Shown here: positions 1 through 64,000 of the stretch, in pieces
How the letters are laid out: every line of letters begins with the position of its first letter
How positions within the stretch are numbered: the first letter of the stretch is position 1
From: Desulfitobacterium metallireducens DSM 15288
GTDB lineage: Bacteria > Bacillota > Desulfitobacteriia > Desulfitobacteriales > Desulfitobacteriaceae
Assembly: GCF_000231405.2 (NCBI RefSeq)
Contig: NZ_CP007032.1
Span: forward strand, 2,728,001 to 2,792,000
Length of the DNA stretch: 64,000 bases
Direction of reading: 5' to 3'
Program-made: the position numbers and the translations under genes
The notes under the pieces: model-generated
Database searches by the model: none
What the model was told of the DNA's origin: nothing
The model's input: only the letters and a program-made list of their open reading frames with translations

Positions 1-586
1 GCGTTGTATAGCTTGAGACATTACCCCCGATAGCTGTAGCGTCAACATTGACGGTTTTGCGGGGGAGGATATTGCCCGCTCCATCCATCAGTTTAACGGA
101 TACCGTGCTGCTATAATTTTGAGATAGTTTTCCCGTTATCGCTGTTTTGGCATCGGTTACGGTGATTGTGCCACTCGCAGTATTATTCGATGAATCGGAT
201 ACGTAAAGATAATAGGTTCCCGCCTTGTCCAGGGTCACATTACTGATAGAAGACCCACTCGTAGGATAGTAGGTTACTTTACCATCTGGATCGGTAATGT
301 AAGCTGTATATGACCCAGATTTAAGCAGAGTGTTTGGAGTACTTACACTTTGTGGAGTTGCTGAAGGATCCGTAGTCGTAATCGTCCCATAGAGTGTAAA
401 ATTGATGGTACTTGTAACCCCAGTAATCAGGTTATTATCAGCATCCGAGCCGAAAACCAGATAATCTAAGGTCGTTGTTGTTGTCATTGCCGCATCTGCT
501 ACCCTCGGATATATCCCTATAACTAACATCATCGCAATAATCAAAAATGCTAAATATTTATCTCTCGGCCTATTCTTGTTTTTCAT
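1..586 (-). CDS. Secreted protein with Ig-like/filamin-type beta domain (3' end cut by window)
   Basis: An open frame runs from an ATG at 586 to the left edge with no stop (195 codons visible), so the C-terminus is missing. The N-terminus is a clear signal peptide: basic start MKNKNRPRDK, a hydrophobic core, then a likely cut after VADA near residue 32. The exported part is rich in Thr, Ser, Asn and Asp and has alternating beta-type segments. GTYYLYVSDSSNN followed by TITVTD resembles bacterial Ig-like or filamin-type repeats. The start follows a GAGG ribosome site and lies 18 bp after the permease stop, so it is probably the last visible gene of the MacAB-like operon. It could be a client or surface partner of that exporter, but this is inference from position only. 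Confidence 0.8.
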   Translation of the reverse strand, partial: MKNKNRPRDKYLAFLIIAMMLVIGIYPRVADAAMTTTTTLDYLVFGSDADNNLITGVTSTINFTLYGTITTTDPSATPQSVSTPNTLLKSGSYTAYITDPDGKVTYYPTSGSSISNVTLDKAGTYYLYVSDSSNNTASGTITVTDAKTAITGKLSQNYSSTVSVKLMDGAGNILPRKTVNVDATAIGGNVSSYTT

Positions 587-604
587 CTTCTATTCCTCAC
601 TCCC

Positions 605-1825
605 TTACTCATACCTCAACGCATCAATTGGATCCATATTCGCTGCCTTTTTCGCGGGAAAAACCCCAAACACAATTCCAATACCGGCAGAGAATCCAAA
701 AGCGAGGAGTACCGAGGTCATACTCACACTTGTAGCCATACTCATGAGTTTTCCCACTAAAATCGAGCCACCCCAGCCCAGCAGAATTCCAATTCCTCCT
801 CCTACGATGCTCAAAACAACCGCTTCAATGAGGAACTGAACGAGGATATCTCTTCCCTTTGCGCCAATCGCCTTACGGATTCCGATTTCCCGGGTTCTTT
901 CGGTCACAGAAACCAGCATGATGTTCATGATTCCTATCCCGCCGACTAAGAGGGAGATAGCGGCTATTCCCCCAAGAAGCATGGTTAACGTCTTGGTTAC
1001 CCCTTCCATCGTCTGCAACACATCAGCCTGATTCGTAATTGTAAAATCATCTGCTTGACTGTCTTGGAGTTTGTGCGCACTCCTTAAAACATAGGTGACT
1101 TGATTCTGCGCTGTTGCCATCATTTGTGGACTTGAAGCTTCAATAAAGATTTGCCTTAAATACTTATTCCCGATAAGACGATCCTGAGCAGTTGTAATCG
1201 GGATATAAACCACATCATCATTGTTAGTAAATCCAGAGGACCCTTGACTCGCAGTTACCCCCACAACCAAAAAGGGAATGTTCTTAAGTTTAATGGTTTT
1301 ACCTATTATCTGGGCATTCTCATCCCCCATTAAATTTTTCACAACCGTTGGACCCACAACCGCCACACGAGTAAAAGCTGTCACATCCTCTTGCGTAAGA
1401 AAACGTCCCTGAGCGATTTGTAAATTTCTAACTTCAGCATAAGCTGCTGTTGTCCCGGCAACGCTTGTCGAGGCATTTCCGCTTCCGTATACCGCCTGAA
1501 CATTTGAACTCACAAAAGGAGCAACCCCTTTGACTGCAGAACCTGCTGCTTCAATCTTAGCAATATCCGTCATCACTAACGTGTTGGAACTCCCGGCTGC
1601 ACCTTTTACTCCGCCGCTGCTGCTTTGACCCGGTGAAACGATCAACAAATTGGATCCCAATCCCTGAATTTGCGAAGTAATAGAAGCTGTCGCTCCATTT
1701 CCAATTCCAACCATAGCGATAACTGCAGCCACCCCGATAATGATGCCTAACATCGTCAGCATCGAGCGTAGCTTATTTGCTCGCAAAGCCCTCAAGGATA
1801 CCCGGAGTAATTCGAGAAATTTCAT
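605..1825 (-). CDS. MacB-type ABC transporter permease (FtsX family)
   Basis: This 406-residue protein has the MacB/FtsX layout. An N-terminal membrane helix lies at about residues 20-42 (the segment ending VAAVIAMVGIGNG). A large external MacB-PCD-like domain spans about 45-275. Three C-terminal helices follow at about 280-305, 330-360 and 370-392. The segment GGIGIMNIMLVSVTERTREI with IGIRKAIGAKGRDI is the family hallmark between helices 2 and 3. The family transmits ATP-driven movement mechanically across the membrane to expel peptides, lipids or drugs with an adaptor protein. The start follows a GGGAGG site. It forms one operon with the upstream ATPase, adaptor, kinase and regulator. The substrate cannot be told from sequence. 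Confidence 0.93.
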   Translation of the reverse strand: MKFLELLRVSLRALRANKLRSMLTMLGIIIGVAAVIAMVGIGNGATASITSQIQGLGSNLLIVSPGQSSSGGVKGAAGSSNTLVMTDIAKIEAAGSAVKGVAPFVSSNVQAVYGSGNASTSVAGTTAAYAEVRNLQIAQGRFLTQEDVTAFTRVAVVGPTVVKNLMGDENAQIIGKTIKLKNIPFLVVGVTASQGSSGFTNNDDVVYIPITTAQDRLIGNKYLRQIFIEASSPQMMATAQNQVTYVLRSAHKLQDSQADDFTITNQADVLQTMEGVTKTLTMLLGGIAAISLLVGGIGIMNIMLVSVTERTREIGIRKAIGAKGRDILVQFLIEAVVLSIVGGGIGILLGWGGSILVGKLMSMATSVSMTSVLLAFGFSAGIGIVFGVFPAKKAANMDPIDALRYE

Positions 1826-1914
1826 TAGATGTACCTCCCTTCTTCTCGTTTTCTCTAACTTAATTCCTTTTTTCTCAAATAAAACTCAATGATACAAGAA
1901 ACTTTGGGGCTTGC

Positions 1915-2643
1915 TTATTTTTGCCCTGCATCTTGTTCTTGGAGTTCAAGCGCGGCAACCTTAAAATCTTTGACCTGCTCATCCCCCTCAATATGTCCAT
2001 CGCGAAAACGGACAACTCGACGGGTATATTCCGCAATCTCTGGTTCATGCGTCACAATGAGAATTGTATTGCCTGCTTCATGAACCTTCTGAAAGATGGC
2101 CATTACCTCAATACTTGCGCGAGTATCCAGATTACCTGTGGGCTCATCCGCCAAAATAATAGCCGGTTGCGTCACTAAAGCTCGGGCAATCGCTACACGT
2201 TGTTGCTGACCCCCAGAGAGTTCCTTCGGGCGGTGATGAATACGCTCGCCAAGTCCCACAGATTCTAAAGCAGCAATCGCTCTTTCTTTTCTTTCCTTAG
2301 GAGAAACTCCCGCATAAAGCATCGGCAGTTCCACATTTTCCAAGGCGGTCGTGCGGGGTAGAAGATTGAAGCCCTGAAAGACAAATCCAATTTTGCGATT
2401 GCGGATTTCCGCAAGTTCATTCCCGGATGCCCTTGCAACATCTGTCCCATCCAAAAAATATTCGCCTGTACTTGGTGTATCCAAGCAACCCAAGATATTC
2501 ATCATCGTCGATTTGCCCGAACCGGAAGGTCCCATAATCGCGACAAATTCCCCCGCTTCGACCTCTAAATCAACCCCCCGTAATGCAGCAACCTCAATAT
2601 CCCCTGTGGTATAAATCTTTTTAATTTCCTTTAAGGTAATCAA
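1915..2643 (-). CDS. ABC transporter ATP-binding protein, MacB/LolD type
   Basis: This 242-residue nucleotide-binding domain powers the adjacent permease. It shows Walker [11 protein letters not shown] (about residues 39-48), a Q-loop in FVFQGFNLL, signature [15 protein letters not shown], Walker [14 protein letters not shown] and an H-loop [12 protein letters not shown], all intact. The sequence matches the LolD/MacB/FtsE branch by eye. Translation appears to start at a TTG preceded by GAGGGAGG at good spacing. It lies 20 bp after the adaptor gene and 89 bp before the permease gene, in the same operon. It acts on the cytoplasmic face of the membrane. Confidence 0.94.
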
Positions 2644-2663
2644 TTTTAAACCTCCCTCGCAGG

Positions 2664-4307
2664 TTAATTACCAGAAGCGGGCGCACCTGCAGGGGCTCTA
2701 TTGCCACCTCCTGTACTTGTTGCCCGATTTAGATTACCCATGCTCGAACCCCCTTGACCTCCGCCGAAGGGATTCGTACTACTTGACTTTTGTGATGAAG
2801 ATGAAGACGAAGTAGAATTAGCAACGATCGAAACGACAATCTCTTGTCCTTCTGTTAAGCCGCTCTTAATCTCAACACGGGTACCGTCATTAAGTCCAAT
2901 CTCGACGGGAACCATTTGTGTATTAGCCGCTATACCTGATGCGTTCCTCGCGCTGCTATTATTTGCACCTGCAGACTGATTATTCCTTTTCCCCCCTGCT
3001 GCATCACTAGAATTAGAACTTCCAGAAGAGTTCGGAATTAAAACGAAGTTTTTGCCATTGATTGTTTTTAAAGCCTGACTAGGAATCGTCAGAACATCTT
3101 TGACTTCGTCGAGAATGATATTGACATTCGCATTCATCCCCGCTTTTAAAATCGTCGTAGGTTCATCAATCATCACTCTCACTTCAAACGTCGTGACATT
3201 TGATGTTGATGTCCCTTGAACGGCGATCACACTGACCGTTCCGGGAATTTTGGTATTCGGTTCAGTATCTAAGGTGATTTCTGCCTTTTGACCCACTTTA
3301 ATTTTGTTGATATCTGCCTGCCCTATCGATGTGACTACTTGAAGGGCATCAGGATTAGCCGCTAAAGTAACCCCCGGCTTTGTACTTGAGCTCGATCCAT
3401 TTGAACCTGAAGACGAATCCATGACTTGACCGACTTGTCCTGATACAGCCGTAATCACGCCATCATATGGGGCAACCATGGTCGCCTTACCCAAATTCGT
3501 CTGCGCGGTTTGGAGTTGAGCCTCAGCTTGCTGTACAGCCGTTTGTGCGGTTAAAATATCCGCCGAATTCTGCCCTTGGTTTAACTGATCCACTTTTTTC
3601 TGGGCCAAGGCTAGATTCTGTTGAGCAACCTCATAATCCGACTGTGCAGCAGTCAAAGTTGCAGCCGCGCCCCCATTTTGATTGTTTTGGGCCGTCGTTA
3701 ATGCCTGTTGAGCTTGATTCAACGCAGTCTGTTTGGATTGAATCGTGCTATCTCCACTCGCCATCGCTTGTGCCAAACTATTACTGGCCTGGGTCACATT
3801 TTGTTCAGCAAGATAGACTTGATTCGTTAAATAGGCTGAATCCGCATTATTTTGAGCTGTCGTTAAGGCCGTTTGCTTTGTGTTGATATTTTGCTGAGCT
3901 TGAGCTAAGGCGCTTAAGGCGGTAGGTAGAGCATTCTCCTGTGCCTGTAATAGTTTAGCCTGAGCCGACGCTAGATTTGCTTGCTGTTGATTAACCGTTT
4001 GCTGTAAATTGCTAGGATCGATTTGCATCAAGACTTGACCCGCTTTGACGTTGTCACCTACAGCTACATTCAAAGCGACAAGCTTTTCTGTCTGTTCAAA
4101 CGTGAGGTTAACCGTTTTAGGATAACTGACGGATCCCGTCGCTGAAATTACGTTACGCACATCTCCGCGCTGGACTTGGCCGGTAATCGTAGTTGAAGTC
4201 GCCGGTTTTACCGCAAAGCTTTTATAGGCCCAAACCCCTCCTCCAATTAAGATAATTCCAAGCACGCCTATCGTTATCCATTTCTTTTTGGGCAGCTTAA
4301 TTTTCAT
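2664..4307 (-). CDS. MacA/HlyD-family efflux adaptor (membrane fusion protein)
   Basis: This 547-residue protein has an N-terminal membrane anchor (about residues 10-30, GVLGIILIGGGVWAYKSF) and a biotinyl-lipoyl half-motif (VGDNVKAGQVLMQIDPSN). A long Ala/Gln-rich alpha-helical hairpin covers about 95-275. The second lipoyl half is APYDGVITAVSGQVG, and a beta-barrel and MP domain follow (TFEVRVMIDEPTTILKAGMNANV). The helical hairpin is longer than usual. The C-terminal third carries two Ser/Asn/Gly-rich low-complexity insertions and a Gly-rich tail. In a Gram-positive cell it would bridge the permease to the wall rather than to an outer membrane. It belongs to the same operon as the MacB-like pair and the two-component system. 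Confidence 0.92.
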   Translation of the reverse strand: MKIKLPKKKWITIGVLGIILIGGGVWAYKSFAVKPATSTTITGQVQRGDVRNVISATGSVSYPKTVNLTFEQTEKLVALNVAVGDNVKAGQVLMQIDPSNLQQTVNQQQANLASAQAKLLQAQENALPTALSALAQAQQNINTKQTALTTAQNNADSAYLTNQVYLAEQNVTQASNSLAQAMASGDSTIQSKQTALNQAQQALTTAQNNQNGGAAATLTAAQSDYEVAQQNLALAQKKVDQLNQGQNSADILTAQTAVQQAEAQLQTAQTNLGKATMVAPYDGVITAVSGQVGQVMDSSSGSNGSSSSTKPGVTLAANPDALQVVTSIGQADINKIKVGQKAEITLDTEPNTKIPGTVSVIAVQGTSTSNVTTFEVRVMIDEPTTILKAGMNANVNIILDEVKDVLTIPSQALKTINGKNFVLIPNSSGSSNSSDAAGGKRNNQSAGANNSSARNASGIAANTQMVPVEIGLNDGTRVEIKSGLTEGQEIVVSIVANSTSSSSSSQKSSSTNPFGGGQGGSSMGNLNRATSTGGGNRAPAGAPASGN

Positions 4308-4333
4308 ACCTACATCTCCTCGTCTCCATGATT

Positions 4334-5875
4334 TTATTCAGAAATGTCCCTTCGTTCTGCTTGGAGGTCTACTGGCAAAAACACGCTAAAGCACGTTCCA
4401 CGGGCCAATTCGCTTGTAACCTCAATATCCCCTCCATGGGCCTGCACAAACTCCTTAGCAATCGCCAGACCTAAGCCCGTTCCGCCCGTTTCCCGATCTC
4501 GGGACTGATCCACCCGGTAAAAACGATCAAAGACATGGTCCAATTCTTCTGGAGGAATACCTTCCCCCGTATCGTTAACTGTGACTTGAAGCCAATCCAG
4601 ACTCTTTCCTTTATTTGGCCTCAGCTCATTGTCCTCCAAGGACTCATAATCCTCTTCTCCCTTTGCTAAGCGAGATTTACGTCCTCCGATTTTTTTCTCT
4701 ACTGCGGTTGAGACATTAGGCTCCCAGAGAGCCACCCTCACGCTGATTTTTCCACCCGCTGAGGTGTGCAAGAGTGCATTCCCGATCAAGTTGACAAAAA
4801 CTTGGGTCAACCGATCTGAATCCCCCTGGAGGATTCGACTCTCACCACGCAACTCCCCTTGAATTCCCCGTTCCTCGAATTCAAAGGCAAATTGTTCAAA
4901 AATCCGTTCCAAAAGACGATAAATATCGATCGTTCTCCGATGCAAAGGAAGTTTACCGGCCTCAGCCAAACTTAACTGTTGCAAATCCTGAACCAATCGG
5001 TTCAAGCGAATCGTTTCGTCCTGAATCGGCAACAAGGTTTCTGCAGCCAAAGGTAAAACGCCTTCTTGAATCGACTCAAGTTTGCCTGAGATGATCGCCA
5101 ACGGTGTTCGAAGTTCGTGCGCAATATCGGCAACCATATTCCGACGTACTTCTTCATTGCGAGTAAGCTGCTCTGTCATCTGGTTAAATGCTTGCCCCAG
5201 CATCGCAATGTCATCGTGGCCTTTAACCTCAAGATGGGTGCTTAGCTCTCCTTTACCCACCCGACGCACAGCAGAGGTGAGTTCCTTAAGCGGTCCCGTT
5301 AAACGGCCCGTCAATATACTTCCTAAGAGGACCGCTAAGAGAGTCGTCAAGATCAGCCCGATCAACATGGACCGGATAATTGATTCTCCAATGGATTGCG
5401 CGAGCCGGTTTTGCCTTAGCAAAGCTTTATCATCCAGCCAGAAATATCCGACTGGCTTTCCGTTGACAACAATCTCAGTCCAATTTTTCGTCAGTTGATT
5501 ATCATCAGGAATTTCCTTTAAACTCTTCCCCACATCCTGAGGCCCAGAACTGGCAACAATCACCTGATTGATATCAAAAACATAAAATCTTTCGTTAGGC
5601 CGGGGGGCTGCTATCGGAATCTCCGTCCCTTGTCGAGGCGGATTCTCCAAAATTTTACTCACCTGTTCCTGAACGCCTTCCCAGGACTGATGTTCCATAT
5701 AATAGGAAGTCAGTGTCCTGTTCCATTGCTGTTTAAAGCCCTCTTCAACATAGTTCACCGCATGCCCAAGCAAAAACTGAACTGAGGTTAGTGCAATGCC
5801 CGAAAAAACAATCGCCATAAAACAAACTAACCCTACTAAAGCCATTAAAAACTTTCGTCTTAAAGTCCATTTCAT
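4334..5875 (-). CDS. Membrane sensor histidine kinase
   Basis: This 513-residue kinase has a first membrane helix at about residues 12-33, an external sensing region at about 34-165 and a second helix at about 168-190. A HAMP linker follows (LTGPLKELTSAVRRVGKGEL). The HisKA box is DIAHELRTPLAIISG, with the phospho-acceptor His near 255. The ATPase domain shows N-box FVNLIGNALLHT, G1 DTGEGIPPEEL and G2 GGTGLGLAIA. An unusual insert of about 40 charged residues (around 380-425, containing KKIGGRKSRLAKGEED) interrupts the ATPase domain before the G1 box. The gene overlaps the regulator gene by 4 bp (ATGA). It probably senses an envelope signal and controls the downstream MacAB-like exporter; the signal is unknown. 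Confidence 0.94.
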   Translation of the reverse strand: MKWTLRRKFLMALVGLVCFMAIVFSGIALTSVQFLLGHAVNYVEEGFKQQWNRTLTSYYMEHQSWEGVQEQVSKILENPPRQGTEIPIAAPRPNERFYVFDINQVIVASSGPQDVGKSLKEIPDDNQLTKNWTEIVVNGKPVGYFWLDDKALLRQNRLAQSIGESIIRSMLIGLILTTLLAVLLGSILTGRLTGPLKELTSAVRRVGKGELSTHLEVKGHDDIAMLGQAFNQMTEQLTRNEEVRRNMVADIAHELRTPLAIISGKLESIQEGVLPLAAETLLPIQDETIRLNRLVQDLQQLSLAEAGKLPLHRRTIDIYRLLERIFEQFAFEFEERGIQGELRGESRILQGDSDRLTQVFVNLIGNALLHTSAGGKISVRVALWEPNVSTAVEKKIGGRKSRLAKGEEDYESLEDNELRPNKGKSLDWLQVTVNDTGEGIPPEELDHVFDRFYRVDQSRDRETGGTGLGLAIAKEFVQAHGGDIEVTSELARGTCFSVFLPVDLQAERRDISE

Positions 5876-6564
5876 GAGGGTTCACCAAAGCGATAACCGA
5901 CTCCGAAAACCGTTTGAATATAGATCGGTTCTGCAGGGTTATCCTCCACTTTCTTGCGGAGGTTGGAAACGTGGGTATCAATCGAGCGTTCATAATAGAG
6001 ATACTCTTCCCCCATCGCTTGGCGCAAAAGCTGCAATCGACTATAGGCAATACCAGGGCGAGCAGCCAAAAGTTGGAGGATTTTGAACTCCGTTGGGGTC
6101 AGTTGGATTTCAACCTCTCTTTTCCATACCCGATGGCTGGGCCCATCTATCGTCAGCTCTCCGCGATGGAGTACACCCGCGTTGGGATCTTGAACACCGG
6201 ATAAAGTTCGCCTTAAAACCGTCCGAATCCGAGCTAAAAGCTCACGTAGACTAAAAGGTTTTACGATATAATCATCCGCACCAAACTCCAAACCTAAAAC
6301 TCGATCCACCTCTTCTGATTTGGCCGTCAACATGATAATCGGGATCGAGCTCGTTTGGCGAAGATGCTTACAGATCTCAAGCCCACTCATCCCCGGTAGC
6401 ATCCAATCGAGAAGGACAAGATCAGGTTTTTCAAGTTCTATTCGTTTTAAACCATCTATACCATTTATTTCTGTAAGAACATTGAACCCTTCACGCACCA
6501 GATAGTCGTGTACCAGATTGAGGAGCTCCGGTTCATCATCCACTAAGATAATCTTCGGTTCCAT
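5872..6564 (-). CDS. OmpR-family response regulator
   Basis: This 230-residue regulator is the first gene of the exporter operon. The receiver domain has the acidic pair VDDE, the phospho-acceptor Asp in LVLLDWMLPG (near residue 52), Thr in MLTAK and Lys in VKPFSLREL. The C-terminal winged-helix domain ends with the typical HVSNLRKKVEDN and TVFGVGYRF segments. It would be phosphorylated by the overlapping kinase and probably binds its own upstream region. The start follows a GAGAGGGTGG site. The pair resembles PhoB/WalR-type systems, but the target genes can only be inferred from the operon. Confidence 0.95.
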   Translation of the reverse strand: MEPKIILVDDEPELLNLVHDYLVREGFNVLTEINGIDGLKRIELEKPDLVLLDWMLPGMSGLEICKHLRQTSSIPIIMLTAKSEEVDRVLGLEFGADDYIVKPFSLRELLARIRTVLRRTLSGVQDPNAGVLHRGELTIDGPSHRVWKREVEIQLTPTEFKILQLLAARPGIAYSRLQLLRQAMGEEYLYYERSIDTHVSNLRKKVEDNPAEPIYIQTVFGVGYRFGEPS

Positions 6565-6602
6565 AATCCACCCTCTCCACAGGTATTTATTTACCCTAGC
6601 TA

Positions 6603-6631
6603 ATTATAGCGAGTATATTTTAACAGTTCCT
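6603..6631 (-). promoter_or_regulatory. Putative promoter of the two-component/exporter operon
   Basis: On the minus strand a perfect -10 box TATAAT occupies 6608-6603. The position 17 bp upstream holds only AGGAAC, a poor -35 box. This fits a promoter that needs an activator, possibly the encoded response regulator. A small palindrome, TTCCTGAGGAA, overlaps the -35 region. Confidence 0.5.
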
Positions 6632-6671
6632 CAGGAAGTTTATAAGAATTTGTTAAGCTATTCCCAAAAAT

Positions 6672-6694
6672 AAAAGACGGGATTACCCCGCCTT
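6672..6694 (-). terminator. Rho-independent terminator after marR
   Basis: An 8-bp stem (AAGGCGGG with CCCGTCTT, one G-T pair) has a 5-nt loop and is followed by TTTTATTTTT on the minus strand. It separates the MarR gene from the downstream response-regulator operon. Confidence 0.8.
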
Positions 6695-6715
6695 AGTTTT
6701 TAACCTAATGAAATT

Positions 6716-7177
6716 TTAATCCGCAGATAGAGATTTATTCTCGCTTATATCCATCCTCTCTGCGAATCCTTCTAACGTTTCCAGCAATGCGATATATTCG
6801 TTTGAAGGAGATTCTTCTAAGACCGCCTCTAAAAAATGCTGTCGCTCCTGAATATAATCTTGCACAATCTTTTTCCCCTTAGGCAAAAGGTGCATCCGCA
6901 CAACGCGATGATCTTTATCATCCTTAATTCTTTCGACCAGTTCATCTCGCTCGAGGCGATTGGCCAAATCTGTAGCTGTGCTACAGGCTGTAAATATCTG
7001 TTTACACAATTCTCCCATCGTCAGCGGTCCGAGTTCCTCTAAAGCCAAGAGAACACTAAACTGGGAATCAGAAATTCCCGTTTTGGAAAAGAGGGAACGT
7101 CCTCTCCGATACATATTGGTATGCGCACGACGAATTGCTTTTTCCAAACCCTCGCTCAGTTCTTGCAATTTTTCCAC
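6716..7177 (-). CDS. MarR-family transcriptional regulator
   Basis: The gene encodes a 153-residue winged-helix regulator when started at the GTG at 7177, which has GGGAGG at ideal spacing. An upstream in-frame ATG would add 22 residues but lacks such a site. Family features are the helix-turn-helix ELGPLTMGELCKQIFTACSTATDLANRLER and the wing KDDKDHRVVRMHLLPKGKKIV. Such proteins dimerise and repress nearby or own genes until a small ligand binds. Here the recognition helix contains a Cys (FTACSTAT), so redox sensing is conceivable but unproven. The gene has its own terminator and no obvious co-transcribed target. Confidence 0.9.
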   Translation of the reverse strand: MEKLQELSEGLEKAIRRAHTNMYRRGRSLFSKTGISDSQFSVLLALEELGPLTMGELCKQIFTACSTATDLANRLERDELVERIKDDKDHRVVRMHLLPKGKKIVQDYIQERQHFLEAVLEESPSNEYIALLETLEGFAERMDISENKSLSAD

Positions 7178-7288
7178 GGGATACCCTCCCTTTTGATCGG
7201 CTATGAATGATTCACTTTTCCAAATTCTACTTATTATAAACATATTTTAGCACATCGCCTTCTAAAAACAATAGCGCTGAGCCTATAA

Positions 7289-8035
7289 TTAGGAATACGA
7301 TGTCATCACATATATAGATTGTTTTATATTTCTGCAATAGACAGCAACTGTATTTTTCTTTTCCTTTGCAGCATAAAGGGCCTCATCAGCTTGTTTTAAT
7401 ATTTCATCCAAAGTCACCTCATCTGAAGTAGAAACAATCCCCAAACTTATGGTAACTTGAAACCCAAAATCATAGTTCTCAACTATTTCCCTTAATCTTT
7501 CGGCGACGAGTTTGGCAGAATCAAAATCTGTTTCAGGGAGTACAATTGCGAATTCTTCGCCACCCCAACGAGCAGCAATATCAATGCACCGCGTATTTTC
7601 CTTAAATATATCTCCCAGTTTTTGCAGAACCTTATCCCCTGTTAAGTGACCCTGGCTATCATTCACTTTTTTGAAATTATCAATGTCTATAAGGATTAAC
7701 GATAGTGAGGAATGAGTTCGCTTCAAACGGGATATTGTTTCGTTAAGTCTATCATTAAGATATCGTCTATTGTATAAACCGGTTAGCTCATCATTATGAG
7801 CTCCATAATGTAATTTCTTGATTGAAATCCCGCAAATTATACTGATTGATAATTCGATTATGACAAAGGGTGACCAAAAGATTAATTCGTTAGATATCAT
7901 TGTAAATTCATCGAGTATGATAACAATGGCGCATAAAATAACACTTATAATTGGTAAAAGCACAGGCATAAACTTTATGAGTTGGTTTTTAAGTGTATTT
8001 GTTTTCACAACCGCTTGATGACACAATGAATCCAT
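7289..8035 (-). CDS. Membrane-bound diguanylate cyclase (GGDEF)
   Basis: This protein of about 248 residues has two predicted membrane helices at about residues 22-42 and 50-72, followed by a complete GGDEF domain. The active-site motif is RWGGEEFAIVLPE. Other hallmarks are LTGLYNRRYLND, LILIDIDNFKKVNDSQGHLTGD and VTISLGIV. No RxxD inhibitory site is visible upstream of the GGEEF motif, so product inhibition by that route is unlikely. It would make c-di-GMP from GTP. A GTG one codon upstream is also possible; the ATG at 8035 is chosen, although the ribosome site is very close to it. There is no sensor domain beyond the helices. Confidence 0.9.
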   Translation of the reverse strand: MDSLCHQAVVKTNTLKNQLIKFMPVLLPIISVILCAIVIILDEFTMISNELIFWSPFVIIELSISIICGISIKKLHYGAHNDELTGLYNRRYLNDRLNETISRLKRTHSSLSLILIDIDNFKKVNDSQGHLTGDKVLQKLGDIFKENTRCIDIAARWGGEEFAIVLPETDFDSAKLVAERLREIVENYDFGFQVTISLGIVSTSDEVTLDEILKQADEALYAAKEKKNTVAVYCRNIKQSIYVMTSYS

Positions 8036-8173
8036 CACCCCTCTTTAACTTGATTATCAATGAGTATCCTGTTTGTGCTTATCCTAAGTATATACCCATA
8101 CAGGACTTTTGTCCTATATTTTCTCGTTAATATCCGAATTTTCTTTGTATTTAATTTTCCAAATTGTAGTCAT

Positions 8174-8205
8174 AAAAACGCTCCCTTCTGGTATTAAGGG
8201 AGCGT
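8174..8205 (-). terminator. Terminator after the GerMN gene
   Basis: A perfect 10-bp stem ACGCTCCCTT/AAGGGAGCGT with an 8-nt loop is followed on the minus strand by TTTTTATG. Confidence 0.8.
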
Positions 8206-8267
8206 CTCTTCATCCTACTAGTTTTCCTCTTTATTTTTTTATTCCTATCTTTGCTAGCCGCGATTGA

Positions 8268-9011
8268 TTAAGTCGTAATCGGAGAATCGGAGAATAAATT
8301 AAGTGTACTCGGAGAATCAGACTTCGCTTTTACATCCTCACTCGGCACTCCTGATTTATTTGATGATGTACCTGAAGACCCTGCAGAACCTGCAGGAACT
8401 GAAGGAGTCGCAGTATCTTTGACAAACCCTTCTTTATAGGAGAGCTTACTCAAATCCAAATTACCCAGCTTTGCTAAAGGTTTCCCTTCAACCCTGATTT
8501 TAACCTGATGAACCGTCGGGAACTGGGTCAGGGTATTAACCAAGCCATAGACAGTCATTTCCTGAGACACTTTGCTCACCGGTTCAGTAAACTCCTTGCT
8601 TAAATCGACAGTAGCCACGCCATCTTTAACGGCAATATCTAAAAGGGTCGTTGCCGGTAACACCGCAGCCTGACCTTTTCCTTGAGCAGGTCCCTTAAGC
8701 CATTCATTAATGGTTTCTCGAGCCACGCTTAAGGTCTTGGGCAAGCTTCTTTCTTCTTTAACCAAGGCCTTTCCTGTACTATCTGGGAAATAGAGGCTAA
8801 CCGCTTTTCCATCTCCAAGATTAGTTGTCGCCGGAACCGTTTGTTCATTACTTCCGATCCACTGGGATAACGGAGTCGTTGCTCCATCTTTCTGAACCAA
8901 TGTTTCCAAAGTTCCACATCCACTCAGGACAATACTCATAACAATCACCCCGATAGTTACGTAGAACCTCCTCCAGTGGGGTCGTTTGGCAACATCCTGT
9001 GTTTTTTCCAT
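8268..9011 (-). CDS. GerMN-domain lipoprotein
   Basis: This 247-residue protein has an N-terminal hydrophobic stretch ending in lipobox LSGC (Cys 32), so it should be lipid-anchored on the outer face. Residues about 60-190 form one GerMN domain (VSLYFPDSTGKALVKEERSL, ETINEWLKGP, TVDLSKEF, VYGLVNTLTQFPTVHQVKI). The C-terminal 50 residues are Ser/Gly/Pro-rich. GerM of Bacillus has two such domains and is needed for sporulation and germination. Single-domain forms are common in spore-forming Clostridia. It is transcribed alone, divergent from the LytTR regulator. Confidence 0.9.
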   Translation of the reverse strand: MEKTQDVAKRPHWRRFYVTIGVIVMSIVLSGCGTLETLVQKDGATTPLSQWIGSNEQTVPATTNLGDGKAVSLYFPDSTGKALVKEERSLPKTLSVARETINEWLKGPAQGKGQAAVLPATTLLDIAVKDGVATVDLSKEFTEPVSKVSQEMTVYGLVNTLTQFPTVHQVKIRVEGKPLAKLGNLDLSKLSYKEGFVKDTATPSVPAGSAGSSGTSSNKSGVPSEDVKAKSDSPSTLNLFSDSPITT

Positions 9012-9132
9012 CCTTCTTCCCCCTAACCTTAATCGATCAAAAGCTATGTGTTAAATGCTATGCTTTGTCCTGAAAAATAGTACAGGTTCTTTATAGAAAT
9101 TTCTCAGGTTGAAGGAGGGATTCTTCCTCTCA

Positions 9133-9160
9133 TTGTCAAAATAGTATGAAAATATATTAT
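9133..9160 (+). promoter_or_regulatory. Putative sigma-A promoter of the LytTR regulator
   Basis: TTGTCA at 9133-9138 and TATTAT at 9155-9160 are separated by 16 bp. A TTG start with an AGAGGGGG site follows about 30 bp downstream. Confidence 0.5.
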
Positions 9161-9188
9161 ATAATACAGTGGAAAAGAGGGGGAAATT

Positions 9189-9962
9189 TTGAAACTTCGC
9201 GCCTTAATCGTCGATGATGAATCCCCGGCACGTAAAGAGTTACGTTATCTGCTCAAACCGTTTTCAGAAATTCAGATTGTCGGTGAAGCAGACAATGCTT
9301 TAGAGGCCTTAGAACTCATTAGTAATCTCGAGTACTCTGTCGTATTTCTTGACATCGATATGCCAGGTCTCCAAGGAATTGAATTAGCGAAGCAACTCCA
9401 AGAGCGTGGAAATTCCCCAGCCATTATTTTTATAACAGCCCATGAAGAATTTGCAGTTGAGGCTTTCTCCGTAAATGCTTTCGATTATTTATTAAAACCC
9501 ATCAATCCAAAACGACTTGAGCAATCCCTGCTAAAAATCATCGCTTTTTACGCCAGCTTAACATCACACGAGTCTCCTCCAGTCGAATTAAGTCCAAACG
9601 TCCTTCCCACAGCCACTTCAGTTCGCCCCCTCGAAGTCATCCCTGTCGAGCATCGAGGCAAAACAATTCTCCTGCGGCCCGAAGAAATTATTTATTTTTA
9701 TACCGATAAGGATAACGTCTTCGCTAAAATCCAAAAAGAATCCTATCTCGCCCGCTTTACGCTCCGAGAATTAGAGTCCCGCTTAAACTCTAACCTCTTC
9801 TTCCGCACCCATCGCTGTTACCTTGTGAACATCCAGCGAATGCGCGAGCTTATCCCCTATTTCAATGGGACCTACACCGTCGTTGTAGATGACCATGGAA
9901 AAAGTGAGATACCCGTGAGCCGTACGCAAGCCCGAAAGTTAAAAGAAATTTTAGGATTATAG
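9189..9962 (+). CDS. LytTR-family response regulator
   Basis: The protein has 257 residues and starts at TTG behind AGAGGGGG. The receiver domain has IVDDE, the phospho-acceptor Asp in VVFLDIDMPG (near residue 56), ITAH and LLKP. The C-terminal LytTR DNA-binding domain spans about 155-257 (ILLRPEEIIYFYTDKDNVFAK, FFRTHRCYLVNI, PVSRTQARKLKEIL). Such regulators usually pair with a LytS-type kinase and control autolysis, murein hydrolase export or pyruvate/peptide uptake. No kinase gene is adjacent, so it is an orphan here. Its stop codon overlaps the convergent spoIIR gene by 6 bp. Confidence 0.94.
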   Translation: MKLRALIVDDESPARKELRYLLKPFSEIQIVGEADNALEALELISNLEYSVVFLDIDMPGLQGIELAKQLQERGNSPAIIFITAHEEFAVEAFSVNAFDYLLKPINPKRLEQSLLKIIAFYASLTSHESPPVELSPNVLPTATSVRPLEVIPVEHRGKTILLRPEEIIYFYTDKDNVFAKIQKESYLARFTLRELESRLNSNLFFRTHRCYLVNIQRMRELIPYFNGTYTVVVDDHGKSEIPVSRTQARKLKEILGL

Positions 9963-10592
9963 CGAGGATACCATTCCTAATTTTTTAAGCTTCTCCCATA
10001 CCCAAAACTTCACTTCGGGTTTGGCCTTCTTTTGAATAGGGATCCCTGGCTTTCCGTCCACCTGAACAGCTGTCGAATGTTCAATATCTACGAAACAAAG
10101 CGGTGGGAACAGCACACACCACCAGTTAGAACCTTCAGCTTTACCAATCAGAACTCTTACTGCCTCATACTCACCCGCAGGTAAAACAAGTGAACCATAG
10201 GATTTTGTCGGGAAAGTAAAGTACCCATAATCCGTTTTTACCTCATACGTTTTTCCCCATGATTGAACGACTTCTTGCCCGATTCGCTCGAGTTCCGGCC
10301 GCATTCCTGTAAGAATCTGACGAGATTCTTCTAGCGATTGGGACTTAGCCAGCCTAGGCGAAACTTCTTCTAAGATCGCATCTCGAACGGCCCGTTTGAG
10401 AGCTTGATCCTCTTCACTCTCCGAATTCGCAATAACATGAAAACGAATCAAATCTTCCGGCTGCACGGCTAAAGACTCTTCTGCTTCTATTGAAACTGCT
10501 TCTCCTGCACTTGCAGGTTTTGATCCTTGTCCCATATTCCCTAAAGATATAATCATAACCATAAAAATAACGATCCAACGGTTAATTTTCAT
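9957..10592 (-). CDS. spoIIR: Stage II sporulation protein R
   Basis: This 211-residue protein has an N-terminal secretion signal and the conserved SpoIIR core: LIRFHVIANSESEEDQALKR, VRDAILEEVSP, a FPTKSYGSLVLPAGEYEAVRV stretch, and the GSNWWCVLFPPLCFVDIE block with its paired Cys residues. In Bacillus, SpoIIR is made in the forespore under sigma-F. It is secreted across the septum and activates SpoIIGA to process pro-sigma-E. Length and motif order are normal. The gene is convergent with and overlaps the LytTR regulator. It strongly indicates a spore former. Confidence 0.96.
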   Translation of the reverse strand: MKINRWIVIFMVMIISLGNMGQGSKPASAGEAVSIEAEESLAVQPEDLIRFHVIANSESEEDQALKRAVRDAILEEVSPRLAKSQSLEESRQILTGMRPELERIGQEVVQSWGKTYEVKTDYGYFTFPTKSYGSLVLPAGEYEAVRVLIGKAEGSNWWCVLFPPLCFVDIEHSTAVQVDGKPGIPIQKKAKPEVKFWVWEKLKKLGMVSSL

Positions 10593-10782
10593 TCTTAATT
10601 CTAAACCCCTCTTCTTTGGACTTTTCTTTACTGAATCTCTCTTACTTTCAGTATGTCCAGATGAATTGGGGTTTTAGACTTCCGTTTGTGAAAAATTAAA
10701 CTTTACCTCTTATCTTTCGTCTAAAGAAGATATTTAAGCATACATCCATAATAGGGTTTTCTTTAGATAAGGGGGAATTCCG

Positions 10783-11517
10783 TTGACACCTATACTTGAA
10801 ATTCTGTGGATTAGCACAATTGCTGGTTTTGCAACAACCTTAGGCAGCATCCTCGTTCTCCTTTTCGGACGACCTCAAGAACGAGTACTGGCAACATTGC
10901 TTGCAGGTGCCGGCGGGGTGATGCTGGCCGTTGTCAGTTTAGATCTATTGCCAACAGCGTGGAAAATCGGACCGCCTCTTCAAGTCTTGCTTGGGCTAAT
11001 CTTCGGCTTGCTCTTTATGGCAGTGGCTGATCATCAACTTAATTCCACTTCCCCTACACTTCCCTTAACTCGACGTCAACGCTTGAAACGCGTCGGCCTG
11101 CTCGTCGCCTCAGGTATTGCTTTACATGACATCCCTGAAGGCATGGCGATTGCAGTCGGTCAAGAAGCAACCGAAGGACTGGGATTTATCATTGCGCTAG
11201 CCATTACGCTTCATAATCTACCCGAAGGCATGGCGACCACAGCTCCCCTAAAAATGGCTAATATCCGCCGGTGGAAAATCCTTCTTCTTAATATTGGGAT
11301 CGCTTTTTTCACCCCGCTCGGAGCATTACTCGGAGTAATCGCAGTTGAAGCCGTAAAAGGTTCCCTCGCCTTTTTCCTTGCCCTCGCTGGAGGAGCCATG
11401 GCCTTCTTGGTTTTTGCCGAGCTTTGGCCGCTCTCCCGGGAACGCCATCCGCACTATGCTTTGCTCGGAGGAGTCATCGGCTACGTCTTCTTCGCGATCA
11501 TTAGTTTGCTTCATTAA
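10783..11517 (+). CDS. ZIP-family metal transporter
   Basis: This 244-residue integral membrane protein has about eight hydrophobic helices. The two diagnostic metal-site helices are HDIPEGMAIAVG (near residue 113) and HNLPEGMATTAPL (near 144). A short hydrophilic loop at about 85-105 separates helices 3 and 4 and lacks a His-rich stretch. ZIP proteins move zinc, iron or manganese into the cytoplasm; the exact metal is not predictable here. Translation starts at TTG behind AAGGGGGA. The gene stands alone, with palindromic element A directly downstream. Confidence 0.93.
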   Translation: MTPILEILWISTIAGFATTLGSILVLLFGRPQERVLATLLAGAGGVMLAVVSLDLLPTAWKIGPPLQVLLGLIFGLLFMAVADHQLNSTSPTLPLTRRQRLKRVGLLVASGIALHDIPEGMAIAVGQEATEGLGFIIALAITLHNLPEGMATTAPLKMANIRRWKILLLNIGIAFFTPLGALLGVIAVEAVKGSLAFFLALAGGAMAFLVFAELWPLSRERHPHYALLGGVIGYVFFAIISLLH

Positions 11518-11562
11518 CTATACAAGGGGGCTGTTCTTCAGTCTGCTCTGAAGGTTGAGGAT

Positions 11563-11791
11563 GTCTCTGGGGTGTGGATTTTGTTTACTTCGTTCACTCC
11601 GGGCGCTTCGCAGACCGAAGCTAAGGCACTGTCTCCTTCTCTGGGTCGCGGGACGCCGCCAAAATCGTCTCCTGACTCTGTTGGCGGTTGCGCACGTCGT
11701 GTGCGCAACCCTTTTCTTTCAAGCAGGAGCCACTGCCTAAGCTTCGGTAACAGCTTGCTTAAGTCGTTCTCTCCCGTAAATCAAAATCCAC
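11563..11791 (-). repeat. Half-copy A1 of the palindromic element (minus orientation)
   Basis: Read on the minus strand, it is closed by a terminal stem: GTGGATTTTG at 11791-11782 pairs with CAAAATCCAC at 11583-11574, extended by GTAAA/TTTAC. Inside are a hairpin GGTTGCGCAC/GTGCGCAACC (11686-11710), a GCCAACAGAGTCAGGAGACG motif within a GCC/GGC-closed hairpin (about 11658-11687), and GGTCTGCGAAGCGCCCGGAG near the 3' end. A2 carries the same parts in the same order with different stem bases. Confidence 0.7.
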
Positions 11792-11907
11792 GTGCAGGTC
11801 TTTCTTGCTTCTTATGCATGCATCTGTAGCCGGTGGTACATTATGTACCACGCTACCTCTTGGGTCGTGAAATTCCCACATACAAGAGACCCATGAAGCA
11901 GCCCGGA

Positions 11908-12131
11908 GAGTTGCGAGTACAGATGCGGAGGCCTTAAGAGAGCAGCTAGCAAACTTGGCGAAAACTGGCTTGCATTAGCGGGGCGGGCACATGGACGTGC
12001 CCGGGCGCCAACAGAGGCAGGAGCCGATTCTGGCGCCAAACCCCGCCTGCTATTATCGAACAGTTTGAGCCGCTAGTTTGCTCTGCGAGCGCCTGGCCGG
12101 AGCAGTTGTAATCGCAACTCACCCCAGACAC
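11908..12131 (+). repeat. Half-copy A2 of the palindromic element (plus orientation)
   Basis: The terminal stem is GAGTTGCGA (11908-11916) with TCGCAACTC (12112-12120). Inside are CCTTAAGAGAGCAGCTAGC, hairpin GGGCAC/GTGCCC, and hairpin GGCGCC...GGCGCC holding ACAGAGGCAGGAGCCGATTC (12011-12030). GCTCTGCGAGCGCC and CCGGAGC come before the closing strand. The parts align with A1 read on the minus strand. The terminal stems differ completely in sequence but both pair perfectly. Confidence 0.7.
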
Positions 12132-12190
12132 CTTCATTCAAAGACCTCGCGAAAGCCCGACCTACACGTGCATTTTCAATTATTGGGCTA

Positions 12191-12883
12191 TTACTTTAGC
12201 ACGCGAGCTGCATATTCCCCCATCGCCTCATACCCCTTTGCCGTAGGGTATTTATTATCGTCCGAAAACCCGCCTCGATATTTGTTATCCGCATCCATTA
12301 CAGCTGAAGCAAAATCCAGAACGACGATGCTTTCTGTTTCAGCATATTGCAGCATCCAAGTCCGCATTTCTTTGATCGTTTGCTGGACGCCAGGATAGGG
12401 CATCGGCAAAGCCAATATTGGAGTAATGTTATTAGAACGCGACTTATCAACAAGGGCTTTAATATTCGTCTGGAACTCCTCTAGCGGGACTGATCTTAAG
12501 GCATCCCCATTTCCACTGAATATAATGATACGACCCGGTTTCTCCGCGACAACATCCGCCTCAAAACGAGAAAGCAAATCCATTGTTCTTTGATAGCCCT
12601 TTCCTTTATTCACAACGGAAACCTTTAGGCTCTTCTCGAGAACGGCTACCCAGGATTGCTCTGTCTTGCCGGGGTAGCCATACGTAAAGGAATCTCCTAA
12701 GGCCACAATTTTTGTATTTTCTAACGTTTTAGTTTGCGTCTGTGCCGTTTCACTCCTATCAGGCGCCCCATTTTCCTGACCCTTTGATCCTCCCCAAGCC
12801 CCTAAAAATCCAACGATCACGACCAAAACACTCAACGCAACCGATAGTTGAATCAGCCGGATCTCCAAACGATAAGTCCGCAT
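12191..12883 (-). CDS. SGNH/GDSL-type esterase-like lipid/polysaccharide hydrolase, atypical catalytic site
   Basis: The gene encodes 230 residues from the ATG at 12883, which has GGGGGG at 6 bp. Longer upstream starts lack a site. A signal-anchor helix covers about residues 10-32. The SGNH fold is indicated by block I VALGDSFTYG (Ser 65), block III FSGNGD, and a C-terminal block SDDNKYPTAKGYEAM. In the family this last block reads D-x-x-H-P. Here the His is replaced by Tyr 212 (codon TAC) while Asp 209 is kept. The protein may therefore be inactive, or act as a binding protein or with altered chemistry. It is transcribed alone toward element A. Confidence 0.85.
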   Translation of the reverse strand: MRTYRLEIRLIQLSVALSVLVVIVGFLGAWGGSKGQENGAPDRSETAQTQTKTLENTKIVALGDSFTYGYPGKTEQSWVAVLEKSLKVSVVNKGKGYQRTMDLLSRFEADVVAEKPGRIIIFSGNGDALRSVPLEEFQTNIKALVDKSRSNNITPILALPMPYPGVQQTIKEMRTWMLQYAETESIVVLDFASAVMDADNKYRGGFSDDNKYPTAKGYEAMGEYAARVLK

Positions 12884-13030
12884 TTTCATCCCCCCATATA
12901 TAAAAACTGCTAAAAAACACTTATATTTACTAAACTGAATTCTACATTTCTCTGTCCATTCCTGCTCTCTCACGTCCTGAAGTCTACCCGCATACTGTAA
13001 TATCAGGAATCAAAGGAGGTGCCCCTTAAA

Positions 13031-13534
13031 ATGAGCTACATTGACAAGGCCAGGGAACTTGGGGAAGCTTTGGCCCAGACCCCCGAGGTGCAAGCTTTAG
13101 TTGCCGCTGAAGCCGCAATTCGAGCAGACCAGGAAGCCAATGAATCGTTTTTACAATACCAAGAAAAAGAACGGCAAATCGTAACAACTCAAATGATTAG
13201 CAAAGTCGTTCCAGAAAAAGAATCTCTCGCCCTAATCGACTTGAAGATTCGCATCATGAACAAGCATCCCCTCATTAAGACCTACTTTCTGCAGCAGCAA
13301 AAATTCGAACGCGTTATGGCAATGGTCAATCTTACCATTACAACAACTATTCATGGTATGCCTAGTGCTGACCAACTCCCTTTACCTGATGAACTTAAAA
13401 ACATGGCTCAAAAAATCTTTGATTCAATCGGTGGAGGAACCCCCACAAAAACAATGGAGATTCCGAAAGACTTTAAACTCCCTGCAGGAATGAAACTTCC
13501 CTCAAACTTTAAACTTCCTGGAACACCAGAGTAA
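13031..13534 (+). CDS. YlbF/YmcA-family protein
   Basis: This 167-residue, mostly helical protein matches the YlbF/YmcA (DUF964) family: SYIDKARELGEALAQTPEVQ, a central charged helix, and LIDLKIRIMNKHPLIKTYF followed by FERVMAMVNLTI. In Bacillus YlbF, YmcA and YaaT form a complex that steers RNase Y and affects sporulation, competence and biofilm. The C-terminal 35 residues (KDFKLPAGMKLPSNFKLPG) are a Lys/Leu/Pro repeat not typical of the family. The ATG at 13031 is preferred because AAAGGAGG lies 11 bp upstream. An upstream GTG would overlap that site. It leads a cluster of three small unknown genes. Confidence 0.85.
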   Translation: MSYIDKARELGEALAQTPEVQALVAAEAAIRADQEANESFLQYQEKERQIVTTQMISKVVPEKESLALIDLKIRIMNKHPLIKTYFLQQQKFERVMAMVNLTITTTIHGMPSADQLPLPDELKNMAQKIFDSIGGGTPTKTMEIPKDFKLPAGMKLPSNFKLPGTPE

Positions 13535-13546
13535 GAGGTTCTTATT

Positions 13547-13669
13547 ATGTCCCAAACGCCTTATGGTCGACCCGTTCTTAAAAATGATATTACCCACCCC
13601 ATTACACTCATCGCTTTTCTGATCGTTCTCGCTTTAGGAACATGGCTAATTATTCATACTTGGTTTTAA
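13547..13669 (+). CDS. Small single-pass membrane protein (40 aa)
   Basis: This is a 40-codon open frame with an AGAGG site 8 bp before its ATG, 12 bp after the YlbF-like gene. The product begins MSQTPYGRPVLKNDITHP and continues into one hydrophobic helix (ITLIAFLIVLALGTWLIIH). The good ribosome site, tight spacing and clean membrane segment support a real gene. I do not recognise the family. It is probably co-transcribed with the YlbF-like gene and the two genes that follow. Confidence 0.65.
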   Translation: MSQTPYGRPVLKNDITHPITLIAFLIVLALGTWLIIHTWF

Positions 13670-13717
13670 GCAAAAGAATCTTTCGTTAGAAGATAAGGCA
13701 AAAAGGAGGTGTGCGAC

Positions 13718-14308
13718 ATGGCTACAGTATCCTCTTGTAATCCATCCATGCCTGTCGCCCCCTTCTCTTTTTCTCTATTAGTCAGTAGCCCCATCCGCTG
13801 TAATCTACCTTTTAGCCCTGTCAGCGCCATGATTTTCCCTTTTGCAACGGTAGAGCTACCCTTTGCCTCTTTAATCGTCGCTGGAATCAATATTTTTATA
13901 AACTTACTGGTGAAACGCTCGCTTGTCCAAGCCCCCACTCTGCATCCCGTTCAACCCTCTTTATCCCCCCCCATAACTCTAACTCTCCCCCAATTGATGA
14001 ACCTTTTACAGCATGCTTCTGAAGGAACTCTTACCCTCCCTAACGGTTCGCCTAGTGGGCAAGGTTTGGGTCCTGTTGGCGAGGATGAACCCCTTTTTCC
14101 GGATAATCTTAGCTTTTCCTTAAGTGTAAGTGCTCCTATTGCCAGCTTTGATGGAAGCCCAGATACCAACTTTAACGTTCCCCTCTTTGAAATACCGGGC
14201 GTTCCTGGGAATCTCATCCTCGCTTTGGCAATGATTCTTTCTCAATACTTGATTGAACGAACCGGCATTGGAACACCAGGTTGCACTCCCACCCCAGCTT
14301 CTCAATAA
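13718..14308 (+). CDS. Unknown protein with hydrophobic ends, 196 aa
   Basis: The ATG at 13718 follows AAAAGGAGG at 8 bp. The product has an N-terminal hydrophobic region (about residues 40-68, including LIVAGINIFINLLVK), a Pro/Ser/Thr-rich middle and a second hydrophobic segment near 168-185 (GNLILALAMILSQYLIERTG). Cys residues occur near both ends. The middle repeats short beta-like motifs of the type LSFSLSVSAPIASFDG. I do not recognise a family. It sits between two small membrane-protein genes in the same short operon. Confidence 0.65.
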   Translation: MATVSSCNPSMPVAPFSFSLLVSSPIRCNLPFSPVSAMIFPFATVELPFASLIVAGINIFINLLVKRSLVQAPTLHPVQPSLSPPITLTLPQLMNLLQHASEGTLTLPNGSPSGQGLGPVGEDEPLFPDNLSFSLSVSAPIASFDGSPDTNFNVPLFEIPGVPGNLILALAMILSQYLIERTGIGTPGCTPTPASQ

Positions 14309-14321
14309 GGGGGTAGATCTT

Positions 14322-14651
14322 ATGAATTCTTATGGGCCTGGGCCTTTTCCTGTTGGAAATCCTCAAGGCCGTACGTTTCCTAATCAAATGCCTCCTGCTA
14401 GAATTCCTCCAGGAGGAATTTTCTCTCCCACGGGACCAGATTATAGCGAATCAGGCTTTCGCAAAACGATCACCTTTCTTCAATCTCCCGCAATCGGAGC
14501 AGATTTTATTGCTATCACTATTTTCTTCTTAATCGTTTTCTCAACAAATATCCTCTTTACCTCTGCAAATCTCGCTACGATTGGAATTATCGTGGCTTTA
14601 AGTACTTTGGCTTTTATCGCTTTAATCCTCTTAATCCTGTTTTCGCTTTAG
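14322..14651 (+). CDS. Small membrane protein with Gly/Pro-rich N-terminus, 109 aa
   Basis: The ATG at 14322 follows AAGGGGG. The first 45 residues are Gly/Pro/Asn-rich (GPGPFPVGNPQGRTFPNQ). Two hydrophobic helices fill the rest (about 57-80 and 84-108). No family is recognised. It is the last gene of the YlbF-like cluster and is followed at once by a hairpin terminator. Its Gly/Pro-rich part resembles the protein encoded convergently at 14771-15760, which suggests a shared role. Confidence 0.65.
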   Translation: MNSYGPGPFPVGNPQGRTFPNQMPPARIPPGGIFSPTGPDYSESGFRKTITFLQSPAIGADFIAITIFFLIVFSTNILFTSANLATIGIIVALSTLAFIALILLILFSL

Positions 14652-14686
14652 GCACTTCCTCTTATCGAGGGAGGGTGCTTTATTTA
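14652..14686 (+). terminator. Terminator of the YlbF-like cluster
   Basis: A GCAC...GTGC-closed hairpin with a TTCCTC/GAGGGA interior and a TTATC loop is followed by TTTATTTAT, starting at the base after the stop codon. Pairing is imperfect. Confidence 0.5.
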
Positions 14687-14717
14687 TGCCTAATTTCTAA
14701 TATGTCCACAACATAAT

Positions 14718-14748
14718 GGGGCTGTTCACAACGTAACAGCCCCTTTTT
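14718..14748. terminator. Bidirectional terminator
   Basis: A perfect 9-bp stem GGGGCTGTT/AACAGCCCC has an 8-nt loop with TTTTT on the plus-strand side. It separates the plus-strand cluster from the convergent Gly/Pro-rich gene. Confidence 0.8.
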
Positions 14749-14770
14749 CGATGCTCAAAATAATCATGGA

Positions 14771-15760
14771 CTATTGTTGAATTGGCGGAGTGGTCGGATC
14801 CACAGCTTGAACCATTTCTGGCACCGGCGGGGCAACTGGAGTCGCTCCCCTTCCTCGGACAAATCCAGAAATCTTTTGCCAGACTGATCCTCCTGCTTTT
14901 TTAACAGGGTTCAAAAAGCGAGAAGCCCCCATGGGTTGTTTAACTTGCAATATGATGGGTCCATTGGGTACATGCCCTAGGTTCTGAGGATTTTCAACCG
15001 TAATCAAAACCCGACTATAATGCAGAAGAGGGACTTGACTTCGAAACTGAGTTTGGTAAACTCCGCTTCCTACTGGCCTAAGCACACCTGCTAAAAACCC
15101 TGTACTTCCCTTTTCATCGACTAAATAAGCGGCATACGTTCCATTACCCTGTCCCATGAGGGTATTAGGCGACGGCAAATTAGCAATACACGTAAAGAGA
15201 TTATCTGGGGAGATTGTGGCAATCCCATTAGCCGATATCCCAGCCTGAGTCGGCTCTAGAATCAATTGACGGGGCTGGTTCAGCGCCTGCCCACCGCCTC
15301 CCTGTCCAAGGAATGAAAACGGACCACTTCCCATTCCTCCTCCACCCCCTTGCTTGGGTCCAATAAATCCACCGCGACTATTGTTTATTTTTCCATCCTT
15401 TTGAAAGACGCCCCGACTTTTTAACCCAGCCCCTAAGGTATTACGTATTGAACCCCCAGGCGTCATTCCAGTCCCACCCGGTAGCATCCCACCCTCTGGA
15501 GGAATCCCACCAGGAGCTTGACTCATCCCCCCCGGGTACATGCCCCCTGGATACCTTCCTCCACCCACGGGCATTCCCCCATTCGTGGGCATACTCGATC
15601 CCGGTCCCTGAACCATGCCAGTCCCCGGGCCTGCTCCATATCCAGCCCCCGGATAACCCATTCCTCCACCCTGTGGAGCTCCAGGTTGGCGAACGGGTAA
15701 CCCCTGCGGAGTAGCCTGTCCAAACCCCTGCAGCCTTCCCATATCCCCGCCAAATCTCAC
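14771..15760 (-). CDS. Gly/Pro/Met-rich protein of unknown function, 329 aa
   Basis: The start is a GTG with GGAGGGG at 5 bp. The first half (about residues 15-165) is a low-complexity Gly/Pro/Met stretch with repeating units such as GGMYPGGMSQAPGG. The second half looks globular and beta-rich (ISANGIATISPDNLFTCIA, AAYLVDEKGSTGFLAGVL, SRVLITVENPQNLGHVPNGP). The tail is basic then Pro-rich. No signal peptide or membrane helix is visible. The composition recalls coat or adhesive proteins, but no family is recognised. It converges on the YlbF-like cluster. Confidence 0.75.
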   Translation of the reverse strand: MRFGGDMGRLQGFGQATPQGLPVRQPGAPQGGGMGYPGAGYGAGPGTGMVQGPGSSMPTNGGMPVGGGRYPGGMYPGGMSQAPGGIPPEGGMLPGGTGMTPGGSIRNTLGAGLKSRGVFQKDGKINNSRGGFIGPKQGGGGGMGSGPFSFLGQGGGGQALNQPRQLILEPTQAGISANGIATISPDNLFTCIANLPSPNTLMGQGNGTYAAYLVDEKGSTGFLAGVLRPVGSGVYQTQFRSQVPLLHYSRVLITVENPQNLGHVPNGPIILQVKQPMGASRFLNPVKKAGGSVWQKISGFVRGRGATPVAPPVPEMVQAVDPTTPPIQQ

Positions 15761-15909
15761 GTATACCCCTCCATTTCGGTCACTCTTTCAAAACATAATA
15801 TGTCAAATTCAGAAATTTGGTTCTCCCTAGTTTGGCACTCTCCGTTCTGGTATGTTAACATCATATTTAAAGATAGATTTACACCTATTTCGAGTGAGGA
15901 GTTTTGTTA

Positions 15910-16842
15910 ATGGAAAGATCCCCAGAAAAATCTCCAAAAACGATAACCCGTCGTAGTTTCTTACAAGGGCTAGGAGGCATATTCGCTAGTCATTGGGCTC
16001 TCTCCAGTACTGTAGCTGGAGGAGCGGGAATTTTAGCCCGGGCAGAACATGATACACGCACTCTAAAAAAAGAATTTTGGGATTTATCCTATCCTACTCT
16101 CCCCGCTGCACTCGACGGGAAACGTATTGTTCAACTTTCCGACCTTCACCTTGAACAACTTTCCCTAAGCTCAACCTTCCTACAAACTGAGGTAAATGCT
16201 CAAAATCCGGATCTTCTTGTACTGACCGGGGATCTCATTTCCGACCGGTCTGACTTAGACAAAGTCTCCGCATACCTGCAACCCCTCAAAGCACGGTTCG
16301 GTAAGTATATGGTCATGGGGAATAATGACTATTCTCATTTCTCACGAACCCTTTTTAATCGCTACATCGAACTTCTTCAAGGAATCGGTTGGATTCCACT
16401 GATCAATGATGCTGAACAGCTCAAAAATTTAGACCTCTGGGTAATTGGGGTCGATGACCCTGCAACCGCTCATGATGATGTTACCCAGTCGTATGATAAA
16501 TTAGCTAAAAGGGCTTCCTCAGAAGCTCCCTTTCGTCTCGTCCTCTCCCACTCTACCGATTCCCTTGATGACATCGCTAAGTATGGCGCTGATCTTCTTT
16601 TGACCGGACATACTCATGGAGGGCAAATCCGGATTCCCGGAATGAAACCCCTCATAACAAATACTTATCTTGGGGATAAAGGCATCTACGAAGGATACCA
16701 CGTAATCCAAGGAGTCCCCCTCTACATCAACCGAGGAATTGGAGAAAGCGGAATTCCTCTCCGTTTTAACGTCCCGCCAGAAATCGCGATCTTCACCTTA
16801 TATAAAGGTCAGGCTGAACCCGTTCACGTGACAAGATCGTAA
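15910..16842 (+). CDS. Tat-exported metallophosphoesterase (YkuE/YaeI-like)
   Basis: This 310-residue protein starts at the ATG at 15910 behind GAGGAG. A twin-arginine signal TRRSFLQGLGG lies at about residues 14-24, predicting export of a folded, metal-loaded enzyme. The calcineurin-like motifs are in order: QLSDLHLEQ (D-x-H), LTGDLISD, MGNNDYSH (the GNHE position carries Asn-Asp), LVLSHS and LLTGHTHGGQI. The family binds two metal ions and hydrolyses phosphodiesters; related membrane-associated members act on lipid head groups or UDP-sugar lipids. It is transcribed alone and shares a terminator with the convergent CoA-transferase gene. Confidence 0.93.
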   Translation: MERSPEKSPKTITRRSFLQGLGGIFASHWALSSTVAGGAGILARAEHDTRTLKKEFWDLSYPTLPAALDGKRIVQLSDLHLEQLSLSSTFLQTEVNAQNPDLLVLTGDLISDRSDLDKVSAYLQPLKARFGKYMVMGNNDYSHFSRTLFNRYIELLQGIGWIPLINDAEQLKNLDLWVIGVDDPATAHDDVTQSYDKLAKRASSEAPFRLVLSHSTDSLDDIAKYGADLLLTGHTHGGQIRIPGMKPLITNTYLGDKGIYEGYHVIQGVPLYINRGIGESGIPLRFNVPPEIAIFTLYKGQAEPVHVTRS

Positions 16843-16845
16843 AAA

Positions 16846-16900
16846 AAGCTTCCAGTGCAAAGTCTCATTTTGTAATGAAACTTTACCTGGAAGCTTCTTT
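16846..16900. terminator. Bidirectional terminator between convergent genes
   Basis: A perfect 10-bp stem AAGCTTCCAG (16846-16855) pairs with CTGGAAGCTT (16887-16896), with an inner AAAG/CTTT pair. T-rich tracts flank both sides. Confidence 0.75.
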
Positions 16901-16942
16901 CATTTAACGATTACTTACTCTAGCGCGTATGACGCATTTTCC

Positions 16943-18274
16943 TTAGTGCTTATTACTACGACGCCAAATTCCGATTTTTTCAGCCTCTTGGATCAATTCT
17001 TCCCGGAAGTCAGGATGAGCGATCGAAATCAGAGCTTCAGCACGTTGCCATGTTGACAATCCCTTCAAATTCACAATCCCATACTCAGTCACCATGTATT
17101 GAACAAGGGCACGATGCGTAGTGACTACTCCTCCTGGAGTAATAATCGGGTTAATTCTTGAGTGAAGTTCTCCATTCTTTTTAAAGGTCGATTCCATAGC
17201 CATGAAGGATTGGCCGCCCTTTGAATGATAGGAACCAAAGGCAAAATCGAACTGTCCGCCTGTTCCACTAATATGACGCGTTCCTGAGGATTCTGAAGCA
17301 ACTTGACCTGTCAAATCGATTTCAATACAGTTGTTAATTGAAACCACTTTATCATTTTGAGCAATGATAAACGGATCATTGACATAATCAACAGGATAGG
17401 TCGCACACTGGGGATTATTGTTCAAGAAGTCATACGTCTTCTGGGTACCAAAACCAAACGTATATGTTACTTTATACCTATCAATGTTCTTTCTAGCCCC
17501 TGTTACACGTCCTGACTCCACCATGTCAACCATGGATTCCGTGAACATCTCGCTATGAAGACCTAGATCTTTTAAATCCGATTGAGCAATCATCCCACCC
17601 ACTGCATTAGGCATACCACCAATGCCGAGCTGGATGCAACTGCCGTCTTCGAGTAACGGCATGATATACGAAGCAATTTTCTTTTCAATTTCTTTCGGTT
17701 CACCGCTCGGGACCTGGAACATTGGCCAGTTTGCTTCGACAACATAATCTACTTCTGAAATATGAATGCTTTCTTCTTTTCCTCCAAGACACTTTGGCAT
17801 ATTCGGGTTGACTTCTAAAATGACGATTTTAGCTTTTTCACAAACGGCATGGGTATGAGAGACTTGCATACCGAAATTAAAATATCCATGCTCATCCATC
17901 GGCGTAACGGGAATCATCGCAACATCAACATCCAGGAAGCGACGATAAATACCTGGAACCTCGTGATAAAGCATTGGAATATACCAAGCAGAGCCTTGAT
18001 CATGAAGTTTACGGTCGATACCGCTAAAATGCCAGTTATTAAAGATAAAGTGTTCAGCCTCTGGATCAACTTTTACAACTTCAGGCACACGCAAGGAAGT
18101 AAAAGTACGGATATTTACATCATTCAGTTCTTCTTTACGCGCTGCTAATGCTTTGTCAAGTTCTACGACTTGACCCGCAAATGAACCATAATCCACCCAA
18201 TCCCCGGATTTAACAACACGAACGGCTTGCTCAGGAGTGACCAATTTCTTTTGATATTCCTCATTTAAACTCAT
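16943..18274 (-). CDS. Acetyl-CoA hydrolase/transferase family (butyryl- or 4-hydroxybutyrate-CoA:acetate type)
   Basis: This 443-residue enzyme has both halves of the CoA-transferase family I fold. The first half carries TSLRVPEVVKVDPEAEHFIFN. The second carries CIQLGIGGMPNAVGG, LGLHSEMFTESMVDMVESG and the C-terminal ESSGTRHISGTGGQFDFA and TPGGVVTTHRALVQYMVTEYGIVNL. The Glu in LHSEMFTE or in the following helix is the expected catalytic residue that forms the glutamyl-CoA intermediate. It swaps CoA between acetate and a C4 acyl-CoA; exact specificity is not settled by sequence. It follows the thiolase gene by 35 bp in one operon, placing it in C4 acid, butyrate or acetoacetate metabolism. 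Confidence 0.92.
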   Translation of the reverse strand: MSLNEEYQKKLVTPEQAVRVVKSGDWVDYGSFAGQVVELDKALAARKEELNDVNIRTFTSLRVPEVVKVDPEAEHFIFNNWHFSGIDRKLHDQGSAWYIPMLYHEVPGIYRRFLDVDVAMIPVTPMDEHGYFNFGMQVSHTHAVCEKAKIVILEVNPNMPKCLGGKEESIHISEVDYVVEANWPMFQVPSGEPKEIEKKIASYIMPLLEDGSCIQLGIGGMPNAVGGMIAQSDLKDLGLHSEMFTESMVDMVESGRVTGARKNIDRYKVTYTFGFGTQKTYDFLNNNPQCATYPVDYVNDPFIIAQNDKVVSINNCIEIDLTGQVASESSGTRHISGTGGQFDFAFGSYHSKGGQSFMAMESTFKKNGELHSRINPIITPGGVVTTHRALVQYMVTEYGIVNLKGLSTWQRAEALISIAHPDFREELIQEAEKIGIWRRSNKH

Positions 18275-18309
18275 CTAACCCATCCTCCCATTTGCTGTTT
18301 TTAATCTTT

Positions 18310-19488
18310 CTATAGAAGCTCGACAATTGTAGCAACTGCCGGACCGCCCCCCGCACATAATGAAGCACAACCATAACGAACCTTGCGGCGTCTCATTTCA
18401 TTCAAAAGTGTGACAATAAGACGCACCCCTGTAGCTCCAACGGGATGTCCCAGGGAAATTCCAGATCCATTGGCATTAACCTTATCCATGCTGAGTTTAA
18501 GTTCACGGTTAACTGCTAGGAACTGGGATGCAAATGCTTCATTCAATTCCCAGTATTCAATATCGTCAAGCTCTAAGTTCGCGAACTTCAAAGCTCGCTT
18601 AACCGCAGGCACCACGCCGATTCCCATAATTTTGGGATCTACCGCTGCTGAAGCCGTGGATAGAATCTTGGCCAAAGGTTTAAGTCCTAACTCCTCTGCC
18701 TTCGCAGCACTCATGAGGATCAGAGCAGCTCCCCCATCATTTAACCCTGACGCGTTGCCAGCCGTAACCGTCCCATCTTTTTTAAAAGCAGGCTTGAGCT
18801 TGGCTAAGCTTTCAGGACGTGTTGACGTGTTGGGATGCTCATCGGTTTTTATTTCTTCAAGTCCCTTTTTAGTCCTAATTTCAATTGGGACGATTTCGTC
18901 TGTAAATTTTCCTTCTTCTATTGCTTTCAACGCACGCTGATGACTTAAATAAGCCAGTTCATCCTGTTCTTCTCGCGTAATGTTATACATTTCTGCTAAG
19001 TTTTCAGCCGTCATTCCCATATGATAGTCGTAAAACGCATCGTTCAACGCATCATGGAGCATCGCGTCAACCACTTCGCCATTTCCCATACGATAACCAC
19101 TCCGTGCCTTGGGTAAAAGAAATGGAATATTAGACATACTCTCCATACCTACGGCAGCCCCGATTTCAACCTTGCCCAGAGCAATCTCCTGGGCTAGGAT
19201 TTCCATTCCCCGCATGGATGAAGGGCATAATTGGTTAACCGTTACACCGACCGTTTCCAAAGGGCAACCCACTTTTAAGGCAACCTGACGAGCTGGATTT
19301 CCCTTTAACCCCGCTTGAAAAACGTTTCCAGCAACAACCTCTTCGATCTGTGAAGCATCCATTGATACTTTCACTAAAGCAGCTCTCAAGGCTGCTACGC
19401 CCAGTTCAATTGCAGAAACACTCTTAAGTGCACCAAGATAATCACCAATCGGCGTACGTGCAGTGCTAACAATGACAACATCCTGCAT
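18310..19488 (-). CDS. Acetyl-CoA acetyltransferase (thiolase)
   Basis: This 392-residue thiolase has the acylated Cys in NQLCPSSMRGME (near residue 88), the His loop NGSGISLGHPVGATG (near 347) and the proton-relay Cys in CASLCAGGGPAVA (near 378). Length is standard. It condenses two acetyl-CoA to acetoacetyl-CoA or runs in reverse. The start is an ATG behind GAGGAGGGGG. It is the first gene of a two-gene operon with a CoA-transferase, and the only visible promoter is of the sigma-54 type (19551-19566). This suggests controlled use or production of C4 acids. Confidence 0.95.
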   Translation of the reverse strand: MQDVVIVSTARTPIGDYLGALKSVSAIELGVAALRAALVKVSMDASQIEEVVAGNVFQAGLKGNPARQVALKVGCPLETVGVTVNQLCPSSMRGMEILAQEIALGKVEIGAAVGMESMSNIPFLLPKARSGYRMGNGEVVDAMLHDALNDAFYDYHMGMTAENLAEMYNITREEQDELAYLSHQRALKAIEEGKFTDEIVPIEIRTKKGLEEIKTDEHPNTSTRPESLAKLKPAFKKDGTVTAGNASGLNDGGAALILMSAAKAEELGLKPLAKILSTASAAVDPKIMGIGVVPAVKRALKFANLELDDIEYWELNEAFASQFLAVNRELKLSMDKVNANGSGISLGHPVGATGVRLIVTLLNEMRRRKVRYGCASLCAGGGPAVATIVELL

Positions 19489-19550
19489 TCGAATCCCCCT
19501 CCTCAGCCTGCACTTTTTGTAATTTTAAAACGATATTTTACTTTATGTAT

Positions 19551-19566
19551 TGCAAGACATATGCCA
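19551..19566 (-). promoter_or_regulatory. Sigma-54 (RpoN) promoter of the thiolase operon
   Basis: The minus strand reads TGGCATATGTCTTGCA. This matches the sigma-54 consensus TGGCAYR-N4-TTGCW, with the GG (-24) and GC (-12) elements exactly 10 bp apart. Transcription would start near 19541, about 50 bp before the thiolase ATG. No better sigma-A promoter is apparent between here and the gene. Confidence 0.8.
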
Positions 19567-19786
19567 ATTTTCCGAAAATTCTGGTGTAGTTTTTCACATG
19601 CTCCCAAACCCCTATAAATATACAGTTCTCTGTTCCTAAATAAAAATGATTAGAATATGCTGAGAATTTGTAAAAAAATGCACTATTACGCGAGACTGTC
19701 TCCAAATTTCTACAGTAATATTTCAAAATAATAGGGAAGGGCTTGCAAATAGCTAACCTATCCCCTCCTTATCAATTCTGAAGAGA

Positions 19787-19827
19787 ATGTCTATATTTAT
19801 AGACATAAATTCTCAATTTATAGACAT
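19787..19827 (-). promoter_or_regulatory. Upstream activator site: three TATAGACAT half-sites
   Basis: ATGTCTATA (19787-19795) and TATAGACAT (19798-19806) form a palindrome with 9-bp perfect arms. A third copy, TATAGACAT, lies at 19819-19827, 21 bp (two helical turns) from the second. The site is about 245 bp upstream of the -12 element, the usual place for an enhancer bound by a sigma-54 activator. The remaining stretch 19567-19786 shows no gene; a 62-codon frame there has no protein-like features. Confidence 0.65.
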
Positions 19828-19839
19828 CTTGAGAAGAAA

Positions 19840-19880
19840 AGCTCTACATCATAATGACCCTTAGATCATGACGCAGAGCT
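19840..19880 (-). terminator. Terminator after the SleB/CwlJ gene
   Basis: A 13-bp stem closed by AGCTCT/AGAGCT, with two wobble pairs, is followed by TTTTCTTCTC on the minus strand. Confidence 0.7.
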
Positions 19881-19899
19881 TAGCTTATTCATTATCTTT

Positions 19900-20754
19900 T
19901 TAAATACTAAACGTATGGTTCCCTATCTGTTTAATCACTGCGCGACTCTTAATCCAGCGATCTGTCGCCGTCCTAGGATTAAAGTAATAAAGCGCGCCTC
20001 CGGTCGGATCCTCACCCGCTAAAGCAGCCTCTGCCGCCCGGTAAGCTTCTTCATCGGGAGTGAGATGAATTTGCTTATCAATAACAGCCGTAAATGCCCC
20101 CGGCTGATAAACTACGCCATGAAGCGTCTTGGGGAAACCTGAACCCTCGAGTCGGTTGAGCACAACAGCTCCCACGGCCACTTGTCCTTCAAAATTCTCA
20201 CCGCGCGCCTCCGCATAAATTACGCGAGCTAACAAATCGATATCAGCTTGTGAAACTTTAACCTTTGGCGTCTTCTCCTCCGGCTTTTCTTCCTTCACAA
20301 CGTATTCCTGCGCAACGTGTTTCTTCGCATCTTGTTCCAGAAAATTTTGTTTCTTCGCATCGTGATCCTTTAGACTTTCTTCCAAAGTGCGTTCCGGAGT
20401 CTGTTGTCCTCGGGAAAGGTGAAGAGAATTCTCACTCACGTTTGCGGATCCCTGACTAATACTATCTTCCATCATAATCTCGACCGTTATGACTCCCTCG
20501 ACGGTTTGAGCTTGACTAGAACTGAGCGACAGTCCCTGACTTAGCACCGAAAACAGACTGTTCACTTGTGCCTGATCTGGCACTTGGGATTGTATTTTAA
20601 GTTTTTGGGGTTTCTCTACCTTGGTAGCTAACTGTTCCATCCGTTCACTACCCATTTGTCCACTTACAGGATAAATCGTGCTTTGCCAGAAAAATAACAC
20701 AAGCACCCCGCATAAGAACATTGCCGAGGATTTCCGGCATCGTCGGTGTGGCAA
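19900..20754 (-). CDS. SleB/CwlJ-type cell wall hydrolase
   Basis: This 284-residue exported protein starts at TTG behind AGAGGTGA and has a signal peptide (about residues 8-33). A long Gln/Glu/Lys-rich linker (about 40-165) follows, with repeated units such as KKQNFLEQDAKKHVAQE. The Hydrolase_2 domain spans about 168-284: LLARVIYAEARGENFEGQVAVGAVVLNRL, PGAFTAV and ALYYFNPRTATDRWI. The Glu in YAEARGE is the expected catalytic acid. The family cleaves spore cortex peptidoglycan as a lytic transglycosylase. No LysM or peptidoglycan-binding repeat is seen. It lies downstream of a MazG-like gene, with its own terminator. Confidence 0.92.
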   Translation of the reverse strand: MPHRRCRKSSAMFLCGVLVLFFWQSTIYPVSGQMGSERMEQLATKVEKPQKLKIQSQVPDQAQVNSLFSVLSQGLSLSSSQAQTVEGVITVEIMMEDSISQGSANVSENSLHLSRGQQTPERTLEESLKDHDAKKQNFLEQDAKKHVAQEYVVKEEKPEEKTPKVKVSQADIDLLARVIYAEARGENFEGQVAVGAVVLNRLEGSGFPKTLHGVVYQPGAFTAVIDKQIHLTPDEEAYRAAEAALAGEDPTGGALYYFNPRTATDRWIKSRAVIKQIGNHTFSI

Positions 20755-20832
20755 AAAAAATCACCTCTTCAGTAAGAATTATTTCTATTCTTTCCCAAAG
20801 ACAGTGATTTTTATAACTCTTGAATTTTTTCC

Positions 20833-21153
20833 TTAATCGCAATACCCTTTTTTTCGTAATTTTTGAACATGCTCTTCAAGAATTTCTTCAAGATCAATCC
20901 CATATTGTTCCTCTAAAACGAACATCATCGTCACCGCAGTTTGAGCCACATCGACGAGCTCTTGAGCCACCATATGCATAGCTTCAGCATCTTCCACCCG
21001 TAATCGCTCGCCACTCAACCCTCGAAATTTCCCTATGGCTTGAGCCAGTTCCCCTGACTCTTCCATAATCTTTAAAGCTGTACTCTCTAGTGATGGACTG
21101 AGCCGATTTAACCGCGGTAATGTCACCGTTTTTGAACGCCGAAGTTCTTCCAT
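20833..21153 (-). CDS. MazG-like nucleotide pyrophosphohydrolase
   Basis: This 106-residue all-helical protein has the MazG metal-binding pattern: EESGELAQAIGKF (ExxE) followed after about 30 residues by AQELVDVAQT (ExxD). The family hydrolyses (d)NTPs to the monophosphate and pyrophosphate, cleaning damaged nucleotides. It starts 29 bp after the S41 peptidase gene and is probably co-transcribed with it, although no functional link is evident. Confidence 0.88.
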   Translation of the reverse strand: MEELRRSKTVTLPRLNRLSPSLESTALKIMEESGELAQAIGKFRGLSGERLRVEDAEAMHMVAQELVDVAQTAVTMMFVLEEQYGIDLEEILEEHVQKLRKKGYCD

Positions 21154-21182
21154 AGTTTACCCTCCTTGGCCTGGCCGTTTCT

Positions 21183-22925
21183 TCAATTTTTGATGGGGAT
21201 ATCCATAAGGGCTTGCCCGTAATCAGGCAATGGATACAGCTCGCTCTGAGGCTTCTGAGGCTTCTGAGATTGACTCGCTTGAACTTTGAGCGATGAACTC
21301 TCTGCAGCCACAGTTTGAACCACAGCTATGGCCCCTTCCTGTAAGTCGACCCCTTGCTCACCCTGAATCGTGCGATGCGTTACTAACCAGTAGGTTTTTC
21401 CGGATTGCAGAAGATCGCTTGGGATAACCTGAAGCTCATGATCACTGAGCGGAACAAATTCGAGCGGTACACGTTGCCCACTCTCTTTCTCGATGAGTTC
21501 CAAGCTATCCGCCGTCACAGTTTGCCAGTTGATTGGGCTTGTAAATTTAACGGTGAACTTCTTATCCAGCGGGACTTCTTGTAACCCGTTTAGTTCTCGA
21601 TAATTCGGATAGAAAAGAGGCCACCCCTTCTCTTTTTCAACCTCACTCACATTGATCCGCTCTTGCCCCATCCCGATTTGGACGTTCGCAGTGTTGATCG
21701 TCGCCATTAAGTCAGCATAGGCTCGCCAAAAATCAGGAGTTCTAGCCTGTTCTAAAGAAATATCCCAGTACTTCCCGTCGGCAAAAATCCGAACGTATTT
21801 ATTCTGCCGTGTATTTTCTTCAGAACCTCCCGTACTCACCAGAAGAAGCTCCGCTGCTTTTTCCGAATCTGAATTCACAATTTTGATATCCGGGCTAACC
21901 CCTACTCCGTTAATTTCATGTCCATAAGGAGAAAAGAACTTAGCAATCGTCATCTTGAGCACGCTTCCATCGGATAAAGGAAACATCGTCTGAACTGAAC
22001 CTTTGCCATAGGTCCGGTTCCCTAGGATCGTCGCTTTGTTGTAATCCTTAACGACGCTCGTCAGAATCTCCGAAGCGCTCGCACTATTCTCATTGGTCAA
22101 AAACATCGTCGGTTCACTCAAGGTAACCTCTTGTTTGACCCCAGGATAAGTCACGTATTCTCCGCTTCTATCCTTTGTTTGTAAGGCTGTCTGCTCTCCA
22201 ATAAAATATCCTGACAAACTTAAGGCTGTGCTCAAATACCCTCCGGGATTATCTCGCAAGTCGATGATCCACGCTTTCGCTCCTTTTCCCTTAAGCTCCT
22301 TGACAACCTGATCAAATCCTGCCGGCGTCGTAGCCCCAAACGTATGAATGGCGATATATCCAATTTTATCTTGAACAAGGTTTCCTTCAACGGTCGGAAT
22401 TTCTATGGCACGACGCATAACCGTTAAATTCAAAGTCGTCCCACCCCGTTGCACCGATATCTGAACTGAACTTCCATCTAGTCCCCGCAAAAGACCCACA
22501 GCTGTTTCCTGGGGGAGCCCCGCTAAAGCTTGTCCATCAGCCTCGGTAATAAGATCACCCGCCTGGAGTCCAACCTCTGCAGCCGGAGAACCTGCCATCA
22601 CAGAAGTAATCCGAATCCCTTCCGGAACGAGTTCAATATAAACTCCAATCCCGGAAAACGTCATATCCATTGAGTTGATAAACTTTTGATACTGATCTGC
22701 AGTGAAATAGATTGTATGCGGATCCCCAAGTTTCTGTAACGTTTCTTCAATACTTGGCGCTGTTAAGACCTCACTCGATACCGGGTCAACATATTGATTC
22801 TGGAGAAGCGTCCTCACTTCAGGGAGTGTATTTTCTACTGCCAGAACTGGAGTTGTGAGAAGTAAACTCATCGATAACACTAAAGCTACTGCTGTCTTTA
22901 TTTTAAAATTCCATCTAAACATCAT
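21183..22925 (-). CDS. S41-family C-terminal processing protease with PDZ domain
   Basis: This 580-residue exported protease has a signal peptide (residues 1-29), a PDZ domain at about 85-170 (SGIGVYIELVPEGIRITSVM) and the S41 catalytic core at about 180-350. The catalytic pair is Ser 283 in NENSASASEIL and Lys 308 in RTYGKGSVQT, 25 residues apart as in CtpA/CtpB. The C-terminal 200 residues are an added region with a stalk and an Ig-like segment (VPLDKKFTVKFTSPINWQTV), absent from short CtpA forms. In spore formers CtpB-type enzymes take part in sigma-K signalling; that role here is only possible. It heads a possible operon with the MazG-like gene. Confidence 0.92.
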   Translation of the reverse strand: MMFRWNFKIKTAVALVLSMSLLLTTPVLAVENTLPEVRTLLQNQYVDPVSSEVLTAPSIEETLQKLGDPHTIYFTADQYQKFINSMDMTFSGIGVYIELVPEGIRITSVMAGSPAAEVGLQAGDLITEADGQALAGLPQETAVGLLRGLDGSSVQISVQRGGTTLNLTVMRRAIEIPTVEGNLVQDKIGYIAIHTFGATTPAGFDQVVKELKGKGAKAWIIDLRDNPGGYLSTALSLSGYFIGEQTALQTKDRSGEYVTYPGVKQEVTLSEPTMFLTNENSASASEILTSVVKDYNKATILGNRTYGKGSVQTMFPLSDGSVLKMTIAKFFSPYGHEINGVGVSPDIKIVNSDSEKAAELLLVSTGGSEENTRQNKYVRIFADGKYWDISLEQARTPDFWRAYADLMATINTANVQIGMGQERINVSEVEKEKGWPLFYPNYRELNGLQEVPLDKKFTVKFTSPINWQTVTADSLELIEKESGQRVPLEFVPLSDHELQVIPSDLLQSGKTYWLVTHRTIQGEQGVDLQEGAIAVVQTVAAESSSLKVQASQSQKPQKPQSELYPLPDYGQALMDIPIKN

Positions 22926-22955
22926 CTTTTCCCCGTCCTCTCTTCCTTCCTTGAT

Positions 22956-22962
22956 TCGACAT
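22956..22962 (-). promoter_or_regulatory. Possible Spo0A box upstream of the S41 protease
   Basis: The minus strand reads TGTCGAA, the core of the Spo0A binding box, 31 bp upstream of the start codon. One 7-bp match can arise by chance. Confidence 0.25.
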
Positions 22963-23026
22963 CAATCGCCTGATTCCTGTCATAAACTAATCCATCAAGG
23001 AAATAGAGACCCGAGAAAACCCCTAC

Positions 23027-23395
23027 TTAGACTAACCCCAAAGCCCCTCGAATATTGAGAAGAAGTGTGTTCGAAGCGATCGGCTTTGTTAAAAAGGAAT
23101 AAGCACCCGCTTTCCGGGCTTGTTCTTCCCATTGCTGCTCCCCGCCAACCATTATCACGGGAATAGCTTTTGACCGCTCATTCAACTTCAAGAGCGTAAG
23201 AATCTCAAGACCCGTCAAAACAGGCATTTGCCATTCTAGAATAATAAGAGAGGGTTTATCGTCAGAAAATGATAACCTCAAGCCCTCATCTCCTGAAGAT
23301 GCCGCTTTTGTTACAAACCCACTATTCTGCAAGATTTCCTGGAGACGCATTCGCGTAGAATTCTCTTGTTCGACAACGAGTAAATACCCGGACAT
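23027..23395 (-). CDS. Single-domain response regulator (receiver only)
   Basis: This 122-residue receiver domain has no output domain. The acidic site is EQE rather than the usual DD pair (LLVVEQENSTRM), so one metal-binding Asp is replaced by Gln. The phospho-acceptor position LIILEWQMPVLTG carries Glu where Asp is expected. IMVGG replaces the usual Thr segment, and Lys is kept in LTKPI. With Glu at the acceptor position it may mimic the phosphorylated state and not be a phosphate receiver. It is transcribed alone. The partner is unknown. Confidence 0.88.
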   Translation of the reverse strand: MSGYLLVVEQENSTRMRLQEILQNSGFVTKAASSGDEGLRLSFSDDKPSLIILEWQMPVLTGLEILTLLKLNERSKAIPVIMVGGEQQWEEQARKAGAYSFLTKPIASNTLLLNIRGALGLV

Positions 23396-23583
23396 TAATG
23401 TTTACCTCACTTCATTCAACTCTTAATCTTCTGCGCAGTTTGAATATCGTTTCATTATTCGGAACATCGTTTTGCGAATAGTTCAAAAAAAATAAAAGAT
23501 TCTAACGCACTTTTTCTATTTTAATCCATATCGCCTTGTTTTTCAAACAATAATTAACATTTATGGTGAATATATTTCATCAT

Positions 23584-24729
23584 TTATAATTCTTGGATTA
23601 GCACTTTTTGAAAAGCTACAGGAAACGCAATTTTCTCGAGCTCTTCCCGGCTAACCCAACGCATACCCTCTTGGGGTTGTAGCTCTTCAGAGCAGTCTAA
23701 AACGATCCAATACATTTCCCAGCGTCGATGACTAAAAACATGATAAAGAGGACCCTTGACTTTTAAGTGTTGTTCCAGCTGGTACCAGACATTCTGATCC
23801 TGTACGCGGTCCCAGATCACACGCTGATAGAGCTCATACCAAACCTTCGTATCCAAGACTACAGAATGAGCATTCTCAAAGAACTCCGCAACCGCTGCAG
23901 GCCAAGTTTGCTCCGCCCATGCTTTCCTATCCTGCTGAAAAATTTCTTCCCCAGGAAACTCCCAAAGATTCGCTAAGAGCCCCTCCGCAGGTCGCTTGTT
24001 GATAAGGAATCGATCTCCCTTTCGAAGGACCAGCGTTAAACGTAAAGATTCGGTCACCCGTTGTTGCCCTTGTTTCACTGGAAAAGCAAGCTCTTGCGCC
24101 AGCTCATGAGCAGCGCACGCTCTGTTTAACGGGCAGTCTTCGCATTTGACGATTTTCGGAGCACACAAAGTCGCTCCTAATTCCATTAACGCCTGATTAA
24201 AATCACCCGGATAATCGCTGGGCTGACAATCCTCTAGAACCTCACGAAAAAAACGACGGCTCTTCACTCTCCCCGTCGGTTCCTCCCAAGCCAGGATCCG
24301 CGCCAGAACCCGGTTAACATTTCCGTCAATGGCCGGTACTCTTTCCCCAAACGCAATACTAGCAATCGCCCCAGCCGTATACTCACCCACCCCTGGAATT
24401 TTCAGCAATCCCTCATAATGTTCCGGAAACTTCCCGTCGCTATTGTCTAAGATAAAGCGGGCGCCCTCCCAAAGATGACGAGCACGTGAGTAGTAACCGA
24501 GTCCTCTCCACATTTCCAGAACTTCTTCAAGTTCAGCCTGTGCTAAACTCTGAACTGTAGGGAACCTCTCCAGGAAGGCAAGATAATAAGGGATAACCGT
24601 TTTGACTTGAGTCTGCTGCAACATCACTTCAGATATCCAAATAGCATACGGATTCTTCGTCTTTCGCCAAGGCAAGTCTCGTTTAACCTTCCAAAACCAT
24701 TGTAAAAGAGACTCCGACCAAACATCCAT
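23584..24729 (-). CDS. mutY: A/G-specific adenine glycosylase
   Basis: This 381-residue base-excision repair enzyme removes adenine opposite 8-oxoguanine. The catalytic Glu is in SEVMLQQTQV, and the helix-hairpin-helix is LLKIPGVGEYTAGAI with Asp in VPAIDGNVNRVLAR. The iron-sulfur cluster ligands fit C-x6-C-x2-C-x5-C (CAPKIVKCEDCPLNRAC). A C-terminal NUDIX-like domain recognises the oxidised base (FLINKRPAEGLLANLWEFPGEE, VFSHRRWEMYWIV). Length and motif order are normal. The gene is transcribed toward the receiver gene. Confidence 0.96.
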   Translation of the reverse strand: MDVWSESLLQWFWKVKRDLPWRKTKNPYAIWISEVMLQQTQVKTVIPYYLAFLERFPTVQSLAQAELEEVLEMWRGLGYYSRARHLWEGARFILDNSDGKFPEHYEGLLKIPGVGEYTAGAIASIAFGERVPAIDGNVNRVLARILAWEEPTGRVKSRRFFREVLEDCQPSDYPGDFNQALMELGATLCAPKIVKCEDCPLNRACAAHELAQELAFPVKQGQQRVTESLRLTLVLRKGDRFLINKRPAEGLLANLWEFPGEEIFQQDRKAWAEQTWPAAVAEFFENAHSVVLDTKVWYELYQRVIWDRVQDQNVWYQLEQHLKVKGPLYHVFSHRRWEMYWIVLDCSEELQPQEGMRWVSREELEKIAFPVAFQKVLIQEL

Positions 24730-24775
24730 TAACGACTACTCCTTTATTCAAATTAAAAAATAGGAGAAAGTCTCC

Positions 24776-27619
24776 TTACGCGAATGAAACTTTCTCCCTC
24801 TTCAAATATTGCTCAATTTCTACCGGTGGACGAGGTTTACTATAGAAGTAGCCTTGAATCTCATCACAGTTTTTATATTTCAGAAAATCCAATTGTCCTT
24901 CTGTTTCCACCCCTTCAGCAATAACCGTCAAATGGAGGTTATGGGCCAACTGAATAATGGCAATAACAATAGCCTCCCCATTTTCATCCCTTCCGATATC
25001 TTGAACAAAAGATTGATCAATCTTTAACGTATCAATAGGAAGTTTCCGTAAGTAATTCAAGGACGAATAGCCTGTCCCAAAATCATCAATCGCAATAGTC
25101 ACACCGAGTTCCTTCAAGCGCTTCAATTGTTTAATCGAACTTTCGACGTTTTCCATTGCAATGCTCTCTGTAATCTCAATCTCGAGCCACTGCGGATCCA
25201 AGCCGGTTTCCTTTAAAACCTCAGCAATGCTCTCAATGAACATCGGCTCACGGAATTGGCGGGCCGAAATATTCACCGAAATGGACTGAGGGGGATACCC
25301 CATCTCCTGCCACTTCAAATTTTGATCACAAGCACAGCGCAACACCCACGCCCCAATTGGGACAATCAATCCGGTTTCTTCAGCAATGGGAATAAACACT
25401 GCCGGCGACACACTCCCTTGGATCGAAGAATTCCAACGAAGAAGAACCTCCAACCCCTTAATCCGGCCTGTCCGAATATCAACTTGAGGTTGATAATGCA
25501 GGGAAAGCTCTTCTCGTTCCAGCGCCCTGCGCAAATGATTACCTAAGGCTAGCTTTTCTTGGATCTTATCATCAAGCTTACGTGTAAAGAATTGATAATT
25601 ATTACGCCCCAGCTCCTTAGCATAATACATCGCTGTATCCGCTTGTTTGAGCAACGTTTCTTGATCTTCACCATCATCAGGGAAAATACTGATTCCTAGG
25701 GTTGGTGTAATAAACACCTCATTCTCTTCAATATAAAAGGGCATCGCAAAGGCGTGGATAATTTTCTCGGCGATCAAGCTTGCCTCTTCAGGTTGCTTCA
25801 ACTCGGATAAAAGAATAACAAACTCATCGCCTCCTAGACGTCCAAGCGTCCCTTCCATACATAAACTTGCGATTCGATTCGCGACGAGTTTCAACAACTG
25901 ATCTCCTACATTATGCCCTAAGCTATCATTGATCAACTTAAACTGATCAAGATCTAGGAAGAGGACAGCGCATTTATGCTGTTCAATCTGGGCCTGCTTA
26001 AGCGAACTGTCTAAAAGGCTTTTAAAATAACACCGGTTTGGCAACTCGGTCAACGCATCATAGTGGGCCTGATTCCAGATCGCCTCTTCAGCCTGTTTCC
26101 TTTCAGAAATATCTCGAACCACACCAAGCGTCACGGATTGGCCGTTGAGATTGGCACTGGCTAAACTTATTTCGACCGGAAAGTTTTCCTTATCTTTAGT
26201 AAAATGAATCGCTTCAAATCGAACTTCCTCTTTTCCTTCTCGAAGAAAGCGTTCAAAATGCGACTCCTTCTTCAGCGCACCAAGGTCTCGAATGTTTAAA
26301 CTTAAAAGTTCCTCACGCTTAAAGCCATACATCGTCTCAGCCGATTCATTCGCATCAATAATTTGACCCTCTGTGTCAATGAAAAATATAGAATCATTTA
26401 CCTGTTCCGCCAAAATACGAAAACGTTCTAAATGCTCCCGTTCTTCGGCATAAGCAAATGCAAGTGCTAACTGATGTGAAAAATGCGAATAAAGCGTCCT
26501 GCGTCTGGAATCAAAATAGTCCGGAATATCTGAATAAAGAACAAAAACTCCCAAAATCGTTTCCTCATGAAGCAGTGGGAATGCAGCAACTGAACAAATG
26601 CTACTCCCCTCAAAATCCTTCCAAACCTGATAAGCTGGATTCCCTTCCACGGATAACGTTTGAGGTGTACCTAATCGTATTGCTCTGCCGGCAGCGCCCT
26701 CACTATATTCCGAATCATCCCAGCGCACCACTAAATGGTCCAAGGCCTCAATTCCAGCATGGGCTATGAAGTCAACTCGCCCATCCTCCTCTTTAGAACC
26801 CACCCAAACGTAACTAAAGTCCAGTTTTTCGACCAATTCCAGACAGAGTGATTTAGTAATCGTCTCAAGAGGAATCTTTGAAAGGACCATTTGGTCAATG
26901 TCATTAAGAATTGCCGTTTTAATCTCTGATCTTTTTTCCTCAGTATGATCAACTAGTGTGAGGACCATCTCCTCTTCCCCTGTCTCCAAATTCTCAAGGG
27001 GATCATAATTAACCAACAGCCAGAGTTTATGTCCACTCTTCTGGATGACTTCAACTAGGCAATTTCGCTCAGAATCCAAGGTATGTAGGCATTTCTGAAC
27101 CAATTCATCCCAAGATAATTCTATTCCGTCGACACGGAATTTCGGGCCTGACTCGAGCTCTAATAAACGTCTGGCCGAGTTATTAGCATGAACTAATTGG
27201 CCTTCCTGATTAAGCACCAAAATTCCGCTTGAGACCCCTTCATAGACTCCTCGATAATAGGTTTCCCGCTCCTGAAGTTCGTCAAATTGCTGTCTTAATT
27301 CTTCCTCAGTTGCCACAAGTTCCTCATGTGTCGCTCCGAGTTCCTCATGAACCGTTTCTAATTGGGAATAACTTTCATATAGTCTTTTTTCTGAGTCCAT
27401 CAAGGATTGAACAGAACGATTGATCATTCCATATAAAAGTAAAGAAGTCACTACGACGTACGCCCATCCTTTTTCCGTTTGCACCCATGTTAACATCTCT
27501 TGATCAAACCCCAGCATTTTAAGGAATTGGTCGGAAAAAAGGATCCAAGCGCCTCCTATGACAGCGTAAATTATCGTAATTTCTAGGGGAGTTTTATCCT
27601 TGAACTTTTTCTCTTCCAT
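24776..27619 (-). CDS. PAS/GAF sensor protein with GGDEF and EAL domains
   Basis: This 947-residue cyclic-di-GMP protein has two short N-terminal membrane helices (about 12-30 and 42-60) and a coiled coil (about 70-120). A first PAS domain spans about 125-230, a GAF domain about 235-395 and a second PAS about 400-520 (FFIDTEGQIIDANESAETMYGFKREEL). The GGDEF domain covers about 525-685 (GRLGGDEFVILLSE) and the EAL domain about 700-940 (GLEVLLRWNSS, IDDFGTGYSSL, AEGVETEGQL, QGYFYSKP). The EAL signature reads EVL, keeping the catalytic Glu. Both active sites look complete, so it may make and break c-di-GMP in response to ligands. It is a single gene behind an AAGGAGG site. Confidence 0.94.
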   Translation of the reverse strand: MEEKKFKDKTPLEITIIYAVIGGAWILFSDQFLKMLGFDQEMLTWVQTEKGWAYVVVTSLLLYGMINRSVQSLMDSEKRLYESYSQLETVHEELGATHEELVATEEELRQQFDELQERETYYRGVYEGVSSGILVLNQEGQLVHANNSARRLLELESGPKFRVDGIELSWDELVQKCLHTLDSERNCLVEVIQKSGHKLWLLVNYDPLENLETGEEEMVLTLVDHTEEKRSEIKTAILNDIDQMVLSKIPLETITKSLCLELVEKLDFSYVWVGSKEEDGRVDFIAHAGIEALDHLVVRWDDSEYSEGAAGRAIRLGTPQTLSVEGNPAYQVWKDFEGSSICSVAAFPLLHEETILGVFVLYSDIPDYFDSRRRTLYSHFSHQLALAFAYAEEREHLERFRILAEQVNDSIFFIDTEGQIIDANESAETMYGFKREELLSLNIRDLGALKKESHFERFLREGKEEVRFEAIHFTKDKENFPVEISLASANLNGQSVTLGVVRDISERKQAEEAIWNQAHYDALTELPNRCYFKSLLDSSLKQAQIEQHKCAVLFLDLDQFKLINDSLGHNVGDQLLKLVANRIASLCMEGTLGRLGGDEFVILLSELKQPEEASLIAEKIIHAFAMPFYIEENEVFITPTLGISIFPDDGEDQETLLKQADTAMYYAKELGRNNYQFFTRKLDDKIQEKLALGNHLRRALEREELSLHYQPQVDIRTGRIKGLEVLLRWNSSIQGSVSPAVFIPIAEETGLIVPIGAWVLRCACDQNLKWQEMGYPPQSISVNISARQFREPMFIESIAEVLKETGLDPQWLEIEITESIAMENVESSIKQLKRLKELGVTIAIDDFGTGYSSLNYLRKLPIDTLKIDQSFVQDIGRDENGEAIVIAIIQLAHNLHLTVIAEGVETEGQLDFLKYKNCDEIQGYFYSKPRPPVEIEQYLKREKVSFA

Positions 27620-27734
27620 AGATAATCCTCCTTAAAAAATAGAACAATTCTAATTATACATATAAAACCCCCATAATTCCATAAAATCTTCCTAATTCCC
27701 TCAAAACATTTGATATTTTCCTAAATAAAGTAAG

Positions 27735-27779
27735 AAATCCAAGGCATTTCAAAAGTTCACTTGAAATTGCCTTGGATTT
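27735..27779 (-). terminator. Terminator after the Spo0E-like gene
   Basis: AAATCCAAGGCA...TGCCTTGGATTT forms a long stem (AAATCCAAGGCAATTTCA with one mismatch). It is followed on the minus strand by a weak T tract. Confidence 0.7.
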
Positions 27780-27801
27780 AGGGGGGATTTAGGGGAATAA
27801 T

Positions 27802-27996
27802 TCATTCCCGTTTAATCAAGATAGTGTATAGATTCAACAATTGGTCAAGCTCCTGACTCATTTGAACCACTTCTGGATCAACAAGTCTCCGGCCATTGGC
27901 TAGGTTATAAAGCCGATTTCTCTGCTCATCAATTTGGCTCAATAGCTTGTCCGCTCGCATCAGTCTATCGCTTCCTTCTTCAAACGTCTCAGTCAT
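27802..27996 (-). CDS. Spo0E-like aspartyl-phosphate phosphatase
   Basis: This 64-residue helical hairpin protein carries the Spo0E signature: LLSQIDEQRNRLYNLAN followed by VQMSQELDQLLNLY, with the Ser-x-x-Leu-Asp core needed for dephosphorylation. Such proteins remove phosphate from Spo0A~P and delay sporulation. Length is typical for the short YnzD/YisI class. The ribosome site is a weak AAGGGCGGG. The upstream region holds four CCTAA repeats (28051-28070). Confidence 0.88.
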   Translation of the reverse strand: MTETFEEGSDRLMRADKLLSQIDEQRNRLYNLANGRRLVDPEVVQMSQELDQLLNLYTILIKRE

Positions 27997-28050
27997 GATA
28001 TGCTTTCCCGCCCTTTCTGATAAGAGATGGGCTCAATTCCCTAGCCATAT

Positions 28051-28070
28051 CCTAACCTAACCTAACCTAA
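28051..28070. repeat. Four tandem CCTAA (TTAGG on minus strand) units
   Basis: CCTAA is repeated exactly four times with no interruption, about 55 bp upstream of the Spo0E-like start, in the likely promoter region. The function is unknown. A regulator site or replication slippage are both possible. Confidence 0.6.
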
Positions 28071-28221
28071 ATTTAATTAAATTATCTTAACCCGAGCCAT
28101 TCAATTCTTACTCATTAAATAAACTCAATCTCCATATTTCTAACACAGTCTCTAAATACTTCCCTTTAATCCATATTGTACCATTATTTTTCCTCTTTTC
28201 CTAGTCACCTAAAGCAATTAA

Positions 28222-28260
28222 AAAGCCGATGCTCCTTCAAAAATCCGGAACATCGGCTCA
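28222..28260 (-). terminator. Terminator after the UPF0210 gene
   Basis: On the minus strand GAGCCGATG pairs with CATCGGCTT across a loop of about 20 nt containing an inner CC/GG pair. TTTTTAATTG follows. Confidence 0.8.
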
Positions 28261-28275
28261 AACTAACTCGCTATA

Positions 28276-29643
28276 TTAATTCGACAAACTCGTGATTGGA
28301 GCAGGAATCCTGCCTCCCCGCCGTACAAATTTGCGCGCTGAAAACGGATTTACTTTGATAACAGGAGCCCCACCAAGCAAACCTCCAAACTCAACACGAT
28401 CTCCTGCCTTCTTTCCTATTGCCGGGATCACACGAACCGCCGTCGTCTTCTTATTGATCATACCGATAGCAGCCTCATCCGCAATAATTCCAGCAATCGT
28501 TTCCGGTTCCACATCCCCTGGAATTGCAATCATATCCAGTCCCACGGAACAGACACAGGTCATCGCCTCTAACTTTTCGATAGTAAGCGCTCCCGTTTCT
28601 ACAGCATAAACCATCCCCGCATCTTCCGAAACAGGAATGAACGCTCCACTTAATCCCCCAACATGGGAAGAAGCCATTGCTCCTCCTTTTTTCACGGCAT
28701 CATTCAGCATGGCTAAGGCTGCCGTTGTCCCATGCGCTCCGCAACGTTCAAGACCCATGTTTTCCAAGATCTCCGCTACACTATCGCCAATCGCAGGCGT
28801 CGGGGCCAAGGACAAATCGATAATTCCAAACGGAGCGTTCAAGGCCTTCGAAGCTTCGCGTCCAATGAGTTCTCCAGCCCGTGTGATCTTAAACGTCGTT
28901 CGTTTAATTAGATTAGCCAGTTCGCTCAAATCCGCATCTGGATTTTTTTCGACCATTTTCGCCACAACACCAGGTCCACTCACGCCGACATTGATGACCA
29001 CTTCCGGTTCACCCACTCCATGGAACGCTCCCGCCATAAACGGATTATCTTCCGGAGCATTACAGAATACAACGAGCTTAGCCGCACCAATTCCATCTTG
29101 ATCCGCTGTAAGCCGTGCGCTTTCCAACACAACATGGCCCATTTTCAAAACAGCATCCATATTAATTCCAGCTTTAGTTGACCCAATATTAACTGAGGAA
29201 CACACATACTCTGTCTCGGCTAGCGCTTGAGGAATCGCCGCGATAAGAGCCTCATCTCCCTTGGTGAAGCCTTTTTGGACAAGTGCTGAAAATCCGCCCA
29301 AGAAGTTAATCCCTACTGTTTTCGCCGCTCGATCTAGGGCTTTAGCAAGGCGTACCATTTCCTCTGGCTTAAAATTCGACCCTAATAGGGCCACCGGAGT
29401 CACCGAAACCCGCTTATTAACAATCGGAATTCCATACCGCGCCGCCAGTTCTTCCCCAACTTGAACGAGATTCTCCGCCCGGTGGGTAATTTTATCATAG
29501 ACTTTCTGCTCCACGACTTTGATGTCATCTCCTGCACAATCGAGAAGTGAGATTCCCATCGTAATCGTACGAATATCTAAATTCTCCTGTTCAACCATCT
29601 CTAGTGTTTGCATAATCTCTTGGGGTGTTATATTTAGAGTCAT
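28276..29643 (-). CDS. UPF0210 (PFL-like, DUF711) family protein
   Basis: This 455-residue protein matches the UPF0210 family throughout, with [47 protein letters not shown] and the C-terminal [31 protein letters not shown]. The family shares a fold with pyruvate-formate-lyase-like enzymes but has no settled function. Its usual partner is the small ACT-domain gene (30209-30508). Here the pair is separated by about 560 bp of palindromic element B. A glycine riboswitch precedes the pair, so a glycine-linked role is suggested. The start follows TTAGGAGAG. Confidence 0.92.
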
Positions 29644-29680
29644 TCCGTTCTCTCCTAACTTGTTAAGTTATTTGTAGTTT

Positions 29681-29869
29681 GTCTGGGTCGTGTAGCTTCC
29701 CGCACATCCGTTCACTTCGCGCTCCAGGGCTAGCACACGCGCTTCCGTAGCAGCTTCGCCAAACCCTTCTGCTTTCTGCATGTGAACCAGGTGGCTTCGC
29801 TATGCTACGGAAGCATCGTGCGCCGTCCCGCCCCTCCGCGAAATCGTTCACTCCTGTGCGGGAAGCTAC
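29681..29869 (-). repeat. Half-copy B1
   Basis: A perfect 15-bp inverted repeat closes the unit: GTAGCTTCCCGCACA at 29692-29706 and TGTGCGGGAAGCTAC at 29855-29869. Inside, GCTTCCGTAGCA and TGCTACGGAAGC form a second stem. AGCGCGAAGTGAACGGA on the minus strand corresponds to the GCGAAGCGCCCGGAG segment of A1. No protein-like frame is present. Confidence 0.65.
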
Positions 29870-29905
29870 TCTTGCAGGTCAATCTTCAAGCAATTCTTCG
29901 AAGCA

Positions 29906-30193
29906 AGTTACAATTACAGTTAGCGAGGACTCTGAGTGAGCATTGATCAAGCTTGGTCAAAATTGCTCTTACCTTTGCTTAACGAGTCACAAGGCCGAAA
30001 CACTTCACTGGAGTGTTTCGCTCGCCGACACTGAGCCAAGGCGACGGCACAGGACGTGCCTAGTGCAGACTGCGCCATGGATGGCATAGCAGATCTGCGC
30101 GGCGAATTTGGAGGGCATTACGCAACTTGCATCCAGCAGTTATGCCCTTAGCTTGGTCTGCGAGCATACCTTCCGAGCGTCTGTAACGTAACT
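29906..30193 (+). repeat. Half-copy B2
   Basis: The terminal stem is AGTTAC plus TTACAG (29906-29919) with CTGTAA plus GTAACT (30181-30193). Internal hairpins include GAAACACTTCACTGGAGTGTTTC (29998-30020, written here across its loop), GGCACAGGACGTGCC and a GGGCAT...ATGCCC pair. GGTCTGCGAGC before the closing strand matches A2. Confidence 0.65.
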
Positions 30194-30208
30194 CTGCTTG
30201 CAAGAGCT

Positions 30209-30508
30209 TTAGATTCGATGCATAAAAGTAAAGACATCCTCATGCTGAGCTGTCACTTTGAGCCCGCGGCCTTCCCCTTCTTCGTTGAGCTTCTTCGAAA
30301 GTTCCCCGAGGGAAATCGAGGACTGACTCATATCAACCACCATCATCATGGTAAAAAAGTCGTGTAAAATCGTCTGGCTGATATCGAGAATATTTACCGA
30401 GTATTCCGCTAAACGCCCGGTCACCCAGGCAATAATTCCGATTTGATCCTTTCCGATCACTGTGACGATTACACGATTAGACTTTTCCTGAGTAAGACTG
30501 TTGCTCAT
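30209..30508 (-). CDS. ACT-domain regulatory protein (UPF0237)
   Basis: This 99-residue protein is essentially one ACT domain: VIVTVIGKDQIGIIAWVTGRLAEYSVNILDIS followed by MMMVVDMSQSSISLGELSKKL. It belongs to the GcvR-like UPF0237 family, which typically binds amino acids and is encoded next to UPF0210. It is the first gene behind the glycine riboswitch and probably senses or responds to glycine or a related amino acid. The ribosome site is AAGGGAG. After the stop codon the transcript would run through element B before reaching the UPF0210 gene. Confidence 0.92.
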   Translation of the reverse strand: MSNSLTQEKSNRVIVTVIGKDQIGIIAWVTGRLAEYSVNILDISQTILHDFFTMMMVVDMSQSSISLGELSKKLNEEGEGRGLKVTAQHEDVFTFMHRI

Positions 30509-30601
30509 TTTCTAGAACTCCCTTCAATTTTCCATACTTTTCATAGTTTTAGCATTTTGACTCTCTTCTCATCCTACTTTAAACGAATAACTCAATGAAA
30601 A

Positions 30602-30760
30602 AAGCCTCATCCTTAAGGATAAGACTCTGGAGAATTTCAGGCTAATACCCTCTGTCCTTTTGCCTGAGAGATTATGCAGCTTACGCTGTTTGCCCCTTCG
30701 GCGTCCTTATCGGAACTCTCCAGAGATCTGTCCACTTACAGTGAAGCGACTGCTCTCCTG
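30602..30760 (-). ncRNA. Glycine riboswitch with expression-platform terminator
   Basis: On the minus strand the conserved glycine aptamer is plain: CTCTGGAGAG, then ACGCCGAAGGGGCAA, then ATCTCTCAGGCAAAAGGAC and AGAGG. Only one complete aptamer is evident; the preceding GGAGAGCAGTCG...GGACAG segment could be a vestigial partner. Downstream, TCTCCAGAG is complementary to the aptamer's first strand CTCTGGAGA. It runs into a terminator stem AGTCTTATCC/GGATGAGGCT with TTTTTT (30602-30626). This arrangement suits transcriptional control of the ACT/UPF0210 genes by glycine. Confidence 0.93.
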
Positions 30761-30800
30761 CAAAGCATCATCCAGTTGTTTCATTATGAAATTAAGGTTT

Positions 30801-30830
30801 ATTATATCGCAGAAGCATACCACATTTCAA
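30801..30830 (-). promoter_or_regulatory. Promoter of the glycine-riboswitch operon
   Basis: The minus strand has TTGAAA (30830-30825), an 18-bp spacer and TATAAT (30806-30801). Transcription would start near 30794, just ahead of the aptamer. Confidence 0.7.
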
Positions 30831-30871
30831 CAAAAAAGTGAATTCAGATCTATTGAAAAGAAATAAGATGA

Positions 30872-30906
30872 GGGGCGTTGCACGACCATAAGTTGTGTAA
30901 CGCCCC
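30872..30906. terminator. Terminator after the cell-wall-binding protein gene
   Basis: GGGGCGTTGCAC pairs with GTGTAACGCCCC (one mismatch), and inner bases also pair. A TTTT tract is clear only on the plus side, and the minus-side tract is weak. Confidence 0.6.
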
Positions 30907-30913
30907 TTTTGCT

Positions 30914-32704
30914 TTACTGCCGAGTAATTCCCTCTAATACAATAGAAGAATCGACCGTCAGATTTGCATCCTTATTCGCAATCATTTTAATAGCCGATCC
31001 CTCATTAAAGGTTACATTTGAGGGTGTAACTACCACGATCTGATCATAATTTCCCTTAAGCTCAACTTTCTGCTCAGGGTTCAGTGAAACAACATATAAG
31101 ACAGGAATTCGATTCGGGCTTGTGTTGGTGACAACCCCTTCCACTACAGCCACCCCTTGATCATCGAAGGTCCCCTGAAGCTCAATATTCGGCTCCGTTT
31201 GTGCAAGCTTGCTAATAACAACTTTCCCAAAACTTCCACCAGATGCATCAAGTGTTGCCTGGGCACTGGCTACCGTGTTTTCGATAGTCGTTCCCGTAGT
31301 AACCGTTACGCCGACCTGACTTGTGCTTTCCACAATCAGCGTCGCGATCTCACTATTAGCAATCTGGATTCCATCGGGTCCGCCCGATAGAACTAAGATA
31401 CTCTTCGCTTTAACGTTATCCATTCTAATTTCGCCTTGAGCACCAGGGTTGATTATGATCCCGCCCTGAACCGTAACATTTTTAAGGGTCACATTATTTC
31501 CCTCAATATACAGATTGTAAGGAGTACTTAGTCCATTTACCGTAACATTATTGCCTGTTACAACTCCATTATCGTTCAAAATCTCTGGCAGATTCGCTTG
31601 AGCAGAACCAACCATCGCTCCATCTTGTGCATAAAGGGCCATTGAGGACATATCCTCAAGCACTTGATCAGGAACAACGGGTTTACCCCCAAGCGCCACT
31701 AAATCAGCGGGCACAATCGGAAAGAAGTTCGTCTTAATGAAATCCCGAGTTCCTGCTGGTAAAGTTTGATTATCAATTAAAAAGATCGCTGAAGAAGTTT
31801 GAGATGCCAAAGATGATCCTGCTAAAGCATCGACAAGATTATTATCATTACCACTGGCTAAATAGAGTTTTTTCCCTTGAATTACCCCGGCAAAAGCTTC
31901 GATAATTTTTACATTGGTCCCAAAACGGTCGCTTCCTCCTAACCGTTTTGGATTCGTGAGCGCCTGTTCCACGACAGAACTCAACGCTCCCTCTCCTCCT
32001 AATACATAAGACTGTTTAATTTGCTTCGTCTTTAGATATTCTTTTACGCTTTGTGGGAGTTGATCGGCCTCCGAAAGAAAAATCGGTATTCCTTGACTTG
32101 CCGCAATTGCTGCCACCGATAACGCATCCGCATTATTATAGGCCGTACTCACGATCACTTGATCAAAACTACCCAACTCTTTCGCAATATTTAACGACGT
32201 TTCAAAGCGGTCTTGCCCCCCTAAAGGAACAACTTTAAGTCCGAGACCATTTTCGAGTGTATCAAGAACAGAGGATTTAATAACCCCACTACCACTTGTG
32301 ACATAAACCGTCTTTACGCCCAGCCTTTTCAATTCTTTTTCGGTATAAGAATTAAGAGTATCTCCCTCTGTTAAAAGAATCGGAGCTTTTCGCAGATGGG
32401 CTAGCGGCGCGGCCGTCAAAGCATCGACTAAGTTTTCATCCATTCCAGCAGAAAGAACAGCATAATCGCTTGAATTATCCGCCCAACCCGCCTCAGCAAT
32501 TTGTGCAGCCGTTTCATAACGGTCAACTCCTCCCAGCCTCTCGGCCGGGTCTTTAGGTAACTCACTCATTTTAAGTTGAGAAAGTGAAGTCAAGGTATTG
32601 GCAATACTATTCTCCTCAGCTAAAGCAGGACTTACCCAAATTGAACCTAATAACAACGTAACCGCAAGGATCGGCGCAACCTTCTTTGTAAACGTGGGCT
32701 TCAT
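30914..32704 (-). CDS. Exported protein with three cell-wall-binding type 2 repeats
   Basis: This 596-residue protein has a signal peptide (residues 1-29). Three CWB2 repeats, each beginning RLGG-x-DR(Y/F)ET or similar, lie at about 56-150, 150-250 and 252-355 (ERLGGVDRYETAAQIAEAGW, PLGGQDRFETSLNIAKELG, RLGGSDRFGTNVKIIEAFAG). These repeats bind anionic wall polymers in Clostridia. The C-terminal 230 residues are Val/Thr/Asn-rich and look like a right-handed beta-helix (NNVTVNGLSTPYNLYIEGNN). The effector function is unknown. It is probably a surface protein held on the wall non-covalently. The gene is single, behind GAAGGGAG. Confidence 0.9.
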   Translation of the reverse strand: MKPTFTKKVAPILAVTLLLGSIWVSPALAEENSIANTLTSLSQLKMSELPKDPAERLGGVDRYETAAQIAEAGWADNSSDYAVLSAGMDENLVDALTAAPLAHLRKAPILLTEGDTLNSYTEKELKRLGVKTVYVTSGSGVIKSSVLDTLENGLGLKVVPLGGQDRFETSLNIAKELGSFDQVIVSTAYNNADALSVAAIAASQGIPIFLSEADQLPQSVKEYLKTKQIKQSYVLGGEGALSSVVEQALTNPKRLGGSDRFGTNVKIIEAFAGVIQGKKLYLASGNDNNLVDALAGSSLASQTSSAIFLIDNQTLPAGTRDFIKTNFFPIVPADLVALGGKPVVPDQVLEDMSSMALYAQDGAMVGSAQANLPEILNDNGVVTGNNVTVNGLSTPYNLYIEGNNVTLKNVTVQGGIIINPGAQGEIRMDNVKAKSILVLSGGPDGIQIANSEIATLIVESTSQVGVTVTTGTTIENTVASAQATLDASGGSFGKVVISKLAQTEPNIELQGTFDDQGVAVVEGVVTNTSPNRIPVLYVVSLNPEQKVELKGNYDQIVVVTPSNVTFNEGSAIKMIANKDANLTVDSSIVLEGITRQ

Positions 32705-32798
32705 TCACATTCTCCCTTCAAATCTATAAATACACTTACCTGACAAGATTAAAAGAAAATGTGAAGCTTGTCATTATGAACTTAATGGTAAAACATTA

Positions 32799-32847
32799 AA
32801 AAAGCAGAAATTGCCTTCAAATAAATTTGAGACAATTTCTGCTTTTT
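32799..32847. terminator. Bidirectional terminator after the helicase gene
   Basis: AAAAAGCAGAAATTG pairs perfectly with CAATTTCTGCTTTTT across a 19-nt loop, giving T tracts in both directions. Confidence 0.8.
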
Positions 32848-32888
32848 AACCCTAAACGAAGGACATGTCCTCTTGTTTTACTGTTTAT

Positions 32889-34382
32889 TTATTCTTTTGG
32901 AAAAGAACTTGGATTCCAACCGCTCCGTTTATTATCCCGTCTCCCACGGTCTTTACCAAAACCCCCACGATCGTTTCCAGAGCCTCGGTTATTACTACCA
33001 CGACCCCGATCATTTCCTCGATACCCTCTTTGATCAAAAGGCCCTCGATGAGCCCCCTTTGAACGAAGCGGAGCAACATCCGTTAGGTGGACTTCTACTG
33101 CATCCGGTTCCTTCGTTAACATCTTAAGCGCTGCAGCTAACAAAGTCACCGAGTCCGTTTCTTCCAGCAGATCTGTTGCTAATCCTTTATAAGGGCTAAG
33201 GTCTTCTTCGTCAATAACACGCATTAACTTCTCCATCGTAATCCGTTGCTGTCCTTCGATCGCTTCAACCAAGGTCGGAATGGGTTTACGGATCATCTTC
33301 CGTTTCGTGAGCTGTTCAATCATGCGTAATTGTCCAATCTCACGAGGAGTCACGAAGGTTACCGCTAATCCGGTTTTACCTGCACGACCTGTTCGTCCGA
33401 TTCGGTGAACATAGCTCTCTGGATCTTGGGGAATATCGAAATTATAAACATGGGTTACCCCACTAATATCCAAACCCCGTGCTGCCACATCCGTAGCCAC
33501 TAAGATCTCAATCGTTCCTTCTTTGAACTGACGTAATACGCTATCCCGTTTACTCTGCGTCAAATCGCCATGAATGCCTTCCGCCGAATAGCCTCGTTTA
33601 TTTAACCCTTCCGCAAGTTCATCAACCCGTCGCTTCGTCCGACCAAACACAATCGCGAGCTCTGGAGACTGCATATCTAAAAGCCGACAAAGGACATCGA
33701 ATTTTTGTTTTTCTTGCACTTCAAGATAGTGTTGCTCAATATTAGCCACCGTCACTTCTTTTGCTTTAACACTAATAAGCTCCGGTTCTTTCATAAAGCG
33801 TTGGGCGAGATTCTGAATGCTTCTCGGCATCGTCGCCGAAAAAAGCAATGTCTGACGGTTTTCCGGGACTTCTTGTAAGATCGTATGAATATCTTCAACA
33901 AAGCCCATATTCAGCATTTCATCCGCCTCATCTAAGACGACAATCTTGATTTCGCTCAAGCGAATTGTTTTTCGTCTCATATGATCCATCAAACGGCCCG
34001 GTGTAGCCACAATAATTTGCGGTCTTTTCTTTAACGCCCGAATCTGACGGTCGATCTCTTGCCCTCCATAGATAGGCAAGGTTTGAATTCCTTTAAATTG
34101 TCCAATCTTATTGAGTTCCTCCGCAACCTGCACAGCCAGTTCACGAGTTGGAGACAGAACAATACCTTGAAGCTGTTCTGCACCAGCCTCTATTTTCTCC
34201 ACCAAAGGTATGCCAAAGGCTGCTGTCTTGCCTGTCCCGGTCTGTGCTTGCCCGATCAGATCTTTTCCCTCAAGAGCTTTGGGAATTGTTTGTTCTTGAA
34301 TCGGAGTTGCCTCTTCAAATCCCATATTTTCCACGGAGTGAAGCACTTGTTCACTCATACCTAATTCACGAAATAAAGCCAT
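32889..34382 (-). CDS. DEAD-box ATP-dependent RNA helicase (CshA-like)
   Basis: This 497-residue helicase shows all family motifs in order: Q-motif [10 protein letters not shown], motif I AQTGTGKT, Ia [54 protein letters not shown] and [15 protein letters not shown]. The C-terminal 75 residues form an Arg/Gly/Asp-rich tail ([20 protein letters not shown]) that aids RNA binding. Length and tail match CshA, a degradosome and cold-adaptation helicase. The gene is alone and divergent from the Gln-rich gene. Confidence 0.94.
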
Positions 34383-34690
34383 TTATTTTTCTCCCAACAA
34401 ATTATATATTTACACGCTTTAGTTTAACCCAGCATCTCAAATCTAAAACGAGCATCGATAAAGAAACTTTTTATTCCAGAATAAGAAAACTGCGGGTTGC
34501 ATTAGAGTTTATCAGCAGAAAACTTAAATTTTCTGTTAGAACAAAAAGAACATCACGAAAGATTGTTATCACTCTATTATCCTTTATTTTTACTTGAAAC
34601 ACAAGAATTAGTTATATTTAGGTTCATATAATTTATTGTTTTAGGACAACATATTTACGGTTTGGAAAAGTAAACTTCAGGAGGGTGATT
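34383..34690. other. Divergent intergenic region, no gene seen
   Basis: This 308-bp AT-rich stretch separates the helicase gene (minus) from the Gln-rich protein gene (plus). It should contain both promoters, but I cannot assign a convincing -35/-10 pair. Short frames inside lack ribosome sites. The long helicase leader is common for cold-responsive helicases. Confidence 0.4.
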
Positions 34691-35179
34691 ATGAATACTA
34701 AGAAAGAGATGACGACATTAGAAAATCTTGCGGAAGTTAAAGCAGATATGGAGGTCGCTGAAGAATTAAGTGCTCTTAAACAACAATATGTTCAAATGCA
34801 ACAAGCCATCTCTAGCTTACAATCAAATTTAGGATCGCAAAATGGTGGAATGGGGCAAGCTCAAGGTCAACAACAACTTACCCAATTATTTGGTCAAATG
34901 GATCAATTTAAAAATCAATCAAAACAAGAGCAATTACAAAGTTTTGATCAGTTACAACAAGCTATTCAAACAGCGACTCAATCTTTAAATCAAGCGAGTC
35001 AATCCATCCAGTCATCAAAAGCATTAACACAAATGAATGATTTTATAGAACAAGCTCAATCCCAGCTTCAGAATATGTCACAAAATCCGCAACAAATGGC
35101 TCAGGGCTCACAACAACAAATGAGTCAAGACTCGCAGCAAAAGGGTCAAGGCTCACAAATGGGTCAGAATCTCCAATAA
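34691..35179 (+). CDS. Gln/Ser-rich coiled-coil protein of unknown function, 162 aa
   Basis: The ATG at 34691 has GGAGGG at 6 bp. The product is cytoplasmic with no membrane helix. The first 60 residues form a charged helix (LAEVKADMEVAEELSALKQQ). The rest is about one-third Gln, predicted as a coiled coil up to about 125, then short repeats of the type MAQGSQQQMSQDSQQ. There is no Cys. It resembles small acidic Gln-rich proteins seen in spore-forming Clostridia, but I cannot name a family. A hairpin follows the stop codon. Confidence 0.75.
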   Translation: MNTKKEMTTLENLAEVKADMEVAEELSALKQQYVQMQQAISSLQSNLGSQNGGMGQAQGQQQLTQLFGQMDQFKNQSKQEQLQSFDQLQQAIQTATQSLNQASQSIQSSKALTQMNDFIEQAQSQLQNMSQNPQQMAQGSQQQMSQDSQQKGQGSQMGQNLQ

Positions 35180-35195
35180 AAAAATAACGTAAAGC

Positions 35196-35240
35196 GGAGC
35201 TGTCTCAAATAATGTCTAAGGACATTAAAGAGACAGCTCC
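35196..35240 (+). terminator. Long hairpin after the Gln-rich gene
   Basis: GGAGCTGTCTC pairs perfectly with GAGACAGCTCC, enclosing an inner AATGTC/GACATT stem. There is no T tract, so it may act as a mRNA 3'-end stabiliser rather than a strict rho-independent terminator. Confidence 0.5.
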
Positions 35241-35694
35241 TAATCTCTCCTACCTTATTGGGTTATGCTACGAAAAATTGTTTACTTTTAGTTTAAAAAG
35301 GGTTCAGGGAATCTCTTCCCAGAGAAACCCGCAAATGAGAATTAAACTTAAGAAGTTAGATTAAGAGAATTATTTGCTAAGAAGGAAGAATCCCGAACCC
35401 ATTTTATCCTATTCTGAATAGCCTAACTTAATTAACGGTATTTCTTACCAGAGACAATGCAACCAAAATCCTGTTCGTCATGGCTAACGTTAAGTGCATC
35501 ACTTCTTCCTACCACATTGTGTAGATTAATAAACAAAGCATAAGCTATATTGCTATCTTAATCCTTATCGGCTAGGTGTAATTTTCTAATACGAGAAAGG
35601 TATAATGAGGGCAAGAGTGATGCTAATCACACATTATTCCTAAAATATTAGCTAAAATAGATTTAACCGAATAGTAATGCATTGGAGGAAGAAA
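35241..35694. other. Intergenic stretch upstream of the cupin gene
   Basis: About 450 bp without a gene. Apart from the promoter and operator at 35601-35630 I see no conserved structure or protein-like frame. Confidence 0.4.
35601..35630 (+). promoter_or_regulatory. Putative cupin promoter with palindromic operator
   Basis: A perfect -10 box TATAAT lies at 35601-35606. The palindrome GTGATGCTAATCAC (35617-35630, perfect 5-bp arms) sits where the transcript would start. It resembles half-sites of Crp/Fnr-family regulators and would suit repression. No good -35 box is visible. Confidence 0.4.
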
Positions 35695-36030
35695 ATGAAT
35701 AACTTAATGAAAAACATTCAATTCTCGGAACCCCTAAATTTAACGGAATTAATAAGCTACCAAGAAGGTCAGGTCGTCAGCATGACTATCGCACAGATAC
35801 CCGCAGTGAGTATTACTCTATTTTCCTTAGATAAAGGAGAAGGAATTAGTACACACATAACTGCAGGTGATGCCATGGTTCAAGTCATTGACGGAGAAGC
35901 AGAAATTACAATTGGGGAACACGTTCTTACTGTAAAAGCCGGTGAAACAGTAATAATGCCATCTAATATCCCTCATGGGCTAGAAGCTAAACAAAGATTT
36001 AAAATGCTGCTCACCGTCATCAAAGGTTAA
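35695..36030 (+). CDS. Small cupin-domain protein
   Basis: This 111-residue single-domain cupin starts at the ATG at 35695 behind GGAGGAAG. The beta-barrel motifs are GISTHITAGDAMVQVIDGEAEITIG (one His plus acidic residues) and GETVIMPSNIPHGLEA (His in motif 2). It aligns with small stress-type cupins next to hydrid-cluster or pirin-like genes. Metal-bound forms may act on small molecules, but no substrate is predictable. It overlaps the convergent symporter gene by 11 bp. Confidence 0.88.
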   Translation: MNNLMKNIQFSEPLNLTELISYQEGQVVSMTIAQIPAVSITLFSLDKGEGISTHITAGDAMVQVIDGEAEITIGEHVLTVKAGETVIMPSNIPHGLEAKQRFKMLLTVIKG

Positions 36031-37435
36031 CAATTTCCGTTCCCGCTCGATCATGAATTCGCTTTGAATCAAAAAGGGGAACCCCTAAGAATGTTACGAC
36101 ACAAGTAATCCATTCTAAATAGATCACGTGCGGGAACACCCGAATCGCCGGTACAAACTGCCACAGCACTAACACCAGGATTCCTACCAGCGTGGTATAG
36201 AAAGCCGAGTTTTTACGAGCCATGCTCGGGAAAAACGTGGTGAATAAGAAGACTACGGTAAAGGCAGTGGTTAAACTTAGCCCAATCAAGAGCGTTTTGA
36301 CAATGCCACTGACCGTCAAAGCTAAACCAAAAGTGAGCGCACCTAAAATAATAACCGCAATTTTGGTCACCTTTGTCAGCTTCTTATCCTCACACCCGGG
36401 GTTCAAAAACCGTTTATAAATATCCTGTGAAAAGAGCGTAGCCGAACCAAGCAATAAACTTCCTGCAGTCGAAACATCCGCTGCCCACAGTGCTGCTAAC
36501 GTCACTCCTGCAATATAAGGATTTAAAGACATAATCATCTGCGGTAAAGCGAGTGTCGCACTCATTGAAGGAAACATGGCTTTTCCTGCAATGCCCATCA
36601 AAGCAGCAAGAAAACCAATTGGTAGCATGATTAAACCCCCGATGATAAAACCATTGCGAGCCGTCTTTGAATCTTTGGCGCCACATGCGATTTGTACCAC
36701 ACCCTGTGCAGAAAAACATTGCGTAACCATGACGGCAAACCAACTCGCAATCGCCATCCAGCCTAGACCGTCCACTAAATGAAAATAAGGCACTTCTTGA
36801 GGAACTTGCGCAGCTATAGCGCCAATTCCGCCCTGATTAGTGACCGTTATCACGGTGGCAATCCCAATCCCTACATAAATGAGAGCAACATTTAAGATAT
36901 TAGAAAGCCCAGACGACCACATTCCTCCCACAAAGGTGATTCCGATGAAAACGAGGGCACTCGTGATCATGCCTGTGCGCAGGGTAAAAATCGAAGGGAG
37001 CATGGAAGCGAGGATAGCTCCACCCGCGAGATATTGCATCGAAGTTGTAACTAAAAGAATCGTGATTTGGCTCGCAACCGCAATGGCGCGTCCCTTGACA
37101 TCATAAAACTTCTCAAACATCTCAGGTACAGTCGTCACATGAAGCTCACGGTATTTTCCCGCTGCGAGCAGACCCATAGCAATCGCACCTGCGCCCCAAG
37201 CCACATTATACCAACCTGCAGCTAACCCTACGTTATAGGCCTGCTCAGCAACTCCAATCGTGGAGGCCCCACCAATGGCTAACCCCGTAATCGAGACGGC
37301 GACCAAAGGAGTCGTCAACTGACGACCGGCGAGCAAATACCCCTCACTCCCCTTCGCCAGCTTTTTAGCATAAGCACTAATCGCAAAAAGAACAATAATA
37401 TACAGCAAAACGATAATCAATGGAATATTAATCAC
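36020..37435 (-). CDS. Sodium:solute symporter family protein
   Basis: This 471-residue membrane protein has about 13 hydrophobic helices and SSF family hallmarks near the N-terminus (FAISAYAKKLAKGSEGYLLAGR, then SITGLAIGGASTIG) and in the middle (GMWSSGLSNILN, ALWAADVSTAGSLLLGSA). SSF carriers import substrates such as proline, pantothenate, sugars or short organic acids with sodium. The GTG start overlaps the larA stop by 4 bp, so the two are translationally coupled. A 2-hydroxy acid such as lactate is the obvious substrate candidate, though this is inferred from the neighbour. Confidence 0.9.
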   Translation of the reverse strand: MINIPLIIVLLYIIVLFAISAYAKKLAKGSEGYLLAGRQLTTPLVAVSITGLAIGGASTIGVAEQAYNVGLAAGWYNVAWGAGAIAMGLLAAGKYRELHVTTVPEMFEKFYDVKGRAIAVASQITILLVTTSMQYLAGGAILASMLPSIFTLRTGMITSALVFIGITFVGGMWSSGLSNILNVALIYVGIGIATVITVTNQGGIGAIAAQVPQEVPYFHLVDGLGWMAIASWFAVMVTQCFSAQGVVQIACGAKDSKTARNGFIIGGLIMLPIGFLAALMGIAGKAMFPSMSATLALPQMIMSLNPYIAGVTLAALWAADVSTAGSLLLGSATLFSQDIYKRFLNPGCEDKKLTKVTKIAVIILGALTFGLALTVSGIVKTLLIGLSLTTAFTVVFLFTTFFPSMARKNSAFYTTLVGILVLVLWQFVPAIRVFPHVIYLEWITCVVTFLGVPLFDSKRIHDRAGTEIVNL

Positions 37436-38718
37436 TTATTACTACTCCCCTTCCAAAGCGGTATCGTTGCACCACCATAAGGCATCAAGATGATATCCTG
37501 CTGCTCTTGATCGACACCTGCACTCTTCAGCGCTTCCTCTAAGGAGTTAACCCCCACGATGCCCATCGGTTTGACCAGTTCAGGCGCAATCGTGGAACAA
37601 AGAACGACTTTAGCCTTACGAGCAGACTCCACAGCTGCATAAAAAATGTAGCCTGGAATCGTAAAATTCTTCCGTAAATCCGGATCTAATGTCCCTTTGA
37701 GGAGAGGATCACTCCAACCGAAAAATTCATCCGCTCCTGCACCATCTCGGCACTCAGCCAGCATCAAGATGGTCCCCCCGGGTTTAACCGCCAAGGCCGC
37801 ATTGAATAGGGTTTTCGTCCCTTGATAGAGAGAAATATCTTTAGGGAAGCCTCCGCAACTTGCAATCACCAGGTCAGCTTGTTTAGCAATAGGAACTCCG
37901 AACTTTTCATCGGCCCAGCGACAGCCCTCTTCCCATGCCGTCAGCCAATGTCCACCGACTAAACGAGCAATTTTACCATTCGTATGAATAATCGCATTCA
38001 CCAGAAAATCCGGATTAACCAGTTCAGCCGCATCGACCATATCTTGATGCAAAGGGTTCCCTTCTAAGGCTCCCACCCCAATTAGCGGATTAGAGCGTTC
38101 AGCATTAGGATCAAGCGAGTGTAAGTGGTTCTGAGCAATCGTCTTACGACTAGCTACTCCTGGGAGAATCGATTTCCGTCCCCCACCAAAACCTGCCATC
38201 AGGTGATGAACAATCCCCCCCGTCAGAATCACTTTGCGCTCCACAACCCACTTATTGACCACAACTTCCGTTCCCCGCGGGGTTATTCCGACATGAACTA
38301 AATCAGCCTGATCACAATCATGATCGACAACCTTGATTCGATTATACAGCGCTTCCCCTACGATTTTCTTGTGTTCGTCAGGGGTTTGCCCACGATGGGT
38401 ACCCGTTGCGACCAAGATCAGAATATCCTGATCCGGAATTTCCAACTCATTCAACCGTTTCACGATAAAAGGAAGAAATTCATGGAGCTTCACAAGCCGT
38501 GTGACATCACTAACAACAATCGTCACTTTATCCCCGGCTTGAAAATGGGAGTTAAAAGGAAGCGTTCCCACAGGATGATCCAAAATCATTTGAACTTCCT
38601 TTTCCACATCTTCAACACATTGAATTTCCTGAGCGTTTAGCTCCTGAATAACGTTTTCTTGTTCTAAATTAAAGGTTAAATATCCTTCACCGTATTTAAG
38701 CTTGTACTCCTGTTTCAT
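37432..38718 (-). CDS. larA: Lactate racemase family protein (nickel-pincer nucleotide enzyme)
   Basis: This 428-residue protein starts at the ATG at 38718 behind AGGAGG; longer frames have no site. LarA-type motifs are VSDVTRLVKLHEFLPFIV, VATGTHRGQTPDEHKKIVG, VVDHDCDQ and GGIVHHLMAGFGGGRKSILPG (containing the expected His pair and cofactor-binding Lys). GVASRKTIAQNHLHSLDPNA also fits. LarA interconverts D- and L-lactate, and paralogues racemise other 2-hydroxy acids. The LarB, LarC and LarE cofactor genes are not in the window. It is followed by an overlapping symporter gene and preceded by a terminator-like hairpin. Specificity for lactate is probable but not certain. Confidence 0.88.
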   Translation of the reverse strand: MKQEYKLKYGEGYLTFNLEQENVIQELNAQEIQCVEDVEKEVQMILDHPVGTLPFNSHFQAGDKVTIVVSDVTRLVKLHEFLPFIVKRLNELEIPDQDILILVATGTHRGQTPDEHKKIVGEALYNRIKVVDHDCDQADLVHVGITPRGTEVVVNKWVVERKVILTGGIVHHLMAGFGGGRKSILPGVASRKTIAQNHLHSLDPNAERSNPLIGVGALEGNPLHQDMVDAAELVNPDFLVNAIIHTNGKIARLVGGHWLTAWEEGCRWADEKFGVPIAKQADLVIASCGGFPKDISLYQGTKTLFNAALAVKPGGTILMLAECRDGAGADEFFGWSDPLLKGTLDPDLRKNFTIPGYIFYAAVESARKAKVVLCSTIAPELVKPMGIVGVNSLEEALKSAGVDQEQQDIILMPYGGATIPLWKGSSNK

Positions 38719-38748
38719 TTTAAAAAGCCTCCTGAATAAATAATAAAA

Positions 38749-38765
38749 GCACCCCAAAGGGGTGC
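38749..38765 (-). terminator. Terminator-like hairpin in the larA leader
   Basis: A perfect 7-bp stem GCACCCC/GGGGTGC with a 3-nt loop is followed on the minus strand by TTTTATTATTT. It lies only 30 bp upstream of the larA start and between the likely promoter and the gene, so it may attenuate transcription. A possible leader peptide frame (TTG at 38780 to TAA at 38724, behind AGGAGG) spans the hairpin. Confidence 0.6.
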
Positions 38766-38919
38766 CTAAAAGACAAGACTACACCTCCTACTATACTACC
38801 CTGATTTAGTTTCCCAAATCCTACAATTATTGTTCAAAAACCAATCCGCCTACAATCCTACTGTTCTATAATAACTTAACATAGCGTAACCTGGCAAGAG
38901 ATAAGTGAATAACCAATAG

Positions 38920-38965
38920 GGGATGAAGCACTTGAACTCAAAATTCAAGGAACTTCATCCCTTTG
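38920..38965 (-). terminator. Terminator after the RND efflux operon
   Basis: GGGATGAAG pairs perfectly with CTTCATCCC, with an inner TTGAA/TTCAA stem. Confidence 0.7.
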
Positions 38966-39003
38966 TTATATATATCCCATTACGATTCAATAACCCAGTC
39001 TTT

Positions 39004-42000
39004 TTAGATTTGCTCCGTCATCATCGGTGACTGCGGAGTTTTCCCCTTTTTTCTCCCAAAGAAACGTTTGTAACGAATATCTTCAAAGATCGTATAAATA
39101 ACGGGGACCAGCAAAAGCGTGGAAAGCGTCGAGAAAGCCATCCCGAAAACAACCACGATGGCCATCGGAGCCATCGTCTCCGAACCTTCGCCAATACCTA
39201 ATGCCATAGGAATCAAACCCAACACCGTCGCCAGCGAGGTCATAAGGATGGGGCGTAAACGGATTTGCCCCGCGTTTTCAATAGCATCCTCACGTCCTTC
39301 CCCTCGTTCTCGACGTTTATTAACATAATCGACGAGCACAATCGCATTACTCACAACAATACCGATGAGCAAAATCAAGCCGATAAAAGCAGGTACACTG
39401 ATATTTTGCCGCGTCACGAACAACCCCAGCATCCCGCCTGAGAAACCCATTGGCAAAGACAAAATAATCGTAAACGGATGGAGTAAGGACTCAAACTGTG
39501 ACGCTAACACCATATAAACCAGAACAATCGCCAAAGCCATCGCTAATCCCAATTGGGAAAAAGAATCCGTCATCTGCTTGTTCTGACCGTTTAATTCATA
39601 CGTATAACCGTCAGGCATTGAATAATCCTTGAGCTTCGCTTCAATGTCCTTCGAAATACTGTTCACATCCCGATTGATGATCTGACTCGTGACATTCACT
39701 TGCCGAGTTTGACCTGTCCGACTGATCGCAGCCGGACCGCGATCCAACGTCACCGTAGCGACTTCACTTAACGGTACACTAATACCCAATAAGGTTGGAA
39801 TTTGAGTTTGCTGCAAATTGGTAATGCTCGACTTCAACGTCTCATCGCCGCTAATCACAACATCAATTTCTTTGCCCTCATAGCGATAACGCGTCGCGGT
39901 CGTGCCGGAGATCGTCCCTTTAACAGCCTGAGAAATCTGTCCAGCCGTTAGACCAAATTGAGAGGCATTTTGGCGATTCACATGCACTTGAACCTCAGGA
40001 ACCCCTTCATTCATACTCGTCTTAACTTCTCTCGTCCCATCAACTGAAGTGACAATCCCTTTGATATCATTACCTATTTGCTTGAGTTGATTAAGATCAT
40101 CGCCTTTAATTGCCACATCGACCGGGGCCGTACTCCCCATCGACATCATATCTGTCACATTAACTTGGATCTGGGCCCCGGCGATATCTTTAGTCAAGCC
40201 CCGGATCTCATCTGCCACTTGACTCACACTACGTGTCCGTGCTTGAAGGCTCGTCAGTTGGACATTAACCGTCGCCACATTCGGGGAATTTCCACTGAGC
40301 GACAACGTTCCGCTATTACCGATCGAAGCAAAAACAGTTTTGACTTCCGCTATTTCCTTGATCTGCTTTTCAATTCGATCAACGATATCGTCCGTATCCT
40401 GCAATTTTGCGCCCTCTGGCATAGTCACCGTAACGGTCAATTGTCCAGCGTCTGTCACAGGCATGAACTCTGCCCCCAGCTGGGTCGTTGATAATCCCGT
40501 AAGCACAAAGATCACCAGTGAAATCACAACTACCGTTTTCCGATGATAGAGTGCATAATGCAAGAACTTTCGATAAGCGACCTCTAATTTTCCAAAAAGA
40601 TGATCAAACCCCCGGCTAAAACGATCCATCACTCCCAAAAAACCTCGTCTGCTTTCGGGTATATTCTCAGCATTCATGATCTTTGAAGAAAGCGTGGGGA
40701 CTAACGTGAGGGAAACAAGCAGTGAAGCCGCAAGAGACACGCAGACCGTTAATGACAAGTCTCGGAAAAGTGTCGCCGTCAGTCCTTGGACAAAAGCCAT
40801 CGGTAAAAAGACACTAATCGTAGTCAACGTTGAAGCCATAACCGCCATCGCAATCTCAGAAACGCCTTTAATGGCTGCTTCCTTTTTATCATAGCCTTCC
40901 TGTCGAAAACGGTAGATATTCTCGAGAGCGACGACATTGTCATCCACCAAACGTCCCATCGCTAAGGATAATCCGCCCATAGTCATCATATTCAGGGAAA
41001 CTCCCGCAAAATAGAGGACGATAAAGGTTCCCATAAGCGCAATCGGAATCGCCGTCGCCGTGATAAACGTCGTCCGGAAATTATGGAAAAACAGAAAGAT
41101 GACGAAAACCGCCAACAGTCCGCTCATCAAGGCTTCTCTCTCAAGACTGTTAATGGATTGTTTGACATAAATAGACTGGTCCATAACCGTATTAAACTCA
41201 AGCTCTGGATAAGTCGTCTTGAGTTCAGTTAACGATTGCGCCACATCATCCGCAACTTGAACGGTATTTGTCCCGGATTGTTTTTGAATGGCTATCGTAA
41301 TACTCTGCTCCCCATTGATCCGTGAGATCGCATTCATATCAGCATGGCCAAGACTGACCTCTGCAATATCCTTCAATTTAACGTGCCCGCCCGTTGACAA
41401 AGGAATGGACAGATTCTCAATATCCTCAAGCGTCTGGAATTCGCCCATCGTTCGAATGGTCAAATCCTGGTTGCCCTTTTTCACTTGCCCGCCTGGAGCA
41501 TTCAGGTTCTCCGCTCCAAGTATTCCTGAAAGAGTAGCTACGCTTAAACCATACCCATTCATTTTTTCGCTATTGGTTTTGATAATAACTTGCTTTGTAT
41601 ACCCCCCGCTTACAGTGACGGAACCTGCCCCTTTGACGCGTTCCAAACGAGGTTTAATCTGATCTTCCACTAGGGTTTGTAAAGAAGCCAGATCCCCATC
41701 CTTTTGTGAAACCGTCAATTGAACAATCGGTGCCATCGTAGGGTCAATTTTCATAATCATCGGTGCCTGAACTTCCGACGGAAACATCCGCTTCACAAGA
41801 TCGACTTTTTCCCGCATCTGCAAAGTGGCAAAATTCATATCTGTTCCATATTTAAATTGGGCAACGACCACAGAATTTCCCTCCGATGTGGTCGAAGTCA
41901 CCGTGTCGATGTTTTCTACTGTGGAAAGGGCACCCTCAATCGGGTTCGTAATCGATTTCTCAATTTCCTCAGGCCCAACCCCGGTATAAGAGGTCACGAC

Positions 42001-42138
42001 GACCGCGATCGGGATTTCCATATTGGGAAGTAAATCAATCGGCAGACGGCTAAGCGAAACTGAACCGAGCAGAATAATGATCAGCATGACCATGATGATC
42101 GTAACAGGACGTTTAACGGATACCTCAGCTAATTTCAA
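39004..42138 (-). CDS. RND-family efflux transporter (HAE1/AcrB-like)
   Basis: This 1044-residue pump has the RND twelve-helix layout: a first helix at about 12-30, a large external loop, helices 2-7 at about 340-540, a second loop and helices 8-12 at about 850-1020. Typical motifs are VKRPVTIIMVMLIIILLGSVS at the start (positions 9-29), GVGPEEIEKSITNPIEGAL, and SLAMGRLVDDNVVALENIYR with the proton-relay Asp pair. LPMGFSGGMLGLFVTRQNIS lies in the second half. It expels hydrophobic compounds using the proton gradient. Translation starts at TTG overlapping the adaptor stop by 4 bp. Confidence 0.95.
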   Translation of the reverse strand: MKLAEVSVKRPVTIIMVMLIIILLGSVSLSRLPIDLLPNMEIPIAVVVTSYTGVGPEEIEKSITNPIEGALSTVENIDTVTSTTSEGNSVVVAQFKYGTDMNFATLQMREKVDLVKRMFPSEVQAPMIMKIDPTMAPIVQLTVSQKDGDLASLQTLVEDQIKPRLERVKGAGSVTVSGGYTKQVIIKTNSEKMNGYGLSVATLSGILGAENLNAPGGQVKKGNQDLTIRTMGEFQTLEDIENLSIPLSTGGHVKLKDIAEVSLGHADMNAISRINGEQSITIAIQKQSGTNTVQVADDVAQSLTELKTTYPELEFNTVMDQSIYVKQSINSLEREALMSGLLAVFVIFLFFHNFRTTFITATAIPIALMGTFIVLYFAGVSLNMMTMGGLSLAMGRLVDDNVVALENIYRFRQEGYDKKEAAIKGVSEIAMAVMASTLTTISVFLPMAFVQGLTATLFRDLSLTVCVSLAASLLVSLTLVPTLSSKIMNAENIPESRRGFLGVMDRFSRGFDHLFGKLEVAYRKFLHYALYHRKTVVVISLVIFVLTGLSTTQLGAEFMPVTDAGQLTVTVTMPEGAKLQDTDDIVDRIEKQIKEIAEVKTVFASIGNSGTLSLSGNSPNVATVNVQLTSLQARTRSVSQVADEIRGLTKDIAGAQIQVNVTDMMSMGSTAPVDVAIKGDDLNQLKQIGNDIKGIVTSVDGTREVKTSMNEGVPEVQVHVNRQNASQFGLTAGQISQAVKGTISGTTATRYRYEGKEIDVVISGDETLKSSITNLQQTQIPTLLGISVPLSEVATVTLDRGPAAISRTGQTRQVNVTSQIINRDVNSISKDIEAKLKDYSMPDGYTYELNGQNKQMTDSFSQLGLAMALAIVLVYMVLASQFESLLHPFTIILSLPMGFSGGMLGLFVTRQNISVPAFIGLILLIGIVVSNAIVLVDYVNKRRERGEGREDAIENAGQIRLRPILMTSLATVLGLIPMALGIGEGSETMAPMAIVVVFGMAFSTLSTLLLVPVIYTIFEDIRYKRFFGRKKGKTPQSPMMTEQI

Positions 42139-43274
42139 GATTGGCTCCCCCCCACGATCTTGACTTTACTTCCCTGTCCGACCAGAGTTTGCCCTTTAAT
42201 CATGACTTGTTCGCCTGAGTTTAAACCCTTTGTAATTTCGACTTTCGCCCCCGTGTCCAGGCCTATTGTCACTTCTTTCTCGACCGCCATCTCATTTTCC
42301 ACGACATAAACAAGCGATTTCCCATTCTTCGTTACAATCGCTTCGCTATTCACCGCTAAAACATCAGACCTTGATTTCGTAGCGATCTCCACCTTAGCAA
42401 ACATCCCGGGTTTAATCTTGCCCTCAGGATTATCAATAGCCACTTTTATGGCATAAAGCATCGTCCGAGCATCTGCTGCAGGAGCGATGTTGGAAATTCT
42501 TCCGGTGAGTTCTTGCGCTTCTGCCGAAGGAATCGTCACTTTAGCCTCTTCTCCGACTTTTAGTGAATTCACGATATTTTCAGGGACATTAAGGGTCACA
42601 TTAAGCGCATTAAGTTGAGTCAACGTCACCGAAGGCAGCGCACTTGAGGCCATTTCGCCCGGTTTGACATTAACAGCCGTCACTGTCCCCTCGGCCGGTG
42701 CTGTCATCACCGCATTACCTAATCCCTCCTGTGCCTGTTGTAAGCTCACCTTCGCCTGATCCCACTGAATTTGCACGAGTTGTAAAGGCGTCTCTGAAGC
42801 CTGGCTTTCAGCCGTTTCTAACTGAGCCTTCGAGATCGCGCCAGCCGCGAAAAGCTGTTGCTGACGTTCCAAATTGGTTTTAGCCAGATCGATTTGTTCC
42901 TTCGTCCGTTGATAATTCGTCTCCGCTGAACGTACCCCAAACGAAGCCATATCAACAGCCTTTTGCAAATCCGTTGTGTCCAGGGTAAATAACACTGTAC
43001 CTGCACTGACCTTATCTCCAACTTGAATATGGACTGAACTCACTTTCCCTGGCATTTTCGGCACAAGGCTTAAATCTTGATCAGAATTTATCTTACCACT
43101 GAAATTCGTCGTCTCTACCAGGGTTTGAACCGCAGCAGGTAACACTTCTACCGGTATGTATTGCTCCTCAACCGAGGTGGCCGCCGTTTTCTGGGAGCCG
43201 CATCCCCCTGTCAAGAGAAGAAGGCCCACTCCTATTGTAGCTACTAATAATCGTACATTTGTCTGTTTCTTCAA
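42135..43274 (-). CDS. RND efflux adaptor lipoprotein (HlyD/AcrA family)
   Basis: This 379-residue protein starts at TTG. The N-terminus has a signal helix ending in LLTGGC, so it is probably a lipoprotein anchored at Cys 25. The lipoyl halves are IQVGDKVSAGTVLFTLDTTDLQ and APAEGTVTAVNVKPGE, joined by a helical hairpin (about 100-185). The beta-barrel segment follows (LNVPENIVNSLKVGEEAKVTI), and the C-terminal domain carries VNSEAIVTKNGKSLVYVVE. It couples to the downstream RND pump. The promoter region carries a TetR-type operator. Confidence 0.93.
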   Translation of the reverse strand: MKKQTNVRLLVATIGVGLLLLTGGCGSQKTAATSVEEQYIPVEVLPAAVQTLVETTNFSGKINSDQDLSLVPKMPGKVSSVHIQVGDKVSAGTVLFTLDTTDLQKAVDMASFGVRSAETNYQRTKEQIDLAKTNLERQQQLFAAGAISKAQLETAESQASETPLQLVQIQWDQAKVSLQQAQEGLGNAVMTAPAEGTVTAVNVKPGEMASSALPSVTLTQLNALNVTLNVPENIVNSLKVGEEAKVTIPSAEAQELTGRISNIAPAADARTMLYAIKVAIDNPEGKIKPGMFAKVEIATKSRSDVLAVNSEAIVTKNGKSLVYVVENEMAVEKEVTIGLDTGAKVEITKGLNSGEQVMIKGQTLVGQGSKVKIVGGSQS

Positions 43275-43299
43275 GCCCTTACATCCTCCTCATCCTCGA

Positions 43300-43355
43300 A
43301 CCGACCGTTCGGTCACTCATGAGTATTATACAACTCACCCTAGGAGGTTCGTCAA
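43300..43355 (-). promoter_or_regulatory. RND operon promoter with TetR-type operator
   Basis: The minus strand has TTGACG (43355-43350), a 19-bp spacer and TATAAT (43330-43325). Just downstream, 43313-43300, lies ACCGAACGGTCGGT, a palindrome with 5-bp perfect arms of the type bound by TetR/AcrR repressors. Bound there, a repressor would block transcript initiation. No TetR-family gene is found in the window. Confidence 0.75.
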
Positions 43356-43437
43356 GCGATTCTTTATGCGGGAAACGCATGAAAAAAGCAGAAAAAAAGC
43401 CACGAAGTATTCACTCCGCAGCTCAGTTTCCCTTGAC

Positions 43438-43836
43438 TTAAAACTTTTTAACTTGCTTATAGAAAAAGGATCCCAAAGAGAGTCCGAACATCGCCAATAA
43501 GGCAAGTCCCGCGACAACTCCAGCAACAATATAGCCAGCCGATGCCCATCTCAGCTCAAAAAGTACAAAGGAGAGGGTCAATAAAACGACTGTTAATTGA
43601 TTATCAAAACGAGTTAACTCGTATGCTTGCGTTGGAACACGATCAATCCATTGGCTAAAAAAGGGTTTCGCGAAAAGAATGAACAAATTCGCTTTCATAC
43701 CAAAAAGAAGTCCAACCCCTTCAATCAACCATAATATCGCAATAAATAAAGGCAGCTGTTCAAAAAAGGCAAGAATAAAAAAGGCGATAATTCCAGTCTG
43801 ATTTGCTCTGATATAAGGAATGGGGACGTCTTTCAT
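43438..43836 (-). CDS. DUF4395-family membrane protein
   Basis: This 132-residue membrane protein begins with the DUF4395 signature PIPYIRANQTGIIAFF. Two or three further helices follow, with the RFDNQLTVVLLTLSFVLF segment. The family function is unknown; relatives occur near thioredoxin or rhodanese genes. It has its own ribosome site, AAAGGAG, and lies upstream of the RND promoter in a separate unit. Confidence 0.85.
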   Translation of the reverse strand: MKDVPIPYIRANQTGIIAFFILAFFEQLPLFIAILWLIEGVGLLFGMKANLFILFAKPFFSQWIDRVPTQAYELTRFDNQLTVVLLTLSFVLFELRWASAGYIVAGVVAGLALLAMFGLSLGSFFYKQVKKF

Positions 43837-43939
43837 AGCTCGAACTCCTTTTCCAAAGGTTATTTAACCGTATGCAAATAGGCTTATAGCTGCTTATCTG
43901 TTTTGTTAGTGTATTCTTTTTAGACTTTCTTGTCAAACC

Positions 43940-45001
43940 TCACTCGAAAATCGATTCAATAAACGTGGTCCGTTCCTTAACTAAGTCATATTCCTTTGCT
44001 TTGACCTGATTTAAATCTTGGCCCGCGAGTAAGACGCGCACAATCGGGCGCATCGGTAAGCTCTTATTTTGATCGACAACAATTCCAATCTCTCCCGTAT
44101 TGAGCTTAACTGTACACCCCGTGGGATAAGCTGCAATATGTTTTAAAAAGGTAACCACCAAATCATGGGGGAACAACTTGTCTGAGCAACCCATTAAAAT
44201 TTCACAAGCCTCATGAGGCAACATTCGCGTATGTCCCGGTCCGTCATTAACCATATTATCATAGAAGTCAGCGATCCCGACAATCTGGGCCAACTGATGA
44301 ATTCCTTCTCCCTCTAACTTTCGGGGATAACCTGATCCATTCATTCTCTCATGATGTTGAAAAGCGATATGGGCACTTAAAAGATTTAGCTCCCGTTTTG
44401 AACGCAAAATATCGAACCCTAAACTCGTATGAGTTTTATAAAGATCCTCTTCCTTCGTCGTAAACGATTCGCGCTTGCGTAATAGCTCTTTCGGCAGCTT
44501 CACGGTTCCGATATCATGAAACAATGCGCCGATCGCTAAAGCCTCTAAGTTATTTTGATCCAGTCCTAACGCCTTACCTAAGACAATCGAGAGGACACAG
44601 ACGTTGACCGAATGCGCAAAGATTTGATTATCATAGCTCCGCATATCCGTCAAGCTGATAAAAATCTCTTTTTGAAATAGGATATCCTCGATGATATTGT
44701 TCACAGCCTTTTTTACCTTGAAGCCATCAAAGTCTTTCCCCACTTGAACGGCTTGTCCAGAAAACTCTAGGGAGGCCATCGCTTCACGCCGATGTTCCTC
44801 AGTAATCACATCCTCAAGGACGATATCCTTTGTTTCCTCATCATCTACATAGACAATGTTTATCCCCAGGTCTCTTAAGCGCTCAATGTAGGAAGGAGTA
44901 AAAGCAATTCCCCTACCCAGCAAAACGCGACCATCATTAGCGTAGATGGTCCGCCCCAACACATCTCCTTGTTTTAACCGATTGATACTTAACTGGCGCA
45001 C
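43940..45001 (-). CDS. HD-GYP cyclic-di-GMP phosphodiesterase
   Basis: The gene encodes about 353 residues when started at the GTG at 45001, which has GGAAG at 7 bp. An ATG 18 bp upstream has no clear site. The N-terminal 110 residues are a DUF3391-like region (GDVLGRTIYANDGRVLLGRGI, a short beta-rich module). The HD-GYP domain follows, with HSVNVC, GALFHDIGTVKLP (HD pair), HIAFQHHERMNGSGYPRKLEGEGI (HHE...GYP) and VGIADFYDNMV. Metal ligands look complete. The domain hydrolyses c-di-GMP. Its leader contains a c-di-GMP-I riboswitch and a terminator, suggesting that the enzyme level responds to its own substrate. Confidence 0.93.
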   Translation of the reverse strand: MRQLSINRLKQGDVLGRTIYANDGRVLLGRGIAFTPSYIERLRDLGINIVYVDDEETKDIVLEDVITEEHRREAMASLEFSGQAVQVGKDFDGFKVKKAVNNIIEDILFQKEIFISLTDMRSYDNQIFAHSVNVCVLSIVLGKALGLDQNNLEALAIGALFHDIGTVKLPKELLRKRESFTTKEEDLYKTHTSLGFDILRSKRELNLLSAHIAFQHHERMNGSGYPRKLEGEGIHQLAQIVGIADFYDNMVNDGPGHTRMLPHEACEILMGCSDKLFPHDLVVTFLKHIAAYPTGCTVKLNTGEIGIVVDQNKSLPMRPIVRVLLAGQDLNQVKAKEYDLVKERTTFIESIFE

Positions 45002-45072
45002 TAAAAATCTTCCTTTCATGTCATATAAAGCTTCTATCTCGAAATCGTTTCTATCTCAAAATTCCCTCAGAA

Positions 45073-45105
45073 ATAAAAAAATCGCAAGCAACAGGCAGGC
45101 GACAA
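45073..45105 (-). terminator. Expression-platform terminator of the c-di-GMP riboswitch
   Basis: A short stem TCGC/GCGA with an inner GC pair is followed by TTTTTTTATTT on the minus strand (45081-45071), between the aptamer and the HD-GYP gene. Confidence 0.6.
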
Positions 45106-45117
45106 TAGCTCAGTATT

Positions 45118-45212
45118 AAAACGCTTTCGGTGGCTTGGCAGTCATCAGAAGAACTCTGGAAGACCCATAGCTTTGCGTCCTTGGCTTTCGCCAAGTTTGC
45201 TCTTGTCGATGT
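45118..45212 (-). ncRNA. Cyclic-di-GMP-I (GEMM) riboswitch
   Basis: The minus strand contains the family signature in order: AGAGCAAAC, CTTGGCGAAAGCCAAG (a stem capped by a GAAA tetraloop), GGACGCAAAGC, CTATGGGTCT and ATGACTGCCAAGCCACCG. These match the GEMM-I aptamer core, including the A-x-G-C-A-A-A and ACGCAAAGCYA segments. It sits about 115 bp upstream of an HD-GYP gene, with a terminator in between. Confidence 0.93.
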
Positions 45213-45344
45213 CCTATATTTATATAATATCATCAATTTCCAACTTAAAATAGACGTAAAATAGATCAATTCCCATTATTTCGTCATAATAATACTAATT
45301 TCATCAAGTTCCATAATTTATAAGGAACTAAAGCGAAGGAAAAC

Positions 45345-45457
45345 TCCCCAAAAAGACGTATAATTCCTCGAGAGGGCTAGTTTAGGGAGAACTAGTTTTC
45401 CTCTTTCTCATGTAGTTGGTTTCTTTTTGGGGTCCTCGTCAGGAGGACCTTTTTTTT
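45345..45457 (+). ncRNA. Possible small RNA with strong terminator
   Basis: On the plus strand CCCCAAAAAGA (45343-45353) pairs with TCTTTTTGGGG (45422-45432) around an inner hairpin CTAGTT/AACTAG. A rho-independent terminator then follows: GGTCCTC/GAGGACC with a run of eight T (45431-45457). No plus-strand gene lies upstream that could own this terminator. A TATAAT-like box at about 45360 could start a shorter transcript. It matches no RNA family I recognise. Confidence 0.5.
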
Positions 45458-45471
45458 GCCATAGAAAAACG

Positions 45472-45499
45472 AAAGCTCGACCACTTTTGGTCGAGCTTT
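45472..45499. terminator. Terminator after the DUF5667 gene
   Basis: AAAGCTCGACC pairs perfectly with GGTCGAGCTTT across a 6-nt loop. T tracts occur on both strands. Confidence 0.8.
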
Positions 45500-45513
45500 T
45501 TGCTTACCGTTGT

Positions 45514-46602
45514 TTAACGTTCGTTGTCTTCGCTTTCTTGTGCTTTACCAGAATTTTGATTTTTCCCCTTTGAGGCCGCATTTTCTCGCCCTTGTCCGTT
45601 ATTTTCCTTCGGAGCGACTTGTTTTTGTTCGGGTTGCTTTTGTTCTACTTCCTTTTGATTCTGTTCTAACTGTTTATTTTCTACTTCCACTCCGTCATTT
45701 TGCTCTTCAAGTTTTTCTTGTTCAACAAGCTCAGTTTTTTCTTTAGGTTCCGCTTGTTTTAGCTGACCATTCGCATTCGCTTTGCTATTATCCGTTACCG
45801 ACATGGTGGCTACTGATGTATCCGTTGCCACTGTGACAGGCTCCGCTGAATTTACGGCGTCAGATTCAAGACTATTCTGAAGTTCATCCAAAGAATCTTG
45901 TTCTTCTTGCGTTAATTCGCTCGTCTCGACATTTTTAGTCGCTTTTCTCAGCTCTCTAGCAAGTTCGATTTGATCTTTCTTCTCCATCTTGGCGATACTC
46001 TTTTCCATGGACCGAACAATGTTAAGAGCGACTTTTTCCGAGGCCTGAGGAGGCAGTTTATCTAAGAGACCCCCTAACGTTTGAATATTTTGAGCATGGG
46101 ATTGACTCAGGGCTAACTCAAGTTTCTGAGCTGTTTCTGAATCCGTTGCCGTAAGATCGTTTAAAAAAGCTTGGGCTTCAGTTAACTTTTGCGTATAACC
46201 CTCCATGGCTGTTTGCGCCTTTTCAGTATCTCCGCTCTCAATCATGATCTCAGCTTCAGCCATTTTTTCTAAGGATTGCTTCTCTAAGAGCTGTGCCTTT
46301 GCCGCAGGATCGGTTGTTAATATCACTTGAAGCTTAGCGATTAGTTCGGTTAGCCAATAAAAAGGAGAATCAGGGAGAGTCCCCGGGTCCACGATGTCTC
46401 CGTTCGCATCAACCACTGGGTCAAGGCCCGTGCTACTGGTCGTATCTGTCGCACCCGTGGTGCTTGTCGTATCCGTAGTCGCTGTTGTACCTGTAGTCCC
46501 TGTCGTAGCTGTACCATCTACGGCCAAAGCTAATGGAGCACTCAGAGGGAGCGTACAAAGGGATAACGATAATGCAAATGCTAAAGCCTTAATTTTTTTC
46601 AT
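45514..46602 (-). CDS. Exported DUF5667-domain protein with Gln/Glu-rich tail
   Basis: This 362-residue protein starts at the ATG at 46602, with an AAGGAAG site 8 bp upstream. A signal peptide ending near LALA is followed by a Thr/Gly/Ser-rich stretch (ATTGTTGTTATTDTTSTTG). The DUF5667 domain (about 80-230) carries LPDSPFYWLTELIAKLQVIL and helical repeats. The C-terminal third is rich in Gln, Glu, Lys and Asn (QLEQNQKEVEQKQPEQKQ). DUF5667 proteins are exported helical proteins of unknown role. It is transcribed alone, divergent from the TPR/deacetylase gene. Confidence 0.87.
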   Translation of the reverse strand: MKKIKALAFALSLSLCTLPLSAPLALAVDGTATTGTTGTTATTDTTSTTGATDTTSSTGLDPVVDANGDIVDPGTLPDSPFYWLTELIAKLQVILTTDPAAKAQLLEKQSLEKMAEAEIMIESGDTEKAQTAMEGYTQKLTEAQAFLNDLTATDSETAQKLELALSQSHAQNIQTLGGLLDKLPPQASEKVALNIVRSMEKSIAKMEKKDQIELARELRKATKNVETSELTQEEQDSLDELQNSLESDAVNSAEPVTVATDTSVATMSVTDNSKANANGQLKQAEPKEKTELVEQEKLEEQNDGVEVENKQLEQNQKEVEQKQPEQKQVAPKENNGQGRENAASKGKNQNSGKAQESEDNER

Positions 46603-46760
46603 CTTAGCCACTTCCTTTTAAATAACACTTTATTACACTTTTCCTTTATGATGTCATTATAGAACTATAAAATGACTAAAAATACCCTATTTTCGCAAAT
46701 CGGGAGAATAAGCCTAACCAAACAGGACCTTTGGACTATCCCATAATATCCTAACTTATT

Positions 46761-46790
46761 TTGACAAAATGAGGGAAATTAAATTATCAT
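46761..46790 (+). promoter_or_regulatory. Promoter of the TPR/deacetylase gene
   Basis: A perfect TTGACA at 46761-46766 and TATCAT at 46785-46790 are separated by 18 bp, about 40 bp before the GTG start. Confidence 0.6.
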
Positions 46791-46832
46791 ACAATTAGTG
46801 CAATTGATTACATTTGAACCGGAGGAATCCTC

Positions 46833-48257
46833 GTGAAAAAGAAGTCATTCCTGTTAATAACGCTAATAGCGCTACTCAGTATTGTCGTTACCCTAAAATT
46901 TGTAAGCGGATCCTTCTTTAAAAACGATCCCTCTTCAGCCATCTCTGTAGAAGCACAATCAACCGACGTACAAGAAACTAGCGCTTCAATTTCCACTGCG
47001 CAACCCTCTACGGACCCATCAACTCCTCCAGCCTTTACCGAAAATCAGAAAAAAGCCCTCAGTCTATATGACCAAGGGCTTAAACTCTATTATGAGCGGC
47101 AGTTTGTTTCTGCCTTAGACCTCTTTAATGAAGCCTTAACTTTAGACCCAAACTGCTATCAAGCTTTAAATGGCAAAGGAGCAACTTACGCTTTTCAGGG
47201 CCGCACAAACGAGGGAATTGTCTTGATTAAACAAGCCCTTGAGCTGAAACCCGATTTTGTATATGCCCATTTTAACTTAGGCTTAGCCCACGAACTGGCC
47301 GGTCACTGGACTGAGGCGATTGATAGTTACCATGAGGCACTTAAGCTAGATTCCAAAGATGTCTGGAGTTATTACGGCATTGCCAGTATCTACGGCAGGC
47401 AAGGAAATGTCGGAAAAGTCATTGAATATTTAAAGCCCGCTCTTGCGCTCGAACCGGATATTTGCGAAGCTGCTCAAGAGGAAAAAGACTTTGACCCTGT
47501 AAAAGACGATCCACAGTTTCAAGCTTTACTGCAAAATCCTCCCTCGAAGATTTCCCCAGAAACGTTTTCCTCAATGACTTCTCAAGGAACAACAACCCGA
47601 GTCCCCGTTCTCTATTATCATTCCGTTATGGACGAGCCTGGCAACGAATTGCGCATGCCCCCCACAGAATTTGAGAAACAGATGGAGTACTTATCGCAAA
47701 ACGGATATCACGTCATCACTCTCGATCAGCTCTATAATGCCTTCTATAACAAAGGTTCACTCCCCGATAAACCCATTGCCATCACTTTTGACGATGGCTA
47801 TCGCGATAATTTCACCAATGCCTTTCCCATTATGCAAAGATATCATTTCCCCGGAACCGTCTTTATGGTATCAAGCTATATTGACGGAGAAGGTTTTTTA
47901 ACCTCCGATCAGCTCCAACAATTGCAAGCTGCGGGATGGACAATCGGTGGTCATTCAGAGAATCATACCAATTTATCAGAAGTCAGCGCTGAAACTACAA
48001 CAGAAGAGTTAAAAAATTCGCGTGCCATCCTCGAAAGCCTTCTGGGATACCCTCTCAAATACATCGCCTATCCCTTTGGGGGATACGATTCTCATGTAAT
48101 GAAACTGACTCAAGAGGATGGTTATCTAGCAGGCTTCACAACTGCCCGAGGCTGGGCTGACCCAGAATCCAATCCGTATGCGCTCCAACGAATTTATTGT
48201 TATGCCAACATGGGAATTCCCGAACTTGAACGTCGCATAACAAATCCTCAATACTAA
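46833..48257 (+). CDS. Exported TPR and polysaccharide deacetylase protein
   Basis: This 474-residue protein starts at GTG behind GGAGGAA. It has an N-terminal signal or anchor (about 5-27), three to four TPR repeats at about 70-205 (ALSLYDQGLKLYYERQFVSA, AYAFQGRTNEGIVLIKQALE, HFNLGLAHELAGHWTEAI) and a NodB-type deacetylase domain at about 255-470. Active-site motifs are ITFDDGYRDNF (Asp pair) and GGHSENHTNLS (H-x3-H metal ligands). It probably removes N-acetyl groups from peptidoglycan or a surface polysaccharide. The TPR part may bind partners. The combination is uncommon but intact. Confidence 0.92.
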   Translation: MKKKSFLLITLIALLSIVVTLKFVSGSFFKNDPSSAISVEAQSTDVQETSASISTAQPSTDPSTPPAFTENQKKALSLYDQGLKLYYERQFVSALDLFNEALTLDPNCYQALNGKGATYAFQGRTNEGIVLIKQALELKPDFVYAHFNLGLAHELAGHWTEAIDSYHEALKLDSKDVWSYYGIASIYGRQGNVGKVIEYLKPALALEPDICEAAQEEKDFDPVKDDPQFQALLQNPPSKISPETFSSMTSQGTTTRVPVLYYHSVMDEPGNELRMPPTEFEKQMEYLSQNGYHVITLDQLYNAFYNKGSLPDKPIAITFDDGYRDNFTNAFPIMQRYHFPGTVFMVSSYIDGEGFLTSDQLQQLQAAGWTIGGHSENHTNLSEVSAETTTEELKNSRAILESLLGYPLKYIAYPFGGYDSHVMKLTQEDGYLAGFTTARGWADPESNPYALQRIYCYANMGIPELERRITNPQY

Positions 48258-48273
48258 GGTTTGCCTTAGTCCC

Positions 48274-49305
48274 TTATATCAGATAAAAAATAATCCCATA
48301 AAAAGCGACCATAATCACAAGTCCGACAGGAACACCCAACCTTGCCCACTCTTTACTCTGGATATTCAATTTACTCGCCGCAATAATATTAGGAATATTC
48401 CCCGGAATGAGCATACCGCCACTGATTAAGAGTCCGAGCAAAATAGCCATAATCTGATCAAGAGACATCTTATCACTGATCTCCGCTGCCGCTAAAGTCG
48501 CATTATCTAAAATAGCCGAAATCATATTAATCCAGTACAGAATCTGACTGGGTAAACCCAGAATAAATCGATCGATGATCGGTTTGAGCCCTGTCCCCAA
48601 AAAGGTTAAAGCCATCACAAAAAGGTAGATTTTCAAGGCACGTAAAACGACTTCTTTGTAGCTTTCCTCTTCTTGTAAACTTTCTAAACCCAAAGGCTCC
48701 TGTTCCGTACGAATGAAAAAGGCAGCAAACAGACCCAGCGCGATAATCGCCGGAACGATGAGTTCTCCAAAATTACGGAATAAGTACCAGAAGTCGGCAT
48801 GAAGTTTGGAAATGACGATTGTCGCTAGCGGTTCTCCAATCGGCGTTAAAGCAGCCCCTAAGCCAATCGCAAAACAACTAATAATCACGAGAGCAACTTC
48901 ACTGGTGCGATCCAACTTCAGATTGTTGACAATTTCGACCAAAAGCAAAGCCGCAATAATCGCCGTAATTACACTTGACATCAATCCTAAGATAAGGACG
49001 ATTAAAAACATCAATAACCGTGCTGGTACATGGCGTTGAACGCTTTGGATCATATGATTGATCTTTGTTTTAAAGATTTTAAAAATTATACCGAAACCAA
49101 GAACTGCGGCCGTAATCATAATCGGTTCTTCCAAGGCCTTCTTGAATAATTCCAGCGTCATTTGCTGTGAGATCAGAACGGACAAAAGACCCATCACAAA
49201 TAGAAAAAATTCCAGGTTCTGCTCCACTTTTTTTATGGTAAACGGCAAAACCAAAACAAGTAAGATAATCAGTCCCAATCCGCCATACATAAGATTTTCT
49301 GCCAA
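48274..49305 (-). CDS. DUF1646-family membrane transporter
   Basis: The gene encodes 343 residues when started at the TTG at 49305, where AGGAGAGG lies 6 bp upstream. An earlier TTG would abut that site. About ten membrane helices are seen. Family hallmarks are LVLVLPFTIKKVEQNLEFFLF near the start (residues about 16-36), the repeated motif AIGLGAALTPIGEPLATIV, and ISAILDNATLAAAEIS plus LLISGGMLIPGNIPNIIAA later. It belongs to the ion transporter superfamily that includes NhaD/ArsB-type carriers and is thought to move sodium or another cation. A short structured leader precedes it. Confidence 0.88.
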   Translation of the reverse strand: MAENLMYGGLGLIILLVLVLPFTIKKVEQNLEFFLFVMGLLSVLISQQMTLELFKKALEEPIMITAAVLGFGIIFKIFKTKINHMIQSVQRHVPARLLMFLIVLILGLMSSVITAIIAALLLVEIVNNLKLDRTSEVALVIISCFAIGLGAALTPIGEPLATIVISKLHADFWYLFRNFGELIVPAIIALGLFAAFFIRTEQEPLGLESLQEEESYKEVVLRALKIYLFVMALTFLGTGLKPIIDRFILGLPSQILYWINMISAILDNATLAAAEISDKMSLDQIMAILLGLLISGGMLIPGNIPNIIAASKLNIQSKEWARLGVPVGLVIMVAFYGIIFYLI

Positions 49306-49390
49306 AAACAACCTCTCCTATACATCATTCATCTACTGAAAACCCCTCTTCAGCACACCCTAATTATATCACTTAATTCTGAATTTGCTG
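49306..49390 (-). promoter_or_regulatory. Promoter and structured leader of the DUF1646 gene
   Basis: A perfect TATAAT lies at 49368-49363 on the minus strand. The leader of about 50 nt contains a small hairpin, CTGAA (49353-49349) with TTCAG (49340-49336), whose 8-nt loop GAGGGGTT is purine- and G-rich. Then comes the ribosome site. Genes of this family are known to be preceded by sodium riboswitches (the DUF1646 motif), but I cannot confirm that motif here. Confidence 0.4.
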
Positions 49391-49417
49391 TACATAAAAA
49401 TCCACCTAAAAATGCCA

Positions 49418-49462
49418 AAAAAGTCCCTGCCTGATGGTTTTAACATCGGGCAGGGACTTTTT
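49418..49462. terminator. Bidirectional terminator
   Basis: AAAAGTCCCTGCC pairs perfectly with GGCAGGGACTTTT, giving T tracts in both directions. It mainly ends the acetate transporter transcript. Confidence 0.85.
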
Positions 49463-49467
49463 CTATA

Positions 49468-50064
49468 CTATTTTATCCATGGACCCGTAATAGGTAGAAT
49501 CGTTTTCCCATAGGCAGTATTGAGAACCATTGCCGAAGAGAGATAAATTCCTAAGATGCCCGTCATGAGCAACGCATAAGCTGCAATAGGTTTGAAGCTT
49601 CCACCGAGTAAGCCTATATCCATCAAAGCAATGAAAATAATGCCTATTTCTAAAACAACTACCGCTGTAGCCATAATGCTGGTGCCCTTGAAGTAAGCAG
49701 GACACCATAACAGAAGAACTAAGGCAAGACATAACCATGCCCATCCATCAACATGAGTATCGAGAGGAATTGCCCATTGGTTAGCGGCAGCAAAATATTT
49801 AATAAAAAATTCAATTGAACCCGTCAACATGAAGAACGCAGAGAAAAATGTAAAAACATTACCCCCAGTGCTGTTTCCTTCTTTAAGTTCAATAATTCCA
49901 ACGACAATCTGAATAAAAAAGCCACCTAACAGCCAGGCCCCCATCAAGGGTAAGGCCCCTACCGTTACTTTACCGCTTAATAGTGCGTAAAAGATAAAAC
50001 ATGCTACAGCAAGCGCTACGAGACCTGCAGGTGCAGGATTTGCCCATTCCTTTTTCTCTGACAT
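49468..50064 (-). CDS. Acetate uptake transporter (GPR1/FUN34/YaaH family)
   Basis: This 198-residue membrane protein has six helices and the family signature NPAPAGLVALAV near residue 9. TVGALPLMGAWLLGGFFIQI and FTFFSAFFMLTGSIEF follow. These proteins (SatP type) form hexameric channels that pass acetate or succinate with protons. It is transcribed alone with a GAAGGAGG site. It may import acetate for assimilation or release fermentation acetate. Confidence 0.92.
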   Translation of the reverse strand: MSEKKEWANPAPAGLVALAVACFIFYALLSGKVTVGALPLMGAWLLGGFFIQIVVGIIELKEGNSTGGNVFTFFSAFFMLTGSIEFFIKYFAAANQWAIPLDTHVDGWAWLCLALVLLLWCPAYFKGTSIMATAVVVLEIGIIFIALMDIGLLGGSFKPIAAYALLMTGILGIYLSSAMVLNTAYGKTILPITGPWIK

Positions 50065-50276
50065 TTAAACGTCCTCCTTCTCATGCCTCTCCATTAACTA
50101 ATCTCGTTTTTCTAAAGGGATTATTCAGGGGAAGTATTCAAGTGAGTTTGATAATCACCTCCTTCTTATATGTCAGTCGCCTCTAGGATGGGCGAATATA
50201 AATACATAATATATTTAATTTTCTAAATTTTCAATACTTTATAGTTGCCTTTGAAAATTTTTTAATAAATGATCTA

Positions 50277-50305
50277 TTGACAAAATTTACAAATCAATTT
50301 AATAT
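50277..50305 (+). promoter_or_regulatory. Promoter of the cobalamin-riboswitch operon
   Basis: TTGACA (50277-50282) and TAATAT (50300-50305) are separated by 17 bp, about 25 bp upstream of the aptamer. Confidence 0.75.
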
Positions 50306-50329
50306 GGTCTCAATTGAACATCATATTTA

Positions 50330-50476
50330 ATAGGTGCCCGCAAGGGACAATAGGGAACCAGGTTGAATTCCTGGACGGACCCACCACTGTAATTAGATGA
50401 TGAAAATGTGCATTAGCCACTGGGATAACCGGGAAGGCGTACATCGGAGTCTATAAGTCAGGAGACCTGCCTATAA
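50330..50476 (+). ncRNA. Cobalamin riboswitch
   Basis: Conserved segments occur in order: AGGTGCCCGCAAGGG, AATAGGGAACCAGGTTGAAT, CCTGGACGG, CCACCACTGTAATT, then GCCACTGGGATAACCGGGAA, GGCGTACATCGGAGT and AGTCAGGAGACCTGCC (the B12-box region). The aptamer is complete. It lies between a good promoter and a terminator upstream of an ECF transporter, so cobalamin should switch the operon off. The rest of the 50065-50592 gap holds only the two promoters and no gene. Confidence 0.95.
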
Positions 50477-50500
50477 AATATCGCCAAAAGGACAATGGTA

Positions 50501-50536
50501 AAGTTCTAGCTTTTTGATTAAGCTAGAACTTTTTTA
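50501..50536 (+). terminator. Expression-platform terminator of the cobalamin riboswitch
   Basis: A perfect 12-bp stem AAGTTCTAGCTT/AAGCTAGAACTT with a 7-nt loop is followed by TTTTTT. Confidence 0.88.
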
Positions 50537-50607
50537 TATTCTAACTATCTTTTATCTTTTATACTTCTATCTCTTATCTTCTATCTTACTTTTTGAGGTG
50601 TATTGCT

Positions 50608-52128
50608 ATGAAAACGATTGCCAAAATCAAGATCGAAAAACTCATATTTCCGCAGGCAGAAAAACCAGCTCTCCAAAACATCGATTTGGAAATATATCAA
50701 GGAGATTTCCTCGTCATTACCGGCGATGTTGCCTCAGGAAAATCGGTCTTACTGCACTCCATTACAGGGGCCATCCCGCATTTTCATAACGCGGAGTTAA
50801 CCGGTAAAATCACCCTCCTCGGTCAAGATGTCAAGGACCTCCCCCTCAACAAAATGTCCGATTATGTTGGCTATATGATGCAAGAACCACAGAATCAATT
50901 GATTAGTCAGGAGGTCTATGACGACGTAGCCTTCGGTCTTGGCAACCTGGAAATTCCCCTTGAGCAGATCAACAAAACGGTAAAACGTACTTTGGAATTT
51001 GTAGGTCTAGCAGGTTATGAAAGGAGACAGACCGCATCTCTTTCCGGCGGGCAGGCCCAACGTGTCGTTTTAGCCAGTGTTTTAGCCCTCCAGGCACCGC
51101 TTTTGATTCTTGACCAACCAACCGCCGAGCTCGATCCTCAGGGTCGCTTCGAGCTTTATCAGCGACTGAGTCTCTTAAATAAAACCCAGAAGCTCACGAT
51201 TATTCTGGTCATGGATCGAATCGAGGAAGTCCTTAACTATGCCAACAGAGTCTTATATCTTCAAGACGGTGAAATTATCAAACAGTATTCGCCTGAATCA
51301 TATTACCAAGATCAAATCCTCCATCGAGAAGGAAAATTACAATCTATCTCTGCCAACGCTAGCAGTACTGCCAGTACTCCCACCCCGCAACGCGTCGGCC
51401 CTCCAGATATAATTGCTCAAATGAACCATGTCTCCTACCATTACAAAGACAATTTATTAGGTTGTAAAGACCTCAATCTAAAAATTCATAAGGGTGATTT
51501 TTTAGCGGTCATTGGTTTAAACGGTTCAGGGAAATCAACCTTAGCTAAATTACTGGTCGGTCTGTTAAAGCCTTCTCAGGGTGAGCTTAAACGGTTTACT
51601 CAGAACGCTGGCTTCCTCTTTCAAAACCCCGACTTTCAAATCTTTGCCAGTACATTGGAAGAAGAGGTTGGATTTTCACTCAAGTTAAGAGGTGAAGCTC
51701 AGGAAATAAGGGATCAAAAAATTGAGGAGTCTCTAGAATTTTTGGGGCTGCTAAAGTATAAAAAAATGCATCCCCAACGCTTAAGCCGAGGTCAGCGCCA
51801 GCTTTTAGCCCTCACCTCTGTTCTCGTCAGCGATCCAGATTTCATCATCGCTGATGAACCGACTTCGGGTCTTGACGAAAACCAGGGCTATCGGATTATG
51901 GACAAACTCTTCGATTTATCCCAAAAAGGCAAAACCATACTATTAATTACTCATGATTTGAGCATGGCTAGCACGTATTCTAACCGCTTAGTGGCGATGC
52001 ATAACCATAGACTTCAACTCGATATTGCAACACGTGATCTTGACGAACATCTTGCTGAACTTCAAGCGATAGGCCTGAATTTTCATCCGCTTATTTCCTT
52101 CAAGGAGGCTCAGAATGGAACTTTCTAA
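50608..52128 (+). CDS. Fused ECF-type ATPase with two ABC domains (asymmetric sites)
   Basis: This 506-residue protein starts at the ATG at 50608 behind GAGGTG. Two ABC domains are fused. Domain 1 has Walker A GDVASGKSVL (Lys 45), signature LSGGQAQRV (145), Walker B LLILDQPTAELD, where Gln 170 replaces the catalytic Glu, and VMDR in place of the H-loop His. Domain 2 has GLNGSGKSTL (Lys 309), signature LSRGQRQ (392), Walker B FIIADEPTSGLD and H-loop LITHD. All changes fall on one of the two composite sites. It powers the transporter encoded with the next two genes. Regulation is by the cobalamin riboswitch. Confidence 0.93.
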   Translation: MKTIAKIKIEKLIFPQAEKPALQNIDLEIYQGDFLVITGDVASGKSVLLHSITGAIPHFHNAELTGKITLLGQDVKDLPLNKMSDYVGYMMQEPQNQLISQEVYDDVAFGLGNLEIPLEQINKTVKRTLEFVGLAGYERRQTASLSGGQAQRVVLASVLALQAPLLILDQPTAELDPQGRFELYQRLSLLNKTQKLTIILVMDRIEEVLNYANRVLYLQDGEIIKQYSPESYYQDQILHREGKLQSISANASSTASTPTPQRVGPPDIIAQMNHVSYHYKDNLLGCKDLNLKIHKGDFLAVIGLNGSGKSTLAKLLVGLLKPSQGELKRFTQNAGFLFQNPDFQIFASTLEEEVGFSLKLRGEAQEIRDQKIEESLEFLGLLKYKKMHPQRLSRGQRQLLALTSVLVSDPDFIIADEPTSGLDENQGYRIMDKLFDLSQKGKTILLITHDLSMASTYSNRLVAMHNHRLQLDIATRDLDEHLAELQAIGLNFHPLISFKEAQNGTF

Positions 52129-52852
52129 GCTCGATCCCCGGACAAAGCTGCTTTGGTATGCTCTCCTGATCTATTTCTCACTGAGCAGTGGAACCCTTGT
52201 TCAGTTAGGCCTTGTTTTCGGGGTCTGCCTTACCGCTTCTCTTCTCATAACCGGTTCTTTAAAACAGTATAAAGTCATGATTGGCATCCTGTTGCTCTTG
52301 GGATTTCAGACTCTGATTCTTCAGTTGATCTTCTGCCGGGAAGGCGAAATCATCTACCAATGGGGACTCATTACAATCTACAGCGAAGCCGTACCCCTTG
52401 CAATCACCGGCCTACTCAAGGCCTCGATTATTGTTTTTGCCAGTATGCAATTTTTCACGTCATCCTCACCTCAAGACTTTACCTTAATGCTGATGAAATT
52501 CAAAATCCCCTATCGCTTTGCTATGCTGGTGGGACTGGGCGCCCGGTTCATCCCCCTCATGAAAGAAGAATATGTGTCCATAATCGATAGCCAGCGAACT
52601 CGCGGTCTTCCCATGAACAGTGTTTGGGACAAGATCAGAGCCCTTATTCCAACCTTCCTGCCTTTTTTATATCGCGCCGTCCGACGCTCGACAGAAACGG
52701 CTCTAGCCATGGAGCTAAGGGGCTATGGACGGAGCAAAAACCGAACCTTTTCTTCCAGTATAGCGATTAAACCTTACGATATCGCCTTAATCATAAGCAT
52801 GATATTGGTAATTACCCTCGACCTCGTAAATAGGGTATTTCCATTAATATAA
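52115..52852 (+). CDS. ECF transporter transmembrane component EcfT
   Basis: This 245-residue membrane protein has about five to six helices. The two coupling motifs of the family are present: SQRTRGLPM and MELRGYGRSKNR (x-R-G motifs that dock on the ATPases). It begins with LSKLDPRTKLLWYALLIYFS, typical of EcfT/CbiQ. The gene overlaps the ATPase gene by 14 bp and is translated from GGAGG inside it. It links the ATPase to the substrate-binding component. Confidence 0.92.
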   Translation: MELSKLDPRTKLLWYALLIYFSLSSGTLVQLGLVFGVCLTASLLITGSLKQYKVMIGILLLLGFQTLILQLIFCREGEIIYQWGLITIYSEAVPLAITGLLKASIIVFASMQFFTSSSPQDFTLMLMKFKIPYRFAMLVGLGARFIPLMKEEYVSIIDSQRTRGLPMNSVWDKIRALIPTFLPFLYRAVRRSTETALAMELRGYGRSKNRTFSSSIAIKPYDIALIISMILVITLDLVNRVFPLI

Positions 52853-52884
52853 ATGATTCACCAAAATCTAAGGAGGAAAATTCA

Positions 52885-53415
52885 ATGGAGAAAAAATTAT
52901 TGAGAACAGACACTAGAGCCTTAGTTGGCTCCGTCATCGTCGGGATCGTCTTCCTGATTTCAATGCAGGTCACAGGACGGATCGACGGTATTTTAGACCC
53001 GACCCTCTTACTTTTAAATGGAACTGCTTGGTCTTTCTTTACCGGCCTCATCATTTTAATGTATAAACAACCAGCGGGTATTATTGCTGGATTATTGGAA
53101 GCCATTGTCGCCATGGCAACGGCCTATTCCCCACTCGCCTTTTTCTTCCTCTTCGCTAATACCATTGGCTCCATTTCTTACTCCTTAATTGAACGAAAGC
53201 TTTCCATGGAGAAATTAAGTCACCATATATTAGCTCAGATCGGATGTAATGTAACGGGTAACTTGTGCGTGATGGTCGGGTTGATTTATGTCATTCATCT
53301 GGACTGGAAGGTCGCTCTATTTAGTTCAGCATTAACCACCCTTGTTGCCACTATAGTTGCCGGCATCCTGACTCTAAAAGTCTACTCAGCCTTGCAAAAA
53401 TCCGCCTTAATTTAG
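52885..53415 (+). CDS. ECF transporter substrate-binding component (candidate cobalamin/corrinoid S subunit)
   Basis: This 176-residue protein has about five to six membrane helices and no ATP-binding motif (LVGSVIVGIVFLISMQVTGR, SFFTGLIILMYKQPAGIIAG, ALTTLVATIVAGILTLKVYS). Size and position mark it as the S subunit of the ECF complex. The gene order (double ATPase, T, S) is like YkoDCE and like CbrUVT. Control by a cobalamin riboswitch favours cobalamin or a corrinoid precursor over thiamin precursors. This is inference, since S subunits cannot be assigned from sequence by eye. Confidence 0.82.
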   Translation: MEKKLLRTDTRALVGSVIVGIVFLISMQVTGRIDGILDPTLLLLNGTAWSFFTGLIILMYKQPAGIIAGLLEAIVAMATAYSPLAFFFLFANTIGSISYSLIERKLSMEKLSHHILAQIGCNVTGNLCVMVGLIYVIHLDWKVALFSSALTTLVATIVAGILTLKVYSALQKSALI

Positions 53416-53499
53416 TTGTTTGGGGGTCGTTATTTGTTGATCAGACTTGACATGTCCTTTCCCGTATGCCATTTTTATTATAAAAGGAGTGTGATTTAA

Positions 53500-54024
53500 A
53501 TGGTCCAAGAGAAAGTACAAGAAGCTCTAGTTCAACAGCTAAACAAAGAATTATATTCCGCCTACTTTTATCTCGGCATGGTCACTTATTTTTCAAATCT
53601 TAATCTCGAAGGTTTTGCCCACTATTTCCGTGTTCAAGTTCAGGAAGAACGGGATCATGCCCTTGGATTTTTCAATTACCTCTTAAAGACAAATAACCCC
53701 ATCCAACTCCCTGCAATTGCACAGCCCCCGCAGAATTTTGAGAGCCCCTTACATGTATTTGAATTGGCCCTTCGTCATGAGGAGAAAGTCACTCAATCGA
53801 TCTATTCTTTAATGGATGTTGCCCAAGAATTCAAGGATCATCAGACGCAAGTCTTCTTGCAATGGTATATCACGGAACAATCCGAAGAAGAGGACAATAT
53901 GACCCGCGTTTATAACCGCTTAAAACTCGCTGGGAATGAAGGTTCAGGAATTTTCATGCTCGACAACGAGCTTGCCCAACGAATTTACACCCCAGCAGTT
54001 ATTCCCGGTGTAACTTTAGTTTAG
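53500..54024 (+). CDS. Ferritin (non-haem, FtnA-like)
   Basis: This 174-residue four-helix protein has the ferroxidase ligands in order: Glu in QLNKELYSAYFYLGM, Glu-x-x-His in QVQEERDHALGF, Glu in ALRHEEKV and Gln/Glu in WYITEQSEEE. Length is normal for bacterial FtnA. It stores iron as a 24-mer and limits oxidative damage. It has its own AAAAGGAG site and terminator, so it is not part of the ECF operon despite the same direction. Confidence 0.95.
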   Translation: MVQEKVQEALVQQLNKELYSAYFYLGMVTYFSNLNLEGFAHYFRVQVQEERDHALGFFNYLLKTNNPIQLPAIAQPPQNFESPLHVFELALRHEEKVTQSIYSLMDVAQEFKDHQTQVFLQWYITEQSEEEDNMTRVYNRLKLAGNEGSGIFMLDNELAQRIYTPAVIPGVTLV

Positions 54025-54035
54025 ATGTCGAAAAC

Positions 54036-54070
54036 GAAGCCCGATTATTAAATAATCGGGCTTCGTTTTA
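54036..54070 (+). terminator. Ferritin terminator
   Basis: A 14-bp stem GAAGCCCGATTATT with AATAATCGGGCTTC is followed by GTTTTAT. Confidence 0.85.
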
Positions 54071-54082
54071 TAACAATAAAAA

Positions 54083-54102
54083 GAGGGCTGTGCAACAGCC
54101 CC
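54083..54102 (-). terminator. Terminator after the SHOCT gene
   Basis: A stem GGGGCTGT/ACAGCCCT with a short loop is followed on the minus strand by CTTTTTATTG. Confidence 0.7.
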
Positions 54103-54116
54103 TTAGATTTTCCGCT

Positions 54117-54305
54117 TTATTCAGCAAGAATATTCTTCTTCATCAGGAATTCTTCTTCCGTGATTTCACTCCTTGCATACCGCTCTTTCAAAATGTCCAG
54201 AGCAGCATCATTTCTTCGGTAGCACTTATGCTTATGGAAAAAATCTGTTTTATAATCCCAAACTAAATATAAGCCAACCCCAAAAATAAGGATCCCTATC
54301 ATCAT
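54117..54305 (-). CDS. Small SHOCT-domain membrane protein
   Basis: This 62-residue protein has one N-terminal membrane helix (MIGILIFGVGLYLVW) and a C-terminal SHOCT module (ALDILKERYARSEITEEEFLMKK). SHOCT modules are short oligomerisation units with no enzymatic role. The start follows AGGAGGTG. It may be co-transcribed with the Asn-rich gene just upstream. Confidence 0.88.
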   Translation of the reverse strand: MMIGILIFGVGLYLVWDYKTDFFHKHKCYRRNDAALDILKERYARSEITEEEFLMKKNILAE

Positions 54306-54358
54306 TCAATACACCTCCTATTTCTGATCAAAATTGTATCGTCCCCTACCTCCATCTA

Positions 54359-54649
54359 TTATTGATTAGGAGTTTGATTGGGAGTAGGAGTTGATGGGGC
54401 TGGGGCTTGATTTTGGTTGTTATTTTTGTTTTTGTTATTGAAATTGGGATTCTGGTTGAAACCTCGTTGTTGCGGATTTCTAAAACCATAATTACCGTTC
54501 ATTCCCTGACGATTGGTAATCCTATGTCCAGCAAAAGCGCCCATACCACCATGTTCAACGTAACGGAAGGCTACAGACCCAGCACAAACCCCTAAACCGA
54601 GTACCATCAATAAAATTCCGCCCACAAGTTGTTTCTTCTTCTTCTTCAA
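54359..54649 (-). CDS. Small membrane protein with Asn/Gln/Pro-rich tail
   Basis: This 96-residue protein starts at TTG behind GGAGGAAC. It has a poly-Lys start, one membrane helix (about 8-28, VGGILLMVLGLGVCAGSVAF) and an exposed tail rich in Asn, Gln, Gly and Pro (FNQNPNFNNKNKNNNQNQ). No family is recognised. It lies 53 bp upstream of the SHOCT gene in the same direction. Confidence 0.75.
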   Translation of the reverse strand: MKKKKKQLVGGILLMVLGLGVCAGSVAFRYVEHGGMGAFAGHRITNRQGMNGNYGFRNPQQRGFNQNPNFNNKNKNNNQNQAPAPSTPTPNQTPNQ

Positions 54650-54784
54650 GAAAGTTCCTCCTCTCTATGAGATCTGATATAATTATATCGCGGATCTAGA
54701 TCAAGATTCTGATCAATTTATGATATATTTATTAAGATATTATAGAGATTTCCGAAATGGGGTTAAAGGGGACTTAAAAATAAC

Positions 54785-54832
54785 AAGGGGATGTTACATT
54801 GAACTAAGAGTTCATCGTAACATCCCCTTTGG
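54785..54832 (-). terminator. Terminator of the peptide transporter operon
   Basis: AAGGGGATGTTAC pairs perfectly with GTAACATCCCCTT, with an inner GAACT/AGTTC stem. TTATTTTTAAG follows on the minus strand. Confidence 0.85.
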
Positions 54833-54847
54833 TTAAAGTTAAGCGTT

Positions 54848-55816
54848 TCAGTCAAAGAGGTGGCAAGCCACCCAATGGTCTGGAGAAATTTCCTTCAAAA
54901 CCGGTGCATTTTCTTTGCATTGGTCCATTGCCTTAAAGCAACGAGAAGCGAAACGGCAACCCGCAGGCGGGTTGATCGGACTGGGTACATCACCCTCTAA
55001 GATGATCCGTTCTTTTTTCTTTTCCGGGTTAATGTTTGGAATGGCGGATAGCAAGGCTTGCGTGTAAGGGTGCATCGGGTTCGCATAAAGCTCTTTTTTC
55101 GGAGCGATTTCTACAAGCTTACCGAGATACATTACGCCTACACGGTCGCTGATATGTTTGACGACATTCAAGCCGTGCGCGATAAACAGGTAAGTCAACC
55201 CAAACTCCTCTTTTAAATCATCGAGTAGATTTAAAACCTGAGCCTGAATAGAAACGTCCAGTGCAGAAACCGGTTCATCGCAGACGATAAGCTTAGGCTG
55301 CACCGCAAGGGCGCGAGCAATGCCAACCCGTTGGCGCTGACCGCCGGAAAACTCGTGCGGATAACGGTTCCGTTGATGCTGCGCGAGTCCGACACAGTTT
55401 AACAGGTAGATCACGCGTTCTTCAACTTTATCCTTCGGCAAAAGATTGTTGATCAGAATTGGTTCAGCAATAATGTCACCAATCGTCATTCTCGGGTTCA
55501 AAGAAGCGTAAGGATCCTGAAAAATCATCTGAATGTCTTTGCAGTAGGAACGACGCGCTTTCTCATTCAACGCAGTCAGATCCTTGCCCTCAAAGAAAAT
55601 CTTACCGTTTGAAGGATTGTAAAGATTAACCAAGATTTTGCCAAACGTTGTTTTTCCACATCCAGATTCTCCAACGAGACCAAATGCCTCTCCTTTTTGG
55701 ATAGCCAAAGACACATCATCCACTGCTTTCAAAACAGAAACCGGCTTGCCGAGGAAATTGGTTTCGACGGTGAAATGTTTGGAAAGGTGTTGAATGTCCA
55801 TCAATATTTCGCTCAT
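54848..55816 (-). CDS. Oligo/dipeptide ABC transporter ATPase (OppF/DppF type)
   Basis: This 322-residue ATPase has Walker A GESGCGKTTFGK, signature HEFSGGQRQRVGIARAL, Walker B LIVCDEPVSALD and the C-terminal oligopeptide-transporter extension. That extension has PLHPYT-like AMHPYTQALLSAIPNINP and the Cys-rich CRFASRCFKAMDQCKENAP, whose Cys residues can hold an iron-sulfur cluster. The gene overlaps the OppD-type gene by 4 bp and is last in the operon. Confidence 0.94.
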   Translation of the reverse strand: MSEILMDIQHLSKHFTVETNFLGKPVSVLKAVDDVSLAIQKGEAFGLVGESGCGKTTFGKILVNLYNPSNGKIFFEGKDLTALNEKARRSYCKDIQMIFQDPYASLNPRMTIGDIIAEPILINNLLPKDKVEERVIYLLNCVGLAQHQRNRYPHEFSGGQRQRVGIARALAVQPKLIVCDEPVSALDVSIQAQVLNLLDDLKEEFGLTYLFIAHGLNVVKHISDRVGVMYLGKLVEIAPKKELYANPMHPYTQALLSAIPNINPEKKKERIILEGDVPSPINPPAGCRFASRCFKAMDQCKENAPVLKEISPDHWVACHLFD

Positions 55817-56799
55817 TTTACCTTCAATTCCCCTTCCTTGGTTTCGTCATATAAAAAGCAACGGACCTTATGCCCATCAATCTCTCTAAGCTCTGGCGTT
55901 TCTTTCGTGCATCGTTCCATACAGTGCTCGCAACGATCGGAAAAAGAACAACCGGAGGGCATATGCAAAGGGTTAGGTACCATACCCTTAATCATATATA
56001 GACGTTCATCGCTGTCATTATCGATTTGAGGAATCGAATTCAGCAGTCCTACGGTGTAGGGGTGTAGAGGATTTTTAAACAAGCTCTTTACATTGGCTTC
56101 CTCAACAATTTTACCGCAGTACATGACGATGACGCGATCAGCTGCTTCGGCAACAACACCCAAATCATGAGTGATGAGCATCACAGCCATGTTGAATTTT
56201 TCCCTCATATTATAGAGCAGTTCTAGAATCTGAGCCTGAATTGTGACATCAAGCGCAGTCGTCGGTTCATCAGCAATCAACAGTTCAGGGTCGCAAGAAA
56301 GTGCCATCGCAATCATGACCCGCTGACGCATCCCGCCACTCATCTGATGAGGATAATCGTTAGCACGTTCCGCCGGAGAAGGTATACCCACCGTTTCCAG
56401 CATTTTTACAGTCCGTTCCAACGCCTCTTTTTTCGAAATCTCCATATGGGTTAAAATATTTTCCATAATCTGGTCTTTAATGCGATAAACCGGATTCAAA
56501 GACGTCATCGGTTCCTGGAAAATCATTGAAATCTCATTTCCCCGGATCTTTTGCAGTTCTTTTTGGTTCATCTTGTTTAAATCCTGGGATTTAAATAAAA
56601 TTTCTCCGCCGGCAATCTTACCAGGGTTCTGCAATAATCCCATGATGGAAAGAGAGGTCACGCTTTTTCCGGAGCCAGATTCGCCGACAATCGCCAGAAT
56701 TTCACCTTTATCGATGGTGAAACTGACGTCATCGACTGCCCTAACCGTGCCACGCTTTAGTTTGAATTCTGTTTTTAAATTTTTTACTTCCAATAACAT
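55813..56799 (-). CDS. Oligo/dipeptide ABC transporter ATPase (OppD/DppD type)
   Basis: This 328-residue ATPase has Walker A GESGSGKSVTSLS, signature HQMSGGMRQRVMIAMAL, Walker B LLIADEPTTALD and H-loop LITHDLGVVAE. The C-terminal extension has LHPYTVGLLNSIPQID and CSFSDRCEHCMERC. It pairs with the OppF-type ATPase as a heterodimer under the two permeases. It is third from the promoter side after the permeases in a five-gene operon. Confidence 0.94.
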   Translation of the reverse strand: MLLEVKNLKTEFKLKRGTVRAVDDVSFTIDKGEILAIVGESGSGKSVTSLSIMGLLQNPGKIAGGEILFKSQDLNKMNQKELQKIRGNEISMIFQEPMTSLNPVYRIKDQIMENILTHMEISKKEALERTVKMLETVGIPSPAERANDYPHQMSGGMRQRVMIAMALSCDPELLIADEPTTALDVTIQAQILELLYNMREKFNMAVMLITHDLGVVAEAADRVIVMYCGKIVEEANVKSLFKNPLHPYTVGLLNSIPQIDNDSDERLYMIKGMVPNPLHMPSGCSFSDRCEHCMERCTKETPELREIDGHKVRCFLYDETKEGELKVK

Positions 56800-56813
56800 C
56801 TAGTTCACCACCC

Positions 56814-57746
56814 CTACTTTACTCTGGATTTCGGATCAAGCGCATCCCGGAGCCCGTCGCCAAGCAGGTTAAACGCCAATACAGTAATGGTAATTGCGAT
56901 ACCAGGGAAAATCAGCGTGTAAGGAGCCGTGAAAATGAAGCCCCGTGCCCGACCCAGCATATCACCCCACTCAGCAAAAGGCGGCTGAACGCCTAACCCC
57001 AAGAAACCGAGTGCTGCAGTATCAAGTACAGCAGTCGAAATACCCAGGGTGGCCCGGACAACAATCTGAGAAACAACATTAGGTAGAATGTGCTTAAAAA
57101 TAATTCGGCTGTCTGAGTTGCCAATGACCTTGGCTGCCTGAACATAATCATTTTCTTTGACCGATAAAATACTACCCCGTACAATACGGGCATACTCTGG
57201 GATAGATACCAAGCCGATCGCGATAACCGCCTTATCCAACCCTTTACCAAGCGCCGCCATAAAAGAAATCGCGAGCAAGATGGAGGGAATAGCCAGCATC
57301 ATATCCATGATCCGCATGATGATCGTATCTGACCGGCCGCCGCGATAACCCGCGATAGCACCTAACACAACACCAATCGAAAGGGAGATTGAAACTGCGG
57401 CAACACCCACAAAGAGTGAGATCTTTGTTCCGTCAAGGACTCGACTAAAAATATCCCGACCCAATTGGTCTGTTCCAAACCAATGCGCACCATTTGGCGG
57501 AATAAAGCTTTGGGTCATGTCCGAATAATTAGGATCATAAGGCAAAACCTGTAATCCCAATAACTCGCTCACCCATATAACCAGGGCTATCAAAACGAGA
57601 AATCCGATGATAAACAAGCCAACAACAGCGGCTTTATTTTGTCTGAGCGTTTCCCACATTACTTTTAGCTGCGATTCCGGTTTTTCCACGTATTCGGCAG
57701 CCTGCAACAAATTTTCATCTGAAGTCGAAATTTGATCTTTTCCCAT
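56814..57746 (-). CDS. Oligo/dipeptide ABC transporter permease (OppC/DppC type)
   Basis: This 310-residue permease has an N-terminal cytoplasmic tail and about six helices. The OppC-type sequence is present (HWFGTDQLGRDIFSRVLDGT), and the EAA loop carries EYARIVRGSILSVKENDYVQAA. The C-terminus ends GDGLRDALDPKSR, a hallmark of the family. It lies 14 bp after the OppB-type gene. Confidence 0.94.
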   Translation of the reverse strand: MGKDQISTSDENLLQAAEYVEKPESQLKVMWETLRQNKAAVVGLFIIGFLVLIALVIWVSELLGLQVLPYDPNYSDMTQSFIPPNGAHWFGTDQLGRDIFSRVLDGTKISLFVGVAAVSISLSIGVVLGAIAGYRGGRSDTIIMRIMDMMLAIPSILLAISFMAALGKGLDKAVIAIGLVSIPEYARIVRGSILSVKENDYVQAAKVIGNSDSRIIFKHILPNVVSQIVVRATLGISTAVLDTAALGFLGLGVQPPFAEWGDMLGRARGFIFTAPYTLIFPGIAITITVLAFNLLGDGLRDALDPKSRVK

Positions 57747-57760
57747 ACAAGCTACCCCTC

Positions 57761-58768
57761 CTACTTAGAATATTTAATACGCGGATCAAGGAACGCGTAA
57801 ACAATATCAACTACTAAATTAACTAACACGAAAACCGTAGCAATCAGTAAAACAACCCCTTGAACAACGGGGAAGTCAGACTTGAGGATACAGGTCACAG
57901 TATAAGCACCGATCCCCGGCCAGGAGAATACCGTTTCTGTGAGTACGGCACCGCCAAGCAGGCTGCCTAACTGAAGACCAATGACGGTGACAATAGGAAT
58001 CAAGCCATTACGGAAAGCATGTTTTCGAATGACCTTACCTTCAGATATCCCCTTCGCTCTCGCTGTGCGGATATAATCCTGCTGTAACGTATCCAGCATG
58101 CTCGAACGGGTCATACGGGCAATGATGGCCATGGAATACATCGCCAGGGCAACTGATGGTAAGACCAAATGTTGCAGGGCATTAAGAAAAGCCTCCATAT
58201 TGCCATCGATCAGACTATCAATCAGATAGAACCCCGTCACAGTTGCGGGCTGCAAGAGCGGATCGATTCTTCCGCTAGAGGGCAGCAAGTGCAAGCTCCC
58301 TGAGAAAAGAATAATCAACAAGATACCTAGCCAGAAGATCGGCATCGAAACACCAACCAAGGCTAAGAACATGCCGACATTATCGAAAATGGAGTTCTTT
58401 TTCACCGCGGATATGACACCAATGAGAATACCAAAGACTGCCGCGAGAATAATAGCAACTATGGCCAACTCAATCGTAGCCGGGAATCGAGACATAATCT
58501 CTTTAATGACAGGCGCCTTGGTATAGTAAGACGAACCTAGGTTACCTGTAAGCGCACCCGTAAGGAAATGCCAATATTGCAAGTAAATCGGATCGTTCAG
58601 TCCGTTAACTTGCCTCCAGGCCTCAATCGCTTCCTGCGTTGCGTGCTGTCCCAATACAATTGGAGCGGGATCTGGCGAAAAAACGCGCATGATGAGAAAA
58701 ACAATGATGGAAACACCAAGCAGCACAGGAATTAACATCAAAATCCGTTTAATGATATATTTAATCAT
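57761..58768 (-). CDS. Oligo/dipeptide ABC transporter permease (OppB/DppB type)
   Basis: This 335-residue permease has six helices. The N-terminus is typical (IIKRILMLIPVLLGVSIIVF), and the EAA loop has RSSMLDTLQQDYIRTARAKG followed by ETVFSWPGIGAYTV. A stem-loop at 58856-58878 separates it from the substrate-binding gene, so it may be expressed at a lower level than that gene. Confidence 0.94.
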   Translation of the reverse strand: MIKYIIKRILMLIPVLLGVSIIVFLIMRVFSPDPAPIVLGQHATQEAIEAWRQVNGLNDPIYLQYWHFLTGALTGNLGSSYYTKAPVIKEIMSRFPATIELAIVAIILAAVFGILIGVISAVKKNSIFDNVGMFLALVGVSMPIFWLGILLIILFSGSLHLLPSSGRIDPLLQPATVTGFYLIDSLIDGNMEAFLNALQHLVLPSVALAMYSMAIIARMTRSSMLDTLQQDYIRTARAKGISEGKVIRKHAFRNGLIPIVTVIGLQLGSLLGGAVLTETVFSWPGIGAYTVTCILKSDFPVVQGVVLLIATVFVLVNLVVDIVYAFLDPRIKYSK

Positions 58769-58855
58769 CTATAACACCTTTCAGCTCTTATGAGAATAAA
58801 GAAGACTAATGAAAAAGAAGACAAGACGGAGAGAGCGTATGCAAAGCAAAACCGG

Positions 58856-58878
58856 GAACCGGGTTAAAAACCCGGTTC
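58856..58878 (-). terminator. Intercistronic hairpin between binding-protein and permease genes
   Basis: A perfect 10-bp stem GAACCGGGTT/AACCCGGTTC with a 3-nt loop is extended by CCG/CGG pairs outside. The following T tract is weak (GGTTTTGC), so it is probably a partial terminator or mRNA stabiliser for the upstream cistron. Confidence 0.7.
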
Positions 58879-58909
58879 TCGGTAGCAAAGGCAATATTTA
58901 TTCAAGCCA

Positions 58910-60478
58910 TTATTTTTTGGACACTCCAGCAAGAGGAGTAATACCTGTCATATGATAATAGAAGCCATCGATATTGGGGCGGTAGGCAGCAAGGGTTTGA
59001 GCATGAGAAATGGGCAGCCAAACCGCATCCTTTGCCGCGATCTTATCCAATTGAGTATAAATCGCATTGCGATCTGCTCCTGCAGGAGCTGCTACGCCTT
59101 TCGCAATTAATGCATTGAAATCAGCGTTTCTATAGAGAGCAACATTCATGCCAGGGTCAGTAGAAGATAACAACGTCATGAAGTTGTCCGGATCTCCGTT
59201 ATCGCCAACCCAGCCATAGAAGCAGATATCATAATCGCCTGCTTTTACTTTTTGTTTATACGTAGTCCAGTCATAAGAATCGATCGTCGCGGTAATGCCA
59301 ACTTTCGAGAAATAACCTTGAATCGCTTCAGCAAGGGCTTGGCCATTCGCGGAATTGTACGGTCTTGGATTGGTATAGGTAATCATGTGTACGGAAGTCA
59401 ATCCAGCTGCTTTTAAAGCAGTAGCAGCAGCGGTCGGATCATAAGCGACTTGAGCCGTACTCTTATCATAGCCATCCATAAAGGTCGGGAGAATCGAAGT
59501 AGCGGGTTCAGCATAGCCTTGATACAAGCTTTTTACCATTTCCGGAACATTAATGGATTGAGAAACAGCGGTCCGGAGCTTAGCATCATTAAAAGGTTTC
59601 TTCGACGTGTTATAAGCCATGTAGTTGATATTCATACCAGGAGCTTGGAAGATTTTGTTGCTAGCATCAGTGATTTGCTTAACGACTGTGGCATCAATAC
59701 CATCGATCATATCGGCTTCACCATTATTCAGAGCAACGACACGTGCCGAGTTATCTTTGATGAATTTAAAGATAACATTTTTGGTAAGGGCTTTAGTCCC
59801 CCAGTACTCATCATTGCGGACGAGAACAATGTTTTCATCCTTAGCCCATTTTACGAACTTATAAGGGCCAGTTCCAACAGGTGCTTGGTTTACATTGTTG
59901 CTATTGTCTTGGAGAGCCTTAGGGCTAACGATCGGGGCACCCATAATCATAGCCAGATTGCTGAGGAAAGGAGTGCTAGCTTCCTTCAAATTGATTTTAA
60001 CCGTGTTCTTGTCAACAACTTCAACATTTTTCACTGAACCATAAACAAATTCAGCATAAGACATATCTTTTGTGACTTGTGGAGGCAATTGACGATCGAT
60101 ATTAAACTTCACGGCATCCGCATTAAAATCGGTACCATCTTGGAACTTCACGCCCTCTTGAAGATGGAAAGTATAAGAAAGACCATCCGAGCTTACATCC
60201 CAACTTTTAGCCAATGAAGGCTCTACTTTTGTCGTATCTTTGTTGTACTTTAAGAGTCCTTCGTAAATGTTAGACATGACTTTAGCCGACTCACCATCGC
60301 CGACCAGTGCCGGATCCAATCCTCTTGGCTCTGCACCTTGTGCATAAATTAGTGTATCACTCGCCTTGGATTGGGTGTTGCTACTTGCATTGTTGTTAGT
60401 ACCGCAACCAGTCAAAGCTACAGTGCCGGCTAAAACAAGGCTTAGCGCGAGAGCAACGAGTTTTTTCCCCTTTTTCAT
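58910..60478 (-). CDS. Peptide-binding lipoprotein of an ABC transporter (OppA/DppA family)
   Basis: This 522-residue family 5 solute-binding protein has a signal peptide ending in lipobox ALTGC (Cys 25). The family signature lies at about 80-105 (SNIYEGLLKYNKDTTKVEPSLAKSW with LSYTFHLQEGVKFQDGT). It captures short peptides outside the cell and hands them to the membrane permeases. It is the first gene of a five-gene operon. Substrate preference cannot be read from sequence; DppA-like proteins can also bind haem or nickel complexes. Confidence 0.93.
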   Translation of the reverse strand: MKKGKKLVALALSLVLAGTVALTGCGTNNNASSNTQSKASDTLIYAQGAEPRGLDPALVGDGESAKVMSNIYEGLLKYNKDTTKVEPSLAKSWDVSSDGLSYTFHLQEGVKFQDGTDFNADAVKFNIDRQLPPQVTKDMSYAEFVYGSVKNVEVVDKNTVKINLKEASTPFLSNLAMIMGAPIVSPKALQDNSNNVNQAPVGTGPYKFVKWAKDENIVLVRNDEYWGTKALTKNVIFKFIKDNSARVVALNNGEADMIDGIDATVVKQITDASNKIFQAPGMNINYMAYNTSKKPFNDAKLRTAVSQSINVPEMVKSLYQGYAEPATSILPTFMDGYDKSTAQVAYDPTAAATALKAAGLTSVHMITYTNPRPYNSANGQALAEAIQGYFSKVGITATIDSYDWTTYKQKVKAGDYDICFYGWVGDNGDPDNFMTLLSSTDPGMNVALYRNADFNALIAKGVAAPAGADRNAIYTQLDKIAAKDAVWLPISHAQTLAAYRPNIDGFYYHMTGITPLAGVSKK

Positions 60479-60545
60479 TAGTCTTACCCCTTCTTTTCTG
60501 CATGATGTAATACAGTTTTTCGACTTCGAGTATTTTTATACTATA

Positions 60546-60574
60546 ATACTACCATTCAATAAAAAATCTGTCAA
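60546..60574 (-). promoter_or_regulatory. Promoter of the peptide transporter operon
   Basis: A perfect TTGACA (60574-60569) and TAGTAT (60551-60546) with a 17-bp spacer lie about 65 bp upstream of the binding-protein start. Confidence 0.7.
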
Positions 60575-60590
60575 TAAAAAAAATCGGTAC

Positions 60591-62219
60591 TCAAAGATCA
60601 GCATAACTGATGACCTGATTTCTCCCCCTCATTTTTCCAGCATAAAGAGCACGATCTGCTTTGGAAATATTATCATCAACACTGTCCTTATCCTCATATT
60701 CGGCCACGCCAAAGGTCATCGTAGCTCTCAATTCAATGGAATTCTCCCAAGGGATAACCATTTGATGTATTTCTGCCCTAATGTTCTCGGCTATTTGCAG
60801 TACTTCCTCGCGAGTTCTGTTGCGCAACATAAGCAAGAATTCTTCTCCGCCCCAGCGACAAACCGCTTCATCCTCAGTGATGTGTTTTTTTAGAATATCT
60901 GCAATTTCAATCAAGACCTTATCTCCTGCAAAATGGCCAAACGTATCATTAAATCCTTTGAAATGGTCAATATCACCTAAGATGAGGGTAATCGGAGTTA
61001 AAGTTATCCCGTTTTGATCCTGAATCAAGCTAAAATAGTCCTTAAATCCTCTTCGATTAAAAGTCTTTGTCAGAAAATCATAGTTGGCCGCATTTTCAAG
61101 AATTTGGTGGTAAGCCGTTAATTCTTCAAGCGATTGAGCAAGCTGTTTCCCGGTCTTTATCCGCTTCTCGATTTCATTAATCGTCAAAAATAACAGAATG
61201 CCAATGATCAAAATGGGAAAAGTATATAACGCTGACTCCATTACGATTGAGCTCACCGGCACACGGAAAATCATCGTCCAAGGCGAATCCGTAATGCTCA
61301 TTTTATAGATATAGTCATTGCCGATTCGTTCAACCGAGCCATCTTTTATTTCTTTTAGTTTTTGAATGTCTCCCTGGGGATTATTCGGCAACACAAACAA
61401 TGGGGTAATTTCTTCATTATCCTGAAATTTGTTAAGATCGCTTTGATTTTTTGCATTTTGGTTTTTAGCAATGATTGAGTTTTCCTGATCAAGGAGATAA
61501 CCTTCATAGCCAGAATTGATGATCCGGCTCAATCCCATTGTGGTTAAATCCAGAGAAAGTACACCTTTAAAAACATCCTGATCATAAATTGGACTTGATA
61601 AGGTTACCATCGTCCCTTTGCCAGCACGATCTAAATATGCAGGTGTCCAAAGTGCTAATCGTTGAGGATTATTCTGAGGGTTTACATAAGTATAAAACTC
61701 AGCCTGTTTAAGTTCTTTTCTAAACGCAAAATCCTTTGAAGAAACCCAAGGATATATGTTGGTGAAGTCATTTTCACTGGTGTAGTATAACCAGGCGATT
61801 TCTGGATACTTTCCATAAAAATCTTTGAAAAACTGATTATAAGCTAAAGCAAGGTTTATTTCTTTCCTATTTATCCCGCTTTCCGGAACTTTCCCTGAGC
61901 CTGTTAAATTTCCGGCATTCTTCTGATGATCTGTTCCACCTGCAGCCTCTAAATCATAGGTGTCTGAACCGGGATTATATTTTAACAGACTCAACAGAGT
62001 TGAATCTTGGATATCCGGTCGTTTGAAAAAATCCTCGCCGTATATTGTCATCATGTCCATGAAATTAGTGCCTAATTCAACATACTTCGTGATCAAGGCT
62101 TCTTTAGAGGCTGCTGCCGCTCCGAACGTCTCAATTCTGGAATAATATTGATTGATAAAGTCCATAAAGACGACAGCGAGAATAAAAATAAGGACAAGGA
62201 CTTTCTTCATTCTGCTCAT
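60591..62219 (-). CDS. Membrane sensor diguanylate cyclase (Cache-like domain plus GGDEF)
   Basis: This 542-residue protein has a membrane helix at about 6-22 and a large external region at about 25-325 with Cache-type features (WLYYTSENDFTNIYPW, GVLSLDLTTMGLSRI). A second helix lies at about 330-350, a short coiled coil follows, and a GGDEF domain covers about 375-540. The active site is RWGGEEFLLMLRN; other hallmarks are DFLTKTFNRRGFKDYF and LILGDIDHFKGFNDTFGHFAGD. It would make c-di-GMP in response to an external small molecule. It lies upstream of the peptide transporter but has a separate transcript. Confidence 0.93.
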   Translation of the reverse strand: MSRMKKVLVLIFILAVVFMDFINQYYSRIETFGAAAASKEALITKYVELGTNFMDMMTIYGEDFFKRPDIQDSTLLSLLKYNPGSDTYDLEAAGGTDHQKNAGNLTGSGKVPESGINRKEINLALAYNQFFKDFYGKYPEIAWLYYTSENDFTNIYPWVSSKDFAFRKELKQAEFYTYVNPQNNPQRLALWTPAYLDRAGKGTMVTLSSPIYDQDVFKGVLSLDLTTMGLSRIINSGYEGYLLDQENSIIAKNQNAKNQSDLNKFQDNEEITPLFVLPNNPQGDIQKLKEIKDGSVERIGNDYIYKMSITDSPWTMIFRVPVSSIVMESALYTFPILIIGILLFLTINEIEKRIKTGKQLAQSLEELTAYHQILENAANYDFLTKTFNRRGFKDYFSLIQDQNGITLTPITLILGDIDHFKGFNDTFGHFAGDKVLIEIADILKKHITEDEAVCRWGGEEFLLMLRNRTREEVLQIAENIRAEIHQMVIPWENSIELRATMTFGVAEYEDKDSVDDNISKADRALYAGKMRGRNQVISYADL

Positions 62220-62302
62220 CGGGTTATTACCTTTCGCAAATTCACCATTGATATAGTTATCTATATATTGTCGATTTCCTGCTAAAAAGAGCGAATTTTA
62301 TA

Positions 62303-62332
62303 AGCCCCAGAGAGAAAATTCTCTCTGGGGCT
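62303..62332 (-). terminator. Terminator after the amidase gene
   Basis: A perfect 12-bp stem AGCCCCAGAGAG/CTCTCTGGGGCT with a 6-nt loop is followed by TTATAAAATT on the minus strand. Confidence 0.8.
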
Positions 62333-62358
62333 CAGTTTGTTATTGTCAGAATTGTTCC

Positions 62359-62820
62359 CTATTGTGTGGAGATACGACCTCCACACAGATTCTCTCGGAA
62401 GAAGTCTGCTGGGAAATAGCGTCCCGGACATTCGGTAGCGGCCCCAGGGACTTCGCGGTGCAGCTCAATATCTTCGATACTGAGGCGGAACTCTGCCATC
62501 AACGCTTTCACCTTCTCTATGAGGCCATTCATCTGAGCTTCCGGGACCTCCTCAAGTTCGCTAAAATTCCCGACTAAACAGACCCCGATCCCGATAAAAT
62601 TGCGGTGCCCTACGTTACAATGAGCTCCGGGACGATAAAGCGGTCGCCCTTCCTCACAGTGTCCATCCGGAAGAATCACAAAATGGTAGCCAATATCACT
62701 CCAGCCTCGGCTCAAATGCCATTCTCGAATCATCGCTGCATTTACAGGGATGGTATCTCTTCCTCGACGAACACTGACCGGACTTGCTGAATGATGAACT
62801 ACGATTTTCTGCCAATCCAT
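62359..62820 (-). CDS. N-acetylmuramoyl-L-alanine amidase (Amidase_2/PGRP fold)
   Basis: This 153-residue enzyme is a single Amidase_2 domain. Zinc ligands are expected at His in IVVHHSASP (residues 8-10), His in ELHREVPGAATECPG and the Cys of that same segment. REWHLSRGWSDIGYHFVI is also typical. It cuts the bond between muramic acid and the peptide stem. No signal peptide is visible, as in phage-type or holin-released amidases. The start overlaps the end of the small YvrJ gene by abutment (TAA then ATG). Confidence 0.92.
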   Translation of the reverse strand: MDWQKIVVHHSASPVSVRRGRDTIPVNAAMIREWHLSRGWSDIGYHFVILPDGHCEEGRPLYRPGAHCNVGHRNFIGIGVCLVGNFSELEEVPEAQMNGLIEKVKALMAEFRLSIEDIELHREVPGAATECPGRYFPADFFRENLCGGRISTQ

Positions 62821-62982
62821 TTATTTGACCTCTCCTCTCACTTCCAGGACGGCTATGGCCTTGGCTAGCTCTGTAATGCTTGTAGATAGATCGTTCAGTT
62901 TCCCTTCGATCCGCACCAGAAGATAGGCGCTGACCACGATGGGAAACCCGAAATTTCCAATCATTGTTAAGATCTCCTCCAT
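62821..62982 (-). CDS. YvrJ-family small membrane protein
   Basis: This 53-residue protein has an ATG behind GAGAGGAGG. It begins MEEILTMIGNFGFPIVVSAY and has one membrane helix, then a charged helix (RIEGKLNDLSTSITELAKAI). This matches the YvrJ family. Such small proteins often accompany DUF1659 and DUF2922 genes and, next to an amidase, could act like a holin, which is speculation. It directly abuts the amidase gene. Confidence 0.88.
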   Translation of the reverse strand: MEEILTMIGNFGFPIVVSAYLLVRIEGKLNDLSTSITELAKAIAVLEVRGEVK

Positions 62983-63048
62983 GCCTTAACCTCCTCTCTC
63001 CTCAATTTATACTCAAACTTCTCTGCTCCTGTGCATCCTTTAGATGAA

Positions 63049-63117
63049 AGAAAGAGCTGAGGGAAGGAAGGTAATAAAGCTTATACCCCTCACCTTTCCT
63101 TCACTTCTCACTCAGCC
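63049..63117 (-). terminator. Long imperfect hairpin after the DUF2922 gene
   Basis: GGCTGAG...CTCAGCT closes a long stem with purine/pyrimidine pairing inside (GAAGG/CCTTC) and CTTTCTTTC after it. It lies between the DUF2922 and YvrJ genes and may reduce read-through to the amidase. Confidence 0.5.
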
Positions 63118-63123
63118 TTTCGC

Positions 63124-63363
63124 TTAAGCGACCGGAGCATCATAAAGGTCGTCCGTTACGGTATCCACGATCTTTACATCCCGCTTGGAAATCCATGCTC
63201 CACCCGGGCCGGTGAAGATGTTCTTAGCAATGATCAGATCCATTGCCGCTTCAATCTCCGCTGCTGTGATCCCCTCTTTGGGATCGGATAAGGTAAGACT
63301 CACTGCTCCCCCTAAAGCATTCGTAAAGGTCATTCTTAAAACTTTTCTACTGGTTGTTGCCAT
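63124..63363 (-). CDS. DUF2922-family protein
   Basis: This 79-residue beta-alpha protein begins with KVLRMTFTNALGGAVSLTLSDP and ends with KRDVKIVDTVTDDLY, matching DUF2922. The function is unknown. It has an AAAGGAGG site and lies 20 bp after the DUF1659 gene. Confidence 0.88.
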   Translation of the reverse strand: MATTSRKVLRMTFTNALGGAVSLTLSDPKEGITAAEIEAAMDLIIAKNIFTGPGGAWISKRDVKIVDTVTDDLYDAPVA

Positions 63364-63382
63364 TTAAAATTCCTCCTTTCTT

Positions 63383-63613
63383 TTACGCGATATTGACGAG
63401 TTCGAAACGATTGTCACGACGCACCTCAGTGACCGGATATTGCTGTAAAGCATAAAGTGCATTGGCGACATCAAAGACATCTTGATCCGGGGCTGCCACT
63501 ACGACATTGGCATGGCTTCGTTGGCGCAGGACTGGAGCGCCTAATTGGCTTAAACCAACCTGAAGGGTCACGACCATGATAGAGTCTTTGGCTGTTGACA
63601 TTACGGCCATCAT
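63383..63613 (-). CDS. DUF1659-family protein
   Basis: This 76-residue protein starts at the ATG at 63613 (or the next codon), behind AAAGGAGG. It carries SHANVVVAAPDQDVFDVANALYALQQYPVTEVRRDNRFELVN, a segment typical of DUF1659 (about residues 32-74). The function is unknown. It is the first gene after a structured leader RNA with its own promoter and terminator. Confidence 0.86.
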   Translation of the reverse strand: MMAVMSTAKDSIMVVTLQVGLSQLGAPVLRQRSHANVVVAAPDQDVFDVANALYALQQYPVTEVRRDNRFELVNIA

Positions 63614-63641
63614 TAACACCTCCTTTTCAATAGCTTCAACC

Positions 63642-63760
63642 GATGTTCTCTACGTAAAAAAGCAGCCGGACCTGCCGACTGCTTTTCACAAGGGATATTC
63701 ACGTATCTCCGGGCAGGAAGAGTTCGTGAACCGTTCCCCTGCCCGAGAACATCTGTTCTG
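63642..63760 (-). ncRNA. Structured leader RNA with pseudoknot and terminator before DUF1659
   Basis: Reading the minus strand, an outer stem GATGTTCTC (63753-63745) with GAGAACATC (63650-63642) encloses a hairpin CCTGCCCG/CGGGCAGG type (63745-63738 with 63717-63710). Its loop holds TTCACG (63730-63725), which can pair with CGTGAA (63703-63698). A terminator GCAGTCGG/CCGGCTGC with TTTTTT (63682-63655) follows. The layout resembles a riboswitch, but no known class is recognised. Confidence 0.6.
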
Positions 63761-63765
63761 TTATT

Positions 63766-63794
63766 AGTTTATCCAACTGAGCTCAATCTGTCAA
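63766..63794 (-). promoter_or_regulatory. Promoter of the DUF1659 leader
   Basis: A perfect TTGACA (63794-63789) and TAAACT (63771-63766) are separated by 17 bp. The start point would fall near 63758, at the beginning of the structured leader. Confidence 0.75.
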
Positions 63795-63909
63795 TAGATG
63801 ACCTCGCGATGGGTGATGAATTGTCACTCTGCCTGTTCTTAATTACAGGTGATCGGGCTTTGTGCTATAAAATCTATGAGTTGGACAGTCCCCGCCAGCG
63901 TTGGAGGAA

Positions 63910-64000
63910 TTAGCTGAAACACCTTGTATTGATTCTCTTCAGTAATTCCGTAAGTGCAAAGATATATTTTTCTTGTATATTATGACATATATCTTTAGCT
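63910..64000 (-). CDS. Possible C-terminus of a gene entering from the right edge
   Basis: A frame of 29 sense codons ends at TAA (63912-63910) and is open to the edge. It reads AKDICHNIQEKYIFALTELL then KRINTRCFS, which has a plausible helical character. No family can be assigned from so short a piece, and a chance open frame is possible. The stretch 63795-63909 shows no gene. Confidence 0.25.
   Translation of the reverse strand, partial: AKDICHNIQEKYIFALTELLKRINTRCFS

Follow-up and report, generated by a model that had tools for sequence, protein, structure and literature searches.

Between two convergent genes of Desulfitobacterium metallireducens DSM 15288, within the 64,000-nucleotide stretch of DNA analysed here ('the window'), lie two complete paralogous units of ~220 nt, A1 and A2, placed head to head with a hairpin in the middle. 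They belong to an apparently undescribed family of folded repeats that occur by the dozen, usually as back-to-back pairs, between the genes of Desulfitobacterium and Desulfosporosinus. The fold of the unit is strongly supported by covariation, and its pairing appears, from sequence comparisons, to be kept at the level of the DNA, or on both strands, and not in one RNA strand. Our tentative reading, a preference and not a firm conclusion, is that A1/A2 represents a dispersed DNA repeat, high in copy number and lineage-specific, that is REP/BIME-like but on a giant scale.

Two units head to head

The ORFs on either side look, by sequence motif only, like a ZIP-type transporter (10783-11517) and an SGNH hydrolase (12191-12973). 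No convincing coding gene spans the A1/A2 region between them; the ORFs listed there are short, and overlap one another in all frames. The initial annotation took A1 and A2 for inverted half-copies of one element whose parts follow in the same order, and the order was well described: the alignment of the two spans both ends, with a mean column identity of 76%, the repeats are found, and each has a hairpin with the ACAGAG…CAGGAG motifs. They are not halves, however. Each is a whole unit in its own right, and the spacer between them adds a third hairpin (Table 1). A covariance model, R1, built from 28 units with A1 and A2 among the seeds, scores A2 at 181.4 bits (E 2e-46) and A1 at 140.3 bits (E 1.6e-35). 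Against shuffled sequences the z-scores of the folds are -6.3 (A1) and -5.5 (A2), and no shuffle equalled either.

Table 1. Coordinates of the element, its parts, and other features of the window
Feature	Position	Strand	Remarks
Region between genes	between ORFs 10783-11517 (+) and 12191-12973 (-)		ORFs convergent; element lies in between
Unit A1, type II, 218 nt	11575-11792	-	P1, P2, three-way junction with P6 and P7
Unit A2, type I, 218 nt	11904-12121	+	Architecture as in A1
Spacer between facing 5' ends of A1 and A2	11793-11903
Central palindromic hairpin, GTGGTACATTATGTACCAC	11833-11851		In spacer; from the sequence
Left outer end (A1 3' end)	11552-11574		Imperfect inverted repeat of right end
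Right outer end (A2 3' end)	12120-12141
A1 P1 3' arm	11574-11586	-	From inverted-repeat search
A1 P1 5' arm	11779-11791	-	From inverted-repeat search
A1 P7 apical loop, C-AGGA-G	11669-11674	-
A1 P6 apical loop, C-ACGAC-G	11695-11701	-	Among the few units lacking GGA here
A2 P1 5' arm, GAGTTGCGA	11908-11916	+
A2 P1 3' arm, TCGCAACTC	12112-12120	+
A2 P6 apical loop, C-ATGGAC-G	11990-11997	+	CsrA/RsmE-type ANGGAX hexaloop
A2 P7 apical loop, C-AGGA-G	12018-12023	+
Another, diverged unit of the repeat family	29901-30196	+	R1 83.2 bits, E 2e-20
Glycine riboswitch	30642-30733	-	Rfam scan
c-di-GMP-I-GGC riboswitch	45125-45210	-	Rfam scan
Cobalamin riboswitch	50315-50488	+	Rfam scan

The closing stems had been said to differ in sequence while each pairs perfectly with its own partner. 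They do differ, and in A2 the pairing of GAGTTGCGA with TCGCAACTC is perfect; in A1 it falls to 92%. Much the same can be said of the outer ends, which were described as inverted repeats. They are found as such at 11563-11574 and 12120-12131, imperfect at a 92% match, and they are inverted repeats because the two units have like ends. Among the copies in the same genome, similarity at the left outer end stops near TTGAG, and the central hairpin varies in both of its arms. By position, that hairpin corresponds to a hairpin, AGACGGTGCACATGAAATGTGCCGTCT, conserved at the 5' boundary of Desulfosporosinus units.

Imperfect outer inverted repeats, in a non-coding composite of about 580-690 bp that is present in dispersed copies, are what might be expected of an ordinary MITE, derived by deletion from a DDE insertion sequence and with its inverted repeats cut in trans by a transposase. 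We think this very improbable here. What repeats at the outer ends is not a fixed terminus but the homologous 3' end of each unit; units occur also singly or in tandem; no target duplication was seen in the five copies of this genome; and MITEs do not feature internal covarying structure.

The diverged unit elsewhere in the window is enlarged by hairpin insertions that bear CAGGACG and CATGGATG motifs.

Copies, types and fold

BLAST finds five full-length or nearly full-length composites in the D. metallireducens genome, the other four 86-89% identical to that in the window, together with diverged single units. Related units run to hundreds: of 46 genomes of the bacterial family, 20 have BLAST matches and 37 have R1 matches, with none, under stricter filters, in 37 other genomes of the same class. 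Under fuller scoring, R1 makes 33 matches in D. metallireducens, some of them antisense or fragmentary, which leaves about 31 distinct units; in a Desulfitobacterium-like genome (G004) it makes 79. The hairpin pattern of type II units, sought across 84,980 species in a scan that omits genomes very near the window's, turned up only in Desulfosporosinus and two bins of the same bacterial family. A cmscan search found the element no Rfam match of useful score, the HEARO and large-RNA families included, and none up to E 10 among the Csr/Rsm families. Nor did a search of the open-access literature find a paper that combines Desulfitobacterium with 'miniature inverted-repeat', or anything on such a repeat.

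Units are of at least three types. Types I and II pair head to head in D. metallireducens and in Desulfosporosinus; in the genus g3, presumed to be Desulfitobacterium, type II is partnered instead by a diverged type III. Head-to-head pairs were seen in several genera, and single units and direct tandems are present as well. Beside the ends of type III units at loci L144-L150 of genome G003, a short repeat beginning AGCCTCCNGTGGAGGGTTTCAGGAGCTCACGCCCGAAGGT recurs, and at four Desulfosporosinus loci (L153, L161, L169 and L080) the last 10-40 nt of the unit 3' end, finishing in CACAAGTCCC, are tandemly duplicated.

The plan of the unit, with 53 pairs in ~220 nt, takes in the closing stem P1 (about 15 pairs), an internal region rich in GA, the P2 stem, and an inner stem that leads to a three-way junction, from which the hairpins P6 and P7 project. 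The GA-rich internal loops beside P1 and a conserved unpaired core are common to types I, II and III. When 117 distinct units were aligned by fitting to the model, 91.9% of cells were paired, versus 33-46% when the structure was slid along the alignment, and in 47 of the 53 pairs both partners have changed. An earlier MAFFT alignment, made with no structure fit, already had double changes in 18 of 26 predicted pairs. The initial annotation saw selection on structure in the compensating changes between A1 and A2, and covariation on this scale agrees strongly with that, repair of the structure being the alternative cause.

Apparent DNA-level upkeep, and loops of the CsrA type

In the strict helices of the units G.U and A.C each account for about 1%. 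Cobalamin riboswitches from the same genomes, read on their native strand and put through an identical pipeline (MAFFT and RNAalifold), have 16% G.U and 3.7% A.C. By type, the same pipeline gives 1.1-1.5% G.U and 1.3-1.5% A.C for type I, and 1.1-2.5% and 0.8-1.4% for two subsets of type II; a third random subset of type II, for which the consensus structure differs, gives 7.1% and 0.9%. Orthologous sites display 25 double Watson-Crick changes versus five single changes with G.U and 13 with A.C. Since selection on one RNA strand should favour G.U, its rarity suggests that the pairs are kept in the DNA, or on both strands. At L101/L124 and other sites shared by G004 and G003, helices differ by several compensated pairs together—GTCGGG/CCCGAC versus GAAAGG/CCTTTC, for example—which suggests that copies exchange sequence or are corrected from a hairpin template.

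This scarcity of G.U bears on every reading of the units as RNA. They could be some other structured or mobile RNA—a ribozyme, the RNA of a retroelement, or an OMEGA-like guide—whose active part is the P1/junction core of types I-III. Their large size and complex fold would suit such a role, as would the persistence of the unpaired core and GA-rich loops in all types, even in the partner that lacks GGA. Yet Rfam offers no match of useful score, HEARO and large RNAs included, and an unsystematic look at the neighbours of the units showed no protein gene partner. We rate this reading improbable.

The most serious contender is that the units are transcribed, multi-copy, CsrA-binding RNAs of the RsmZ/CsrB kind, which would titrate CsrA beside the CsrA-FliW switch. 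On sequence grounds we regard this as possible but on balance unlikely. Each type I or II unit has a pair of A(N)GGAX hairpins, separated by about 30 nt, which a CsrA dimer could bridge. GGA occurs in the P6 loop of 151 of 160 units and in the P7 loop of 159, counts to be read in light of the common ancestry of the aligned units; position N is free, X is mostly C or T, and the closing pair is mostly C-G. RsmE targets are A(N)GGAX loops closed by C-G, and of these ANGGAX hexaloops bind best (PMC4005645). The CA(N)GGANG motif averages 1.94 copies in a type I unit and 1.17 in a type II unit; shuffles have 0.18-0.19, and the opposite strand 0-0.11. The unit strand is distinguished in other ways, too: on it alone are the unpaired bases A/G-rich, and on it type II units fold better in 69 of 71 cases. 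Genomes without csrA, moreover, have fewer units (Mann-Whitney p = 3.6e-4 overall, 0.006 within Desulfosporosinus), a correlation that is confounded by flagellar loss, phylogeny and genome completeness. The genes fliW and csrA occur in the same 35 genomes, and one genome with csrA (G036) has no units.

Against CsrA-binding RNAs stand, besides the intolerance of the stems to G.U, the type III partners, which have no A(N)GGAX motif, and the region upstream of the units, where sigma-70-like promoters are in no excess over shuffles. Like Csr/Rsm sRNAs such as RsmZ and CsrB (PMC4005645, PMC7652899), the units carry, on one strand, several apical loops of the A(N)GGAX form with C-G as the closing pair. 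Unlike them, they have strict Watson-Crick stems, exist in dozens of dispersed copies, have no promoter that we could see, reside in FliW-bearing Bacillota, and match none of the Csr/Rsm families of Rfam.

The initial annotation offered a choice between a mobile, single-strand-folding element and a large noncoding RNA. A folding DNA repeat fits better, on account of the strict Watson-Crick pairs, the lack of a conserved promoter, and the REP-like placement described below; its mobility, though, is historical. We favour the giant REP/BIME-like repeat over the CsrA-binding RNAs. Counting against our choice are the CsrA-like loops and the unpaired bases, rich in A/G on just one strand, both of which RNA explains more naturally, as well as the type II subset with 7.1% G.U. 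The two readings may each hold in part, with a repeat whose spread and upkeep take place in DNA but that displays CsrA-type loops once transcribed. Taken further, the repeat might have become a genome-wide sponge for CsrA, with dozens of two-loop units acting beside FliW in Bacillota and stems kept by hairpin-templated correction of the DNA, which we consider rather unlikely. If true, it would amount to a Csr/Rsm-like RNA system outside the Proteobacteria, spread as a mobile repeat. Functional loops would also bear on the existence of RNA antagonists of CsrA beside FliW, a question left open in PMC7652899.

Placement, kinship and mobility

By crude ORF calls, 91 of 116 elements lie between codirectional genes, 21 between convergent genes and only four between divergent ones; the window's own gaps of at least 150 nt, called the same way, divide into 14, two and five. 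Desulfosporosinus units commonly run, at their 3' end, right up to the stop codon of a convergent gene, or else supply that stop themselves through a TGA within P1. Abutting stops are enriched in TAG (20/37 versus 61/210, p = 0.004). A fixed CTA/TAG insertion target was considered and discarded: units with the stop inside P1 mostly have no flanking CTA, so the target is not required.

REPs likewise prefer unidirectional and convergent gene pairs, and form head-to-head dimers (PMC3733652). REP/BIME sequences of the GTAG and CGTC superfamilies (PMC3733652, PMC2817692) and our units have much in common: both are palindromic and extragenic, number tens of copies per genome, form head-to-head (hetero)dimers, and sit mostly downstream of coding regions, in unidirectional or convergent gaps. 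In other respects they are far apart. A REP is a single hairpin of 20-65 nt, whereas the unit, at about 220 bp, has 53 pairs and branches at a three-way junction. REP/BIME have a RAYT, a Y1 transposase flanked by the repeat; the units have neither this link nor the GTAG foot, and only their accessory 5' hairpin resembles the GACG…CGTC palindrome. Among the genomes searched, moreover, the units are confined to one family of Bacillota. Also comparable are bcr1 and similar stem-loop repeats (PMC2267715), likewise lineage-specific, intergenic and dispersed, 150-200 bp in size, and conserved in secondary structure. But bcr1 is a single repeat of ~150-170 bp, and the units are paired heterodimers with a larger, multi-branched, covarying fold. 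The ends of IS200/IS605 elements, and the attC sites of integrons, work through folded single-stranded DNA, as the units may. The unit fold is far larger than these, and it comes with no linked transposase or integrase, and in no array.

How might such a repeat operate? As a single strand, or as a cruciform, the ~220-bp unit would fold into the long closing stem and the three-way junction with its two hairpins. Units would have spread as DNA, by the action of an enzyme in trans, and insertions would have persisted where genes stayed unbroken. Selection at the DNA level would hold the helices perfect, or else copies would exchange sequence and be corrected with their hairpins as template. Less confidently, types I and II, if transcribed, would offer two A(N)GGAX loops able to hold a CsrA dimer. 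If we are right about the DNA repeat, the class is several times larger than REPs and structurally far richer, and a complex fold can persist without G.U intermediates. Whether covariation in bacterial repeats reflects RNA function or the upkeep of DNA hairpins also becomes a question that can be tested.

Sequence comparison shows that one clade has gained a unit inside an operon: in G012, G015 and G018 it separates two of the operon's genes, which in G017 and G036 have about 30 nt between them. Most of the G004 sites that were tested are occupied also in G003, another Desulfitobacterium-like genome, and insertions are therefore mostly old, and mobility old or slow. The initial annotation proposed a look for empty sites. 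None was recovered that was clean and showed a duplication of the target; of two candidates, L129 in G003 proved to be a partial deletion and L174 a replacement rather than a simple insertion.

No mobilising enzyme for the units was found. A linked Y1/RAYT transposase was rejected, being absent from several unit-rich genomes and present in unit-free ones. There is no Y1_Tnp in D. metallireducens, or in G005, G026 or G029, and just two of 30 Y1 loci fetched have a unit or weak match nearby, with strong units at one only (L255). Larger Y1 transposase genes at two Desulfosporosinus loci, L268 and L270, lie near GGGACGGTT repeats and not near ~220-nt units; these repeats apparently make up a separate REP system.

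Follow-up and report, generated by a model that had tools for sequence, protein, structure and literature searches.

The window analysed here is a stretch of 64,000 nucleotides from the complete 3.18 Mb genome of Desulfitobacterium metallireducens DSM 15288 (labelled G000). Its minus strand carries an operon encoding an ACT-domain protein (30209-30508; PF13740, E 1e-15) and, downstream, an intact UPF0210/DUF711 protein (28276-29643; PF05167, E 6e-197), and these domain matches agree with the gene identities proposed in an initial annotation of the sequence. The same annotation placed the gene pair under riboswitch control, and we indeed found a glycine riboswitch (RF00504, 62.8 bits) 5' of the ACT gene at 30642-30733 on the minus strand, followed by a terminator-like hairpin detected by a terminator search (30601-30628, minus strand). 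A cobalamin riboswitch (50315-50488, plus strand) and a c-di-GMP-I-GGC riboswitch (45125-45210, minus strand) are also present in the window. Between the ACT and UPF0210 genes lies a segment of ~530 bp (~29680-30203), termed element B, in which we detected no ORF of at least 80 amino acids and no match to an Rfam family above the gathering threshold; 12 related loci likewise matched Rfam families only far below threshold.

In order to establish the state of this junction in other bacteria, we retrieved UPF0210 from 34 of 41 genomes, i.e. G000 and 33 relatives, with 63-89% identity across the 32 relatives that gave near-full-length matches. The junction was read in 29 relatives. The other four with a UPF0210 match (G032, G034, G039, and G007) include the one whose UPF0210 fragment is most similar to that of G000, namely G007, where the junction is unreadable because the contig ends within the gene. 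In all 29 relatives read, the ACT and UPF0210 genes are side by side, as expected for a pair described as normally adjacent, and the site is empty, the two genes being -4 to 65 bp apart vs 565 bp in G000; element B is therefore an insertion. Both neighbouring genes were preserved, in agreement with the proposal that B had entered the operon: the ACT protein ends in MHRI in G000 and in MHRI or MHRV in 22 of 24 relatives among those listed (L103 is four residues longer, and the other exception is L104, in which ACT was left untranslated), and 36 bp remain between the element and the UPF0210 start, including the ribosome-binding site (29650-29656, minus strand; recognized from the sequence and by comparison with relatives). 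On the ACT side, B had been thought to start about 16 bp after the stop codon, but the edge shared by its repeat family is at ~30203, only ~5 bp past the stop. In this lineage, B thus entered cleanly as one block, with the stop codon of ACT on one side and the ribosome-binding site of UPF0210 on the other. No target-site duplication was visible when the junction was compared with those of the relatives, which counts against reading B as a mobile repeat.

Element B combines two dispersed modules, both non-coding and strongly folded, that are arranged head to head. The first, B1 (29680-29884; ~205 bp, minus strand in its probable fold sense), is an imperfect palindrome that would form one long rod with conserved internal loops, as indicated by 15-copy and 91-copy alignments and by a match of 212.8 bits to a covariance model (R1) built from 25 copies. 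It is closed by the perfect 15-bp inverted repeat reported previously, with arms at 29692-29706 and 29855-29869 that are evident on self-comparison of the sequence. The second module, M (or B2; 29896-30203, plus strand), is branched and structured, and matches with 202.4 bits (E 4e-48) a model of 229 positions (R2) built from seven B2-type copies, this one included and none from element A. Here M is enlarged by extra internal hairpins. Alignment with other copies locates at 29996-30020 (plus strand) an internal hairpin with a 9-bp stem, where most copies have a shorter hairpin of variable stem and a loop like ACA-GGAC; at 30042-30098 (plus strand), the R2 alignment reveals an extra stretch with a GACGTGCC hairpin, partly common to L005, that is an insert relative to minimal M copies. 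The terminal inverted ends of M are imperfect in seven copies. A short linker (29885-29895), located between the R1 and R2 matches, separates the 5' ends of the divergent modules, and the same spacing was seen by eye in L002.

The initial annotation had also related B to a second palindromic element of the window, termed A, on the basis of three common words, and all three recur: TGCAGGTC, GACGTGCC, and TCTGCGAGC are located at 29873, 30053, and 30157 in B and at 11793, 11994, and 12082 in A. Plain BLAST within the window detects this relationship weakly (best E 0.1). The R2 model, although it contains no copy from A, matches both halves of A, at 11568-11798 on the minus strand (E 7.6e-15) and at 11899-12129 on the plus strand (E 9.3e-21), so that the kinship holds in a formal alignment. 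The supposed common layout of a minus-oriented and a plus-oriented half is correct as to orientation, but the halves of B are different modules rather than copies of each other. Judging from these model matches, A is therefore a divergent M-M element and B a divergent B1-M element. Within the window, R1 matches B1, its opposite-strand shadow, the left half of A (E 6.5e-4), and one further stretch at chance level (E 0.57).

Both arrangements occur elsewhere. The divergent M-M order was found in L060, L062 (which overlaps L060), L063, L072, L076, L288, and L289, and G000 contains four further long copies of A with sharp ends, GTCTGGGG ... CCCCAGAC, giving five in all with that of the window (own-genome loci L060-L063). 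Two A copies lie ~1.6 kb apart in direct orientation. In G012, M is beside B1 in 23 of 31 loci searched, and in each of the 23 the modules are ordered and oriented as in B (strands judged by eye); the M model gave no match in 17 loci searched of the g7 group.

A DNA search with B retrieved 64 matching stretches in G000 at E <=10, 40 of 53 candidates being scored, and these consist of B1 alone, M alone, or B1 beside M (B itself, L002, and L003, the last having a longer spacer). The R1 model gave 33 matches in G000 at E <=0.01, of which 3 are opposite-strand shadows. It also gave 38, 74, 9, and 23 matches at E <=1e-5 in G004, G012, G016, and G018, which belong to one related genus, and 47, 57, and 45 at E <=1e-6 in three genomes of another (G020, G021, and G023). 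By DNA search, the repeat family is present in 16 of the 41 genomes, all in the taxonomic family of the window's genome. A search of 84,980 species genomes with the exact loop pattern, in a collection that may not include near relatives of the window, returned 36 stretches, 35 from Desulfosporosinus, a member of the Desulfitobacteriaceae, and 1 from Desulfitobacterium, and none elsewhere. The loop pattern had 0 matches in viral contigs, and BLAST of the element against plasmids gave no match.

The initial annotation had judged mobility likely, and this is supported by the dispersal of the copies (64 stretches and 33 R1 matches in G000) together with an empty site at a second locus, in a different genus. 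At the latter, between genes that we take to be CbiC-like and CobQ-like, G020 contains ~345 bp of element, G021 a remnant, and G023 none. The sequence ATTAG is the only candidate for a duplication there, and could be due to chance. To the right of this element (L237 vs L261/L262), a small hairpin, GGAAGCAAG ... CTTGCTTCC, is present in two genomes and absent from the third, and is perhaps another small mobile palindrome. Among the loci compared, no further empty site was found: the 60 of 108 candidate rows listed yielded only the L237 site again, the others being, by eye, same-locus or repeat-to-repeat matches. The site of L220, at a presumably Obg-like gene, is occupied in G020; in G023, a contig end interrupts it.

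Tandem arrays of ~235 bp, made of B1-like units, stand on both sides of ordinary genes in three close relatives (L240, L241, L242, L244, and L245); we assume these genes to be Hsp33-like and superoxide dismutase-like. The copy number of these arrays differs between species, and one difference at the superoxide dismutase-like locus is a deletion. Since the arrays of the g7 trio are at shared positions, many copies must be old, which counts against the mobility reading. The idea that an autonomous element is hidden between paired copies was rejected, as the genes in between are ordinary; no transposase was found between paired copies in the relatives' loci examined, and ORFs beside one array are presumably IS3-like. 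Very short B1 matches of 70-95 bp that retain both ends (L133, L134, L138, and contigs of G018, some in tandem in G018) are possible minimal forms of the element.

Both modules are predicted to fold more stably than expected, with z-scores of -6.4 (plus strand) and -7.6 (minus strand) for B1 and of -4.7 (plus) and -2.2 (minus) for M. Among 91 copies of B1, 94.8% of the cells are paired and 39 of 43 pairs are double-changed, a value reached in 0 of 500 shuffles; for M, a 42-match alignment (40 distinct copies) gave 90.6% paired cells and 63 of 74 double-changed pairs, again with 0 of 500 shuffles as high. These alignments were fitted to their own models and therefore lean towards the structure, and the shuffles leave relatedness in. 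Slid controls were paired at only 30-47% for B1 and 33-39% for M. In unfitted alignments, double changes were found in 32 of 43 pairs for B1 (25 copies, MAFFT) and in 11 of 74 pairs for M (7 copies). The unpaired internal loops of B1 are conserved across both the 25-copy and the 91-copy sets. On the minus strand, GUGAAC is seen by eye on both sides of the B1 rod, and these stretches would self-pair via tandem G.A.

The pair changes also point to a preferred strand for B1. Among the 41 pairs with at least 70% Watson-Crick cells, the plus strand has 88 A.C vs 28 G.U cells, distributed as 23 vs 4 pairs, beside 3506 Watson-Crick cells. Since an A.C on one strand is a G.U on the other, the minus strand of B1, which is the coding strand of the operon, would be the likelier to fold. 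All four genome groups share the A.C excess, which reaches significance in two of them, G012 and the g7 trio; in the unfitted alignment it was 26 vs 16. Among the G000 copies alone it fell short of significance, with 21 vs 12 cells and 10 vs 8 pairs, which counts against strand selection, and the M counts (67 G.U vs 50 A.C) were not significant either. Of the B1 copies in G000, 23 were examined against crudely called ORFs: 18 lie between co-directional genes (11 sense and 7 antisense), 3 are convergent, 1 is divergent, and 1 is unassigned; the lack of a clear orientation preference among the 18 also counts against strand selection. On balance, the pair changes suggest that the fold is probably under strand-specific selection, as RNA or as a single strand, and that the strand concerned in B1 is the sense strand of the operon.

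These features can be read in several ways. The best-surviving alternative, which we nevertheless regard as unlikely, is an ordinary MITE, i.e. an insertion sequence shortened by deletion and moved by the transposase of its parent, which acts on the terminal inverted repeats, with the fold as a by-product of these repeats. Terminal inverted repeats are indeed present in B1, M, and A, and the length of 200-600 bp, the absence of an ORF of at least 80 amino acids, and the dispersed copies would all be expected of a MITE. However, the modules are not AT-rich (G+C of 0.60 for B1 and 0.52 for M), target-site duplication is absent at B, and no parent insertion sequence was seen among the Y1 and reverse transcriptase families and the few loci examined. 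Moreover, the conserved internal loops and the 39 of 43 double-changed pairs exceed what defines an element with terminal inverted repeats.

Covariation could also arise independently of function, if template switching during replication let the palindrome arms recopy each other; the double changes would then be mechanical. The very low number of wobble cells relative to Watson-Crick cells in B1 is what one expects of arms that are recopied rather than drifting through G.U. The unpaired internal loops were not erased across copies, however, and the mismatches are strand-biased, which makes this explanation quite unlikely.

Strand-biased pair changes would also fit a retro-mobile RNA similar to a bacterial SINE, in which the minus-strand RNA of B1 is copied in trans by the reverse transcriptase of a group II intron. 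Four reverse transcriptase genes are present in G000 (G000:C1 597982, 1393126, 1723824, and 1920952), and their match scores are equal. The locus examined among them, L330, is a group II intron, which makes recently active intron copies likely. Against this, reverse transcriptase genes were found in all 8 genomes searched, carriers or non-carriers by DNA search, and are also frequent in G003, G006, and G011, which have no B1 by that search. Group II introns are structured mobile RNAs too, but B has no Rfam intron match, and neither B1 nor M resembles the introns; a direct relationship was rejected, as the R1 and R2 models match no examined intron. We consider such a retro-mobile origin very unlikely.

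Still weaker is the case for a REP/REPIN-type palindrome moved by a Y1 transposase (RAYT or IS200/IS605). The GTAG at the foot of the B1 terminal stem and the intergenic position of the palindromes recall such systems, but a Y1 transposase had 0 matches in the complete G000 and in G016, both carriers, although 21 of 27 genomes searched had one. Loss of the transposase is possible; the modules of 200-300 bp are nevertheless far larger than REPs, which are given as 20-40 bp (PMC3733652), and we hold this origin to be extremely improbable. Finally, the riboswitch-controlled setting and the structure of B could have suggested a regulatory RNA belonging to the operon, a second switch after the glycine riboswitch, an idea refuted by the 29 empty junctions of the relatives and by the copies at dozens of unrelated loci.

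Dispersal, lineage-specific stems, and the two empty sites instead argue strongly that the modules form a family of non-autonomous mobile structured repeats, so far found only in the Desulfitobacteriaceae. Many intergenic copies, a conserved secondary structure, and empty sites at the B junction and at the second locus are the characteristics of structured interspersed repeats. We compared B with BOX, ERIC, Correia, and bcr1 elements on the basis of published descriptions of these elements. The BOX elements of Streptococcus pneumoniae are modular, intergenic, and tightly folded like B1 and M, with hybridised termini and an internal module that is optional or repeated; they are described as transcribed within operons and of low current mobility, and one forms a composite with T-box riboswitches (PMC3049150). 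BOX and RUP are AT-rich with reported target-site duplications (PMC3049150), whereas the modules described here are GC-rich, without a clear duplication, and combined as two divergent units. ERIC and Correia (NEMIS) elements, which come from phyla other than that of B, are likewise intergenic palindromes; they insert into operons and are transcribed with them. RNase III is reported to cleave Correia transcripts, and ERIC elements to change transcript stability depending on orientation (PMC10969869, PMC3049150). The bcr1 repeat of the Bacillus cereus group is also a dispersed Gram-positive repeat with conserved secondary structure, but is shorter (~150-170 bp) and has a single module (PMC2267715). 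Among repeats of the BOX/ERIC/bcr kind, element B most likely represents a new family that is structured, mobile, and non-autonomous. Term searches in the accessible text of PMC3733652, PMC2267715, and PMC10969869 gave no mention of Desulfitobacterium, and no description of such repeats in these bacteria was found in the literature searched, a collection that mostly excludes subscription papers, so an earlier description is possible. This structured-repeat family has dozens of copies per genome and neither an Rfam match nor a literature mention that we found.

As to the operon, no match to an intrinsic terminator (a GC-rich hairpin followed by a U-run) or to a promoter was found inside B, and B is probably co-transcribed for this reason, with both genes intact. 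In that case, the intergenic part of the mRNA would fold into a branched domain and a rod of at least 40 pairs (the B1 consensus has 43), and this structure would most likely act as an RNase III-like cleavage or decay boundary, as reported for Correia elements, and the ACT and UPF0210 messages would gain separate stabilities. With no terminator, promoter, or ORF of at least 80 amino acids in B, the behaviour of Correia and ERIC elements suggests, by analogy, that read-through with processing would be the likeliest effect; we propose RNase-type uncoupling of ACT and UPF0210 only tentatively, as a possibility of somewhat less than even odds. For the reading as a whole, centred on an inserted composite of mobile structured repeats, we estimate a probability of roughly three in four. 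The modules are probably mobile and may divide the output of operons into which they insert. Rather unlikely, and more speculative, is a new class of mobile element with two folded modules set head to head. Here selection would preserve, and the mobility machinery would recognize, the fold that one strand adopts when single-stranded (as RNA) rather than the ends of the DNA; stems would be free to change while loops are fixed, and the block would serve as a portable message-splitter in operons.

A head-to-head design of two modules with strand-biased pairing is unusual among palindromic intergenic repeats. Moreover, the same operon exists with and without B, forming a clean natural before/after pair, so that the effect of palindromic intergenic repeats on mRNA is directly testable at this locus.
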